Assembly (NCBI GenBank): GCA_012838545.1
Contig: DUPC01000052.1
Coordinates: forward strand, 1 to 51,163
DNA length: 51,163 nucleotides
Source: Acholeplasmataceae bacterium
GTDB taxonomy: Bacteria; Bacillota_I; Bacilli_A; ML615J-28; CAG-313
Reading direction: 5' to 3'
In this document: in pieces, positions 1 to 51,163 of the stretch
Layout: each line of letters opens with the position of its first letter
Position numbering within the stretch: the first letter of the stretch is position 1
The notes under the pieces: generated by a model
Seen by the model: only the letters and a program-made list of their open reading frames with translations
Told to the model about the DNA's origin: nothing
The model's database searches: none
Position numbers and translations under genes: made by a program

Positions 1-50
1 CTAACCCGACCACTCGTGGGGCTATGACATCTAACCTGACCACTTGACTA
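1..50. repeat. Short direct repeats at window edge, possible IS end
   Basis: On the minus strand the 14-base unit AGTGGTC(A/G)GGTTAG occurs twice (plus-strand copies at 1-14 and 31-44), 30 bases apart and differing at one position. Several spaced copies of an AGTGGTC-type repeat are typical of the ends of IS21-family insertion sequences, so an element may lie to the left of the window. No transposase is visible here, so this is inference from the repeat pattern only. Confidence 0.35.
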
Positions 51-109
51 TCAAATACTGCCTTTATGGACTTGTTTCCGCGAAGCGATAATTTAATATT
101 TTCTCTTAA

Positions 110-163
110 TGGGTTTCATGCCCATATGTGCGAAAAGCCTTGATATATAAGGGTTTTCACACA
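110..163 (-). other. Paired hairpins just after rlmD stop
   Basis: Two inverted repeats follow the rlmD stop codon. TGTGCGAAAAGCC (127-139) pairs with GGGTTTTCACACA (151-163) with two mismatches, and ATGGG (110-114) pairs with CCCAT (122-126). There is no run of T after either on the minus strand, so a classical intrinsic terminator is not supported. They may be the 3' end structure of the priA operon mRNA or part of a mobile-element end. Confidence 0.35.
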
Positions 164-164
164 C

Positions 165-1592
165 TCAATCTATCACCCTTGACATCAATACTACGCACTC
201 AACATGGAAAGTTTGAGGAAACATATCAACCGGTTGTACCTCTTCAATGGCAAAACCATGATTTATAAGATACTTTAAGTCTCTGGCAAGGGTTGCAGGA
301 TCACAAGAAACATAAATCAATTTCGATATTTTCATTTCTACAATCGTTTCCAAAAGTTTTATGTCACAGCCTTTTCGGGGCGGATCCACAATTATTGCAT
401 CAGCTTTAATGCCTTCTTGATGCCACAGCCCAATCTGTTTTTCAGCTTCGTTACAAACAAAAGTGACATTGGTGATTTGGTTATGCGAAGCATTTCCTTT
501 GGCATCTTTAATCGCATCTTCTACAACCTCAACACCGTAAACGTGTTTTACATGTGGGGCAACAACTAAACTAATCGTTCCGATTCCACAATAAGCATCA
601 ATTACATTATCATTTTTAGTAAATTTACCGAAATCCAATACTTTGGAGTAAAGCACCTCGGTTTGGACAGGATTGACTTGGAAAAAAGACTTTGGACTAA
701 TGTTGAATTGTATTCGCAACAATTCATCCTCTATCGCTTCTTTTCCAAAAAGTAAAAGGGTTTCTTCGCCTAAAACCTCATTGGTCCTATCCTTATTTAT
801 ATTAAGATAAATGGAGGAAATACGGGGGTGACGTCTAATCAATTTTCCAATCAAACCATTAAGCTTGTCCTTTATATCACTTAAACAAACCAACACAACC
901 ATGATTTCTTTGGTTTTACTACTTTCCCGAATCAATACATGGCGAATTTCTCCTCGGTGTTTTTTTTCGTCATATCCTTTGATTTTGAACTCATTGAAAA
1001 GGTTCTTTATGAACTTAATGATTTCAGTCATTTCTGTTGACTGAATATGGCATTCCTCAAGGGGAATTATTTCATGAGTATTTAAACGGTAAAAACCGCC
1101 AAAGGTTTTAAACCTTCTTTCCCCAAAAGGCACTTGGACTTTGTTGCGATAGTACCAAGGATTTTCCATTCCGATAATTGGTTTTACTTCAACATCGGTT
1201 ATTTTTCCGATTCTTTCGAGGGTACGTTTTACCATTTGGGTCTTAAAGTCGCATTGGGCTTGATAAGATAAATGCATGATGTTGCATCCGCCACAATCCG
1301 GATAATGTTTGCATCTAATCGGGACATGATCTTTTGATTTTTTATCTGGAAATAGTTTTACAAATTTTCCAATAGCATAATCTTTTTTGATTTGGGTCAG
1401 TTCTATCATTCCTTGATCACCAATGGTTGCCAAAGGGACAAAAACCGGGAAATTTTGATACTCAACACCTTTTGAGTTTTTTCCGGATATTTTGGCGACT
1501 CCTTGTCCCGTATGGGTTAAATCCACAAACTTTACTTTAAAATGTTGGCCAACTTCAATTGTGGGTTCAGGCCGATTTGTTTCTCTATTCAT
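165..1592 (-). CDS. rlmD: 23S rRNA (uracil-5-)-methyltransferase, RlmD/RlmCD type
   Basis: A 475-residue SAM-dependent methyltransferase of the TrmA/RumA family, which makes 5-methyluridine in RNA. An N-terminal TRAM RNA-binding domain spans about residues 13-75. The iron-sulfur cluster cysteines are C94, C100 and C103 (CKHYPDCGGC) and C181. The SAM-binding motif DAYCGIGTISL, the DPPRKG motif and the catalytic-cysteine motif VSCDPATL (about residue 430) are all present. Low-GC bacteria usually methylate U747 and U1939 with a single RlmCD enzyme, so target specificity cannot be told from the sequence. It is the last gene of the priA-fmt-pgpA-sdaA-rlmD unit, 4 bases after sdaA. Confidence 0.9.
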   Translation of the reverse strand: MNRETNRPEPTIEVGQHFKVKFVDLTHTGQGVAKISGKNSKGVEYQNFPVFVPLATIGDQGMIELTQIKKDYAIGKFVKLFPDKKSKDHVPIRCKHYPDCGGCNIMHLSYQAQCDFKTQMVKRTLERIGKITDVEVKPIIGMENPWYYRNKVQVPFGERRFKTFGGFYRLNTHEIIPLEECHIQSTEMTEIIKFIKNLFNEFKIKGYDEKKHRGEIRHVLIRESSKTKEIMVVLVCLSDIKDKLNGLIGKLIRRHPRISSIYLNINKDRTNEVLGEETLLLFGKEAIEDELLRIQFNISPKSFFQVNPVQTEVLYSKVLDFGKFTKNDNVIDAYCGIGTISLVVAPHVKHVYGVEVVEDAIKDAKGNASHNQITNVTFVCNEAEKQIGLWHQEGIKADAIIVDPPRKGCDIKLLETIVEMKISKLIYVSCDPATLARDLKYLINHGFAIEEVQPVDMFPQTFHVECVVLMSRVID

Positions 1593-1596
1593 ACCA

Positions 1597-2802
1597 TCAT
1601 TCCTTCGGTGGTTCTTTTGTTCTTTTTACCGTCGCTAATCCTCCTAAAGAAGTTTCGCGATATTTGGCATGCATATCCTTGCCGGTTTCTTTCATAACTT
1701 CAATAACCGAATCAAGGGTAATATGATGTGCTCCGTCAGTCATTAAAGCATATTCGGAAGCATTAATTGCATATTGAGCCGACAAAGCATTACGTTCAAT
1801 GCAAGGGATTTGGACCATTCCGTCGATTGGGTCACAAGTCATTCCCAAGTGGTGTTCCAGAGCAATCTCTGCCGCATACTCAATCACACTATTGTTTCCT
1901 CCTTTGAGGTAAGCAGCGGCGGCTGCAGCCATACTGCAAGCCACTCCAACTTCGCCTTGACAGCCTACTTCCGCTCCGGAAATCGAGGCATTATGTTTTA
2001 CCAAGTTTCCTATTAAACCGGCAATTTTCAAGGCTTTGATTAAACTTTCCCTTGGAGAATGGTGATGATGGTGCATTCCCAACAAAACTGAAGGAAGCAC
2101 CCCGCAAGATCCACAGGTTGGTGCTGTAACTATGATGCCACTGGAAGCATTTTCTTCGGAGGTAGCCAATGAATAAGCATATAAAATAGTTGGAAAACGA
2201 TGGTTTTCCAAATACTTCTCATAAAAGGTCTTTGCTTTTCGTTTTATCTTAAGGCGACCAGGCAAAACCCCTTCAGTTGCAATACCGCGTTTGATGGCAT
2301 CATCCATGGCATTTAACACGGTTTCCAAATAAGCGTTTAAATCAGGAGCTTCAAACCGGTCAACATACTCAACAAGACTTATATGTTCTTGTTTGCAATA
2401 TGCCAATATGTCTTCCATAAAATGGTGGGGAAAAACCGGATTTTTGTAACCTTTCCGTTCTTCCCCTTCTTCTTTTAACTCCCCACCGCCTACACTATAT
2501 ACTTTCCACTCATCGATTAATTCATTGCCCAAATAAGCAAAAAACTTCATGCAGTTGGGGTGATAGCTTGATTCGACCAAAGGCAAAAAGGCGATTTCCG
2601 TATTTTCGCCTAAAACTTCCCTTATTATCTTGTCCGTCATATGGCCTTTTCCCGTTAAGGCGAACGAACCATATAGTTCAACTTTAAAATGAGTGGCTTG
2701 AGGGTTTTTGGCTAAAAATCTTTTACTCGCTTTTTCGGGTCCCATCGTGTGGGAACTGGATGGACCGCGTCCAATTAAATAAATATTTTTAATGCTTTCC
2801 AT
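1597..2802 (-). CDS. sdaA: L-serine dehydratase (ammonia-lyase), single-chain iron-sulfur type
   Basis: Converts L-serine to pyruvate and ammonia. The N-terminal half is the beta domain (GRGPSSSHTMGP near the start) and the C-terminal half the alpha domain, with the cluster-binding cysteine regions TCGSCG, GCQGEVGVACSM and MTCDPIDGMVQIPC. Bacillus splits these domains into two subunits; here they are one chain, as in E. coli SdaA, but at about 401 residues it is shorter than the usual roughly 455. I chose the ATG at 2802, one base after the pgpA stop. A TTG 12 bases further upstream sits only one base from the AGG of the likely ribosome binding site, too close to use. Confidence 0.9.
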   Translation of the reverse strand: MESIKNIYLIGRGPSSSHTMGPEKASKRFLAKNPQATHFKVELYGSFALTGKGHMTDKIIREVLGENTEIAFLPLVESSYHPNCMKFFAYLGNELIDEWKVYSVGGGELKEEGEERKGYKNPVFPHHFMEDILAYCKQEHISLVEYVDRFEAPDLNAYLETVLNAMDDAIKRGIATEGVLPGRLKIKRKAKTFYEKYLENHRFPTILYAYSLATSEENASSGIIVTAPTCGSCGVLPSVLLGMHHHHHSPRESLIKALKIAGLIGNLVKHNASISGAEVGCQGEVGVACSMAAAAAAYLKGGNNSVIEYAAEIALEHHLGMTCDPIDGMVQIPCIERNALSAQYAINASEYALMTDGAHHITLDSVIEVMKETGKDMHAKYRETSLGGLATVKRTKEPPKE

Positions 2803-2803
2803 A

Positions 2804-3361
2804 CTAAATATCAAACCTAATCTTTTCTACATTCGGATCAATCGCAGCTTCGTTTTCGCTTAAGATTTGGGCAACCCTTGTAGAAGCCGCCGCCGCAATC
2901 CCCCCCACGATATCATCCAAAAAGGTGTGACAACGGCCGTTTCCGGTTTTTCCTTCTTGGTTGAGTCTTTCGACAATCCCGTGTTTGTTGACGTCAATAT
3001 CGCCAAAGTTGGTTTGCCCGATGGCACCGTAAAGTCTGGCAATATCAATACCGAAGATTTCATCGACACCAAATACGCCTAAATCATGGCGTATAATGTG
3101 TTGAATCGGTCCTTGAAGTTTCCCTTCTTCTGCAAGCCTGTCAATTTCGGCTCCGAGTTGCAAAAGATGGAAAATATCGCGTAGGGATAATATTTTTTCC
3201 ACGCTTTCCAAACACATTTTTAATTCCACGTTATTATTGTATTTACTTTGTTGTCGGAAGGCAACATCCGCTATCTCTTCGACGGTTACTCCTCTTTCCA
3301 AAAGCGTTTGGACGTTGATGCGAAGCATTTCTTCGCGGGAATAGTATAGTTTAGGTTTCAT
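2804..3361 (-). CDS. pgpA: Phosphatidylglycerophosphatase A family protein (YutG/PgpA)
   Basis: A 185-residue protein of the PgpA family, closest in form to Bacillus YutG. The family dephosphorylates phosphatidylglycerophosphate to phosphatidylglycerol. Recognised blocks are VDEIFGIDIARLYGAIGQTN in the middle and HTFLDDIVGGIAAAASTRVA near the C-terminus, whose acidic residues are typical of the family. There is no long hydrophobic segment, which matches the YutG branch rather than the membrane-bound E. coli PgpA. It lies 13 bases after fmt and one base before sdaA, so it is co-transcribed. The exact substrate is inferred from the family. Confidence 0.8.
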   Translation of the reverse strand: MKPKLYYSREEMLRINVQTLLERGVTVEEIADVAFRQQSKYNNNVELKMCLESVEKILSLRDIFHLLQLGAEIDRLAEEGKLQGPIQHIIRHDLGVFGVDEIFGIDIARLYGAIGQTNFGDIDVNKHGIVERLNQEGKTGNGRCHTFLDDIVGGIAAAASTRVAQILSENEAAIDPNVEKIRFDI

Positions 3362-3374
3362 TTTATTCCTTCCT

Positions 3375-4286
3375 TTATCGAAAATTTTTCAATTTGCCAT
3401 TGATAAAATCCCGCGCGGTTATGACTTTTCCTCCCGGGAGTTGGAGTTCCAAAATATCAATCGCCGAATTATTCCCACAGGAAATGGTAAAGTAATCTTT
3501 GCCTACATGGGTAATTTCCCCGTATTGATTTTTGGGCGTAAGACTGCTAATCCTCATTTTATGGATTTTAATCTTTTGTTCCTTTAATACCAAAAAAGGT
3601 ACCGGTTCAGGCATTAAAGCCCGATAACGGTTATAGACATCCCGTGCTCCTTTGGTTAAATCCAGTTCTTCGTCGCTTGGTGTTAAATTGTAAGCAAAGC
3701 TTACTTCGCTGGGGTTCTGAGGAACGGGTTTAATCTTACCTTCAATTAATAAAGGAATTGTTTCCATAAGTAAATCACGCCCGAGGATGCTGAGTTTAGC
3801 AAAAAGCGTGCCGCTGGTATCAGCGTCATCGACGAAAAGTTCCCTTTGGGCAAGAATATCTCCTGAATCCATCGCTTTTTCCATGTACATGATAGTAATG
3901 CCAGTTACTTTATCGCCATTAATTAACGCATGTTGAATCGGGGAACCGCCACGATATTTGGGGAGCAAAGAGGCGTGAACATTAATAGCCCTATGGCGGG
4001 GAACCTTTAAAATCGCTTCCGGAATAAACTGTCCATAAGCTGCTGTCACAATCAAATCCGGTGCTAAATCTTTAACCAATTGGGTAATTTCTTTTACCTT
4101 TTCCGGTTGCACAACCGGTAAATTGTTTTCTTGGGCAAATACTTTTACCGGCGGAGGGGTTAAAACTCTTTTTCGACCTACCGGTTTATCCGGTTGGGTT
4201 ACTACTAAAACAACTTGATATTTTTGGGATAATGCTTCAAGAATCGGAACACTGAATGGTGGTGTCCCCATAAATACTACTTTCAT
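3375..4286 (-). CDS. fmt: Methionyl-tRNA formyltransferase
   Basis: Adds a formyl group from 10-formyltetrahydrofolate to the initiator Met-tRNA. The 303-residue length is normal. The N-terminal formyltransferase domain has the start MKVVFMGTPPFSVPIL and the active-site blocks NVHASLLPKYRG and MDSGDI, which carry the conserved Asn, His and Asp. The C-terminal third is the tRNA-binding domain. It starts 9 bases after the priA stop with a GAGGTTGAA site before the ATG. The priA-fmt pair is common in low-GC bacteria; the def gene usually found between them is absent here. Confidence 0.96.
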   Translation of the reverse strand: MKVVFMGTPPFSVPILEALSQKYQVVLVVTQPDKPVGRKRVLTPPPVKVFAQENNLPVVQPEKVKEITQLVKDLAPDLIVTAAYGQFIPEAILKVPRHRAINVHASLLPKYRGGSPIQHALINGDKVTGITIMYMEKAMDSGDILAQRELFVDDADTSGTLFAKLSILGRDLLMETIPLLIEGKIKPVPQNPSEVSFAYNLTPSDEELDLTKGARDVYNRYRALMPEPVPFLVLKEQKIKIHKMRISSLTPKNQYGEITHVGKDYFTISCGNNSAIDILELQLPGGKVITARDFINGKLKNFR

Positions 4287-4295
4287 TTCAACCTC

Positions 4296-6623
4296 TTAAA
4301 CTATATATTTTGGATATTTATCAAAAATAATCGTAAACCGTTCATCCTGCCATGTACGGTAAATCCTTTCATACAAAGCTTGCATGGCTTTGCTTTGGTG
4401 TTTGATAATCAATTGCACCGCTTGTTCGCGTTTGTTGTATGATGGACCAATGACTATAATCGGCCCCCGAATCGACTGTTGTATCGTTCGCTTTATTGTA
4501 TGAGCCATTTGAAAGATTTGTTGGAACGGCCCCTTAACCAAAATCCGATTGATTTTATAAATTGGTTCAACCTTTAAAGCTTCCCGTTTCTTTAATTCTT
4601 CGTTAAAGAAGGTTTGATAATCTCCGATGACGGCTTGAACCAAAAACGGCATCGCTTTATCATAGGTTTGAACGATTAGTTCGCTTCCCGGGGAAGTAAG
4701 TTGCAATTTAGCATGTTCCATCATCGTATAAGCTTGATAGTGGGCATCAAAGCGTTGTGCTTTGGCAATTAAATCTATTAAGACTATCGCAACAAGCGTG
4801 ATATTCCGATGATTCAATGAGCGCGAAAATAAGTCCGTGGTAATAATGATATCCACATCCTGATTATGGATTTTATCCATAATTGTTTCGTAATCCTCGT
4901 AAGCGGATCCTTCCAAAAGGGAAATTCGGGCATTAGGCAACACATCCAAAATTGCTTCTTGCATTTTTTCCATTCCTAGACCAACATGACGGATATACTT
5001 GCTGCCGCAGTTAGGGCAACTTTGGGTAAAGACATAGTGTTTATTGCATAATGGACAAATAAGCGTATTTGGGTCCTTATGATAACGCATCGGAAAGGCG
5101 CAACGGTCACAATCAATAGTTTTCCCACATTCGCGACACATGATAAACTGGCTGTAACCTCTGTTATTTAGAATTAACAGGGCGCATTTGTTTGTTGTAA
5201 TATGTGCTTTTAAGGATTGAATTAAGGCGCGGGAAAGCGGTGACTTATGACCCGATAGCAGTTCTTCTTTCATGTCTGCTATTGTTATCGGTAAATCATC
5301 GTAACCGTTTCTTTTTTCCAATAATAAGAACTGTTTAACCAATGCTTCCGCATACATCTCCACGGTCGGAACGATTGAATGGTAAACAATTGGCACTTGC
5401 CAAATATTTGCCCGTTCTCTCATGACTTTGGTTAAAAGAAAACGCGGGCTTTGTTCGTTTCTGTATAACAAACTATCGCTATTCATCATTACAACCAAGC
5501 CAACATTTTGGAAAGGGAACAGAGCGGAAAGCGATGTCGTGACAATTACCGAATAATTGTCTTCAACAATCATCTGGTAATAATCATACATTTCTGCATC
5601 ACTTCTATCGCTGTTTAAACAAGCAACTTCCAGTCCCGTCACTTTGGTTAAAAAGGAACTGATTTGATAACTGGAAAGAATATCCGGGCAGACAACAATC
5701 AGGTTTTTGCCTGCTCGTTGCGTTTTTTCCACCATCAAGGCCAACATTGTGTCTTCCTCTTGGCGATTATGAGGAATCCATAATACTCTTTGCGGTTCGG
5801 AAAAAATCCGATTGACTTTTTCTTCATGATTAAGTCGGTCTTCCGGACTGAGATTGTATAAACGAATTCCTTCAATGGTGCGATTTTTTATTCGGGAGAC
5901 TTGTTTTGTTTTTTCAATTAAATAACCCTCTTTTACCAAACGATTGATGGCGTACCTAGTAACGCCAAAGCGTTCGACAATTTCGTCAATACTTAATGCT
6001 TCTCTTTCTCTATGTAGAAAATTTAACAAATCAATTTCCGCGGGATTTTTAAAATATTCAATATTATCGTGATAATTGTTTTCATTGATTTCAAAAGTCT
6101 TGACGGTTCTAGCGCCACCCATGGCATTGGCATCATAAACCACTTCCAAATTACCTGCTTTGATTTCCCGCATAATGGCGCTTTGATTTGGAAGGATAGA
6201 GGTCCACTTAATCCTAGTGCTTCCGCCAAAAAGGCTGGCAATATTGGCATCTATATCTAATAGGTTTTTGGCAAGCAAGTATTTATGCGTTTTTAAACGC
6301 ATGAAACGTGGAATCATCAAATTAAGGATTCTTACCATTGGCGATAAGGTATCTTTTTTGACGTAATCGGCCAGTTGGAAAAGTTCTGGGGAAATCACAG
6401 GATTTAAATCCAATATATCGACGATTTCTTTTATTTCGCCTTGAAATTGTGATTCTTCGTTCAACTCCCAAACATAACCTAATATTAAACGATTGGAATC
6501 GCCAAATGGAACCTTTACTCTTACGCCAACCTGGGCAAGAGGAATGAGATGTTGGGGAACAATATATTCATATTGATGATCAGTATTGCTGCTGGAAATA
6601 TCAACAAACACCTTAGCGAACAT
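4296..6623 (-). CDS. priA: Primosomal protein N' (PriA) lacking helicase motifs
   Basis: PriA reloads the replicative helicase at collapsed forks. This 775-residue copy keeps the N-terminal DNA-binding domain (MFAKVFVDISSSN onwards), a winged-helix-like segment around 195-240, and all eight zinc cysteines (about 496, 499, 505, 508, 523, 526, 536, 539). The ATPase is ruined. Where GVTGSGKTEVY should stand it reads RVLWIPHNRQEED (about 279-291), the DEEH box is MNSDS (about 380-384), and the QVAGRAGR motif VI has become MEHAKLQLTS. The reading frame is intact, so this is a maintained non-helicase form, as known for actinobacterial PriA. Start: the GTG at 6629 overlaps the AGGAGG site, so the ATG at 6623 is correct. 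First gene of its operon. Confidence 0.9.
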   Translation of the reverse strand: MFAKVFVDISSSNTDHQYEYIVPQHLIPLAQVGVRVKVPFGDSNRLILGYVWELNEESQFQGEIKEIVDILDLNPVISPELFQLADYVKKDTLSPMVRILNLMIPRFMRLKTHKYLLAKNLLDIDANIASLFGGSTRIKWTSILPNQSAIMREIKAGNLEVVYDANAMGGARTVKTFEINENNYHDNIEYFKNPAEIDLLNFLHREREALSIDEIVERFGVTRYAINRLVKEGYLIEKTKQVSRIKNRTIEGIRLYNLSPEDRLNHEEKVNRIFSEPQRVLWIPHNRQEEDTMLALMVEKTQRAGKNLIVVCPDILSSYQISSFLTKVTGLEVACLNSDRSDAEMYDYYQMIVEDNYSVIVTTSLSALFPFQNVGLVVMMNSDSLLYRNEQSPRFLLTKVMRERANIWQVPIVYHSIVPTVEMYAEALVKQFLLLEKRNGYDDLPITIADMKEELLSGHKSPLSRALIQSLKAHITTNKCALLILNNRGYSQFIMCRECGKTIDCDRCAFPMRYHKDPNTLICPLCNKHYVFTQSCPNCGSKYIRHVGLGMEKMQEAILDVLPNARISLLEGSAYEDYETIMDKIHNQDVDIIITTDLFSRSLNHRNITLVAIVLIDLIAKAQRFDAHYQAYTMMEHAKLQLTSPGSELIVQTYDKAMPFLVQAVIGDYQTFFNEELKKREALKVEPIYKINRILVKGPFQQIFQMAHTIKRTIQQSIRGPIIVIGPSYNKREQAVQLIIKHQSKAMQALYERIYRTWQDERFTIIFDKYPKYIV

Positions 6624-6690
6624 AGGCACCTCCTTTTTCCCTAAACTATAGGGGAACTTTTCCCTTAGATATAATAATTATAACACAGGA
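6624..6690 (-). promoter_or_regulatory. Promoter of the priA operon (extended -10)
   Basis: On the minus strand TGTTATAAT gives a perfect -10 (plus 6677-6682) with the TGn extension just upstream. No good -35 is seen at 17-18 bases (TTAGTA or TAGTAA), which is usual when the extension is present. An AGGAGG site (plus 6629-6634) follows, five bases before the priA ATG. Confidence 0.6.
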
Positions 6691-6753
6691 AAAGAAAAAT
6701 TACTAAAATTTTAATTAGATAGTAATATTTTTTGATTTTGATAAATATAAAAC

Positions 6754-6780
6754 AAAAAGCTATCTCACGTAGAGATAGCC
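6754..6780 (-). terminator. Intrinsic terminator after rpoC
   Basis: An 8-base perfect stem GCTATCTC/GAGATAGC (6759-6766 with 6772-6779) and a 5-base loop are followed on the minus strand by TTTTTGTTTTAT. It lies directly after the rpoC stop and ends the rpoBC transcript before the priA promoter. Confidence 0.9.
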
Positions 6781-6786
6781 TTGGTT

Positions 6787-9700
6787 TTACGGTTTAATTT
6801 CATGCATTTCGTCAGTTGTGCTTTCAATGTCAATATTTTCCTTTTCCACTAGCCCCGTTCCTGCCGGAATTAAACCACCAATAATGATATTTTCCTTGAG
6901 ACCGTCAAGAGTGTCAATCTTACCACGAATGGCCGTAGCAGTTAAGACTCTAGTTGTTTCTTGGAAGGATGCAGCAGAGAGGAAGGAATCAGATTTGAGT
7001 GATGCTTGAGTGATGGAAAGCAGAACCGGTTTCAAGACCGGAAGTCGTTTGCCTTGATCAAGCATCTCTTTGATTGCTTGATATGCTTTCGGTTTCGAGA
7101 TTAAAGAACCTGGCAATAGGTCAGTATCTCCTTCGTCCAACACCATAACTTTTTGTAACATTTGATGAATAATGATTTCAATGTGTTTATCCGAGATAAG
7201 AACCCCTTGAGAACGATATACCTTTTGAACCTCTTTCAAAATATAGCGTTCAACATTAGGTACATTGGTTACTCTAAGTAGTTGAAGAACGTGAACAAGT
7301 TCGCTATCAGCGGTGATTAAATCACCGGCTTTGATTTCTTGTCCCACTTTAAGTTCCGGTTTTTTTCCACTGTCGGTTAAGTATTCTTTGCTATTGCCTT
7401 CAATTGGGCTTTCAATGATTACTTGGAAACGATTGTCCGGTTTGGGATTGATTTCCTTAACGCGACCGTTGACTTCCGAAATTAGTTCGGTAAACTTAGG
7501 GTCTTTAGGAGCCAAGAATAAGAGCTTGATTCGAGGGAAACCTTGAACGATATCATCACCTGCAACCCCACCGGAGTGGAATGTTCTCATCGTTAATTGG
7601 GTACCAGGTTCACCGATTGATTGGGCAGCCACAATACCGACAACTTCGCCGCGTTCGACAATCTCACCAGTCGATAAATCGGATCCATAACATTTAACGC
7701 AAACACCGTTGTGAGCGTCACATGTCAAGACAGTTCTGATTTCCACTTGTTTGATTCCGGCATTAACAATCTTTTCCGCAATCTCCTCCGAAATAAATTG
7801 ATTTCGGTCAATAATCAGTTCACGGTTTTTGCCATAAACCGGTTTGGATGTGAAACGACCGACAATACGTTCATACAATTTTTCCACAACCGTACCGTCT
7901 AAAGAAACGAAATCCTCAACCACCATGCCTTTATCGGTATGGCAATCATCGATAGTTACGGTTACGTCTTGGCTTACGTCAACCAACCGACGGGTTAAGT
8001 AACCTGCTTCGGCTGTTTTCAATGCGGTATCGGTTGAACCTTTCCGTCCGCCGTGGGTGGAAATGAAGAATTCCGACATCGACATACCTTCCCGAAAGGA
8101 TGATTTAATTGGAATTTCCATCGGTTCCCCATTAGGTTTAGCCATTAGCCCCCGCATTCCCGCAAGCTGCGTAAAGTTCGAAGCGGAACCACGCGCACCG
8201 GAATCGGCCATCATAAAGATGTCATTGGTTGTAGCGTTTTCGGACATGACCCTCTTGATTGCTTTTTCGATTTCGTTCCGAGCATTGGTCCATTCTTGTA
8301 AAACATTACGCTTACGTTCTTGGTCGGTTGTCAAACCTCTTCTGAACATGGAATTGTAACGTTTAACGTTGTCTTCGGCCTTTTTGATGATTTCTTGTTT
8401 GTCGGCAAGAACATCGACGTCAAAAGCGGAAATGGTAATACCTGCCACCGTCGAATACTTAAAGCCTAAGTCTTTCATTTGGTCTAGAGCCCTCGAGGTT
8501 TCGGCCAATTTTTCTTTCCGGAAGATTTCCGAAATAATTGAACTCAAGAACCGTTTCTTGAATGGTTCGTTTAACGGCATTTTAGCAATGATTTGCTGAA
8601 TGGAGTTACCGTTTTTCAAGTCATGTGGGTCGATAAAAAACTTTAACGGTGTTGCTTTGGTTAAATTTTCTTGTGTTGCTTCGTTGACATATGGGAAAGA
8701 TTTTGGGAATACCGTATTGAAAATAATCTTTCCATATGTGGTTACGATATACATGCGCATGACTTTTTCGGTATGTTCAAGGTTCTTTTCGTAGTTTTCG
8801 TCATTTGGATTCAACCAAGCAAACGGACGTCCAAGCGCTTTAGCAGGTAATACGATTCTCGTTTGTAAGGTAATTTCCTCGTTTTCATAAGCCGTTTCTA
8901 CTTCGGCGATATCCTTAAAAGTTCTTCCTTCTTTGTCGGGAAAAGACCGTTCAATGGTTAAATAGTAGTTTCCGAGAATCATGTCTTGGGATGGGGTAAC
9001 AACCGGTTTACCGTCACGTGGAAGAAGGATATTCTTGCTGGCAAGCATTAAAAGTCTTGCTTCAGCTTGAGCTTCTTCCGATAGCGGTACATGCACGGGC
9101 ATTTGGTCGCCGTCGAAGTCCGCATTAAACGCTGTCGTTACCAATGGGTGAAGCCTAATTGCTTTCCCTTCCACAAGTTTCGGTTCAAAGGCTTGAATCG
9201 ACAATCGGTGAAGCGTTGGCGCACGGTTCAAGAGCACTGGATGTTCGACTACAATTTTTTCCAATGCTTCCATGGCTTCCGGAGCACCGCGTTCGATTAA
9301 TTCCTTAGCTTTTTTGATACCTGATTTAGTATTGGATTCCGGATTGCTGAGTTGTTCTTTTTTGCGCAAATAATTAATGATGAATGGCTTAAAAAGAATT
9401 AAGGCCATTTCGCGCGGAATACCACATTGGTACATCTTAAGGTCTGGTCCGACAACGATAACGCTGCGTCCGGAATAGTCAACCCGTTTACCAAGAAGGT
9501 TCTGACGGAACCGTCCTTGTTTTCCTCTTAGTAAATCCGATAGCGACTTTAATGGGCGGTTTTTGTCAACCACAACTTTCTTGTTGCGTTTGGAGTTATC
9601 AAACAAAGCATCGACTGCTTCTTGAAGCATCCGTTTTTCGTTCTTGACAATTAGTTCCGGTGCCCGTTGCTCGAACTGTTTCTTTAAACGGGTATTACGG

Positions 9701-10503
9701 TTGATAATCCGACGATATAAGTCGTTAAGGTCAGTGGTAGCGAACCTGCCGCCATCGAGCTGAACCATAGGACGAAGATCAGGCGGAATAACCGGAATAA
9801 CGTCCATAACCATCCATTCCGGTTTATTTCCGGATTGCAAGAATGCTTCTACGATTTCCAAACGTTTGATTAGATTCTTGCGTTTTTGTTTGGTTGCTAT
9901 CTTTATCTCTTGACGAATCTTTTTTGACAACTCTTCAAGGTTTAAGTTTTGCAATAGAAACTTAATCGCTTCTGCCCCAGTCTTTGCTTGATACTTGAAC
10001 ATATATTGACGTTTGTATCTGCTGTGTTCTTGTTCGGAAAGAATCATTCCGACTTTTAGTCCTTCGATTTCTTCGTCCATGTCGGTAATAATGTATGAAG
10101 CAAGATAGATGATATCATCGGCGTCGCGTGCCTTCATGTCAAGGAGTGTGGCAATCCGGCTCGGAACATTTCGATACCAAATGTGAACAACCGGTGCAGC
10201 CAAAGCAATGAAGCCCATTTTTTCGCGGCGCACTTTGCTTTCGGTAATCTCTACCCGGCATTTTTCGCATATTTTGATATCGGAACCGGATTTACGGGAT
10301 TTGCCGCAGGCGCATTGATAATCTTTCGTTGGACCAAAGATTACTTCGCAAAAAAGCCCATCGCGTTCAGGTTTCAAGGTCCGATAATTAATGGTTTCGT
10401 GTTTTTTAACTTCACCATAAAAGTTATCTTCTTTTCGGTAAGCCCAACTGCGGATTTCCTCAGGGGAGGCAATACCTACTTGAATATATTTATATTTCTT
10501 CAA
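6787..10503 (-). CDS. rpoC: DNA-directed RNA polymerase subunit beta'
   Basis: The 1238-residue beta' subunit. The N-terminal zinc site is C64, C66, C79, C82. The catalytic magnesium motif is [12 protein letters not shown] at about 460-471 with all three Asp present; the usual residue after QM is Ala, here Pro. The second zinc site ([13 protein letters not shown]) and the trigger-loop block [16 protein letters not shown] follow. Start: the codon is TTG. An in-frame TAA is directly before it, AGGAGG stands 9 bases upstream, and conserved residues begin at once ([20 protein letters not shown]), so no ATG is available. It begins 16 bases after the rpoB stop and is followed by a terminator. Confidence 0.98.
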
Positions 10504-10519
10504 TTATAGAATCCTCCTT

Positions 10520-13500
10520 TTATAGTCCACGTTTTCCCTTATTTGCTTCCGCAATCTGGTCGACTAAGCTGTCATTCGCAACATCGCGACCGCTTTGGTC
10601 AATTAAACGTACACTTAAACCTAATCCTTGTAATTCTTTGATTAAGACTCTAAATGATTCGGGAATACCTGGTGTTGGCATTGGTTCGCCATCAACAATG
10701 GCTTTATAAACTTTATTACGTCCAACAATGTCATCCGATTTAATCGTTAACATTTCGCGAAGCGTATGAGCTGCGCCGTAGGCTTCGAGCGCCCAAACTT
10801 CCATTTCTCCGAAACGTTGACCACCATTTTGAGCACGACCGCCCATCGGTTGTTGCGTAACAAGGGAATAAGGACCTTCGCTGCGGGCATGAAGTTTATC
10901 GTCGACCATGTGAGCCAACTTAATCATGTACATAACACCAACGGTTATCTTATTATCAAATTTGCGTCCGGTACGTCCGTCATAAAGCGTGGTTTTTCCG
11001 AAATGGTCAATCAAAGCTTTAGGATCGCGTGGTTTTTCCCTCATGTCGTTAATATCTTTTTCGCGTGCTTCATTCATGATGGTAACTAAGTCTTCTTGAG
11101 TAACACCGTCAAAAACCGGGGTAGCGATGTGAACACCTAGTTTTTTTGCAGCCATACCGAGGTGGGTTTCAAGCACCTGGCCGATATTCATCCGCGAAGG
11201 TACACCTTGAGGATTTAACATGATGTCAATTGGTGTACCGTCTTCCATGAACGGCATGTCTTCAATCGGCAATATCTTGGAGATAACCCCTTTATTACCG
11301 TGGCGTCCCGCCATTTTATCGCCTTCCGTGATTTTACGTTTTTGAACGATATAAACGCGGACCACTTCATTTACCCCTGGCGGCAATTCATGACCGTCTT
11401 TACGGGTAAAATGTTCAATGCGACTGACAATTCCTCCACCGCCGTGGGGAACTTTCAATGAAGTAACGCGGACATCTTTGGAACTGTCCGAGAAAAGAGC
11501 TTGAGAAAGACGTTCTTCCGGCGTCGGTTCGGTTTGACCTTTAGGGGTAATTTTACCGACTAAAGTATCGCCTTCTTTGACTTCGGCACCTAAACGAACA
11601 ATCCCGTGCTCATCGAGATTGGCAATTGATTCTTTGCTTTCGCCATCTAAATCGGAGGTAATTTCTTCTTTACCAATTTTGGTATCACGAACTTCGACTT
11701 CATATTCTTCGATATGAATCGAAGTATAAACATCGTCTTGAACAAGACGTTCGCTCATGATAACCGCATCCTCAAAGTTATAACCTTCCCAGGTCATAAA
11801 GGCAATGGTAACATTGCGTCCAAGGGCAAGTTCGCCGCGGTCCATTGAAGAACCTTCGGCAATTATATCCCCTTTCTTAACCCGTTCCATTATTTTGACG
11901 ATTGGACGTTGGTTAACGCAAGTAGAATGATTGCTTCTTTCGTATTTTATTAAGGAATAGGTATGGTCAATTTTATGATCATCGCGAATAATAATCTTCG
12001 ATGAATCAACATATGTTACCACACCGTCCACATCTGCAATAATCGCAACCCCAGAGTCGCGCGCTGCTTTGTATTCGATTCCGGTTCCGACAATCGGCGC
12101 TTCGGCTTTTAATAGCGGAATGGCTTGACGTTGCATGTTAGCACCCATCAAAGCACGGGTCGAGTCGTCATGTTCGAGGAACGGAATACAAGCGGTTGAA
12201 ACGGAAACAATTTGTTTTGGCGAAACGTCGATATAATCGACATCCATTCGGCTTACTTCCACGAATTCGCCGGCTTTTCGGGCCACGACTTTTTCGTCAT
12301 CGATGGTGATAATGCCGGTTTTAGGATCTTTGGACATTTTAACGTTAGCTTGTACGATAACGTATTTTTCTTCTTTGTCCGCGGTCATATATTCAATTTC
12401 ATCGGTTACAATAGCTCTTTGATTTTCCAAATCTTTCTTAACCACCAAATAAGGGGTTTCGATAAAACCATATTGGTTAATTCTGGCATAACAAGCAAGA
12501 GAGTTAATCAAACCGATGTTTTGACCCTCCGGTGTTTCAACCGGACAAATTCGACCGTAATGGGTAGTATGAACGTCACGAACTTCCAGTTTTGCGCGGT
12601 CTCGCGACAAACCACCTTGACCTAAAGCCGACAAGCGGCGTTTGTGGGTTAATTCCGATAACGGGTTGATTTGGTCCATAAATTGCGACAATTGGCTACT
12701 GCCAAAGAATTCGCGAATCGTAGAGATAAGGGGCCGAATATTAATTAAGTTCTGTGGAACAACGGTTTTGGAATCAACCGATGTCGACATCCGGTCGCGA
12801 ATATTTTTTTCGAGTTTGGTTAGACCAATCCGAAATTGATTTTGCAATAATTCGCCAATCGGACGAATCCGACGATTGCCTAAATGGTCAATATCGTCGA
12901 CTTTGCCGATACCGTCATGAAGATTGAAATAATACGATATTGCCGCAAATATATCCGACAAACAAATATGGTTAACGGTTTCTGATTGGTCATTTCCGAT
13001 TAATTTGATGATTTGCGATCTTTCTTTGTTGTCGTGGTAAACCTTAATTTTCAGTATTTCCAAAACTACTGAATCGCCTTCAAGCATTGTTCCGTAATTT
13101 TTTGTTTCGCGGAAATGCTCGCGATTATCTTCAAGTATTTTTACCGTATTTCCAAGCGGGGTAGAATAGTTAATTAGTGTGTCGGCTGGTAGAATTACTT
13201 CACCGGTTTCTTTATTGACAATGTCTTCAGCTAAATGATAACCGACCGCACGGGAAATAACGTCCAATTTCTTATTTACTTTATAACGACCAACACTGGC
13301 AAGATCATAACGGCGAATGTCAAAAAGACGGCTTGCGATAAATTTCCGTGCCGTTTCAGCTGATGTTTTTTCGCCTGGACGTAATTTGTCATATACTTCC
13401 TTAACAGCATCATCTTGACCAAAGGTTTGGTCTTTGTAGAAGGTGTTCATTAAAAATTGCGACCGTGGTGCGCTTTCGTCAAAAAACAATTCAAAAATAT

Positions 13501-14125
13501 CATTGTTTCTGCTCACACCTAATGCGCGAATAAAACTAGTTAAGGGGATTTTTTTCGAACGATCTAGTTTAGCATACCAAACATCACTGGAACGTGTTTC
13601 GAATTCAATCCAAGCTCCGCGTGTCGGGATAATTTGCCCGCTGAAACGGATTTGCCCTGACTTCGCATCTTTGTTTTTCGAAAAGAAAACACCAGACGAG
13701 CGGATGATTTGGGAAACAACAACACGTTCGGAACCATTAATGATGAAAGTACCCCAAGGTGTCATGACCGGGAATTCCCCCATGAAGACCTTATCTTCTT
13801 TAACTTCACCAGTTTCTTTATTTTCCAAGCTGACAGTGACTTTTAAAGCACGCGAGAAATTAACGTTATGCATTTTAGCTTCCGCTATCGTGTACTTCGG
13901 TTCATCGAACTCATAATCGGTAAAGTATAGTTCGAATTTTTCACCGTCGCCGTGGTCTTTAATTGGGGATAATTCTTCGAATAATTCTCTTAAACCCTTT
14001 TCAAGAAGCCATTTGAATGATTCGGTCTGCACCTCAATCAAATTAGGCAATTCAACATTGGTTGGTACCCGTGAATAGTTTCGGCGTACTCTTTCTTTAC
14101 CATATGTTATTTCTTTCCAACTCAA
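10520..14125 (-). CDS. rpoB: DNA-directed RNA polymerase subunit beta
   Basis: The 1201-residue beta subunit. The rifampicin-pocket block is present as [18 protein letters not shown] then [18 protein letters not shown]. Its Ser, His and Asp at E. coli positions 531, 526 and 516 are the sensitive type, but two usually conserved prolines are Gln (GQGG for GPGG, and ETPEGQNIG for ETPEGPNIG). The C-terminal blocks [13 protein letters not shown] and [27 protein letters not shown] are intact. Start: TTG, preceded by an AGAGGTGG site six bases away. A TAG stop lies five codons upstream in frame and no ATG or GTG fits before the conserved residues. It has its own promoter upstream. Confidence 0.98.
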
Positions 14126-14203
14126 AATAATCCACCTCTATCAATATTTTTCCTAAAAAAACATGAAAAATGAGCATAATACCTCATCTTACCATATCTA
14201 ATT

Positions 14204-14232
14204 ATGTTATCACAAAAGCCCGTGATTGTCAA
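14204..14232 (-). promoter_or_regulatory. Promoter of rpoBC
   Basis: On the minus strand a perfect -35 TTGACA (plus 14227-14232), a 17-base spacer and a -10 TAACAT (plus 14204-14209) with a TGn extension lie just after the rsmC stop. A weaker overlapping option is TTGTGA-N18-TAAGAT (14210-14215 and 14186-14191), also with TGn. Confidence 0.6.
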
Positions 14233-14236
14233 GCGA

Positions 14237-14860
14237 TTATACTTGACCATTTTTATTTTCACCATTGTGTTTTGCTTTAATAATCCAATACCCTTTTTCC
14301 TTGGCAATTATTTCCACATGGTCAAATACGGAAGTCAACTTTGAGTAGGCGCTCGGCGCGCCTTGTTTCTTTTGAATGACAATCCATAGCTCCCCATATG
14401 GTTTTAAATAATTTATTGCCCCTTCGAATACTCCATGGACAACTTTTTTGCCAGCCCGAATCGGTGGATTGGAAATAATGAGATCGTATTTTCCTTCAAC
14501 CGTAGTGTATAAATCGCTTTCCCAAATTTCTGCGTTTTTTAGATTATTGTGTTCGGCATTTCTCTTGGCAAGGTCAATAGCCCTAAGATTTACGTCGATC
14601 ATATGCACATAAACTTTAGGATTGGCTTTGGCGAGGGTTATGCCGATAGGGCCATAACCACAACCAACATCCAAAATCTTGGTACAATTTTCGGGCAAAA
14701 TAACATTTTTGATTAACAAATTCGTACCAAAATCCACTTGTTTAACCGAGAAGACTCCTGCATCACTAAACAATTCTATGATAAATTGCTTGTAATAATA
14801 TGTTATAATCTGCTCATTTGATGCAAGCAAGTCATTATTTTCGAAATATTGTTTGCTCAA
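14237..14860 (-). CDS. rsmC: 16S rRNA methyltransferase, RsmC/YbxB family
   Basis: A 207-residue class I methyltransferase. It has the SAM-binding motif ILDVGCGYGPIGITLA and the catalytic motif SNPPIRAGK, which fit N2-methylguanosine transfer onto 16S rRNA (G1207 in E. coli). It is the short single-domain form, like Bacillus YbxB, which stands at the same place between rplL and rpoB. The start is TTG with GAGGAGGAAGAAA directly before it. It is separated from rplL by a terminator hairpin and from rpoB by a promoter, so its expression depends on read-through or on a weak promoter I could not identify. Confidence 0.85.
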   Translation of the reverse strand: MSKQYFENNDLLASNEQIITYYYKQFIIELFSDAGVFSVKQVDFGTNLLIKNVILPENCTKILDVGCGYGPIGITLAKANPKVYVHMIDVNLRAIDLAKRNAEHNNLKNAEIWESDLYTTVEGKYDLIISNPPIRAGKKVVHGVFEGAINYLKPYGELWIVIQKKQGAPSAYSKLTSVFDHVEIIAKEKGYWIIKAKHNGENKNGQV

Positions 14861-14883
14861 ATTTCTTCCTCCTCATAAGCGAT

Positions 14884-14911
14884 AAAACCTGAAGACAATT
14901 CTTCAGGTTCA
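14884..14911 (-). terminator. Terminator hairpin after rplL
   Basis: A perfect 10-base stem AACCTGAAGA/TCTTCAGGTT (14886-14895 with 14900-14909) with a 4-base loop; on the minus strand the stem runs into TTATC, so the T tract is short. It probably reduces transcription from rplJL into rsmC, as seen after rplL in many bacteria. Confidence 0.75.
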
Positions 14912-14941
14912 TTTCGCAAAATTTAAAAGATTAAACAAGCA

Positions 14942-15313
14942 TTACTTAATTTCAACTTCAGCACCAGCTTCAACAAGTTTAGCTTTAATTGTTTCAGCTT
15001 CTTCTGGCGTAATGTTTTCTTTAATTGGTTTTGGTGAGCTGTCAACTAATTCTTTAGCTTCTTTTAAGCCAAGACCTGTTAATTCACGAACAACTTTGAT
15101 AACGCCAAGTTTTGCTTGACCAGGGTGTTTTAGAATAACAGAAACTTCAGTTGGGCCGCTTTCTTCTTGAGCTGCCGCTGTTGCTGCAACCGCTATTGGA
15201 GCCGCAGCTGTAACACCAAATTCTTCTTCGATAGCCTTAACCAATTCGTTAAGTTCAAGAACACTCATTTCTTTGATTGCAGAAAGAAATCCTGCGATGT
15301 CAAATTTTGCCAT
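14942..15313 (-). CDS. rplL: 50S ribosomal protein L7/L12
   Basis: The 123-residue stalk protein, which recruits translation factors to the ribosome. It has the N-terminal dimerisation helix ([22 protein letters not shown]), an Ala-rich hinge (about 35-50) and the C-terminal domain with [20 protein letters not shown]. An AAGGAGGAAAAG site precedes the ATG. It follows rplJ by 28 bases, giving the stalk proteins from one mRNA under L10 control. Confidence 0.98.
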
Positions 15314-15341
15314 TTTTCTTTTCCTCCTTGTTAATAGTTAA

Positions 15342-15827
15342 TTACTTTGCATCTGCTACCGCTTTAAGTGCACACGCAAGACCACGTACAGGGGCTTGTA
15401 AAACACTTAAAAGCATCGAAATCATACCATTCTTATTTGGTAAGTTAGAGATTTGTTTCAATTCATTTGCAGTAAGTACTTGATTGTCAACTATACCCGC
15501 TTTAACATTTAAGCGATCATTTTCTTTAACGAAACCGTAAACAATTTTGCTGGCGGTTACTTCATCTTGAGAAAATACGGCTGCACTTGGTCCAACAAAT
15601 GCATCATGTAATTTAACAAATCCAATTTTTTCGGTTGCGCGTTTTAAAATATTGTTTTTAATTACACGCATACGGCAGTTTTCCTTGTGGAGTCTAACAC
15701 GTAAATTAGTGATTTCTGCCACAGTTAATCCTAGGTAATCAACGAACACAGTCGATCCCGCTTGCTTTAACTCTTCGACAAGTTGATCAACTTCTTCTTG
15801 TTTTTTAGCGATAGTCGCTTCATTCAT
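15342..15827 (-). CDS. rplJ: 50S ribosomal protein L10
   Basis: A protein of about 161 residues that anchors the L7/L12 dimers to 23S rRNA. It begins MNEATIAKKQEEVDQLVEEL, a typical L10 start, and carries FVDYLGLTVAEITNLR and the C-terminal L12-binding helix. I chose the ATG at 15827 because GGAGGTG stands just upstream; an ATG at 15842 overlaps this ribosome binding site and would add five residues (MEVKT). It is preceded by an L10 leader and an attenuator, so L10 probably represses its own operon. Confidence 0.97.
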   Translation of the reverse strand: MNEATIAKKQEEVDQLVEELKQAGSTVFVDYLGLTVAEITNLRVRLHKENCRMRVIKNNILKRATEKIGFVKLHDAFVGPSAAVFSQDEVTASKIVYGFVKENDRLNVKAGIVDNQVLTANELKQISNLPNKNGMISMLLSVLQAPVRGLACALKAVADAK

Positions 15828-15841
15828 TGTTTTCACCTCCA

Positions 15842-15876
15842 TAAAAAAATCTCTCGTGGGATTGACGCACGAAAGA
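15842..15876 (-). terminator. Attenuator terminator in the rplJ leader
   Basis: The stem CTTTCGTG/CACGAGAG (plus 15868-15875 with 15851-15858, one G-T pair, 9-base loop) runs on the minus strand directly into ATTTTTTT. The T run ends just before the rplJ ribosome binding site, so this is an attenuator inside the leader and not the end of the previous operon. Confidence 0.85.
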
Positions 15877-15879
15877 AAA

Positions 15880-15962
15880 ATAGGTAGTATATACGAATTC
15901 TTCCCTCGGTAGGAAATTAAGCTCGTACGAGCACCTACTGTCTACGGCAATGACTTTGTACT
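15880..15962 (-). ncRNA. Ribosomal protein L10 leader RNA
   Basis: The minus strand contains CCGTAGACAGTAGGTGC, then CTTAATTTCCTACCGAGG. This pairing (AGTAGG with CCTACC) is the hallmark of the L10 leader, which binds L10(L12)4 and mimics its 23S rRNA site. The attenuator follows about 20 bases later. Excess L10 would favour termination before rplJ. Confidence 0.88.
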
Positions 15963-16014
15963 ATTTATAACTATTTATTAACCATTGGGGGTTTAATTAA
16001 AATATATCAGTGAA

Positions 16015-16707
16015 TTATTCCATGGATTCGCTGGCAATTTTGACACCAGGGCCCATGCTTGTTGAGATCGTAACATTACGCATATAAACGCCTTTAACGG
16101 TAGCTGGTTTTACACGCATGAGTTGGCGGTAAACAGCTTTAATGTTTTCTTCCAAATTTGGTGTATCAAACGTTACTTTTCCAACAGGTACTTGAATATT
16201 TCCAACTTTGTCGGTTCTGTATTCAACTTTACCGGCTTTAAATTCTTTGACAACACGGTCGACATCCATTGTAACGGTTCCTGTTTTTGGGTTTGGCATT
16301 AATCCTTTAGGACCTAAGATACGTCCTAATTTACCAAGCTCACCCATCATATCAGGGGTAGCGATTACAACATCAAATTCGAACCATCCACCTTTAATTT
16401 TATCAAGGTATTCAGTATCACCTGCATAGTCTGCGCCGGCATCCAATGCTTGTTTTACTTTATCGCCCTTGGCAATAACTAAGACGCGAACTTCTTTACC
16501 GGTACCATGAGGAAGTGATACGGTACCGCGAAGGTTTTGTTCGGCTTTACGTGGATCGATGTTTAAACGGAAAGCAATTTCAACTGTTGCATCAAATTTA
16601 GCATAACTTGTTTTCTTCGCTAATTCAATCGCTTCAGTTAAAGTGTAACGTTTCGAACGATCTACTAATTTTAACGCTTCAAGGTATTTTTTACTTCTTT
16701 TAGCCAT
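16015..16707 (-). CDS. rplA: 50S ribosomal protein L1
   Basis: The 230-residue L1 protein of the ribosomal L1 stalk. The start [19 protein letters not shown], the segment [17 protein letters not shown] and the block [19 protein letters not shown] are typical. An AGGAGGAATAGA site precedes the ATG. It is separated from rplK by about 114 bases holding two hairpins and an L1-type RNA motif, which suggests that L1 controls its own synthesis. L10 leader and rplJ follow. Confidence 0.98.
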
Positions 16708-16722
16708 TCTATTCCTCCTAAA

Positions 16723-16749
16723 TGTGGTCTAACGGAGTCTCCTCCCACA
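16723..16749 (-). promoter_or_regulatory. Candidate L1-binding RNA motif before rplA
   Basis: On the minus strand TGTGG-GA-hairpin(GGA...TCC)-GTTAGA-CCACA folds into two short helices joined by an asymmetric internal loop, ending a few bases before the rplA Shine-Dalgarno site. The GTGGGAG strand resembles the L1-binding region of 23S rRNA (E. coli AUGGGAG). The same layout occurs before rplK. Confidence 0.55.
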
Positions 16750-16788
16750 ATTTAGATTGACAATCTAAATTGAAATCCAATCTGGATT
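16748..16788 (-). repeat. Tandem hairpins in the rplK-rplA spacer
   Basis: A perfect 12-base inverted repeat CAATTTAGATTG/CAATCTAAATTG (16748-16759 with 16761-16772) is next to a second, smaller hairpin AATCCA/TGGATT (16774-16779 with 16783-16788). No T run follows on the minus strand, so these are more likely mRNA-stabilising or regulatory folds than a terminator. The long one abuts the candidate L1 site. Confidence 0.6.
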
Positions 16789-16821
16789 GTTGAAATCTAT
16801 CTTGTTGTTTTTGTTTTCTTA

Positions 16822-17253
16822 TTAGTCTTCGATTGCAATACCCATGTTTCTTGCAGTACCTGCAACAATTTTTGCAGCACCTTCAAGATCATAAGCATTT
16901 AAGTCAGGCATTTTCATAGCTGCAATCTCATTTAATTTAGCGCGGGTAATTTTACCTGCAACTTGTTTTTTGGCATTGTCAGCACCTGATTCGATTCCTG
17001 CCGCTTTCTTTAATAGGTCAGCAGCTGGCGGTGTTTTTGTAATGAACGTAAAGGAACGATCATCGTAAACTGATATCACAACAGGAACAACATAACCCAT
17101 CATATCCTTGGTCCGCTCATTGAATTGTTGGCAGAATTGTTGGATGTTAACTTGTGCTTGACCTAGTGCTGGACCAATTGGTGGCGCTGGGTTTGCTTTG
17201 CCTGCTGGGATTTGGAGTTTAATTTGCTTTTTTACTTGTTTAACTTTAGCCAC
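16822..17253 (-). CDS. rplK: 50S ribosomal protein L11
   Basis: L11 of the GTPase-associated centre, about 143 residues. It begins [32 protein letters not shown], a block close to universal in the family, and ends with the RNA-binding domain (KKAAGIESG and GTARNMGI). The start is a GTG at 17253, eight bases after AGGAGG; a GTG nine bases further upstream overlaps the ribosome binding site and would add MCQ, which is not seen in L11. The gene has its own near-perfect promoter and begins the rplK-rplA unit. Confidence 0.97.
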
Positions 17254-17280
17254 TTGACACACCTCCTTAATTTGTCAGTG

Positions 17281-17310
17281 ATGTGGTTTATGAACATTGT
17301 TCTCCCACAT
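17281..17310 (-). promoter_or_regulatory. Candidate L1-binding RNA motif before rplK
   Basis: The minus strand reads ATGTGG-GA-hairpin(GAAC AAT GTTC)-ATAAA-CCACAT. Outer helix 6 bp, an asymmetric internal loop and inner helix 4 bp match the motif before rplA. L1 repression of the L11 operon through a leader site is known in E. coli and elsewhere. Confidence 0.55.
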
Positions 17311-17358
17311 GTTAAAAAAATGATTTATAAATAGTTGCATGTCATGCACGCGTTTATT

Positions 17359-17387
17359 ATTATACAATATTTACTTTTTTATGTCAA
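17359..17387 (-). promoter_or_regulatory. Consensus sigma-A promoter of rplK-rplA
   Basis: The minus strand carries exact TTGACA (plus 17382-17387) and exact TATAAT (plus 17359-17364) with a 17-base spacer. Transcription would start about 50 bases before the L1-type motif. Confidence 0.9.
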
Positions 17388-17423
17388 GGGAAAGCCCCTT
17401 TTATTTTTCGAAAATTTCACCCA

Positions 17424-17456
17424 AAATAAAAACAATGAAGACGCTCCTCATTGTCT
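17424..17456 (-). terminator. Terminator after nusG
   Basis: On the minus strand ACAATGA...TCATTGT (plus 17448-17454 with 17432-17438, 9-base loop) is followed by TTTTATTTT. It separates the rpmG-secE-nusG unit from the rplK promoter. Confidence 0.8.
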
Positions 17457-17459
17457 CAT

Positions 17460-18011
17460 TTAACTTTTCTTAACTTCATCGAACCGGAGTTCTTGGGGGG
17501 TCGAACGGCCGAAAATATCGATTGAGATTGTAACAATTTGTTTATCATAATCCATTGCTTCGACTTTGACTTCTTGCCCCGCAAAAGTCCCCGTAAGAAT
17601 TTTAACATAATCACCAACTTGGAAATCGACTTCGATTGCTTGGGTAATACCCATGGTTTCCAGAATCGGTCTGATTTCCTCAGCTGGGAGCGGAACCGGT
17701 TTTGCACCGCCGCCGCTTGAACCCAAGAAACCCGTAACCATCGGTGTATTACGAACCACAAACCACGATTCGTCCGTAACAATCATTTCCACAAAGATGT
17801 AGCCTGGGAACATTTTTTCTACTACTTCTTTTGGCCCTTTTTTGGTTTTTTCAATTCGTTTTACTTCCGGAACTAAGACGCGAAAAATATATTTTTCCAT
17901 ATTCATGGAATGAATCCGACGTTCCAAATTGGTTTTCGCCGCATTCTCAAATCCCGAATAGGATTGAACTATATACCACGCGCGTTCATTTTCAAAATTG
18001 TCTTCTGTCAC
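17460..18011 (-). CDS. nusG: Transcription termination/antitermination factor NusG
   Basis: A 183-residue NusG. The N-terminal NGN domain has RAWYIVQSYSGFENAAKTNLE and MFPGYIFVEM with VRNTPMVTGFLGS. The C-terminal KOW domain (FQVGDYVKILTGTFAGQEVKVE) is also complete. It binds elongating RNA polymerase and links it to ribosomes or Rho. The start is a GTG five bases after the secE stop, with the secE 3' end GGTGAG serving as ribosome binding site, so translation is likely coupled. A terminator follows. Confidence 0.97.
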   Translation of the reverse strand: MTEDNFENERAWYIVQSYSGFENAAKTNLERRIHSMNMEKYIFRVLVPEVKRIEKTKKGPKEVVEKMFPGYIFVEMIVTDESWFVVRNTPMVTGFLGSSGGGAKPVPLPAEEIRPILETMGITQAIEVDFQVGDYVKILTGTFAGQEVKVEAMDYDKQIVTISIDIFGRSTPQELRFDEVKKS

Positions 18012-18016
18012 GTTTT

Positions 18017-18424
18017 CTAACTCACCAATTTAAGTAAAGCGCCAATGCCTAGATCATAGAGAATAAAAACACCGACAAGGAAAAATACGAACAATAAAAC
18101 AACGATAACATTGCTGATAAATTCGCTACGTTTTAATCCGGTGACATGACGCAATTCCGCAATCGACGGACGATAAAAAGGGGAAAGTACAAGTAGCAAT
18201 GAAACTGCACCTAAGGAAACAAGAATCCAGGCAAACACTTTAGGAAAACCGCCGATTAAGAAGAATTCTTCGTCGACTTTCAATGTATCTGCAACTATCA
18301 AAGCACCTAAGACAATTGCAAAAATAGCTAAAATGGCAAGAATTAGATTCTCATACTTGTATTCTTTTGATAAGAATTGAATAACACGATTTTGCTTTTT
18401 TTCTGGTTTGCTAATAACAGCCAT
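18017..18424 (-). CDS. secE: Preprotein translocase subunit SecE, three-segment form
   Basis: About 135 residues with three predicted membrane segments: LILAILAIFAIVLGALIVAD, VFAWILVSLGAVSLLLVL, and the C-terminal VIVVLLFVFFLVGVFILY. The conserved SecE core is the part after RPSIAELRHVTGLKRSEFI. SecE clamps SecY in the membrane. Typical Bacillota SecE has about 60 residues and one segment; this one resembles the E. coli arrangement. I chose the ATG at 18424 because AGGAGGG lies just before it; an upstream ATG at 18484 lies within rpmG. It sits 14 bases after rpmG. Confidence 0.9.
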   Translation of the reverse strand: MAVISKPEKKQNRVIQFLSKEYKYENLILAILAIFAIVLGALIVADTLKVDEEFFLIGGFPKVFAWILVSLGAVSLLLVLSPFYRPSIAELRHVTGLKRSEFISNVIVVLLFVFFLVGVFILYDLGIGALLKLVS

Positions 18425-18438
18425 ATAATAAAACCCTC

Positions 18439-18588
18439 CTACTTGGTTTCTTTGTGTAAGGTATGTTGATTGCACTTTGGGCAAAACTTTTTAATTTCAA
18501 CCCTTGACACAGTATTAAATTTATTTTTTTCGGTTGTATAATTGCGTGAAAAACATTGTTCACAAACTAAGATGACTTTTTGTCTCAT
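18439..18588 (-). CDS. rpmG: 50S ribosomal protein L33
   Basis: A 49-residue L33 beginning [19 protein letters not shown] and ending with [17 protein letters not shown]. Both CxxC pairs (CEQC and CPKC) are kept, so this is the zinc-binding form, which zinc starvation often replaces with a cysteine-free copy in Bacillota. The start is the ATG at 18588 with CAGGTGATTAAG before it. The open frame runs 48 bases further upstream but those residues overlap the promoter. Confidence 0.93.
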
Positions 18589-18607
18589 CTTAATCACCTG
18601 CCTTACT

Positions 18608-18636
18608 ATTTTATCAAATACTCCCTTTTTTGTCAA
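18608..18636 (-). promoter_or_regulatory. Promoter of rpmG-secE-nusG
   Basis: On the minus strand: exact TTGACA (plus 18631-18636), 17-base spacer, TAAAAT (plus 18608-18613) with a TGn extension. It lies between the sigH stop and the rpmG start. Confidence 0.85.
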
Positions 18637-18667
18637 AGCATTTAACAGTTTATTTTTTCTTATCTTT

Positions 18668-19204
18668 TCAGTTATATTCCTTGATTTTTCTTTTTATGCG
18701 TTCGGTCGTGTTATAGATTTGTTTTATGGTGCAACCTAGTTCTCGGGCAACAATTGCGTTATCGAGATTGCGAACAAATTTTAAATGAAATACTTTTTTC
18801 TCTAAATCCGAAAAATGATGCAAAGGGATTTCCAGGTCGCTTCGCGGTTGAACTTGATATTCGGGAATAATTTCTTCCATCAAGACAAAATGTCTATTTC
18901 GAACCTGAAGACTACGTTTAATCGATATAAATCGATGATAAAGCAACATATAAAAAAAACGGTTAAAAGTTTTTTCATAATGAGTTTGATATTTATTGAT
19001 TGCCTGCGCCAGGACAACACGACCTTCCTGCAAGTAATCGTCATACATGGAACGATCATTAAAGAACCTTTTGATGGTAGCCAAAATTAAGGGTTGGTAT
19101 TTCTTAAACATTAATTCAAGCGCTTCATCGCTGCCTTCGCGAATTAGATACAACAATTTATTATCATTGATGGCGAATAGTTCTTCATTGGTTAGTTCTC
19201 TCAT
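18668..19204 (-). CDS. sigH: Sigma-70 family factor in the sigH position
   Basis: A 178-residue sigma factor with region 2 ([17 protein letters not shown], then [19 protein letters not shown], the core-binding and -10 recognition part) and region 4 helix-turn-helix at the C-terminus ([25 protein letters not shown]). Region 3 is absent, as in the SigH group. In Bacillus sigH stands between yacP and rpmG, so position supports the name; the sequence is shorter (Bacillus SigH about 218). Its regulon is unknown here and need not involve sporulation. The ATG shares one base with the rlmB stop, indicating coupled translation. Confidence 0.75.
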
Positions 19205-19932
19205 TAAATCCCCCGACTTCGAATAATTTCATAAAAGATTAAAGCGGCGCTGACAGATACGTTTAGCGAAGTAATGTGACCATACATCGGAATCTTAACC
19301 AAAAAGTCACATTTTTCTTTTACCAAGCGCGAAATTCCTCTGCCTTCGCTACCCAAAACCACAACGATTTTTCCGATATAGTCTTGTTGGTGATAAAAGA
19401 CTTTCCCGTCCGCTTCAAGACCGATAACCCAGTAACCGGCTTTTTTCAAAACATCGATGGTTTGCGACAAGTTAACCACTTCCACAACATCGACATACTC
19501 AATCGCACCCGTGGAAACTTTCGCAACCGTTGCATTCAACTTAACGCTTCGGTGTTTGGGTATGATGATGGCATCCATTTTCGTAGCATCCGCGGTTCTT
19601 AAAATCGCCCCTAAGTTGTGGGGATCTTCCAAACCGTCAAGCATAATCAATGCCACATGTTCTTTGTTTTGGTTTTTTTGCACCACATGTTCTAAGGGAA
19701 CGGTTGCGTACTCCTTTACTTCCGCAACCACTCCGCCATGTTTGTCACCGAATGTTTGCAAGAACTTTCCGGAAACATATTTGACCGAAGCATTGGCTTC
19801 GCAGGTTTTGGCAAAATCGCTTTGCTTATGGGAATCAAGCAAATAGATTATATTAATTGTGCGCCCGCCTTTAATCGCTTCCGTAACCGCATTCTTCCCC
19901 ATTATAATATTCATGTTTTTGTTAATTTGCAT
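19204..19932 (-). CDS. rlmB: 23S rRNA (guanosine-2'-O-)-methyltransferase RlmB
   Basis: A 242-residue SPOUT-class methyltransferase with the N-terminal substrate-binding domain (IIMGKNAVTEAIKGGRTINIIYLL) and the trefoil-knot motifs LDGLEDPHNLGAILRTADA, VVLGSEGRGISRLV and KIPMYGHITSLNVSVSAALI. It modifies 23S rRNA G2251 in the P loop (E. coli numbering). It begins six bases after mrnC with AAGGAG inside the mrnC end. The cysS-mrnC-rlmB-sigH order follows Bacillus. Confidence 0.93.
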   Translation of the reverse strand: MQINKNMNIIMGKNAVTEAIKGGRTINIIYLLDSHKQSDFAKTCEANASVKYVSGKFLQTFGDKHGGVVAEVKEYATVPLEHVVQKNQNKEHVALIMLDGLEDPHNLGAILRTADATKMDAIIIPKHRSVKLNATVAKVSTGAIEYVDVVEVVNLSQTIDVLKKAGYWVIGLEADGKVFYHQQDYIGKIVVVLGSEGRGISRLVKEKCDFLVKIPMYGHITSLNVSVSAALIFYEIIRSRGI

Positions 19933-19938
19933 TTCGGG

Positions 19939-20340
19939 TCACTCCTTGTGGTTATCGATGGTCTTTATCGCTTGATCGATTAGAAAGGAAAGGCGGTCGA
20001 AATCATTTTTTAAGTACAAAAAACCAATTATCGCTTCCAAACCGCTTGATATACTGTATTCCCCCGGGTCAACGTTTCTTCGGTGATTTAAGTGCGCACC
20101 ATTACGTCCGCGCCTGAAAACCCCTAGTTCCTCTTCGGTTAGAAGTTGCTCTAAAGCGGAAAAGATAATCGCTTGAGCGGAAGCACTGACATAGTTCTTT
20201 GCCCGACGTTGCAACTGAAGCGGTTTAGTGATGCCTTGCTTAAGCAAATGCAATCGAATATACAATTCATAATAAGCATCGCCAAGGTAAGCCAAATTTG
20301 ACCCCGTTAAAAGTTGGGGGTTTGCCAAAGGTTGCTTCAC
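19939..20340 (-). CDS. mrnC: Mini-ribonuclease 3
   Basis: A 133-residue RNase III-like endonuclease without the double-stranded-RNA-binding domain. It has the catalytic block LAYLGDAYYELYIR and the C-terminal SGLEAIIGFLYL with the second metal-binding acid. It processes the 3' and 5' ends of 23S rRNA precursor in Bacillus. The start is a GTG whose bases overlap the cysS TGA by four (GTGA), the usual sign of coupled translation. Confidence 0.92.
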   Translation of the reverse strand: MKQPLANPQLLTGSNLAYLGDAYYELYIRLHLLKQGITKPLQLQRRAKNYVSASAQAIIFSALEQLLTEEELGVFRRGRNGAHLNHRRNVDPGEYSISSGLEAIIGFLYLKNDFDRLSFLIDQAIKTIDNHKE

Positions 20341-21674
20341 GATAATTTAATTCCCCGTTTGGCAATTTCGGCTCTTAATAAATCAGCTTGTTGGAAGTCC
20401 TTCATTTCCCGAGCTCCCTGCCAAGCGCGTACCAAGGATTTATCCGTATCGCTTAGAGGCGTAACATCGACATGTATCCCCAAAATATAAAGCATGCCTT
20501 GGAAAGCAGTAAAATATTGATTCAATTTATGGTACGTTTCTTGGGTACGAATCGCAATATTGATTTCCTTCATTAGTTGGAACAATACGGTAATGGCATT
20601 CGGAGTAGAGAAATCATCGGCCATGAATGAGAGAAATTCATTCATAAGCGGATGCGAGCCTGCATCATCAAACCCCTCATTGAGTTCAAGCGTCCGATAT
20701 AAACTTAAGTAACTCCGTTCGATTTTGTCAAATTCAATAACCGAACGTTCCAAGAGTTCTTCCTTAAAAAGAATCGTTTGGCGATAATGATTATTGAGCA
20801 TCATCAAACGCACGACATTGCCGGAATACTTTTGCAGCACATCTTTTGCCCAAACAACATTTCCGGTGGATTTGCTCATTTTTTCGCCACTTAGGTCAAT
20901 CCGGGCATTATGGACCCAATACTTGGCAATTGTATGATTCGATACCGCCAAGGCTTGGGCAATTTCATTTTCATGGTGCGGGAACTTCAAGTCGTTTCCG
21001 CCCCCATGGATATCGATTTCCCCTTGGAAAATGGCTTCAACCATCACCACGCATTCAGTATGCCAACCGGGACGTCCTTTCCCAAACGGACTGTCCCACA
21101 TAATGCCTTCGTCGGTTTGTTTCCATAGCACAAAATCGCGGGGATCTTCTTTAGAAGCATCAACTTCAATACGTGAACCGACTTCCAATTCTTCCATCTT
21201 TTGGTTGCTTAAGAGACCGTAATCGGGAATTGAGGAAATTCTAAAATAAACATCGGTTCCGCTTTGATAAGCTGCGCCTTTATCAATCATGATTTTAATA
21301 TAATTAATGATTGCATCCATGTATTCGGTTACTTTTGGACGAGCCAAAAGCGGTTCAACACCCAACAAATCGTTGATGCGCAAAAATTCTTCAATGTAAT
21401 ATTTGGCCACTTCGGTTTCCGATACTTTTAGTTCTTGGGCTTTCGTGATAATTTTATCATCGATATCCGTAAAATTGGAAACCATTTTTACATTGTAACC
21501 AAGATACTTAAAGAACCTTGCGACCGTATCAAAGAAAACCACGGGACGGGCATTGCCGATATGAATGTCATTGTAAACAGTCGGACCGCAAACGTAAATC
21601 GATACTTCCTGAGGTCTAACCGGATGAAAATCTTCAATTTGATTGGTTAACGAATTATAGATTTTTATATTCAT
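20337..21674 (-). CDS. cysS: Cysteinyl-tRNA synthetase
   Basis: A 445-residue class I enzyme. It has the HIGH motif as HIGN (CGPTVYNDIHIGNARP) and KMSKS (GEKMSKSTGNVVWA). The active-site zinc ligands are the first Cys of CGPT, the Cys of GWHTECVVM and the His and Glu of FPHHENEIAQ. The C-terminal domain is somewhat short compared with about 465 residues in Bacillus. It starts four bases after gltX. No T-box leader is visible, and cysE, usually between gltX and cysS in Bacillus, is missing. Confidence 0.97.
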   Translation of the reverse strand: MNIKIYNSLTNQIEDFHPVRPQEVSIYVCGPTVYNDIHIGNARPVVFFDTVARFFKYLGYNVKMVSNFTDIDDKIITKAQELKVSETEVAKYYIEEFLRINDLLGVEPLLARPKVTEYMDAIINYIKIMIDKGAAYQSGTDVYFRISSIPDYGLLSNQKMEELEVGSRIEVDASKEDPRDFVLWKQTDEGIMWDSPFGKGRPGWHTECVVMVEAIFQGEIDIHGGGNDLKFPHHENEIAQALAVSNHTIAKYWVHNARIDLSGEKMSKSTGNVVWAKDVLQKYSGNVVRLMMLNNHYRQTILFKEELLERSVIEFDKIERSYLSLYRTLELNEGFDDAGSHPLMNEFLSFMADDFSTPNAITVLFQLMKEINIAIRTQETYHKLNQYFTAFQGMLYILGIHVDVTPLSDTDKSLVRAWQGAREMKDFQQADLLRAEIAKRGIKLS

Positions 21675-21678
21675 AAAA

Positions 21679-23124
21679 TTACCACACTTTCATCATATGC
21701 AATAATTTTTCCATTCGTCCAATAACTACCTCTTTGCTTAATAATTGCAATAACTTGCCTAAATCAGGACCATGCATTTCGCCCGTTGAGGCAACACGAC
21801 ACGGCATGTAGAGCATTTTGCCTTTTACGCTTAAAGCTTTTCCTACCTCTTTGATGGTTTGAATTATGGTTTCTTCATTCCAAACCGATAGAGTTTGGAA
21901 TTGTTGATAAAGCGTTTCAATAGTTTTGAAAACCCCTTCTTCTTTTAGAAAATCAACCACTTCACTCGACATTGCCTTCAAATCAATCTCTTTAAAGAAG
22001 TTATCGTAAAGCGTCTTGGCTTCCGCACCGTAAGTTAACCGTTCGCGAAGCAAAATGCACATGTTTTGATACCATTCGGTAGAAGCATCCGCTTTGATTT
22101 CTTTCAAGAAAGGAAGCAGATAATTAAAATACTCTTCCGCAGATAATTCTTTTAAGTATTCAAAATTAAACCACTGCAATTTTTTGATATCGAAAATGCT
22201 TCCGGATTTTTTTAAACCGTCGATGGAGAAGCGTTCAATCAATTCTTTCATCGTGAATTTCTCTTGATTATCTTTCGGAGCCCAACCTAAGAGGGAAATA
22301 TAATTGACAATCGCGTGAGGCAAATAGCCTTTTTTGATAAAATCCTCAAAATGGGCATCGCCATAACGTTTGGATAATTTATGCGTTTCGTCGCGCATGA
22401 TTTGAGGCAAGTGAATATATTCCGGAACATCCCAACCAAAAGCTTGATAAAGCAAATTATATTTGGGTGTACTGCTTAAATATTCATTGCCGCGCATAAC
22501 ATGGGTGATTCCCATCAAATGGTCGTCAACGACGTTGGCAAAATTATATGTTGGGTAAAAATCCGACTTAAGGAGAACTTGGTCTTCGAGTTCTTTGGCG
22601 TCGACTTCAATCAAACCATAAATCAAATCATTGAATTGGACAATGCCTTCATCGGGCATTTTTTGGCGTATGACATAAGGCTCATTATTAGCAAGTTTTC
22701 TTTCTATTTCTTCCTTAGACAAATGCCAACAATGCCGATCGTAGCGCACATTGCCATGTTCATCTTTAAGCGATTCCAACCGCTCTTTCGAACAGAAACA
22801 GTAATAAGCACTGCCTTTAGCTATCAGTTCTTCCGCATACTTCTTGTAAAGCGGTTTTCTTTGACTTTGATAATATGGTCCGACATCTCCTTCTTTGCCC
22901 GGACCTTCATCATAGTCTATACCTGCAAGTTCCAAGGTTTTGAGAATGGTTTCCACCGCACCCTCCACATAACGTTCGACATCGGTATCTTCAATGCGTA
23001 AAATAAACGCGCCGTTGTGTTGGCGGGCAAAATAATAAGTATAAAGAGCGCTTCGTAAATTGCCGACATGCATAAAGCCTGTTGGCGATGGGGCAAATCT
23101 GGTTCGAACTATTTCTTTATCCAT
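21679..23124 (-). CDS. gltX: Glutamyl-tRNA synthetase
   Basis: A 481-residue class I synthetase. The HIGH motif is HVGN in FAPSPTGFMHVGNLRSALY and the KMSKS loop is KLSKR. Zinc ligands are kept as CFC and CWH (about residues 110-135). It charges tRNA-Glu, and in bacteria without GlnRS also tRNA-Gln for later amidation; which applies cannot be told here. AAGGAGAAAAGAAG precedes the ATG. First gene of the gltX-cysS-mrnC-rlmB-sigH run; the terminator after rpsI lies just upstream. Confidence 0.97.
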   Translation of the reverse strand: MDKEIVRTRFAPSPTGFMHVGNLRSALYTYYFARQHNGAFILRIEDTDVERYVEGAVETILKTLELAGIDYDEGPGKEGDVGPYYQSQRKPLYKKYAEELIAKGSAYYCFCSKERLESLKDEHGNVRYDRHCWHLSKEEIERKLANNEPYVIRQKMPDEGIVQFNDLIYGLIEVDAKELEDQVLLKSDFYPTYNFANVVDDHLMGITHVMRGNEYLSSTPKYNLLYQAFGWDVPEYIHLPQIMRDETHKLSKRYGDAHFEDFIKKGYLPHAIVNYISLLGWAPKDNQEKFTMKELIERFSIDGLKKSGSIFDIKKLQWFNFEYLKELSAEEYFNYLLPFLKEIKADASTEWYQNMCILLRERLTYGAEAKTLYDNFFKEIDLKAMSSEVVDFLKEEGVFKTIETLYQQFQTLSVWNEETIIQTIKEVGKALSVKGKMLYMPCRVASTGEMHGPDLGKLLQLLSKEVVIGRMEKLLHMMKVW

Positions 23125-23164
23125 CTTCTTTTCTCCTTAAGCAATTAGTAAAAATTGAATTTAA

Positions 23165-23193
23165 ACAAAGAAAGACCACATATAGTGGTCTTC
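23165..23193 (-). terminator. Terminator after rpsI
   Basis: A perfect 8-base stem AAGACCAC/GTGGTCTT (23172-23179 with 23185-23192) with a 5-base loop, followed on the minus strand by TCTTTGTTT. It ends the rplM-rpsI transcript. Confidence 0.85.
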
Positions 23194-23229
23194 CGTTCTC
23201 GTTTTGTCTGATATGGCGTGCAATCCCGT

Positions 23230-23622
23230 TTAACGTTTTGAAAATTGTGGAGCACGTCTCGCTTTACGTAGACCATATTTCTTACGTTCTGTTTCGCGAG
23301 GGTCACGGGTAAGAAGGCCAGCCTTCTTTAATGGGCCACGGAAATCAGGATTAACAAGAAGCAATGCTCGGCTAACGCCTAGACGTATAGCACCGGCTTG
23401 ACCACTAATGCCACCGCCATTGACATTAACATAGATATCATATTGACTACCAGTTCCTGTCAAGTTAATTGGTTGTAAAACGTCGAGTCGGATTGCGGCT
23501 GAAGGGATGTATTCAACAAAGTCGCGTCCGTTGATAATGAATTTGCCAGTTCCCGGCATCATTCTTACTTGAGCAACGGAACTCTTCCGGCGACCGGTTG
23601 CTTGATAAACAACTTTTTCCAT
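23230..23622 (-). CDS. rpsI: 30S ribosomal protein S9
   Basis: A 130-residue S9. It begins [24 protein letters not shown] and ends [29 protein letters not shown]. The C-terminal Lys-Arg tail reaches the P-site tRNA. GGAGG lies before the ATG. It follows rplM by 18 bases, the universal L13-S9 pair. Confidence 0.98.
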
Positions 23623-23640
23623 ATACTACTTTCGTCCTCC

Positions 23641-24078
23641 TTATTTCACTTTCGGTAAACTTTCTGGTTTTTGGGCAGCATGCGGGTGTTCTGGACCGAC
23701 ATAAACATAAAGACGTCGATACATTTCATCACCTGATTTGCCTTTTGGCAACATTCCTCGTACTGCCAATTCCACGATTTTGTGGGGAACTTTGTCAAGC
23801 ATTTCTTGAGCTGTTCTGACCTTTAATCCACCAGCATATTGGGAGGCACGATAGTATTTCTTATCATCCCATTTATTGCCTGTTAAGGCTACCTTTTCCG
23901 CATTCACAACAATCACATAGTCACCGCCATCAACATGAGGTGTAAATGTTGGTTTGTGCTTGCCTCTTAATACGGTTGCGATTTCTGTTGCAAGACGACC
24001 TAATATTTGATCAGTCGCGTCAACAACGTACCACTTACGTTCAACTGTTTGCTTGTTTGCCATAAATGTTGTGCGCAT
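23641..24078 (-). CDS. rplM: 50S ribosomal protein L13
   Basis: L13, about 145 residues, an early-assembly protein of the large subunit. It begins [21 protein letters not shown], the usual low-GC Gram-positive form, and contains [17 protein letters not shown] and [11 protein letters not shown]. The ATG at 24078 is nine bases after GGAGG; a TTG at 24084 is possible but would add two residues not seen in the family. A predicted L13 leader and a consensus promoter lie upstream. Confidence 0.97.
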
Positions 24079-24111
24079 ATGCAATTTCCTCCAAATAATT
24101 AATAAATAATT

Positions 24112-24200
24112 ATGTGACCACTAAAGAACCATTGTCCTCTAATGATCGTTTAGAGGGCATTGTGTGGGAACGAGTTAAACCCGTTATATGTATCGAAAAT
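24112..24200 (-). ncRNA. Predicted L13 leader RNA
   Basis: The minus-strand leader has the run CCACACAATGCCCTCT, a hairpin CCTCTAA...TTAGAGG (plus 24136-24142 with 24150-24156), then ACAATGG and AGTGGTCACA. This resembles the Bacillota L13 leader by eye. L13 is expected to bind it to repress rplM-rpsI. A covariance-model search would settle it. Confidence 0.65.
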
Positions 24201-24211
24201 GTATCGTATGT

Positions 24212-24240
24212 ATTATACTCTATTTTGAGCATTTTGTCAA
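24212..24240 (-). promoter_or_regulatory. Consensus sigma-A promoter of rplM-rpsI
   Basis: Exact TTGACA (plus 24235-24240) and exact TATAAT (plus 24212-24217) on the minus strand with 17 bases between. It gives a transcript beginning with the L13 leader. The -35 box lies only 29 bases after the end of the yitT-like gene. Confidence 0.9.
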
Positions 24241-24268
24241 ATAATTAAACTATGGATTTTAAGTAATT

Positions 24269-25252
24269 CTAAATGATGGTGCGTTTGGAAAAATTCCCTT
24301 TGATAGTTAAATCAGACGATACCGATAAAAAAGCTTTAGGGTCGCATTCCAAGATGCTTGTGATGTAATTGTTAACTTCATAAGATGAAACAAAAATCGT
24401 AAAGACGTACTTTTCTTGCAAAGTATATCCGCCTTTGACGGTATAAATCGTTAACCCATGGTGAAATTTGGCTAGCAGTATCTCCCGCAATTCATTGGCT
24501 TTTTCGGTAATAATTTCAATTTTTGCCACTTTATAAATAATATACAAATTGTCGATTGCAATCATATAGACAATCAACCGAACAAATGTAAAGAGCATCG
24601 TTTCCAAACCGAAAAAACCAGACAAGAGTACTATCAAGGCATCCACAATCAAAGAATATTTGGTAAAGGAAATATTGCGTCTTACGAACAAACTGTTGGC
24701 AATTACATCCATGCCCCCGGAAGAACCGCCACCGCTTAAACAAAGAGCAGCCCCCACCCCGGCAATTCCCCCACCGATTAAAGCCAGCAATAAGCGATTG
24801 CCTGAGGATAGGACTAAATCTTTCACAACGGTAATTTGCCCGTTTTCCACAATCACATCGACCAAAGTTTCTTTTAACAAAAAGGAAAATGGTTGAAAAT
24901 GATAACGGACCGCTAACCATTCCAACAAGGATATAATCAAAGTTTGCGTTATGATGGAAAGGAGCGTTAAAAAAGCAAACTTTTTACTGATGTTTTTCCA
25001 GCCCATTATTAATAATGGTATATTCAACAGAAAGACAAACAAGCCCAAATTAACGGTTTTTCCAAAGATATTATCGATAAACCCGGCGATTAACTGCGAT
25101 ATGCCAGTAATACCGCCGGCGAAAAAGCCGCCAAAACTAAGAAGCCATACCACCGCAAGCGAATAGATAATACTGCCCAAGACAGTTTTTATCGTCGCTT
25201 GCACATCGCGGTTATCGAAAAAATTTTTGGTAACAAGGCACTTTTTCGGCAT
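24269..25252 (-). CDS. YitT family membrane protein (DUF161/DUF2179)
   Basis: A 327-residue protein with about five or six hydrophobic segments in the first 240 residues. They include the family pattern GGFFAGGITGISQLI and the Gly-rich ALCLSGGGSSGGMDVIANSL. A soluble C-terminal DUF2179-type domain follows (KIEIITEKANELREILLAKFHHGLTIY). YitT-like proteins are widespread in Bacillota; their transport or signalling role is not known. It is 19 bases after the antiporter gene and probably co-transcribed with metG. No clear terminator follows it. Confidence 0.85.
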   Translation of the reverse strand: MPKKCLVTKNFFDNRDVQATIKTVLGSIIYSLAVVWLLSFGGFFAGGITGISQLIAGFIDNIFGKTVNLGLFVFLLNIPLLIMGWKNISKKFAFLTLLSIITQTLIISLLEWLAVRYHFQPFSFLLKETLVDVIVENGQITVVKDLVLSSGNRLLLALIGGGIAGVGAALCLSGGGSSGGMDVIANSLFVRRNISFTKYSLIVDALIVLLSGFFGLETMLFTFVRLIVYMIAIDNLYIIYKVAKIEIITEKANELREILLAKFHHGLTIYTVKGGYTLQEKYVFTIFVSSYEVNNYITSILECDPKAFLSVSSDLTIKGNFSKRTII

Positions 25253-25271
25253 TGAAACTCATTTCCTCTTT

Positions 25272-26498
25272 CTATTTATTTAAATTCTCAATATTTTCGC
25301 TCTGACTATCAGTAATCCGTTTTTTTCCGAACGAATAATTGTGATAAAAAATGATAACCGGCACAATGCATGTGATTGCGCTGGCCACAACCAAGGCTTC
25401 CGAAAACGAATGCGTGAAAACATCAAAATGTTGTAGAGCCAATGAAACAATTAAGGTTGATGTCGAAAGCAGATAAGCAGTTAGGGCGGTAGATACGGTA
25501 TACCATTTTGCTAAATAAAGTAGCGGAAGTTTCACAACTAACATAACTAACAAAATGATTAAAGTCAAATAAACTCCGTTCCAACTGCTGAAAACTTGCA
25601 CAACGGGAACCTGCAATCCCAATAAAAGGAAAAACAAGGGAATAAAGAACCCGGCACCAAAACTTTCTATTTTAGCTATTTCGCGATGCGAAACTTTGAC
25701 ATACTTAATTACCATTCCCAGCAAAAACGCGCCAAAGATAATTTCGATTCCGGCATATTCGCTCAAGGTCACCAAAAGCAAAAAGACAAACAAGCTAAAC
25801 CTCAACCCGATTTGCAAATATCCCCCTCTGATGCCGTCAAATAGTGACCGATTGATATATTTTAAAACCATGAAAATTATCAAGAGGATTACTAAAATAA
25901 TTCCTACAAGCCAAATACTATTACTATTCCGGAAAACCATCATAAAGAGGGATAAACCGATAATTGATAAAAACTCCGCCAGCGTTGCATACGTTCCCGA
26001 TATACGGGTTATCCTTAAACCGATTTCGGTACGGCTGTGAATAATCGGATTGATGTAGGATTCAAAGGTACTCGCAAGCAAAATCATCATCAGCATGATT
26101 CCTTGCCAAAACATTCCGTCGTTGATATACTTTTTAAAACAAAAAGCCATGGCAAAGCTTAAAAGATAAACAACTCCCAAACCTCTTAAAACCCATTTGA
26201 GGATTGGGAATTGCCCGGGTTTTCTGGAGAACACGGTAAAATCGGTGTCAAAACCGCTCAGAAATAAAAGCATTGCCAAACTGATTATATATAAGGATTG
26301 GGTAATCGGGGTTAAGAAAAATTCCCTTACTTCGCTATTTAAACCAAGAATGATTCCCACCAAGAGTTCGCCAATAAAAATCGGAACTAAAGGTTCGCGA
26401 AAGGCTAACAAAACAATCGGAATAATTGATGCAATCCCGATCAAAACCATGACCGGGATTAATGACTCAAAGGAAAAATGAAAATTGCTTAAAAACAT
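25272..26498 (-). CDS. Cation/proton antiporter, CPA2-like (Na_H_Exchanger fold)
   Basis: A 408-residue integral membrane protein with 10 to 12 predicted segments. The pattern FIGELLVGIILG and LLFLSGFDTDF near the start is that of the Na+/H+ exchanger (CPA2/KefB) family. There is no C-terminal RCK/TrkA nucleotide-binding domain; the protein ends in a short polar tail after YHNYSFGKKR. It probably exchanges Na+ or K+ for protons at the cytoplasmic membrane; the ion is not determined. GGAAGTG precedes the ATG, 21 bases after metG. Confidence 0.75.
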   Translation of the reverse strand: MFLSNFHFSFESLIPVMVLIGIASIIPIVLLAFREPLVPIFIGELLVGIILGLNSEVREFFLTPITQSLYIISLAMLLFLSGFDTDFTVFSRKPGQFPILKWVLRGLGVVYLLSFAMAFCFKKYINDGMFWQGIMLMMILLASTFESYINPIIHSRTEIGLRITRISGTYATLAEFLSIIGLSLFMMVFRNSNSIWLVGIILVILLIIFMVLKYINRSLFDGIRGGYLQIGLRFSLFVFLLLVTLSEYAGIEIIFGAFLLGMVIKYVKVSHREIAKIESFGAGFFIPLFFLLLGLQVPVVQVFSSWNGVYLTLIILLVMLVVKLPLLYLAKWYTVSTALTAYLLSTSTLIVSLALQHFDVFTHSFSEALVVASAITCIVPVIIFYHNYSFGKKRITDSQSENIENLNK

Positions 26499-26519
26499 AA
26501 TTCACTTCCGATATTCGCT

Positions 26520-28490
26520 TTATTTAATGCTGGAGCCGCTTGGCATTTTGCTTTCCAATAATTCCAATTTGTCGCCTTCTTCGGCACACAGAAGCATACC
26601 GTTGGACATCTCGCCGCGAATTTTAACCGGTTTCAAATTAACAACCACTAATACTTTTTTGCCGATAATTTCTTCCGGTTGATAGTATTCCGCTATTCCA
26701 GAAACGATTTGCCGAACCTCTTCGCCGATTTTGACCTGGGAAACCAATAACTTGGTGGCATTCGGGTGCTTTTTAGAATCGATTATTTCTCCTACTCGAA
26801 GGTCCAATTTGGCAAAATCGTCAATCGTGACAATCGGTTTATGTTCCTCTTTTGGCTCTTCTGTAACAATTGCCTGTTCTTTAAGTGGAGTAGTTTCGTT
26901 TTCTTGATTATCCTCGTTAAAATAAGCTAATTCTTCTTCCAATTTTACCCGTTTAAACAACGGTTCGCTCAAACTTTCCACAAGGCCAGTAAAGGTATAA
27001 CCAAATTCCAAACTTTCCAGTTGTGGCATCGGTTCTTTAATTCCCAACGCAGCTTGAATCTTTGGTGCCGCTTCCACTAAGATTGGCGAAACCAACACGC
27101 CGGAAATTCTCAATATTTCCGCCAAATGATAAAGGACGCTATCCAAGACCGCTTTGTTTGATTCATCCTTGGCAAGTTTCCATGGTTCGGTTTCGTCAAT
27201 ATATTTATTGGCTCGGTCAATCAAAGTCCAAACCTTGGCAATTCCCGCAGGAAGCGAAAATCTCGCAAAGTTTTCAATATATTCACTTATTACTGTTTTG
27301 GTTAATTCTTTTATTCCTTGATCATATGGCGTTACAAAGCCTTGATAACTTGGGATAATGCCATTACGGTATTTTTGAATCATGGAAATTGTTCGGCTTA
27401 ATAAATTTCCCAAATCATTAGCCAAATCGTTATTGTAACGTTCGACAAAGCGTTCATAACTGAAAAGACCGTCATTGCCATGAGCAAGTTCTTTTGCTAA
27501 ATAATAGCGCACTGGATCTAGGCCATAGCGATTAACCAAGTCCATTGGGTATACCGCATTCCCTCGCGATTTGCTCATCCGACCAGATTTAATTAAAATC
27601 CAACCATGAGCAATCAACTTAAATTTAACCGGAACGCCAAGCGCCATCAACATAATCGGCCAATATACAGCATGGAAGCGCAAAATATCTTTACCTACCA
27701 CATGAAAAACCATGTCGCTGTTTACCCAATATTTTTGATAATTGCTTTCGTTTTCGGAGCCATATCCTAAAACGCTTAAATAGTTGCTTAAAGCATCAAT
27801 CCAAACATAAACCACATGTTTCGGATTGGAAAGAACCGGAATTCCCCATTTAAAAGAGGTGCGGCTTACGCAAAGGTCTTCAAGACCGGACTTAATAAAC
27901 GATAATACTTCGTTTTTTCTTTGTTCCGGTTGTATGAAATCCGGATTTTGTTCGATAAAATCGATTAACTTTTGTTGGTACTTCGTTAATCGAAGGAAAT
28001 ATCCTTCCTCCGAAATAATTTTGGTTTGTTTGCCACAATCCGGACAGGTTTGGTCTTCGCCCAGTTGTGTCTTGGTAAAATATGTTTCACAGGAAACACA
28101 ATAGTTTCCGCTATATGTTCCCAAATAAATGTCGTCGTTTTTTAGCATTTCCTCAAACATTTTTTGGACAACTTTGGTATGTCTTAACTCCGAGGTACGA
28201 ATAAAGTCGTCATTGGAAATGCGAAGATTATGCCATAATTTTTTCGTTTCTTCCGCAATCCCTTCTACAAACACTTCCGGGGTTAGTCCCGCTTTTTGTG
28301 CTGCTTCTTCAATTTTTTGTCCGTGTTCGTCCATCCCGGTAAGGAAAAAGACATCATGCCCCATCAAGCGATTAAACCGCGCAAAAACGTCGCAGGCAAT
28401 TGTGGTATAGGAATTGCCGATATGGACTTTTCCGCTGGAATAATAAATAGGGGTTGTTACATAGCAAGGCTTTTTGCTAGAGACAGCCAT
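26520..28490 (-). CDS. metG: Methionyl-tRNA synthetase with C-terminal tRNA-binding domain
   Basis: A 656-residue class I synthetase. HIGH appears as HIGN (YYSSGKVHIGNSYTT), KMSKS as RMSKS (KSGRMSKSRGNAVYP), and the zinc knuckle as CVSC and CPDC (about 126-149). A helical anticodon domain follows, and the last 100 residues form an EMAPII-type tRNA-binding domain (FAKLDLRVGEIID, then VVVNLKPVKIRGEMSNGMLL), as in Bacillus MetS. AAGGAGATGAAGTT stands before the ATG. The upstream gap of about 120 bases is too short for a T-box and shows none. Confidence 0.97.
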   Translation of the reverse strand: MAVSSKKPCYVTTPIYYSSGKVHIGNSYTTIACDVFARFNRLMGHDVFFLTGMDEHGQKIEEAAQKAGLTPEVFVEGIAEETKKLWHNLRISNDDFIRTSELRHTKVVQKMFEEMLKNDDIYLGTYSGNYCVSCETYFTKTQLGEDQTCPDCGKQTKIISEEGYFLRLTKYQQKLIDFIEQNPDFIQPEQRKNEVLSFIKSGLEDLCVSRTSFKWGIPVLSNPKHVVYVWIDALSNYLSVLGYGSENESNYQKYWVNSDMVFHVVGKDILRFHAVYWPIMLMALGVPVKFKLIAHGWILIKSGRMSKSRGNAVYPMDLVNRYGLDPVRYYLAKELAHGNDGLFSYERFVERYNNDLANDLGNLLSRTISMIQKYRNGIIPSYQGFVTPYDQGIKELTKTVISEYIENFARFSLPAGIAKVWTLIDRANKYIDETEPWKLAKDESNKAVLDSVLYHLAEILRISGVLVSPILVEAAPKIQAALGIKEPMPQLESLEFGYTFTGLVESLSEPLFKRVKLEEELAYFNEDNQENETTPLKEQAIVTEEPKEEHKPIVTIDDFAKLDLRVGEIIDSKKHPNATKLLVSQVKIGEEVRQIVSGIAEYYQPEEIIGKKVLVVVNLKPVKIRGEMSNGMLLCAEEGDKLELLESKMPSGSSIK

Positions 28491-28565
28491 AACTTCATCT
28501 CCTTAATTTGTTCAATAATATATTTACTTCTAATCTTATACATTATACTATAAGTAACAAGAAAA

Positions 28566-28612
28566 AAAAAGCATTTCGATAATTGACGAATGTATCGAAA
28601 TGCCTGTTTTTT
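28566..28612. terminator. Bidirectional terminator between exported-protein gene and metG
   Basis: A perfect 11-base stem GCATTTCGATA/TATCGAAATGC (28571-28581 with 28593-28603, 11-base loop) is flanked by a run of A on the left and of T on the right, so it can work on either strand. It ends the upstream minus-strand gene (stop at 28612). Confidence 0.9.
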
Positions 28613-30630
28613 TAAATTGGGGTTTTTACTCTTTTTCGGTATTGTAGCCAAAACCTAACTAAGACAATTAAAGCAACCAAACCCAAAATTCCCCCTGCAA
28701 TCCACAAAACGGTCCGATAATTGGACACATAACATTCGACATCTCCCCCGCAGCCGATTATCGTATCTTCAATAATTGAAAACGATAAACGAACACGGGA
28801 TTCGTTTCCGCTGATGTCGGTGGCGATTATCAATAATTGATAGTCTTTTATTTCGGTTAAGGTGCTTCCATCATATTCTTCTCCGTTTAGATAAACCTCC
28901 ACAAATGGAAAGTCGTCTAGGTTATCGGTTACGGGAAAACCAATTTGATCGATTTTTAAATACTTCTTCTTGTCTTCCACTCCGTCGACCGTTATTTTGG
29001 GAGCGACTGTATCCTTTATGGTTAGTTTTTGTTGGACGATTAAGCTTTGGTTGCCGGAATAATCCGTTGCTTGGCAAAGCAAATACCCACAGAGGTTTGC
29101 CTTTAATCCGGCGATAAACTGTTCCTTGGTAACCTCTTCTGAATAATTTTCATCGAGATAATATTTCATGGTTAATTTGGGACTCTTATCAAAGGCATCC
29201 GCAACCGCAAACGAAGATTGGAAATTAAAGATCGATAGGGATGGATTTATTAGTTCTAATAGCGGTTCGCCCTGAAGGGTTGGAGCAGTAGTATCAACTA
29301 AAACGATTCGCACATCAAAGGATGGCGTCTGGTTCATATGCTCATCAAAAGCAAAGAAACGAACTAAGACGCTTTTTTCTTCTTGCAAAATCGCCTTATA
29401 ATCCTCTAATTGCCCACCCTTTTTATCGATTCCGATTAAGGCAATGTTGGGGTTGGCATCATATGCATCGGTTACTTCCACCCAAGTTTTAAAATCAAAA
29501 TTCGCCAAGGCATAATCTTCCAAATTCAATTCCTCAACAAAATTGACCACGGGCGGGGACTTATCGATTACTTCGATTAGCATTTCCTTGTCGACAGCTT
29601 GATTGCCGCTTTGATCAAAAGCCCTAAAGACGATTTTTCCCAGCGGATGATGCGATAAATAGGCAATAAAATTTTCCAAGGAATCTATTTCCACACCATC
29701 CTCTTGGAAAAAACTTGGAATAGGGGTAATATTGGCATCAAAATTGTCTATTGCTTGAGCAACCAATAATTTCTCGCCTGTTAACTGATAATCAAATACG
29801 GTGATTTTAGCCTCAACCAAAATTTCCGGGGGTTTGGAATCTATGACTTCCAAAGGTTTGGCTAAAAAATAAACTTCTTCGGTTAAAAAATCGGTTACTT
29901 GAAGTTTAACGATTTGAATGCCGGTTTTATTGGGATTAATGTCTTGGGTTAAAACCTGTAAGTTATATTCACCGCTTTTTCGATTCACAACCTGAACATC
30001 TTCCAGAAAGCTTGGCAAACGGTCAAACACTTCCATTTTATAGGTTTCTTTTGGCCAAGCGATTTTCATTTCTTCTACTACATTCACCGTAAAAGGAATC
30101 GCTTCTCCGCCGATAACATAAGGACGGTAAAACCCAAACCTAAACCCCAGATTATCCGTTTCAAAAAAATCAAGCGAAATCACTTCTTTAACATTTTCTA
30201 TTTCTGTTAAAGCAATAAAAGAAATCGACCCAAAATGAGAAAACAACCCGCCGGAATAACCTGTGTCAATTTGCTTCCCTTTAAAATAAGTCAACCGGCA
30301 ATACTTCCCATCCACAACATTATTGATTGCAATAACATCATCAGAACCGACTTGGCCAAATATCCGGTTTTCCGAAAAAGTAAAACATTCGCCGTTTTTT
30401 TCCACAGGCTTTAACTTTTTATTGTCATATTTTATTACCAAATCGGCTTGGTATAAATCATGAAAATTAAGCAAAGTAAAGCGCAAAGTTAATTCTTCGT
30501 CCTTTATAATCTGTTTGTCATTGTAAATTATATTGACAATCATCGAAGAACTTTCCGCCCGAACTATCAAATTTCTTTTAATCAAAAGCAAAAACCCTAT
30601 CAGCAATAAACTAAATATAATTTTTCGCAC
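28612..30630 (-). CDS. Membrane-anchored surface protein, cohesin-like plus Ig-like repeats
   Basis: A protein of about 672 residues of unknown function. A signal peptide of roughly 25 residues (IIFSLLLIGFLLL) is followed by a domain at about 28-185 that looks cohesin-like (LNFHDLYQADLVIKYDNKKLKP). About five repeats of 80-90 residues follow, each with a pattern like VIDKSPPVVNF..VTDAYDANP..ATDYSGN, as in DUF5011/HYR-type Ig folds. It ends with one membrane segment (LWIAGGILGLVALIVLV) and a basic tail, so it is held by the membrane, not by sortase. I chose the GTG at 30630 because GGGAGGAG stands just upstream; the frame extends 45 bases further. Possible roles are adhesion or polysaccharide binding. 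Confidence 0.75.
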   Translation of the reverse strand: MRKIIFSLLLIGFLLLIKRNLIVRAESSSMIVNIIYNDKQIIKDEELTLRFTLLNFHDLYQADLVIKYDNKKLKPVEKNGECFTFSENRIFGQVGSDDVIAINNVVDGKYCRLTYFKGKQIDTGYSGGLFSHFGSISFIALTEIENVKEVISLDFFETDNLGFRFGFYRPYVIGGEAIPFTVNVVEEMKIAWPKETYKMEVFDRLPSFLEDVQVVNRKSGEYNLQVLTQDINPNKTGIQIVKLQVTDFLTEEVYFLAKPLEVIDSKPPEILVEAKITVFDYQLTGEKLLVAQAIDNFDANITPIPSFFQEDGVEIDSLENFIAYLSHHPLGKIVFRAFDQSGNQAVDKEMLIEVIDKSPPVVNFVEELNLEDYALANFDFKTWVEVTDAYDANPNIALIGIDKKGGQLEDYKAILQEEKSVLVRFFAFDEHMNQTPSFDVRIVLVDTTAPTLQGEPLLELINPSLSIFNFQSSFAVADAFDKSPKLTMKYYLDENYSEEVTKEQFIAGLKANLCGYLLCQATDYSGNQSLIVQQKLTIKDTVAPKITVDGVEDKKKYLKIDQIGFPVTDNLDDFPFVEVYLNGEEYDGSTLTEIKDYQLLIIATDISGNESRVRLSFSIIEDTIIGCGGDVECYVSNYRTVLWIAGGILGLVALIVLVRFWLQYRKRVKTPI

Positions 30631-30652
30631 TGAATCTCCTCCCAGTGAAACC

Positions 30653-30658
30653 ATTATA
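30653..30658 (-). promoter_or_regulatory. Possible -10 box of the surface-protein gene
   Basis: An exact TATAAT on the minus strand, about 22 bases before the GTG start. No convincing -35 box is seen at 16-18 bases upstream (ATTTTT), so support is weak. Confidence 0.35.
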
Positions 30659-30711
30659 AAAAGAAATAGAAGCAAAAAATGCCGGAAATTAGGAAGAAGC
30701 CCAAACTAATT

Positions 30712-30745
30712 AAAAAGCGATAACTTTTTTGCGTTATCGCTTTTT
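30712..30745. terminator. Bidirectional terminator after the WG-repeat gene
   Basis: A perfect 13-base stem AAAAAGCGATAAC/GTTATCGCTTTTT (30712-30724 with 30733-30745) with an 8-base loop. Both flanks give T runs, so it can stop transcription from either side. Confidence 0.92.
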
Positions 30746-30766
30746 GCTAATTATAGATTGTTATCA

Positions 30767-32086
30767 TTAATAATCAATATCCCAATAATCGATATCCTCA
30801 TATTCTATTGGAATTATTATGTTTCCTTTCAAATCCAAAACCCCTAATAAACCGTCTTTTTCTACAACCGCGCACCCATCTCTGGTCAAAGTAATGAAGT
30901 CATATCTGAATTTGATTATTTGCTTTCCGGAAAAATCGATTACTCCCCATTTATCATTTTGGGAAAGGGCGATTTTTTCGTTAAAAACATAAATTTCCAA
31001 ATCTTCACTTGTCCACGAATACTCAAGATAGTCACCGGCAGTGGTTTTTAAGATAAGGGTAGATTCATTATAAAAGGCAACCCAACCTTTAAAGGTTACG
31101 AAATCAATTCCTGAATTAGCCATTTCATAGCCTTCTTCGGGTTCCGATGAAAAAATTTCCCTTCCGTTTTCATCTAAAGCGTATTCTGCTTCTCCATCCG
31201 AGGCAACAAAAAAAGTGACATTTTTTCCCCAATCCTCTATACCGCCGGCGACAACTTCAGTATATTTTTCAGATAAAGGTATAATGTTTCCTTGTTTATC
31301 GATGATAAAAAATTTCCCTTCTTTCGAACAAACAAAAACATTTTTGGTCCGTTCAATCATATCATAATCCGAAAAAAGCGTATTGCCAGTTTTATCAATA
31401 ACTTGATAAGAATACTTTTGATCGGTTTTTACCACTACCACCGCAAGCCCCTCAAAAAACGGTTCGGCACCATCATAGATGGTATCGATAACCAATTCGC
31501 CTTTAGAATTGATATAGCCATATTTTGAATCAATCTTTACTATAGCCAAACCATCCGAAAACGATTCGGCATAATCATATTCAACTTCGGTTAAATATTT
31601 TCCCTTTTCGGTTATAAAACCGTATTTTCTGTCTTTTTTATACCTTGCAAATCCTTCCGAAAAGTCATCGATAAAGTTAAAATTATCCTCAAGCAAAACT
31701 TTTCCCGTTAAGTCCATTAAGCCGTATGAATAACCCAAAAACCCTCCGCCAATTTTGACCAAACCACCGTGAGGTTCGATACTGAGATAAGCAAATTTTT
31801 GATCACTTAGCTGATTTCCTTCTTCATCAATCAAAAAGAACTCAGAATCAACTTTCACTACCGTTACACCATTATAGAACTTGTTAGCATAATCATAGAT
31901 AAAATCAATGACTATTTCGCCCTTTTTATTTAAGAAACCATATTTACCAGCTTTTTGGACTAAGATCTTTCCTTCCACAAATAAATCAAGCTCATAATCG
32001 CTTTTTTGTTCCGAAACCGGCTTTACACAACCAACCAAAGCGGAAAAGACAATTGCATATAATAATATTTGAAATAGCTTTTTCAA
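30767..32086 (-). CDS. WG-repeat lipoprotein
   Basis: About 439 residues. The N-terminus MKKLFQILLYAIVFSALVGC is a lipoprotein signal with lipobox ALVGC, so the protein is likely tethered to the outer face of the membrane. The rest carries WG-type repeats such as KYGFLNKKGEIVIDFIYDYA, KYGFITEKGKYL, KYGYINSKGELVIDTIYDGA and, near the end, KWGVIDFSGKQIIKFRYDFI, which stack as beta sheets. Function is unknown; the family often occurs in surface proteins. Start: TTG at 32086, six bases after GGGGG; the open frame reaches 54 bases further. Confidence 0.85.
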   Translation of the reverse strand: MKKLFQILLYAIVFSALVGCVKPVSEQKSDYELDLFVEGKILVQKAGKYGFLNKKGEIVIDFIYDYANKFYNGVTVVKVDSEFFLIDEEGNQLSDQKFAYLSIEPHGGLVKIGGGFLGYSYGLMDLTGKVLLEDNFNFIDDFSEGFARYKKDRKYGFITEKGKYLTEVEYDYAESFSDGLAIVKIDSKYGYINSKGELVIDTIYDGAEPFFEGLAVVVVKTDQKYSYQVIDKTGNTLFSDYDMIERTKNVFVCSKEGKFFIIDKQGNIIPLSEKYTEVVAGGIEDWGKNVTFFVASDGEAEYALDENGREIFSSEPEEGYEMANSGIDFVTFKGWVAFYNESTLILKTTAGDYLEYSWTSEDLEIYVFNEKIALSQNDKWGVIDFSGKQIIKFRYDFITLTRDGCAVVEKDGLLGVLDLKGNIIIPIEYEDIDYWDIDY

Positions 32087-32110
32087 ATTCACACCCCCTT
32101 GCTTTTCTTT

Positions 32111-32140
32111 ATTGTACCATTTTCTTATCATTAACCTCAA
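32111..32140 (-). promoter_or_regulatory. Candidate promoter of the WG-repeat gene
   Basis: On the minus strand TTGAGG (plus 32135-32140), an 18-base spacer and TACAAT (plus 32111-32116) with a TGn extension. It ends about 24 bases before the proposed TTG start. Confidence 0.45.
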
Positions 32141-32150
32141 TATATTAATA

Positions 32151-32178
32151 AAAAAACGATGGGAAAATCCATCGTTTT
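32151..32178 (-). terminator. Terminator after the two ABC transporters
   Basis: The stem AAAACGATGG/CCATCGTTTT (32153-32162 with 32169-32178) is followed on the minus strand by further T residues. It is the first terminator seen downstream of the glgB promoter, so it may end the whole glycogen-pfkA-pyk-ABC unit. Confidence 0.85.
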
Positions 32179-32184
32179 CTTGGA

Positions 32185-34587
32185 TTAAATATCGTATTTG
32201 TTGAGGATGGCTTGAGGGGTATTGCGCATTAAACGCAAGACCGGCAACAACCCGACAATTATATTGATGATTACGATAATGGCCAAACTGCCAAAGAGCA
32301 CTGGGAAATTGAGCCTGAAAACAGGTATGATGATTTTTCGGTTTGATTGGAACATGACGATTAAAGCCAAGAAATAACCGCTAAGCGAGAATAGACTGGT
32401 AATCGCCAAAATTTCTCCCAAGTGCATTTTATAGATATTATAGCGTCTTAAGCCCAAGGCTCGGTAGATTCCAATTTCTTTGATTCGGCTAATCATGTTC
32501 GAACGCATAACGAAGTATAACATTAATAGCGGCGCAATCAACATGATTCCCACAAAGATAATCAAGACTCTAAAGGCCGACAACTTATTGGCGCGATAAT
32601 CAAGATAAGCTTCCTCAAACAGCGATTCTGCACCCCCACCCATTTCCAATATTTGTTTTGCGGTTTCGGCTGGGTTTCGCGAAAATAAATAATAACTTGA
32701 ATTGACGTCGTAATTGGTTTCAAAAAGAATATTTGGCATGTCAACTTCGCTAAAGACGATTCCGATTTTTGTCAAATCGTCTTGAACAGTGAATTTTCCC
32801 TTTACGGTATATCCCGAGAATTGATCGCCAACCTCCAAAGAGACCGGGAAGTTATCGGAAATTAAAATCTCCTTATGCTTTAATTCTGAAACATTAGTTG
32901 TAACATCACTTAACAAGTACACCGGTAGATAAATCGGAAGCTGTGAACTGTTTTCGGTTCGATAATGTGTGACATTGGCAATGAAGTAATCGCTTTTCGA
33001 AAGATAAATAGCCAATTTATCGGTTTCTTCGATTCCTTTGATTTTATATTCCCTTTCGCCAATAGTAATCGTTTGATTTATAATCATTTTTTCGCTTGAG
33101 AAAAAAGTTCTATAGAAATAATTTCGCGAATTTAAGATTTGATTTACGACACCGCGCGATAATACTATTTCCCCATTATTGGGTTTTAGTTTAATGATCG
33201 GATCATACACTAAAAAATTAGGTAAAAAAGCGATTGGTTTTTCATATGAAGAATTTTGATAATACCCTTCGGTAGTAATGGAAATCTCCGAGGTATAGGT
33301 TTTCCCCACCGCATATACCCCATCCAAATTAAAGTAAGATTGGAAAGAATTAAATTCTTCGTTATAATTATCATAGGTGGTTCTAACCAACACAGCATCC
33401 CGGTTGAAATCAACAAATTCGCTTTCATCGACTGTAGTCGCCTGTTGATATAAGCCTAGGGCCAGTGTCAACAGGAAAGACGAAACGACAAAACCGAAAA
33501 AAATGATTTTCTTCATTCGGGAAATGCTGAAGATGTCTTGGAAACCTTGTCTGTAAAATCGCCACAAACTTAAGTTGTACCGTTTTTTATTTGGTATTGT
33601 TAACGGTTGCCATTGATCCAAAGCATCCTTCATATCAAAAGTTTCGGTCGGACGATTTCCCTCTTGAAAGGAAAATAGACTATCCTCGGAAACAACTTCC
33701 ATTTTGTAATTGGAATTAATTTCCGGTTTTAGATAAATATTTTTTCCGCGCACTACAAGTTTTAAGCGCACATTCAAAGAATTGATATCTATCGGCGTGT
33801 CGCTCAAGAACTCTAAACTGACACTTCCGTCTTGAACCTTTACTTTATGTTCCAAATCGCCTAAATAAACCACTCTGTCGTCTACATAGGTCAAGTCGCC
33901 GCTACCTTCATTTACTTTATCTTCCACAATTTTGCCATCGGAAATACTGATGATTCTGGTAGCAAACATGTACGCTAATGGTTTTTCATGCGTTACCATG
34001 ACGACCAAGCGGGTTTTTGCGATTTCCTTGAGAATATTCATGATAATAAGGGTATTTTTGCGATCAAGATTTCCGGTTGGTTCATCGGCTATCACATACT
34101 TCGGATCTTTCACCAAAGCTCTGGCAATTGCTACCCGTTGTTGTTCACCACCTGATAGGTTTTTAGCTAAACGGTTCTTGTATTTATCCATTTTCACAAT
34201 GGCCAAAGCTTGGAGAACCCGGGTTTTGATTACTTCTTTATCTTTGATGCCCAGCATTTCCAAACCGAATGCAACGTTTTGGAATACCGTTTGATCGCCA
34301 AACAAATGATAGTTTTGGAAAATGTATCCAAAGTATTGGTTGCGTAAATCATCCCAAGTGTGATGGCGGTATTTTTTGATTGTTTGGTTCTCTACATGAA
34401 TTAACCCGTGGTCAATTTTGTCAAGCCCGCAAAGTGCATTTAAAAGTGTTGTTTTACCGCTTCCACTTGGACCTAATATCGCCACAAAACCGACTTCGCC
34501 AAGATCAATGTTAATGTCATTGAGAACATGGATTTGATTGCTTTTGCCTTTATTGTAAAACTTATTGACTCTTTGTAATCTAATCAT
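32185..34587 (-). CDS. MacB-like ABC transporter, ATPase fused to FtsX-type permease
   Basis: An 800-residue single-chain half transporter. The ATPase domain (about 1-225) has Walker A GPSGSGKTTLLN, signature LSGGEQQRVAIARAL, Walker B VIADEPTGNLD and the switch His (VTHEK). A beta-rich insertion lies at about 230-330. One membrane segment (about 362-382) leads to a large outer domain, and three segments end the chain (FRVLIIFVGIMLIAPLLMLYF onwards). Such proteins act as mechanotransmission or export pumps. It follows a similar gene by nine bases, and the two probably form a heterodimer. Substrate unknown. Confidence 0.85.
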   Translation of the reverse strand: MIRLQRVNKFYNKGKSNQIHVLNDINIDLGEVGFVAILGPSGSGKTTLLNALCGLDKIDHGLIHVENQTIKKYRHHTWDDLRNQYFGYIFQNYHLFGDQTVFQNVAFGLEMLGIKDKEVIKTRVLQALAIVKMDKYKNRLAKNLSGGEQQRVAIARALVKDPKYVIADEPTGNLDRKNTLIIMNILKEIAKTRLVVMVTHEKPLAYMFATRIISISDGKIVEDKVNEGSGDLTYVDDRVVYLGDLEHKVKVQDGSVSLEFLSDTPIDINSLNVRLKLVVRGKNIYLKPEINSNYKMEVVSEDSLFSFQEGNRPTETFDMKDALDQWQPLTIPNKKRYNLSLWRFYRQGFQDIFSISRMKKIIFFGFVVSSFLLTLALGLYQQATTVDESEFVDFNRDAVLVRTTYDNYNEEFNSFQSYFNLDGVYAVGKTYTSEISITTEGYYQNSSYEKPIAFLPNFLVYDPIIKLKPNNGEIVLSRGVVNQILNSRNYFYRTFFSSEKMIINQTITIGEREYKIKGIEETDKLAIYLSKSDYFIANVTHYRTENSSQLPIYLPVYLLSDVTTNVSELKHKEILISDNFPVSLEVGDQFSGYTVKGKFTVQDDLTKIGIVFSEVDMPNILFETNYDVNSSYYLFSRNPAETAKQILEMGGGAESLFEEAYLDYRANKLSAFRVLIIFVGIMLIAPLLMLYFVMRSNMISRIKEIGIYRALGLRRYNIYKMHLGEILAITSLFSLSGYFLALIVMFQSNRKIIIPVFRLNFPVLFGSLAIIVIINIIVGLLPVLRLMRNTPQAILNKYDI

Positions 34588-34596
34588 GATGTCCTC

Positions 34597-36804
34597 CTAG
34601 ACGAATTCCTTTGCAACTATCGTTGACATAATTAAGCGCTTCGAATAGCGAAGGGCAAGGAAAGCCGCCAAAACAAAAACAATGAGCCCCACGGTTAAGA
34701 TGTGGATTAATTCCAATTTAGCGATAATTTCTAGGAAAAAGTAACGTTGGCGCAAGCGAATGATAACCCAAGTTATAAACAACATCAAAAAGCTAATCAG
34801 GGCCAAAATCAACAATTGGGCAAAAATTTGAATGCGGATTTTTTTGCCATCGATTCCCAAAGATCGCATCACTAAGAAACCTTGTTTTTCGCTGTAAATG
34901 ATGTTCCTAATCGAAATGTAAGAAAGGAAATAGATTCCCATCAGTAAAATAGCCACCAAAATAACCATAAAGATTTCTGTCACGATTGAAAAGACATTGC
35001 CATAATCAAACTGGAAAGCACTTAAAGCAAAAGCATAATAAGGGCCTTCTTCGATTTTTTGGGCGATTTCTTTGTCTTTATTTGGGTTTTCCGGTGTTAT
35101 GCTTACTTGAAAATAATCATTTAACCCGATATTGGCAAATTCCTCTTCGGATATCCGAAGCGTTGACTTGACAAAATATCCGTATTCAACATCATTCCGC
35201 CAATCCCAATTATCAAATTCTTTTTCAGGATAGTTTTCCAATTTAACGGTGATTTCTAAATCTTCTAGTGTTCCGTTTATATAGGTATTACTAAAAAGAA
35301 CATCAGTGGTAACGGAATCAAATTCCCGTTCCTCACCAACAAACATTCTCAAAAGCGCTTCTTTTCCCGTAAGCGTTGGATCAGGAACCAAGACCGCATT
35401 TCTGTCTATCATTGGAGCGCCGGGGATATTAAGCTCTAGAATCGAATAAGACATTATAGCAAGTCGATGCAAACGTTCAAGCACTTGATCGACAACATAT
35501 ACTTCGCTTAATCCTTCCAAGACCCCGACAATGGTTACATCGTTGGCGTTTTCTTCGAAATCAAAACGCAAGCGCAACTCTTGGCCTACATAATTTTCCA
35601 GTTCTAAATCGAACGGTTGATAGTTTATCGAAACAACTACTTCGTTTTCATTTTGAGGAAGTCTGCCATGCCTTAAATCTTTGGGATTAAGATCACTTGC
35701 ACTGCGCACAGAAGCGTTGAGGTTGGAATATTCAATGTTTTTAAAATAATAACGGGCATATGCTTCCAAAGCCAAGTCATATTTTATGACGTTTTTTACC
35801 CCTTTAAGATTTTTTAGAGCATTGATTTCTTCATTGGTGATTGGGCTGTTGTCGACTTTTTTGACAACTACCCGTCCGGGATAATAAACAAAATCATTAA
35901 TGGAACCACTATAGTCAACGTTTAAATTTTCCCCGCTAAAGGCGTAAAGCGAATAAGAGAAAGTTGAAAGGATGTTAACGACAATGAAAATAAAGAGCAA
36001 AAGCAACAGCTTTTTCGGGGTAGAAAACAAAAACTTGATACCCAAATCAATGACGGTTTTTGAAGAAATCGGTTTTGATTCAGGAATGGTCAAAGCAATA
36101 TCCGTTTGGGGGATTTGTGCTAATTCCACATCGTTTTCAATCATCCCGTCATGCATGGTTATTACTCTCGTTGCATGCATTATCGCTTCTTCGACATCAT
36201 GGGATACCAAAAGAACCAATTTGTTATAGCTAACCTTGCGAAGCAAGGCAATTATTTCTTCGCTGGTTTTTTTGTCAAGATTACCGGTGATTTCATCGCA
36301 CACCATAATCGGGGCATCGCTGGCAAGGGCTCTAGCTATCGCCACCCGTTGCTTTTCGCCCCCGGAAAGCTGTGTCACGCGATGTTTCTTGCGATGGGAC
36401 AAACCCACTTCTTCGATGATTTGCAGAACCTTTTCCCGTCTTTCGGCTTTTGTCGAACCACGGGCTATCAAGCCCAGTTCTACATTTTGAACCACGGTAA
36501 AAGAATCAATCAAATTATAGTTTTGAAAAATAAAGCTGATGTAATTGCCTCGGTATTCTTCGTACTCTTTGGGGCCAAAATAAGTTGAATCTTCTCCATT
36601 AATGTAAAGGATACCTTCTTCGTAGGTATCCATTCCGCTAATTACATTTAGAAGAGTTGTCTTTCCCGATCCGCTTGGTCCCGTAATAATGACAAATTCA
36701 CCTAAATTAAAGGAACAATTAACCTTACGGAGACCAAGGCCTACGCCACCGGTACCTGTATAATACTTACTGATATTTTCTAAGTGAATAATCGGTTTAG
36801 GCAT
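34597..36804 (-). CDS. MacB-like ABC transporter, ATPase fused to FtsX-type permease (first of pair)
   Basis: A 735-residue partner of the next gene. ATPase: Walker A GPSGSGKTTLLN, signature LSGGEKQRVAIARAL, Walker B-like MVCDEITGNLD (the common DEPTGNLD has Pro where Ile stands here) and VSHD. The first membrane segment is LLLLLFIFIVVNILSTFSYSLYAF (about 262-290). The middle region is a MacB-type extracellular domain, and three membrane segments follow near the end. AAGGGAG precedes the ATG, only 17 bases after pyk and with no terminator between, so it can be read through from the sugar operon. Confidence 0.85.
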   Translation of the reverse strand: MPKPIIHLENISKYYTGTGGVGLGLRKVNCSFNLGEFVIITGPSGSGKTTLLNVISGMDTYEEGILYINGEDSTYFGPKEYEEYRGNYISFIFQNYNLIDSFTVVQNVELGLIARGSTKAERREKVLQIIEEVGLSHRKKHRVTQLSGGEKQRVAIARALASDAPIMVCDEITGNLDKKTSEEIIALLRKVSYNKLVLLVSHDVEEAIMHATRVITMHDGMIENDVELAQIPQTDIALTIPESKPISSKTVIDLGIKFLFSTPKKLLLLLFIFIVVNILSTFSYSLYAFSGENLNVDYSGSINDFVYYPGRVVVKKVDNSPITNEEINALKNLKGVKNVIKYDLALEAYARYYFKNIEYSNLNASVRSASDLNPKDLRHGRLPQNENEVVVSINYQPFDLELENYVGQELRLRFDFEENANDVTIVGVLEGLSEVYVVDQVLERLHRLAIMSYSILELNIPGAPMIDRNAVLVPDPTLTGKEALLRMFVGEEREFDSVTTDVLFSNTYINGTLEDLEITVKLENYPEKEFDNWDWRNDVEYGYFVKSTLRISEEEFANIGLNDYFQVSITPENPNKDKEIAQKIEEGPYYAFALSAFQFDYGNVFSIVTEIFMVILVAILLMGIYFLSYISIRNIIYSEKQGFLVMRSLGIDGKKIRIQIFAQLLILALISFLMLFITWVIIRLRQRYFFLEIIAKLELIHILTVGLIVFVLAAFLALRYSKRLIMSTIVAKEFV

Positions 36805-36821
36805 ATTTAAACTCCCTTGGT

Positions 36822-38258
36822 TTATTTTATGATTTCAATTTTCATCATATTGGTGGTGCGAGCAATATTTAACGGGATGCCCGCAGTAACAATTACCATA
36901 TCCCCAGGAGTAAAAGCAAACTTCCTATTTGCTTCTTTTATTGCCTGTTGAATGACATTTTCAAAGTTATCCTGCAAAACGGCTAAAATCGGGAAGACGC
37001 CCCAAGATAAAGCAAGACTCCGCATTACCTTACGGTTCATTGTAACCGCAATAATCGGTGCTTTAGGACGAAAATGCGAAACCGCCCGAGCGGTAAAACC
37101 CGACATGGTAGGCGTGAGGATTGCAGAAATCGGGAGTTGTTGTGCCGCATCCGCTACACCCAAAGCAATCGTTGAGGCAATATCGTTGACGCGGGCTTCT
37201 CGAGCCCGAGACATCAACTCTTTATAATTAATTTCTTCTTCCATCCTAAAAGCAATCGTGTTCATCGTGTTAACCGATTCAACCGGGTAAAGCCCTGAAG
37301 CTGTTTCGCCACTCAACATGATGGCGTCGCAGCCGGATAAAACCGCTGTAGCTACGTCATTGACTTCTGCCCGAGTTGGCCGTGAATTGTATTGCATCGA
37401 TTCCAACATTTGGGTGGCCACAATTACCGGTTTGTTGGCAAAGTGACATTTGGCAACTATGGAACGTTGGAAAATCGGTACTTCATGGATTGGAATTTCC
37501 ACTCCCAAATCGCCCCTTGCAACCATAATCCCGTCGGCTACGCTCAAGATTTCATCGAAATTGCGAATTCCCATGGTGTTTTCGATTTTGGCGATAATTT
37601 GAATGCCTTCTCCACCGTGTTCTTTCAAAAACCTTCGCATTTCGATAATATCCTCGGCACTGGAAACAAAGGACGCCGCAACAAAGTCAACTTCGTTTTC
37701 GCAACCGAAAACCAAATCCTTTTTGTCTTGTTCCGACAAAAACGGTAAACTTAGTTTAACTGATGGAACATTGATACCCCGTCGATTTTTTAGCGTAGCA
37801 TTGTTTTCGATTAAACAAATCAATTCTTGGTTGTTAAAGTCCTTCGACAACACTTGCAAAGTCAAATTGCCGTCATCAACCAAAAGGATATTGCCAACTT
37901 CGACATCATGGATTAAACTTGCATGGGTTACGGAAAACTTTTCAGTTGTTCCCAAAACTTCTTTCATCGCAATGCGAACCATATTGCCCTTTTTTAAGGT
38001 AGCCACACCATTTTCAAAATTATGGGTGCGAATTTCCGGTCCTTTGGTGTCTAACATTAAAGCAACTTCGGTTCCCAATTCTTGATTGACCGCACGAATC
38101 GTATTGATGTTTTCTAAATGTTCCTCATGATTGGCATGGGAAAAATTTAGTCTAGCAACATCCATTCCCGCTTGAATTAAACCCCTAACCTTTTCTTTGG
38201 AGCGACAAGCCGGTCCAATGGTTGCCACAATTTTGGTTTTGCATAAAAAATGATTCAT
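36822..38258 (-). CDS. pyk: Pyruvate kinase
   Basis: 478 residues, the last step of glycolysis (PEP plus ADP to pyruvate plus ATP). It begins CKTKIVATIGPACRSKEKV. The substrate-binding blocks are IENTMGIRNFDEIL, MVARGDLGVEIP and KPVIVATQMLESM, with SGETASGLYPVESV. It lacks the extra C-terminal PEP-utiliser domain of Bacillus and Geobacillus enzymes, which are about 585 residues long. It starts ten bases after pfkA with AAGGAG. Confidence 0.97.
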   Translation of the reverse strand: MNHFLCKTKIVATIGPACRSKEKVRGLIQAGMDVARLNFSHANHEEHLENINTIRAVNQELGTEVALMLDTKGPEIRTHNFENGVATLKKGNMVRIAMKEVLGTTEKFSVTHASLIHDVEVGNILLVDDGNLTLQVLSKDFNNQELICLIENNATLKNRRGINVPSVKLSLPFLSEQDKKDLVFGCENEVDFVAASFVSSAEDIIEMRRFLKEHGGEGIQIIAKIENTMGIRNFDEILSVADGIMVARGDLGVEIPIHEVPIFQRSIVAKCHFANKPVIVATQMLESMQYNSRPTRAEVNDVATAVLSGCDAIMLSGETASGLYPVESVNTMNTIAFRMEEEINYKELMSRAREARVNDIASTIALGVADAAQQLPISAILTPTMSGFTARAVSHFRPKAPIIAVTMNRKVMRSLALSWGVFPILAVLQDNFENVIQQAIKEANRKFAFTPGDMVIVTAGIPLNIARTTNMMKIEIIK

Positions 38259-38268
38259 TATAAACTCC

Positions 38269-39243
38269 TTAGGATAAGATGTGCATCAGCTCATCAAAGT
38301 TTTTGAACATATTTTTCTTTACTGTTAATGCTTCAGCTAAAGGAATTTCGATTATTTCGTTGTTTCTGATTGCTATAGCGATACCGCCCCGACCGCCAAG
38401 CGCTGCCAAAACCGCTGCATGTCCCATCCGGGAAGCGAGGATTCGGTCTTGGGCTGTTGGCGAACCTCCTCTTTGAATATGGCCAAGAATGGTTGCTCGA
38501 CAAGAGAAACCGGATTTCTCTTCGATTTCCTGAGCCAATTCATGAACATCGGTAACATGTTCAGCCACAACTACCAAAGCGTGGCGTTTGTTTTGGACTT
38601 TCCAAGATTTGGCTTCTGCCAAAATAGCTTCAAGGTAAAAGGTTTCTTTGCTGTAAACGACTACTTCGGCTCCAGCCGCAACCCCAACCGCCAGCGCAAT
38701 ATCGCCACAGTAACGTCCCATAACTTCGATAATCGAGCAGCGTTGATGAGCATTTGAGGTATCGCGCAATTTATCGCACGCATCAAGCGCAGTGTTAAGG
38801 GCAGTATCAAAACCGATTGTAAAATCGGTTGATGCAATATCGTTATCGATTGTGCCAGGTAGGGCGATGCATGGCATACCGAGTTCGGTTAAACGTTTGG
38901 CGCCTTGGTAAGTTCCGTCGCCGCCAATCGTAATCAGAAAATTTATACCCAGTTGTTTCAAATTATTGATGGCAATTAACCGGTTTTCGTCTTTCACGAA
39001 TTCTTTCATTCTAGCAGTACCTAATACGGTTCCCCCGCGAGTAATGATATCGGTCACGGAATTGCGAGTCATTCGGAAAATATATTTTCCTGCTTCAAAC
39101 ATTCCTTTGTAACCATCTTTGATTCCGTAGATTTCCGCACCAAGATAGTCTCCGGCGCGAACAATTGCACGGATAGCTGCATTCATGCCAGGGGCATCGC
39201 CCCCTGAAGTCAGAACGCCTATTTTGATTCTTTTTTCTTCCAT
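38269..39243 (-). CDS. pfkA: 6-phosphofructokinase, ATP-dependent
   Basis: About 324 residues, converting fructose 6-phosphate to fructose 1,6-bisphosphate. It has GVLTSGGDAPGMNAAIRA, GGDGTYQGAKRL and the catalytic PGTIDNDI. The Gly in GGDGT and in PGTIDND mark the ATP-using group; pyrophosphate-using enzymes carry Asp and Lys there. FDTALN and EVMGR bind the sugar. Two ATGs are adjacent; the second, at 39243, has AAGGAG at a better distance (six bases). It stands between glgP and pyk. Confidence 0.97.
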   Translation of the reverse strand: MEEKRIKIGVLTSGGDAPGMNAAIRAIVRAGDYLGAEIYGIKDGYKGMFEAGKYIFRMTRNSVTDIITRGGTVLGTARMKEFVKDENRLIAINNLKQLGINFLITIGGDGTYQGAKRLTELGMPCIALPGTIDNDIASTDFTIGFDTALNTALDACDKLRDTSNAHQRCSIIEVMGRYCGDIALAVGVAAGAEVVVYSKETFYLEAILAEAKSWKVQNKRHALVVVAEHVTDVHELAQEIEEKSGFSCRATILGHIQRGGSPTAQDRILASRMGHAAVLAALGGRGGIAIAIRNNEIIEIPLAEALTVKKNMFKNFDELMHILS

Positions 39244-39290
39244 CATTATCTCCTTCATTCACTACACATTAACATTTTATTGTTTTCTTT

Positions 39291-41702
39291 TTATTTTACT
39301 TTGGTTAAATGCCAAATGCGTTTGACATAATCCTCAATGCTGCGGTCGGCTGCAAACCGTCCCGCTTCACTGATATTGATTAACGACATTTGGTTGAAGC
39401 GTACTTCGTCTTGATATACTTGGTCCATCAATTGATGGGCTTTCATGTAACTATCGAAGTCCGCAAGACACATATATTGGTCAGCTACTCCCCAGTGGGT
39501 GAGTAAATAATTTGCTATGTTCTCGAAACTCTTGCCAGAAAATCCTTTCTTGAGTGCACCTATAACCTCGCGGATTTCCCGGTTATTGTTGTAATAAAAA
39601 GTGGAATTGTAACCGGCTTTCCATAAGTCGTTGACTTCTGGAGCAGTTAAACCGAAAATAAAGATATTATCGTCTCCCACCGCATCGCAAATTTCCACAT
39701 TGGCGCCGTCCATCGTACCAATCGTAACCGCACCGTTAATCATGAATTTCATATTGCCGGTGCCGCTTGCTTCTTTTCCGGCAAGCGAGATTTGTTGGCT
39801 GATTTCACTCGCAGGCATCAATTTTTCCGCCATTGTTACATTATAATCTTCCAAGAAGACCACATTGAGTTTCTTTCTAATTTCCGGATGCTGATTGATT
39901 TCCTTGCTTAAGAAACTTATTAATTGAATAATCTCTTTGGCAACATAATAACCCGGTGCCGCTTTGGCTCCAAAAATGAAGGTTTGCGGGGTTAGGTTAA
40001 GGTCCGGATTTTCTTTTAATTGATTATATATGTTGATAATCTTTAAGACATTCAATAGTTGCCTCTTATATTCGTGAAGTCTCTTCACTTGCACGTCAAA
40101 GCGGGTTTCCGGATCCAAACGAATGCCTTGCTTTTGGAAAACATAGTCCGAAAAAGCAACTTTGTTTTGGTACTTGATTTCCTTTAAGCGCTTTAATACC
40201 TCAAGGTCATTTTCAAAAGCGCGGAACTTCTTTAGTTCGCTGGCATCATGATAATAACCGTGTCCGATGGTTTCATCGAGCAACTCTGCAAGCAACGGAT
40301 TGGATTGATTGAGCCACCGCCGGTGGGCGATTCCGTTTGTTACATTAGTGAACTTTTCCGGTGTCAGTTGATAGTAATCGTTAAACAGCGTCCTTTTAAT
40401 GATATCGCTATGTAAAGCCGATACGCCGTTTACCGAAAAACTGCCGACTACGCTTAAATTTGCCATCCGAATTTGATGATTGGCAATAATCGCCATTCGG
40501 TTGATTTTGTTCCAATCGCCAGGGAATTTTTCCCAAAGCATATGGGAATAGCGTTGATTGATTTCCTTGATTATTTGGTATATCCTTGGCAGTTCTTGGG
40601 CAAACAAGTTCTCATCCCACACCTCAAGGGCTTCCGCCATTACGGTGTGATTGGTATAAGCCACCGTGCTGGTGACCATATGCCAAGCATCTTCCCAACT
40701 GAACCGATAATCGTCCATTAAAATGCGCATCAGTTCTGGGATGCAAAGCGCGGGGTGCGTATCATTGATATGGATTATCGCATATTGACTCAAGGTACGC
40801 AAATCTTGATAACGCTTTAAATGATCCGCGATGATATCCTGAATTGAAGCGCTGACTAAGAAATACTGTTGTTTTAGACGCAAACTTTTTCCTTGAGAAT
40901 GGTCGTCAGACGGATAAAGCACTTTGGATATCAATTCCGCCTCATGGCTGGCTTGTAAAGCTTTAAGGTAATCGCCTTCAGAAAAAGACTTCATATCAAA
41001 TTTAGCCAAACTCCGTGCTCGCCATAAACGTAAGGTCGAAATGCCTTCCGAGTCTCCTCCGGATATCAACAGATCATACGGGACCGCTTCCACTTCGTTA
41101 TAGTCCTGGTATTCGACGCGCATATGCCCTTCTTCAAAGCGTTCGTTTACCCAACCGTTAAACTTAACGGTTTTGATTCGGTCGCTGCGCGGAATTAACC
41201 ACACCTCGCCGCCAGGAAGCCAAACATCGGGAACTTCCGTTTGCCAACCGTCAACCATTTTTTGTTTGAATAAACCGAATTCATAACGAATCGAAAAACC
41301 AGTGGCCGGATATTGCAAACTGGCCAGGGAATCCATGAAGCAAGCAGCGAGTCTACCCAATCCCCCGTTGCCTAGTCCGGCATCCGGTTCTTGTTCATAG
41401 AGGTCTTCAAGAGAAAACCCAAAACTATTTAGGGCATTTTGGTAGGCTTCAGCAATTCCCAAATTATATAAATTAGTCTTCAGAGAACGCCCGACTAAAA
41501 ACTCCATGCACAAATAATAAACCCGTTTAGCTTTATTTGCCTTTACCTTGCGATTAAATTGTTTCTTTCTTTCCATCAGCAAATCGAGGACCGATAAACT
41601 GACTGCTTTATACATTTGTTCCAAAGTAGCCTCTGTCGGCAAAACGCCAAAATAATGGGCTAATTTATCCTCGACGTTTTTTTTAATATTATTTTCTGTC
41701 AT
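39291..41702 (-). CDS. glgP: Glycogen phosphorylase
   Basis: 803 residues, glycogen/starch/alpha-glucan phosphorylase, releasing glucose 1-phosphate. It begins with the helical region, then RVYYLCMEFLVGRSLKTNL and DAGLGNGGLGRLAACFMDS. The pyridoxal-phosphate site is EASGTGNMKFMINGAVTIGT, whose Lys binds the cofactor, followed by DGANVEI. FGAKAAPGY and QVKRLHEYKRQLLN are the substrate-binding blocks. It follows glgA by 32 bases with AAGGAGAACC before the ATG. Its product feeds glycolysis through pfkA, the next gene, after a mutase not seen here. Confidence 0.97.
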   Translation of the reverse strand: MTENNIKKNVEDKLAHYFGVLPTEATLEQMYKAVSLSVLDLLMERKKQFNRKVKANKAKRVYYLCMEFLVGRSLKTNLYNLGIAEAYQNALNSFGFSLEDLYEQEPDAGLGNGGLGRLAACFMDSLASLQYPATGFSIRYEFGLFKQKMVDGWQTEVPDVWLPGGEVWLIPRSDRIKTVKFNGWVNERFEEGHMRVEYQDYNEVEAVPYDLLISGGDSEGISTLRLWRARSLAKFDMKSFSEGDYLKALQASHEAELISKVLYPSDDHSQGKSLRLKQQYFLVSASIQDIIADHLKRYQDLRTLSQYAIIHINDTHPALCIPELMRILMDDYRFSWEDAWHMVTSTVAYTNHTVMAEALEVWDENLFAQELPRIYQIIKEINQRYSHMLWEKFPGDWNKINRMAIIANHQIRMANLSVVGSFSVNGVSALHSDIIKRTLFNDYYQLTPEKFTNVTNGIAHRRWLNQSNPLLAELLDETIGHGYYHDASELKKFRAFENDLEVLKRLKEIKYQNKVAFSDYVFQKQGIRLDPETRFDVQVKRLHEYKRQLLNVLKIINIYNQLKENPDLNLTPQTFIFGAKAAPGYYVAKEIIQLISFLSKEINQHPEIRKKLNVVFLEDYNVTMAEKLMPASEISQQISLAGKEASGTGNMKFMINGAVTIGTMDGANVEICDAVGDDNIFIFGLTAPEVNDLWKAGYNSTFYYNNNREIREVIGALKKGFSGKSFENIANYLLTHWGVADQYMCLADFDSYMKAHQLMDQVYQDEVRFNQMSLINISEAGRFAADRSIEDYVKRIWHLTKVK

Positions 41703-41734
41703 TGGTTCTCCTTCATTTCTAGTTACTTTATTTT

Positions 41735-43174
41735 TTATTGTTTTAAAACTTGCTCATACATTTTAAGATATTCTTTGGCGGATTTCGTCCAACCGAAATC
41801 AACCTCCATAACTGTTTTGACTTTTTTCATCCAACCATCTTGGTCTTGATAATCACTCAAAGCGCGTTTTACGGTTGATAGGAGCGCGCTTGGACTGTAT
41901 TCTGCAAAAGTATATCCGTTTCCGTTTTCAAGGTTAAAATCTTTAATGCTGTCGGCTAATCCGCCGGTTTCGCGCACAATCGGAACCGTTCCGTAACGCG
42001 AAGCTATCATTTGGGCCAAACCGCACGGTTCGGATTTCGATGGCATTAAGAAGATATCGCTGGCGCCATAAATCTTGCGCGACAAATCTGGATTATAAGC
42101 AATGATAACGCGCAATTTCGAACCGAACTTGTTTTCTAAGTCCTTGAAATATCCTTCAAAATGAATGTCGCCTGTTCCCAGCATGACTATTTGGACTTTT
42201 TCCACCAGTAATTCTTCCATCATGCCTTTAACAAGATCTAAACCTTTATGGGATACAAGTCTGGATACCATGCCGATTAAAGGTATAGTTTTATCAACCG
42301 GCAAATTCAGCATTTTTTGCAATTCAACTTTATTTTCTACCTTATTTTCTACGCTTTTTTGATTATAATTCACAAACAAGGCCCGATCTTTGGATGGACT
42401 ATAGAAGTGTTTGTCAATACCGTTTAAGATGCCCACCAACTTATGTTTAACCCGTTCAACTTCATGTTCTAAACCATGAGCATATTCAGGCGATAAGATT
42501 TCTTTGGCATAGGTCGGGCTAACCGTTGTCACGATATGCGATGTTTCCATTGCACCTTTCATAATATTGCTTGAGCCTTTATACTCAAGCAAATGGCTGT
42601 CAAAGTGTGAAATGCCAAAAGTATCTTCCAAAACATCCAAATCATTTGAGAAAATGCCTTGGTACTCAATGTTATGAATAGTGAAGACAAACTTTGTGCG
42701 GGTAAAAACCGGATTATCCCCATAATGGGTTCTTCGATATACCGGTACCAAACCAGTTTGCCAATCATGACAATGGACAATATTCGGTTTTAATTCCAAG
42801 AATAAAATGGCATCAAGACTTGCTTTGGCAAAGAAGGCAAAGCGTTCACCGTCATCAAAATAGCCATAAAAATTGGACCGTTTGAAATAATATTCGTTAT
42901 CTAAAAAATAATAAGTTACGCCTTTGGATTCGTATTTGAATATGCCGCAATACTGTTTGCGCCAAGCAAGTTGAACCGTCATTTGTCCCACATAGAGGAG
43001 CTTGTTGCGCCAAACGGGATTAATTTTAGAATAAAGCGGTAAGAGTACGCTTACACTCGCTTCGCTGGCGCTGGCAATCTTTTGAGGGAGCGAGCCAATG
43101 ACATCGCCCAACCCACCCGATGCAAAGAAAGGTTGACACTCAGAAGCTATAAAAACAATTTTTTTATCTTCCAT
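41735..43174 (-). CDS. glgA: Glycogen synthase (ADP-glucose)
   Basis: 479 residues, GT5 family, transferring glucose from ADP-glucose to the growing chain. N-terminal FIASECQPFFASGGLGDVIG corresponds to the usual KTGGL(A/G)DV: Ala-Ser replaces Lys-Thr, the Lys that binds the sugar nucleotide in E. coli. Other blocks (HCHDWQTGLVPVYRR, GILNGIDKHFYSP, MVSRLVSHKGLD, PSKSEPCGLAQMIASRYG) are intact. It lies nine bases after glgD with AAGGAGG before the ATG. The Ala-Ser form probably still works; I note it because of the known role of that Lys. Confidence 0.95.
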   Translation of the reverse strand: MEDKKIVFIASECQPFFASGGLGDVIGSLPQKIASASEASVSVLLPLYSKINPVWRNKLLYVGQMTVQLAWRKQYCGIFKYESKGVTYYFLDNEYYFKRSNFYGYFDDGERFAFFAKASLDAILFLELKPNIVHCHDWQTGLVPVYRRTHYGDNPVFTRTKFVFTIHNIEYQGIFSNDLDVLEDTFGISHFDSHLLEYKGSSNIMKGAMETSHIVTTVSPTYAKEILSPEYAHGLEHEVERVKHKLVGILNGIDKHFYSPSKDRALFVNYNQKSVENKVENKVELQKMLNLPVDKTIPLIGMVSRLVSHKGLDLVKGMMEELLVEKVQIVMLGTGDIHFEGYFKDLENKFGSKLRVIIAYNPDLSRKIYGASDIFLMPSKSEPCGLAQMIASRYGTVPIVRETGGLADSIKDFNLENGNGYTFAEYSPSALLSTVKRALSDYQDQDGWMKKVKTVMEVDFGWTKSAKEYLKMYEQVLKQ

Positions 43175-43183
43175 ATTACCTCC

Positions 43184-44305
43184 TTAGACCATGACATTTT
43201 TTCCTAAATAATAAGGAATGGTTTCACATCCGGACAAATTGCGGCGGTCGCGAATGGTGACATTTTTATCGGCAATCACACAATTCAAATAAACATGTTC
43301 GCCGGTAATCGTATCCTGCATTAAGATAGAATTTTCCACAACCGTGTTTTTGCCGATTTTAACTCCTCTAAAGAGGATGCTGTTGCGTACCGTTCCTTCA
43401 ATCACGCATCCATCCGCAATATAACATCTTTCCACCACCGCGTCTTTTCCGTATTTGGTTGGTGCGGAATCGCGAACTTTTGTATAAATCGCTTGATTTT
43501 TTTGTTCAAATATTTGCGCCCGGATTTCCGGATTTAGGAGTTTCATGTTGTTGGCAAAATAATTTGCCAAAGAACTGATGTGTAAGTATGGTCCCTCATA
43601 TTCCGAAGCGCAAATGCGCAAGAACGGAATATTATGAAGAATGATATCGCGTTCAAAGTTGCTTGCGCCATGAGCTAAGGCTTCATCGATTAAATTGTAC
43701 AACAACTTGCGTTTGATAACCCAGGCATTGACCGACATGTTAGCGGTGGTTCCCGAGTCGCTCGTTAAAGCGGCGGCAGTTACGCGGCCAGCTTCGTTGA
43801 TTGTTAAACTCATATGAGGATGCAAATCCGGTGTAACCTCTGCTTTCCGGTAAACTACTGTGATATCCGCATTCCTTTCCTCATGTTCTTGGATTACTTT
43901 ATGATAGTCGATGACATTTACGCTGTCGCAATCAATCATCAGAACATATTCTTCGTTTGCTTTGGCAATAAAGCCCATCAGACCTTTTATCGCTTCCAAA
44001 CGATTGGCATATAAACTGTCGCTTCTGTGATTGCCAAAGGGCGGAAAAATGGTAACTCCGCCGTTGCGACGCGATAAGTCCCAGTCTTTACCGGAACCGA
44101 TGTGGTCCATCAAGGATTGATAATTGCGTTTGGCAATAATGCCAACCCGGGTAATCCCGGAATTCACCATATTGGACAAAGCAAAATCAACTAACCGGTA
44201 TCTTCCCCCAAAAGGAACCGAAGCAAGCGTACGATACCGGGTTAATTCATCAACCGTATCGGTATGTAGATCTGAAAAAATAATTCCTAGAGCTCGCATG
44301 AACAT
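43184..44305 (-). CDS. glgD: Glucose-1-phosphate adenylyltransferase, GlgD regulatory subunit
   Basis: 373 residues. Nucleotidyltransferase fold with [21 protein letters not shown] and, near the C-terminus, left-handed beta-helix hexapeptides ([20 protein letters not shown]). The AGGxGxRL nucleotide-binding loop of the catalytic subunit is replaced by IIFSDLHTD, so this is the non-catalytic GlgD, which with GlgC makes a more active complex in Bacillota. The start overlaps the glgC end by 19 bases; the ATG at 44305 has AAGGA at five bases, and another ATG two codons in is possible. Confidence 0.92.
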
Positions 44306-45513
44306 TTATTTCCTTTCCGAGAGTTTTGATCAGGTTCTTCGATATTGGCGCCGGCGGGAATAATTGCTTTTTCCTTGATTACCACATGGCGTCCAACTAC
44401 GGCAATTCCCACCGATTCGGCTTTTACAGCTCCGATGGTTGCGCCTTTTTCAATGTGAACTTCTTCGTCGATTATGCTGTAGAAGACTTTGGCACCTTCG
44501 TGAATAACACTATTGGAAAAGATTACGCTGTCTTTGACATAAGCGCCTTTTTCAATTTTGACGCGGGGACCGATAACACTGTTGATTACGGTTCCTTCGA
44601 TGGTTGCGCCCCCAGAAACGAGCGAATTAACAACCTGAGCATGTTCGCCAATGAAATGGGGTTGTATGCCGATATTCCGGGAATGAATCCGCCAATAGGG
44701 GTCGTAAATGTCGAATTTCGGATCATCGCCAATCAAATCCATATTGGCGCTCCAAAGACTTTCAATAGTTCCTACGTCTTTCCAATAACCTTTGAATGGA
44801 AATGCAACCATCTTTTCGCCACAAGCCAGCATCGTTGGAATAATGTTTTTGCCGAAATCTTTTTGCGAACCTTCGGTGGCTTCGTCTTTCTTTAAGTAAC
44901 AAGCCAATTTTTCGGTTTTAAAAATATAAATACCCATCGATGCTTTCGTCGACTTAGGTTTAGCGGGTTTTTCTTCGAACTCATAGATGATATTATTATC
45001 ATCGGTATTCATGATGCCAAAACGGCTGGCTTCATCCAAACTGACTTCCAAAGTCGCGATGGTGCAATCAGCATCCTTCTCAATATGATATTGAAGCATT
45101 TCCGAATAATCCATCTTATAAATATGGTCTCCGGAAAGAATCAACACATATTCGGGATCGTAACGTTCAATAAAATGAAGGTTTTGGTAAATCGCGTTGG
45201 CAGTACCTTTGTACCAATCGGTCCGGTTTTTGGCTTGATAAGGCGGCAAAATGTGCACACCGCCAAAATTTCGATCTAAGTCCCAAGGCAAACCATTGCC
45301 GATGTACTCATTCAAAAGGAGCGGTTGATATTGGGTTAAAACTCCCACGGTATCGATATTCGAATTGGTACAATTTGAGAGCGTAAAATCAATTATGCGA
45401 TATTTGGCTCCGAAAGGAACAGCGGGTTTGGCGATGGTTGTGGTCAAAGCTTTTAATCGGCTGCCTTGCCCTCCCGCAAGCAACATCGCAATACATTTCT
45501 TTTTGTTATACAT
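44287..45513 (-). CDS. glgC: Glucose-1-phosphate adenylyltransferase, GlgC catalytic subunit
   Basis: 408 residues making ADP-glucose from ATP and glucose 1-phosphate, the committed step of glycogen synthesis. It has the catalytic loop [46 protein letters not shown] and [10 protein letters not shown] with the metal-binding Asp. The C-terminal third is a beta-helix. The ATG overlaps the glgB end by eight bases and has AAGGAAAG before it. Confidence 0.96.
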
Positions 45514-47335
45514 CTTTCCTTTTTACCTTCCTATAATATATTCCACAAAGTGGTGGCAAATCAAGTTTCATTCGGTTGTTTTGGATTTTAACTTTTTTAG
45601 GAATGGCATCGAATTCTCTGGTTGCTAGGATTAGTTCGTATTGACCGTTATCAATATTAACCTCATAGCCTGGCCAACCGATGCCAGAGAAATTGCAAAT
45701 TACCAAGATATCGTCATGTCTTGGGCTTAAGCGTAAATAAGAAAAAACATTATGGTCTGCATCATCAGAATTAATCCAACGAAAACCGTCCCAAGAAGTA
45801 TCGTTTTCGTGCAAAGCCGGATATTGCAAATATAAGTGATTCAAATATTTAACATAAGTATGTAAACCTTGATGGTTTTCATATTGCAAAAGCAACCAGT
45901 CAAGTTCTTGACGTTCATTCCATTCGATAAACTGACCGAACTCATAACCCATGAATGTCAGTTTCTTTCCGGGATGGCTCATCATATAAGCCAAGTAAGC
46001 TCTTATGCCAAAAAACTTGTCTTCGTAACTGCCAGGCATTTTATTTAAAAGCGATTTTTTGCCATGGACCACTTCGTCATGCGATAAAGCCAAAATAAAA
46101 TTTTCGGAAAAAATATAAGTCATTTGAAAAGTTATTTTATGATGCAATGCTTTACGATAGATTGGATCATGGGAAAAATACGTTAAGGTATCGTTCATCC
46201 AACCCATATTCCATTTAAAGTCAAAGCCTAAGCCGCCATCTTGAACCGGTTTTGTAATATCCGGAAAAGTCGTTGACTCTTCCGCTATCGTCAACACACC
46301 GGGATAATATTCATGAACGACTTGATTCAGTTTTTTGATAAAGGCTAAAGCTTCCAAATTGATGTTGGTTCCCAAACTGTTGGGGTGCCACTCGGTACGA
46401 TCAAAGTCTAAGTATAGCATCGACGCCACCGCATCCACCCTCAACCCGTCGACATGGCATTCTTCCAATAAATACATGGCGCTGGAAACCAAAAAACTTT
46501 GAATTTCCGGGCGTCCGTAATCGAAACAGCGGGTGCCCCAACTTTGGTGTTCGCGTCTGGTTGGGTCAAGATGCTCATACAGGTAAGAACCGTCAAACTC
46601 AATCAGTCCATGGGCATCTTTTCCAAAATGTCCCGGAACCCAATCGACAATGACGCCGATTCCAGCCTGATGGCAGATGTCAACAAAAGCTTTAAAATCG
46701 GCAGGAGTACCATAACGGGAAGTAAGTGAAAAAAAGCCCGTGACTTGATAACCCCACGATTCATCCAAAGGATATTCAAAAACCGGCATAATTTCCAAAT
46801 GGGTGTAGCCCATTTCTTTGGCATACTTACTTAATTCATATCCGAGTTTGCGATAATCAAAAACATTTCCATCCGCATACCTGCGCCAAGAACCTAAATG
46901 AACTTCATAAATATTCATCGGTTTTTGGAGGTGCGAAATAGTTTTTCGCTTTTCCATCCATTCGTCATCTTGGAATCGGTAATTATCCAAATTATAGACT
47001 TTGGAAGCTACTTTGGGCCTAAGTTCCGAGTGATAGGCAAATGGATCGGATTTATAAATCCACTTCTTGTTTTTGGTTAAAATCGCATATTGATAATGAG
47101 CGTATTCCGACACCTCGGGAATAGTTATTTCCCACAGACCTTCCTTGGTGATGCGTAGCATTTGATGGGAGAAAAGATTCCACTCATTGAAATCGCCCAC
47201 TACATGAACTGCCTGAGCGTTGGGTGCCCAAACTCGGAAAGTGGTGGCTTGGGGAGTGTACTGCGCTCCCATAAATCGATAACTGAAATAGTTGGTTCCT
47301 TGATGAAATAAATAAATCGCTAAACTATTATCCAT
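45506..47335 (-). CDS. glgB: 1,4-alpha-glucan branching enzyme
   Basis: 609 residues. An N-terminal CBM48 domain ([21 protein letters not shown]) precedes the GH13 barrel with DWVPGHFG, the nucleophile region [16 protein letters not shown], the acid-base region EESTTFP and [13 protein letters not shown]. It introduces alpha-1,6 branches into glycogen. It is the first gene after the promoter at 47354-47382 and begins the glg operon. Length is typical (Bacillus about 627). Confidence 0.96.
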
Positions 47336-47353
47336 ATATTCCCCTTTTGATTA

Positions 47354-47382
47354 ATTATACCAAATTTTCGCTTCCCTTGCAA
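47354..47382 (-). promoter_or_regulatory. Promoter of the glycogen operon
   Basis: On the minus strand TTGCAA (plus 47377-47382), a 17-base spacer and exact TATAAT (plus 47354-47359) with a TGn extension. It lies between the queA stop and glgB, about 20 bases before the ATG. No terminator separates queA from it. Confidence 0.75.
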
Positions 47383-47414
47383 TTATAATGGACTTAGAAC
47401 CCATTGGTGGTTTA

Positions 47415-48440
47415 TTATTCAATTAACATGCAATCGCCAAACGAAAAGAATCGGTATTCGTTCGCGATGGCGTTTTTATAGGCGTTTAACATTATTTCTT
47501 TGGTGGCAAAAGCTGAAACAAGCATTAATAGAGTCGATTTAGGCAAATGAAAGTTTGTCATTAAAGCGTCAACAGCTTTAAACTCATAAGGCGGATAAAT
47601 ATAAATATCCGTTTCCCCGCTACATGCCACAAACTTACCGTACTTTTGCATGATAGTTTCGAGCGTTCTGGTAGAAGTTGTACCGACGCTTACAATCCGT
47701 TTACCTTGTTTTTTGGCTTCATTTAGGATTCGAGCGGTCTCTTCGGGCATGTAAAAATATTCCGAATGCATGTGATGTTCTTCTACAAAATCGCTTGTTA
47801 CCGGGCGAAATGTTCCTAGTCCGACATGCAAAGTGACATAGCAAATCGTCACTCCCTTGGCCTTTAAACCTGCCAAAATTTCTTGGGTAAAATGTAGACC
47901 GGCGGTAGGAGCCGCAGCGCTGCCGTACTCATGAGCGTAAACCGTTTGATAACGTGATTGGTCGTTTAAGGTTTTTCGGATATAGGGAGGTAACGGCATA
48001 GTACCGATTTTTTCCAATATTTCCACTAAAATCCCTTGGTAAGCAAGTGCAAAAACCCTGATGCCTTCTTCCTTTTCTTCTAAACATGTGGCATTTAAAA
48101 GGCCGTTCCCAAAGGAAATAACGGTTCCTTTTTTGATGCGTTTGGCGGGTTTGGTTAAAGCTTCCCAAGTATCTTTTTTAATTTCTTTAAGCAAAAGCAC
48201 TTCAACTTTCGCCTTGGTGTCTGTCTTTTCGCCATAAAGTCTGGAAGGATAAACTTTGGTGTCATTGATTACCAACAAATCGTTTTCGGTTAACAATTCT
48301 CCTATTTGGTAGAAGTATTTATGTTGAAATTCCCCCGTTCGGCGCTTTACCACCATTAAACGCGAATCGCTTCTTTTGTCAAGCGGTGTTTGCGCAATTA
48401 AGTGCGGGGGAAGATAATAATCAAATTCATCAACTCTCAT
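47415..48440 (-). CDS. queA: S-adenosylmethionine:tRNA ribosyltransferase-isomerase
   Basis: 341 residues, making epoxyqueuosine from preQ1 at the wobble base of certain tRNAs. It begins [24 protein letters not shown] and contains [17 protein letters not shown] and THLPKST-like [16 protein letters not shown]. The ATG overlaps the ruvB stop in ATGA, indicating coupled translation. ruvB-queA is the usual low-GC order; tgt, which normally follows, is not found here, and glgB begins instead. Confidence 0.96.
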
Positions 48441-49441
48441 AGCAATCCTCCCCGTGTGATACCTAAATGATTATAGGCTTTTTCGGTTGCGACTCTACCT
48501 CGAGGGGTGCGGAGAATAAAGCCTTCTTGTAAAAGATACGGTTCGTTGACATCTTCCAATGTTACCGTTTCTTCGGAAATCGTGGCCGATAAAGCATCGA
48601 GTCCGACCGGTCCGCCATGGAAGCGTTCGATTAAACAAAGCAAATATTGGCGGTCCGTTTGATCCAAACCCGCTTTATCAATATTGAGTTTATCAAGCGC
48701 ATATTCGGTCATCGCGAAAGAAATGCTATCCTCTTGGTGATATTGCGCAAAATCGCGGATGCGCCGAAACAACCGATTGGCAATTCGCGGGGTTCCTCTT
48801 GAACGTCTGGCAAGCTCAAAACTGGCATCATCATTAATCGGGAAATTAAAAATACGCGCTGTACGGTTGATAATTTGCCTTAGTTCCAAAACGCTGTAGT
48901 AATTCAATTGATGTACGATGCCGAAGCGGTCCCGCAGGGGTGAAGTAAGGTCACCAAAACGGGTCGTTGCCCCTACAAGGGTAAAAGGGGGAAGTTCAAT
49001 TCGCAAAGTTTGCGCACTGGAATCTTTCCCGTAAATAATATCAATCACATAATCTTCCATTGCGGAATAAAGCATTTCTTCCACAATTTTGGGAAGCCGA
49101 TGGATTTCGTCGATAAAAAGCACATCTCCGGCATCCAAGCTTGATAAGATTGCAGCAAGATCGCCCGGTCTGGTTAAAGCCGGACCCGTGGTTACTTTGA
49201 TATTGGTACCCATTTCGCTGGCAATAATATAAGCTAAAGTCGTTTTGCCCAGACCCGGAGGGCCATATAAAAGCACATGGTCAAGACTTTCTTTGCGTTG
49301 TTTTGCGGTGGAGATGTAAATGGTTAACATTTCTTTCAAGGCCGTCTGTCCCACATACTCGCTAAGCCATTTGGGCCTTAAAGTCTGTTCCACTTCGTCT
49401 CCTTCTATAGCTTGTTGATTTAATAACTTTTGATCCATCAT
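48437..49441 (-). CDS. ruvB: Holliday junction branch-migration ATPase RuvB
   Basis: 334 residues, AAA+ motor of the RuvABC complex. Walker [16 protein letters not shown], Walker [10 protein letters not shown], sensor and arginine finger [18 protein letters not shown], and C-terminal winged helix ([12 protein letters not shown], then [13 protein letters not shown]). It is followed by queA with a four-base overlap. Unlike usual ruvAB operons, ruvA is on the other strand and reads away. Confidence 0.97.
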
Positions 49442-49478
49442 TATAAAAAGTCCTTTCTTTTATTATGATTGTTTCGAC

Positions 49479-49506
49479 TTACTTTTATCAGGGAATATGA
49501 TATAAT
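49479..49506 (+). promoter_or_regulatory. Promoter of ruvA
   Basis: TTACTT (49479-49484), a 16-base spacer and exact TATAAT (49501-49506) with a TGn extension. GAGGTG follows before the ruvA ATG. Only 84 bases separate the ruvA and ruvB starts, so this promoter and any ruvB promoter share the same short region; I saw no convincing ruvB promoter. Confidence 0.7.
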
Positions 49507-49525
49507 TGATAACAGAGGTGTTAAT

Positions 49526-50092
49526 ATGTATCGTTATATCAAAGGTGAAATCACACAAATATCCGGAACCGACATCACTATTGAATGTTATGACATCGGT
49601 TATATGGTGCGCGTTCCCAATCCTTACCAATTTACCATAGGCAGCAAAATCACCTTACATTTATATCAACACGTTCGCGAGGAATCAATTGAATTATTCG
49701 GATTTGCAACCCCGGAAGAACGAAACATCTTCCTTCGTCTCATAAACGTCAAAGGTTTGGGTCCCAAAGGGGCGCTTGCCATCCTTGCCAGCAGTACACC
49801 CGAAGAACTCGTTAAGGCAATTGAAGCCGGGAATCCGCGTTACTTCAACGCTTTTCCGGGAATTGGTCAAAAAATCAGCCAACAAATCATTCTTGATTTA
49901 AAAGGCAAATTAAGATTTGATGACTCACAAGGTCCGGTCAGTCCGCGATTAGCGGATGTTGAATCTGCTTTAAAAGCTTTGGGATACAAAACAACCGAAA
50001 TACGGGCAGCGACAAAAGACTTATCCTTGGATGACCAAACTACAACAGGAGAACTTGTCAAAATCGCCCTTCGGCGTTTATCTAAAAATTAA
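49526..50092 (+). CDS. ruvA: Holliday junction DNA-binding protein RuvA
   Basis: 188 residues. The OB-fold N-terminus is YRYIKGEITQISGTDITIECYDIGYMVRVP. Two helix-hairpin-helix motifs follow (INVKGLGPKGALAILA and FPGIGQKISQQIILDLKGK). The C-terminal helical domain that contacts RuvB begins near ADVESALKALGYKTTEI. I chose the ATG at 49526, which has AGAGGTGTTA before it; the open frame extends 57 bases upstream through the promoter. It is the only plus-strand gene in the window and is divergent from ruvB. Confidence 0.96.
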   Translation: MYRYIKGEITQISGTDITIECYDIGYMVRVPNPYQFTIGSKITLHLYQHVREESIELFGFATPEERNIFLRLINVKGLGPKGALAILASSTPEELVKAIEAGNPRYFNAFPGIGQKISQQIILDLKGKLRFDDSQGPVSPRLADVESALKALGYKTTEIRAATKDLSLDDQTTTGELVKIALRRLSKN

Positions 50093-50190
50093 TCTTCTTT
50101 AATAAGTATACCACATTTTACCCCTTAAGCCAATAAATTAAATAACCTGATAAATTCGAAAAATGTTATTAAATTATCAAAACAAACCAA

Positions 50191-50227
50191 AAATAAAAAC
50201 CTAGGAATCAACCCTAGGCTTTTTTTG
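50191..50227. terminator. Bidirectional terminator between ruvA and the XRE gene
   Basis: The stem CCTAGG/CCTAGG (50200-50205 with 50213-50218) is flanked by AAAAA on the left and TTTTTTT on the right, so it serves both convergent genes. Confidence 0.85.
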
Positions 50228-51052
50228 TTATAGATTAAAATCGGATAATTCAGGGTGCTTAAGGTTTTTCTTTAAAGCAAACGGATAAACAAAAATTGAT
50301 AGGATTCCCCCTAAAACAATACCTAAACCCAAGAAAAAAATCGCTAAAGCAAATCCCAAAATCCAAAACAAAAGTTTTACGGTCAACAGCCAAACAATGC
50401 CGTCTAAATCCAATGTGAAAATAACCCCAGGCATCTTGACAAAACCCCACGAAAATATTGTCAAGGTCATTTCTCCGATAAAATTATTGCCTAATAGGCA
50501 ACAGGAAATATAACAGAAACCTATTACTCCTACCAATAAACCCTCGAGAACCCCGATAACGCTATGGGTTTCGACAGTATTAGAAATTCCCACTATTAAA
50601 GCAATGGCAAGAAATAACCCCCCAAGAAAAAAGGATAATTTTCTTCTTCTAATCGCCTTGGCAATTGTATTTTGCTTTTCTGTTTCATCCCTTTTATCAA
50701 CACAGTCCTTACAGTACAAATTACCTCGCGATTGGCTGCCAATCTTCTCTTTTTCGTAAATGGGATTATGACAACTACCGCAAATCCCCAATACCGGTTT
50801 TACCTGCTCTTGGTAGACGTATTTGGTTTCCACCACGGTTTCGGTTTGACTGTTAAAACCCTCAATACCTAAGATAACGTCTCCCGGAACATTGAAAATT
50901 CGCGTCATTTCCGCTACCGTGGAAACCGAAGGTTCAACTTCGCCATTTTCCCATCGTGATACCGCTTGTGCGGTAACGAACAGCTTATCCGCTAGTTCCT
51001 TTTGGGTCATACCCTTTTCCATTCTTAATCTTTTGATATTGTCGCCAATCAT
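50228..51052 (-). CDS. XRE-family regulator with zinc ribbon and membrane domain
   Basis: 274 residues, not recognised as a named protein. Residues 1-62 form a Cro/C1-type helix-turn-helix (IKRLRMEKGMTQKELADKLF, then AQAVSRWENGEVEPSVSTVA). Two CxxC pairs (CGSC and CKDC, about 90-117) suggest a zinc ribbon. From about residue 138 there are four membrane segments, such as LSFFLGGLFLAIALIVGIS and ILGFALAIFFLGLGIVLGGILSIF. A DNA-binding domain tied to a membrane domain suggests signal sensing at the membrane. Two palindromes upstream may be its own operators. It points towards ruvA and shares a terminator with it. Confidence 0.8.
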   Translation of the reverse strand: MIGDNIKRLRMEKGMTQKELADKLFVTAQAVSRWENGEVEPSVSTVAEMTRIFNVPGDVILGIEGFNSQTETVVETKYVYQEQVKPVLGICGSCHNPIYEKEKIGSQSRGNLYCKDCVDKRDETEKQNTIAKAIRRRKLSFFLGGLFLAIALIVGISNTVETHSVIGVLEGLLVGVIGFCYISCCLLGNNFIGEMTLTIFSWGFVKMPGVIFTLDLDGIVWLLTVKLLFWILGFALAIFFLGLGIVLGGILSIFVYPFALKKNLKHPELSDFNL

Positions 51053-51087
51053 ATTATCTTCCTCCTTGTTTTAAATTCGACAGTTTA

Positions 51088-51116
51088 ATGATAAACAATT
51101 TGTTGATAAAAGTAAA
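51088..51116 (-). promoter_or_regulatory. Candidate promoter of the XRE gene
   Basis: On the minus strand TTTACT (plus 51111-51116), a 17-base spacer and TATCAT (plus 51088-51093). GGAGGA follows before the ATG at 51052. The spacer includes a palindrome. Confidence 0.5.
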
Positions 51117-51151
51117 GAAACACGAAGTTGAATCGGGTAAACATTTTGTTT
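51094..51151. promoter_or_regulatory. Two palindromes, possible XRE operators
   Basis: AACAATTTGTT (51094-51104) lies inside the promoter spacer and AAACATTTTGTTT (51139-51151), which differs from a perfect AAACA/TGTTT palindrome only in its centre, lies upstream. Both share the half-sites AACA and TGTT, fitting a dimeric Cro-like repressor that controls its own gene. This is inference. Confidence 0.4.
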
Positions 51152-51163
51152 AGTTGAAAAAAC

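Follow-up and report, generated by a model that had tools for sequence, protein, structure and literature searches.

The window analyzed here, a stretch of 51,163 nucleotides from an Acholeplasmataceae bacterium, carries a priA-type gene whose product has lost its ATPase and helicase motifs; the other parts of PriA are retained, the gene is under purifying selection, and the genes of its predicted partners are present. On the evidence of sequences and of a structural model, this orthologous PriA has very probably become a pseudohelicase, which would recognize forks and hand them over to DnaD and DnaB. The loss extends to the whole order of gut bacteria to which this one belongs.

Identity and context of the gene

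The frame is as originally predicted, intact at 775 codons, and lies on the minus strand (Table 1). Its ATG (6623–6621) is immediately preceded by a ribosome-binding site, AAAAAGGAGGTGCCT, within which an alternative GTG two codons further 5′ falls; its stop codon is at 4298–4296. The 775-residue product matches the Pfam family PriA_3primeBD (PF17764) with 72 bits and the NCBIfam model NF004066 over residues 4–744 with 360 bits (E = 2e-107), less than the curated cut-off of 813, and its TIGR00595 score (244.5 bits) lies above the cut-off of 230. PRK14873 models, which we take to represent actinobacterial PriA, give at most 145 bits against the 360 bits of NF004066, so that the PRK14873 group is neither the best match of the window protein nor, we infer, its source. 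Altogether, the protein displays full-length similarity to PriA, the 3′ DNA-binding domain, a cysteine-rich region with eight cysteines that are invariant in 36 members of the order and, in the predicted model, the overall PriA fold; functional SF2 helicase motifs I, II and VI are missing. As a helicase-derived protein with degenerate motifs, encoded by a gene retained under selection, it resembles the PriA pseudohelicase of Deinococcus radiodurans.

The gene neighborhood points in the same direction. Proximity of priA and fmt is usual in Firmicutes and thus supports orthology, and rpoC and priA are also adjacent in three other genomes of the same family (G001, G002 and G004). The window gene is the orthologous priA of its genome.

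Table 1. Coordinates of the priA-type gene, its main segments and its neighbors in the window
Feature	Positions	Strand	Basis or remark
priA-type gene, putatively helicase-dead PriA, 775 codons + stop	4296..6623	(-)	ORF and profile matches
3′ DNA-binding domain (PriA_3primeBD), kept	6309..6614	(-)	92% of conserved columns retained order-wide
Winged-helix/MarR-like segment, between 3′BD and helicase lobe 1	5928..6047	(-)	
Motif I (Walker A) position	5742..5783	(-)	LWIPHNRQEEDTML in place of LLHGxTGSGKTEVY
Motif II (DEEH) position	5475..5486	(-)	MNSD
Loop after motif II	5439..5465	(-)	YRNEQSPRF; Tyr and Pro invariant, 36/36 order members
Cysteine-rich region, two zinc sites	5007..5138	(-)	8/8 Cys kept
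Motif V position, eroded	4800..4850	(-)	IIITTDLFSRSLNHRNI
Motif VI position	4695..4724	(-)	MMEHAKLQLT in place of LTQVAGRAGR, both arginines gone
C-terminal domain	4299..4568	(-)	3/3 columns conserved in intact PriA retained in 36/36
Methionyl-tRNA formyltransferase (fmt), adjoins priA downstream	3375..4286	(-)	Named by reading the translation
rpoC, adjoins priA upstream	6787..10503	(-)	

Degeneration of the helicase motifs

We aligned 95 PriA sequences from the genomes analyzed with E. coli PriA (NC_000913) and drew a consensus from the 47 that are intact. Scored against these and the E. coli protein, every catalytic motif of the window protein quoted here is altered: (i) in motif I, LLHGITGSGKTEVY of intact PriA gives way to LWIPHNRQEEDTML, the core reading IPHNRQEED where intact PriA has GxTGSGKT; (ii) in motif II, (V/I)DEEH becomes MMNSD; (iii) in motif III, LGSATPSL becomes YHSIVPTV; (iv) in motif V, ILIGTQMxxKGLDFPDV becomes IIITTDLFSRSLNHRNI; (v) in motif VI, LTQVAGRAGR becomes MMEHAKLQLT (QVAGRAGR to EHAKLQLT). 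The original prediction had quoted the strings at the Walker A, DEEH and motif VI positions and counted eight zinc cysteines. The strings prove correct, with motifs III and V eroded as well, and the alignment bears out the cysteines, all of which are kept (E. coli C436, C439, C445, C448, C463, C466, C476 and C479). Since phmmer, MAFFT and Foldseek concur on the flanking blocks, no alternative register restores the motifs, and the possibility that intact motifs lie in another register is ruled out.

Copy number and distribution in the order

A wrong register is one form of a wider objection, namely that the degenerate protein is an artefact or a paralogue and that a normal priA lies in the missing 4% of the genome. 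The window genome (1.71 Mb, 96.4% complete, 0% contamination) was searched with the TIGR00595 profile for a second priA; none was found, PriA being single. Further matches of this profile, in frames of 1152, 678 and 697 codons, are taken to be Mfd, RecG and a UvrB-like protein from their size and the region matched. In favor of the objection are the incompleteness of the genome and the additional intact PriA of one relative (G344). However, all 39 genomes with a PriA match, among the 43 of the order, have a low-scoring copy (218–306 bits, as compared with at least 380 bits in sampled genomes with recognizable motifs I and VI), and a second copy was found in G344 only. The intact priA of G344 (L167, G344:C34) is alone on a 3.5-kb contig and 58% identical to the PriA of a distant family, and the assembly, which also carries the dead PriA, has 6% contamination; it is therefore probably a contaminant, otherwise a recent acquisition. 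With the register fixed by three methods, we regard a paralogue or artefact as scarcely credible. As to the four genomes of the order without a match in this census, one (G024) has PriA pieces on two contigs and the remaining three are fragmented or incomplete assemblies. No match was found in viral contigs.

Retention and selection across the order

The loss of motifs originally noted is real, but it spans the whole order rather than one bacterium. Functional motifs I, II and VI are absent from each of the 36 near-full-length PriA sequences of the order, whereas the eight cysteines are present in every one, as are R625, P632, G674, P675 and a lysine at 694 (E. coli numbering). Intact PriA has 114 columns with a conservation of 90% or more. 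Three quarters of the order still keep 38 of the 64 that lie outside the motifs, but 6 of the 50 that belong to motifs I, Ia, Ib, II, III, V and VI (Fisher p = 2e-7, the columns not being fully independent). Two other regions, the linker motif W186/R187/Y190 of E. coli PriA and the stretch close to the SSB-tail site at the C-terminus, carry no usable signal, their columns varying too much even in intact PriA.

Could the site have been rebuilt so that it binds nucleotide and the protein still works as an ATP-dependent switch? Many members of the order do have acidic residues close to where motif II would lie, and both lobes are intact in the model. Residual motif-like residues also occur (Lys at K230 in 14/36, Glu at E322 in 24/36 and Arg at R584 in 7/36), never accompanied by the P-loop glycines or threonine or by R587 of motif VI. 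The latter residues are absent from all 36 proteins, however, and the substitutes differ between species. Hence a non-canonical ATPase of this kind appears very unlikely, although some residual or non-canonical role in nucleotide binding may exist.

The pattern of divergence raises another possibility. In intact PriA, lobe 1 (49% identity) is better conserved than the 3′BD (38%). A comparison of the two families within the order gives the inverse, 23% for lobe 1 and 40% for the 3′BD, lobe 1 having become the fastest part. Lobe 1 has conserved features of its own, such as YxNxQSPR(Y/F) in family f1 in the loop after motif II, whose tyrosine is kept and whose proline is invariant despite the loss of the motif; from its position, this is presumably the aromatic-rich loop of E. 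coli PriA. Both the free divergence of lobe 1 and these features of its own speak for a scaffold that has acquired a new function and left fork restart, for example as an origin factor or an SSB-bound sensor of DNA structure. But the protein has the DNA-binding, zinc and C-terminal parts of an ordinary PriA, the partners DnaD and DnaB and the SSB tail persist, and the gene neighborhood is that of the ortholog, which makes such a change of function improbable.

The gene might finally be a pseudogene in progress, PriA function being no longer needed and the frame merely persisting. The eroded catalytic motifs would fit, as would the result that two mycoplasma-like families of the same class (f5 and f16) gave no PriA match. 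Against decay, nearly all members of the order have full-length frames (742–811 aa), the cysteines and C-terminal residues are invariant, and PriA is present in nearly all good genomes, the gaps coming at least partly from fragmented assemblies such as G024. Moreover, dN/dS is well below 1 in every measurable pair of the order: 0.09–0.18 in the six closest, reaching 0.38 among those further apart, for which dS is less reliable, some pairs being saturated. Because the same state is found order-wide under purifying selection, the window PriA is not the result of chance decay; the pseudogene explanation is largely refuted by this selection and now highly improbable.

Predicted structure and partner genes

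An AlphaFold2 model of the window protein, built from an 18-row alignment, has a pLDDT of 86 and a pTM of 0.83, with both helicase lobes predicted intact. No part of this alignment was sufficiently conserved to serve for a scan. The nine best Foldseek matches in the PDB are all PriA; the first is E. coli PriA bound to a fork and PriB (8fak, TM 0.85 by target length), and ADP-bound Klebsiella PriA comes behind (TM 0.65). The likeness of the model to the fork-bound form may reflect either a real preference or an accident of modeling.

DnaD/DnaB-type proteins of about 210 and 430 codons were found in 40/40 relatives, mostly as two separate matches, and the SSB tails of the sampled genomes end in DLPF or DIPF (DDDLPF or similar). 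A DnaI_N domain was detected in three of the 12 genomes tested, including that of the window, a result that we count against the restart mechanism proposed below. The genomes also encode RecG-like, Mfd-like and PcrA-like proteins, the PcrA-like helicase in 7/7 genomes tested, below the strict cut-off of its family. The sequence data fit both alternatives of the original prediction, restart through DNA binding and protein contacts only or with the help of another helicase.

Recurrence of the loss

An RpoC tree unites families f1 and f2 (support 100/100) and places the Acholeplasma-like genus g52, which seems to include the cultivable Acholeplasma laidlawii, inside family f10, beside genera with intact PriA. 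Like the window protein, g52 PriA (L071–L074 and L108) lacks motifs I, II and VI. It differs from the window protein in having lost four of the eight cysteines (E. coli C445, C448, C463 and C466), that is, exactly one zinc site, and in keeping motif Ia (LVPE) and GTxMALK of motif V; dN/dS for the closest g52 pair is 0.06. In the PriA tree the order and g52 also stand apart, with g52 within f10 (SH-aLRT 99), although a tree that constrains them together is not rejected at the 5% level (AU p = 0.074). Had the dead forms arisen only once, several f10 genera would need to have regained the motifs. The RpoC tree, together with the intact motifs of the other sampled f10 genera, therefore implies separate losses, one on the stem of this order and one in g52. 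The loss was originally suggested to be separate from those already known; its place on the stem of the order among Bacilli/Mollicutes relatives agrees with this, as does the far better score with NF004066 than with PRK14873.

A further independent loss has probably occurred in G234 (family f19), whose degenerate PriA (L106; 685-codon frame, 134 bits) forms a long branch, whereas the PriA of other sampled f19 genomes exceeds 500 bits. Family f15 is midway: L076, L077, L103 and L104 have GVSASGKT, GVVSSGKT or GKAASGKT at motif I and DEAQ, DECH or DDAH at motif II, with motif VI mostly kept, and their sister L105 keeps GITGSGKT. The erosion of f15 PriA is partial, with the protein perhaps still active, and this family could show in which succession motifs are lost. 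Genome reduction by itself cannot account for the loss, as the motifs persist in genus g126 (L107), whose genomes are small. Two genomes that are 96–97% complete (G057 and G067; family f9, genus g37) gave no PriA match, and a sister genus (G046) has an intact PriA.

We put forward tentatively, as a generalization with somewhat less than an even chance of being right, that PriA ATPase has been lost repeatedly in this Bacilli/Mollicutes branch (on the order stem, in the Acholeplasma-like genus, probably in G234 and, still under way, in f15) with the loader pathway kept. In bacteria with DnaD and DnaB, the restart protein could then become an ATP-independent fork platform, possibly locked for good in the open, fork-bound form to which the model comes closest.

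Proposed mechanism and relation to known systems

As a pseudohelicase, the dead PriA would recognize abandoned forks and D-loops through its 3′-end-binding domain, its winged helix, the two-lobe helicase scaffold and the zinc-bearing cysteine-rich region, the SSB tail bringing it to the fork. It would then recruit DnaD, which together with DnaB, and with a DnaI-type loader where present, would reload the replicative helicase. The canonical site would neither bind nor hydrolyze ATP, and the protein would be unable to unwind the nascent lagging strand; forks that need clearing would be prepared by another helicase, of the RecG or PcrA type, or else restart would take place only where the lagging-strand template is already single-stranded.

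E. coli PriA devoid of ATPase activity (K230R or K230A) still assembles primosomes, and the ATPase is dispensable for PriA–PriB restart in vivo (PMC10175261, PMC4504706); these are, however, laboratory point mutants of an otherwise intact helicase, unlike the window protein. The PriA of B. subtilis attaches to branched DNA and brings in DnaD and DnaB (PMC13220808). Taken together, these results make an ATP-independent platform for fork recognition and loader recruitment the most likely function. The B. subtilis and S. aureus proteins belong to the same orthologous family as the window protein and share its predicted partners (DnaD, DnaB and the SSB tail), but they are ATPases, and DnaD strongly stimulates the ATPase of S. 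aureus PriA (PMC4909229), so that this activity might be expected to matter in DnaD-type bacteria. A catalytically dead, retained PriA, as originally proposed, is nonetheless the reading that the evidence best supports.

The original prediction took as its precedent actinobacterial PriA, which it described as lacking helicase activity. The precedent demonstrated biochemically is rather Deinococcus radiodurans PriA, a pseudohelicase that binds forks and neither hydrolyzes ATP nor unwinds (PMC4504706); what stands of the actinobacterial parallel is that PriA there is smaller and very divergent (PMC1193525), the window protein being divergent too but fitting NF004066 far better than the PRK14873 group. 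As in Deinococcus, the full PriA architecture is combined with degenerate ATPase motifs. The Deinococcus protein, however, has a K-to-R change in Walker A and a poor motif II, whereas in the window protein the whole P-loop, DEEH and motifs III, V and VI are replaced; furthermore, its host has DnaD/DnaB-type loaders and belongs to a different phylum, and the loss has an independent origin.

With Deinococcus as the proven precedent, the PriA pseudohelicase is a kind already known. New here are the lineage, a loss that is deep, more complete and repeated in relatives, and the family in which erosion is half-way. Among the papers searched, we found no report of a PriA pseudohelicase in Bacilli or Mollicutes, which is no proof of absence. 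It is an open question why the helicase motifs of PriA persist almost everywhere when mutants devoid of the activity survive (PMC4504706). The motif-less order, the second loss in g52 and the family midway provide natural replicates for learning what renders the activity expendable: compensating genes can be sought by comparing motif-bearing with motif-less genomes, and dead PriA proteins separate the platform role from the unwinding role.

Other gene arrangements in the window

Two further arrangements were noted in the window. Positions 39291–47335 hold a compact run of genes that reads as a glycogen operon (phosphorylase, synthase, two GlgC/GlgD-like proteins and branching enzyme). The ruvB (48437–49441, minus strand) and ruvA (49469–50092, plus strand; named by reading its translation) genes lie head to head with 27 bases between them and form no ruvAB operon.
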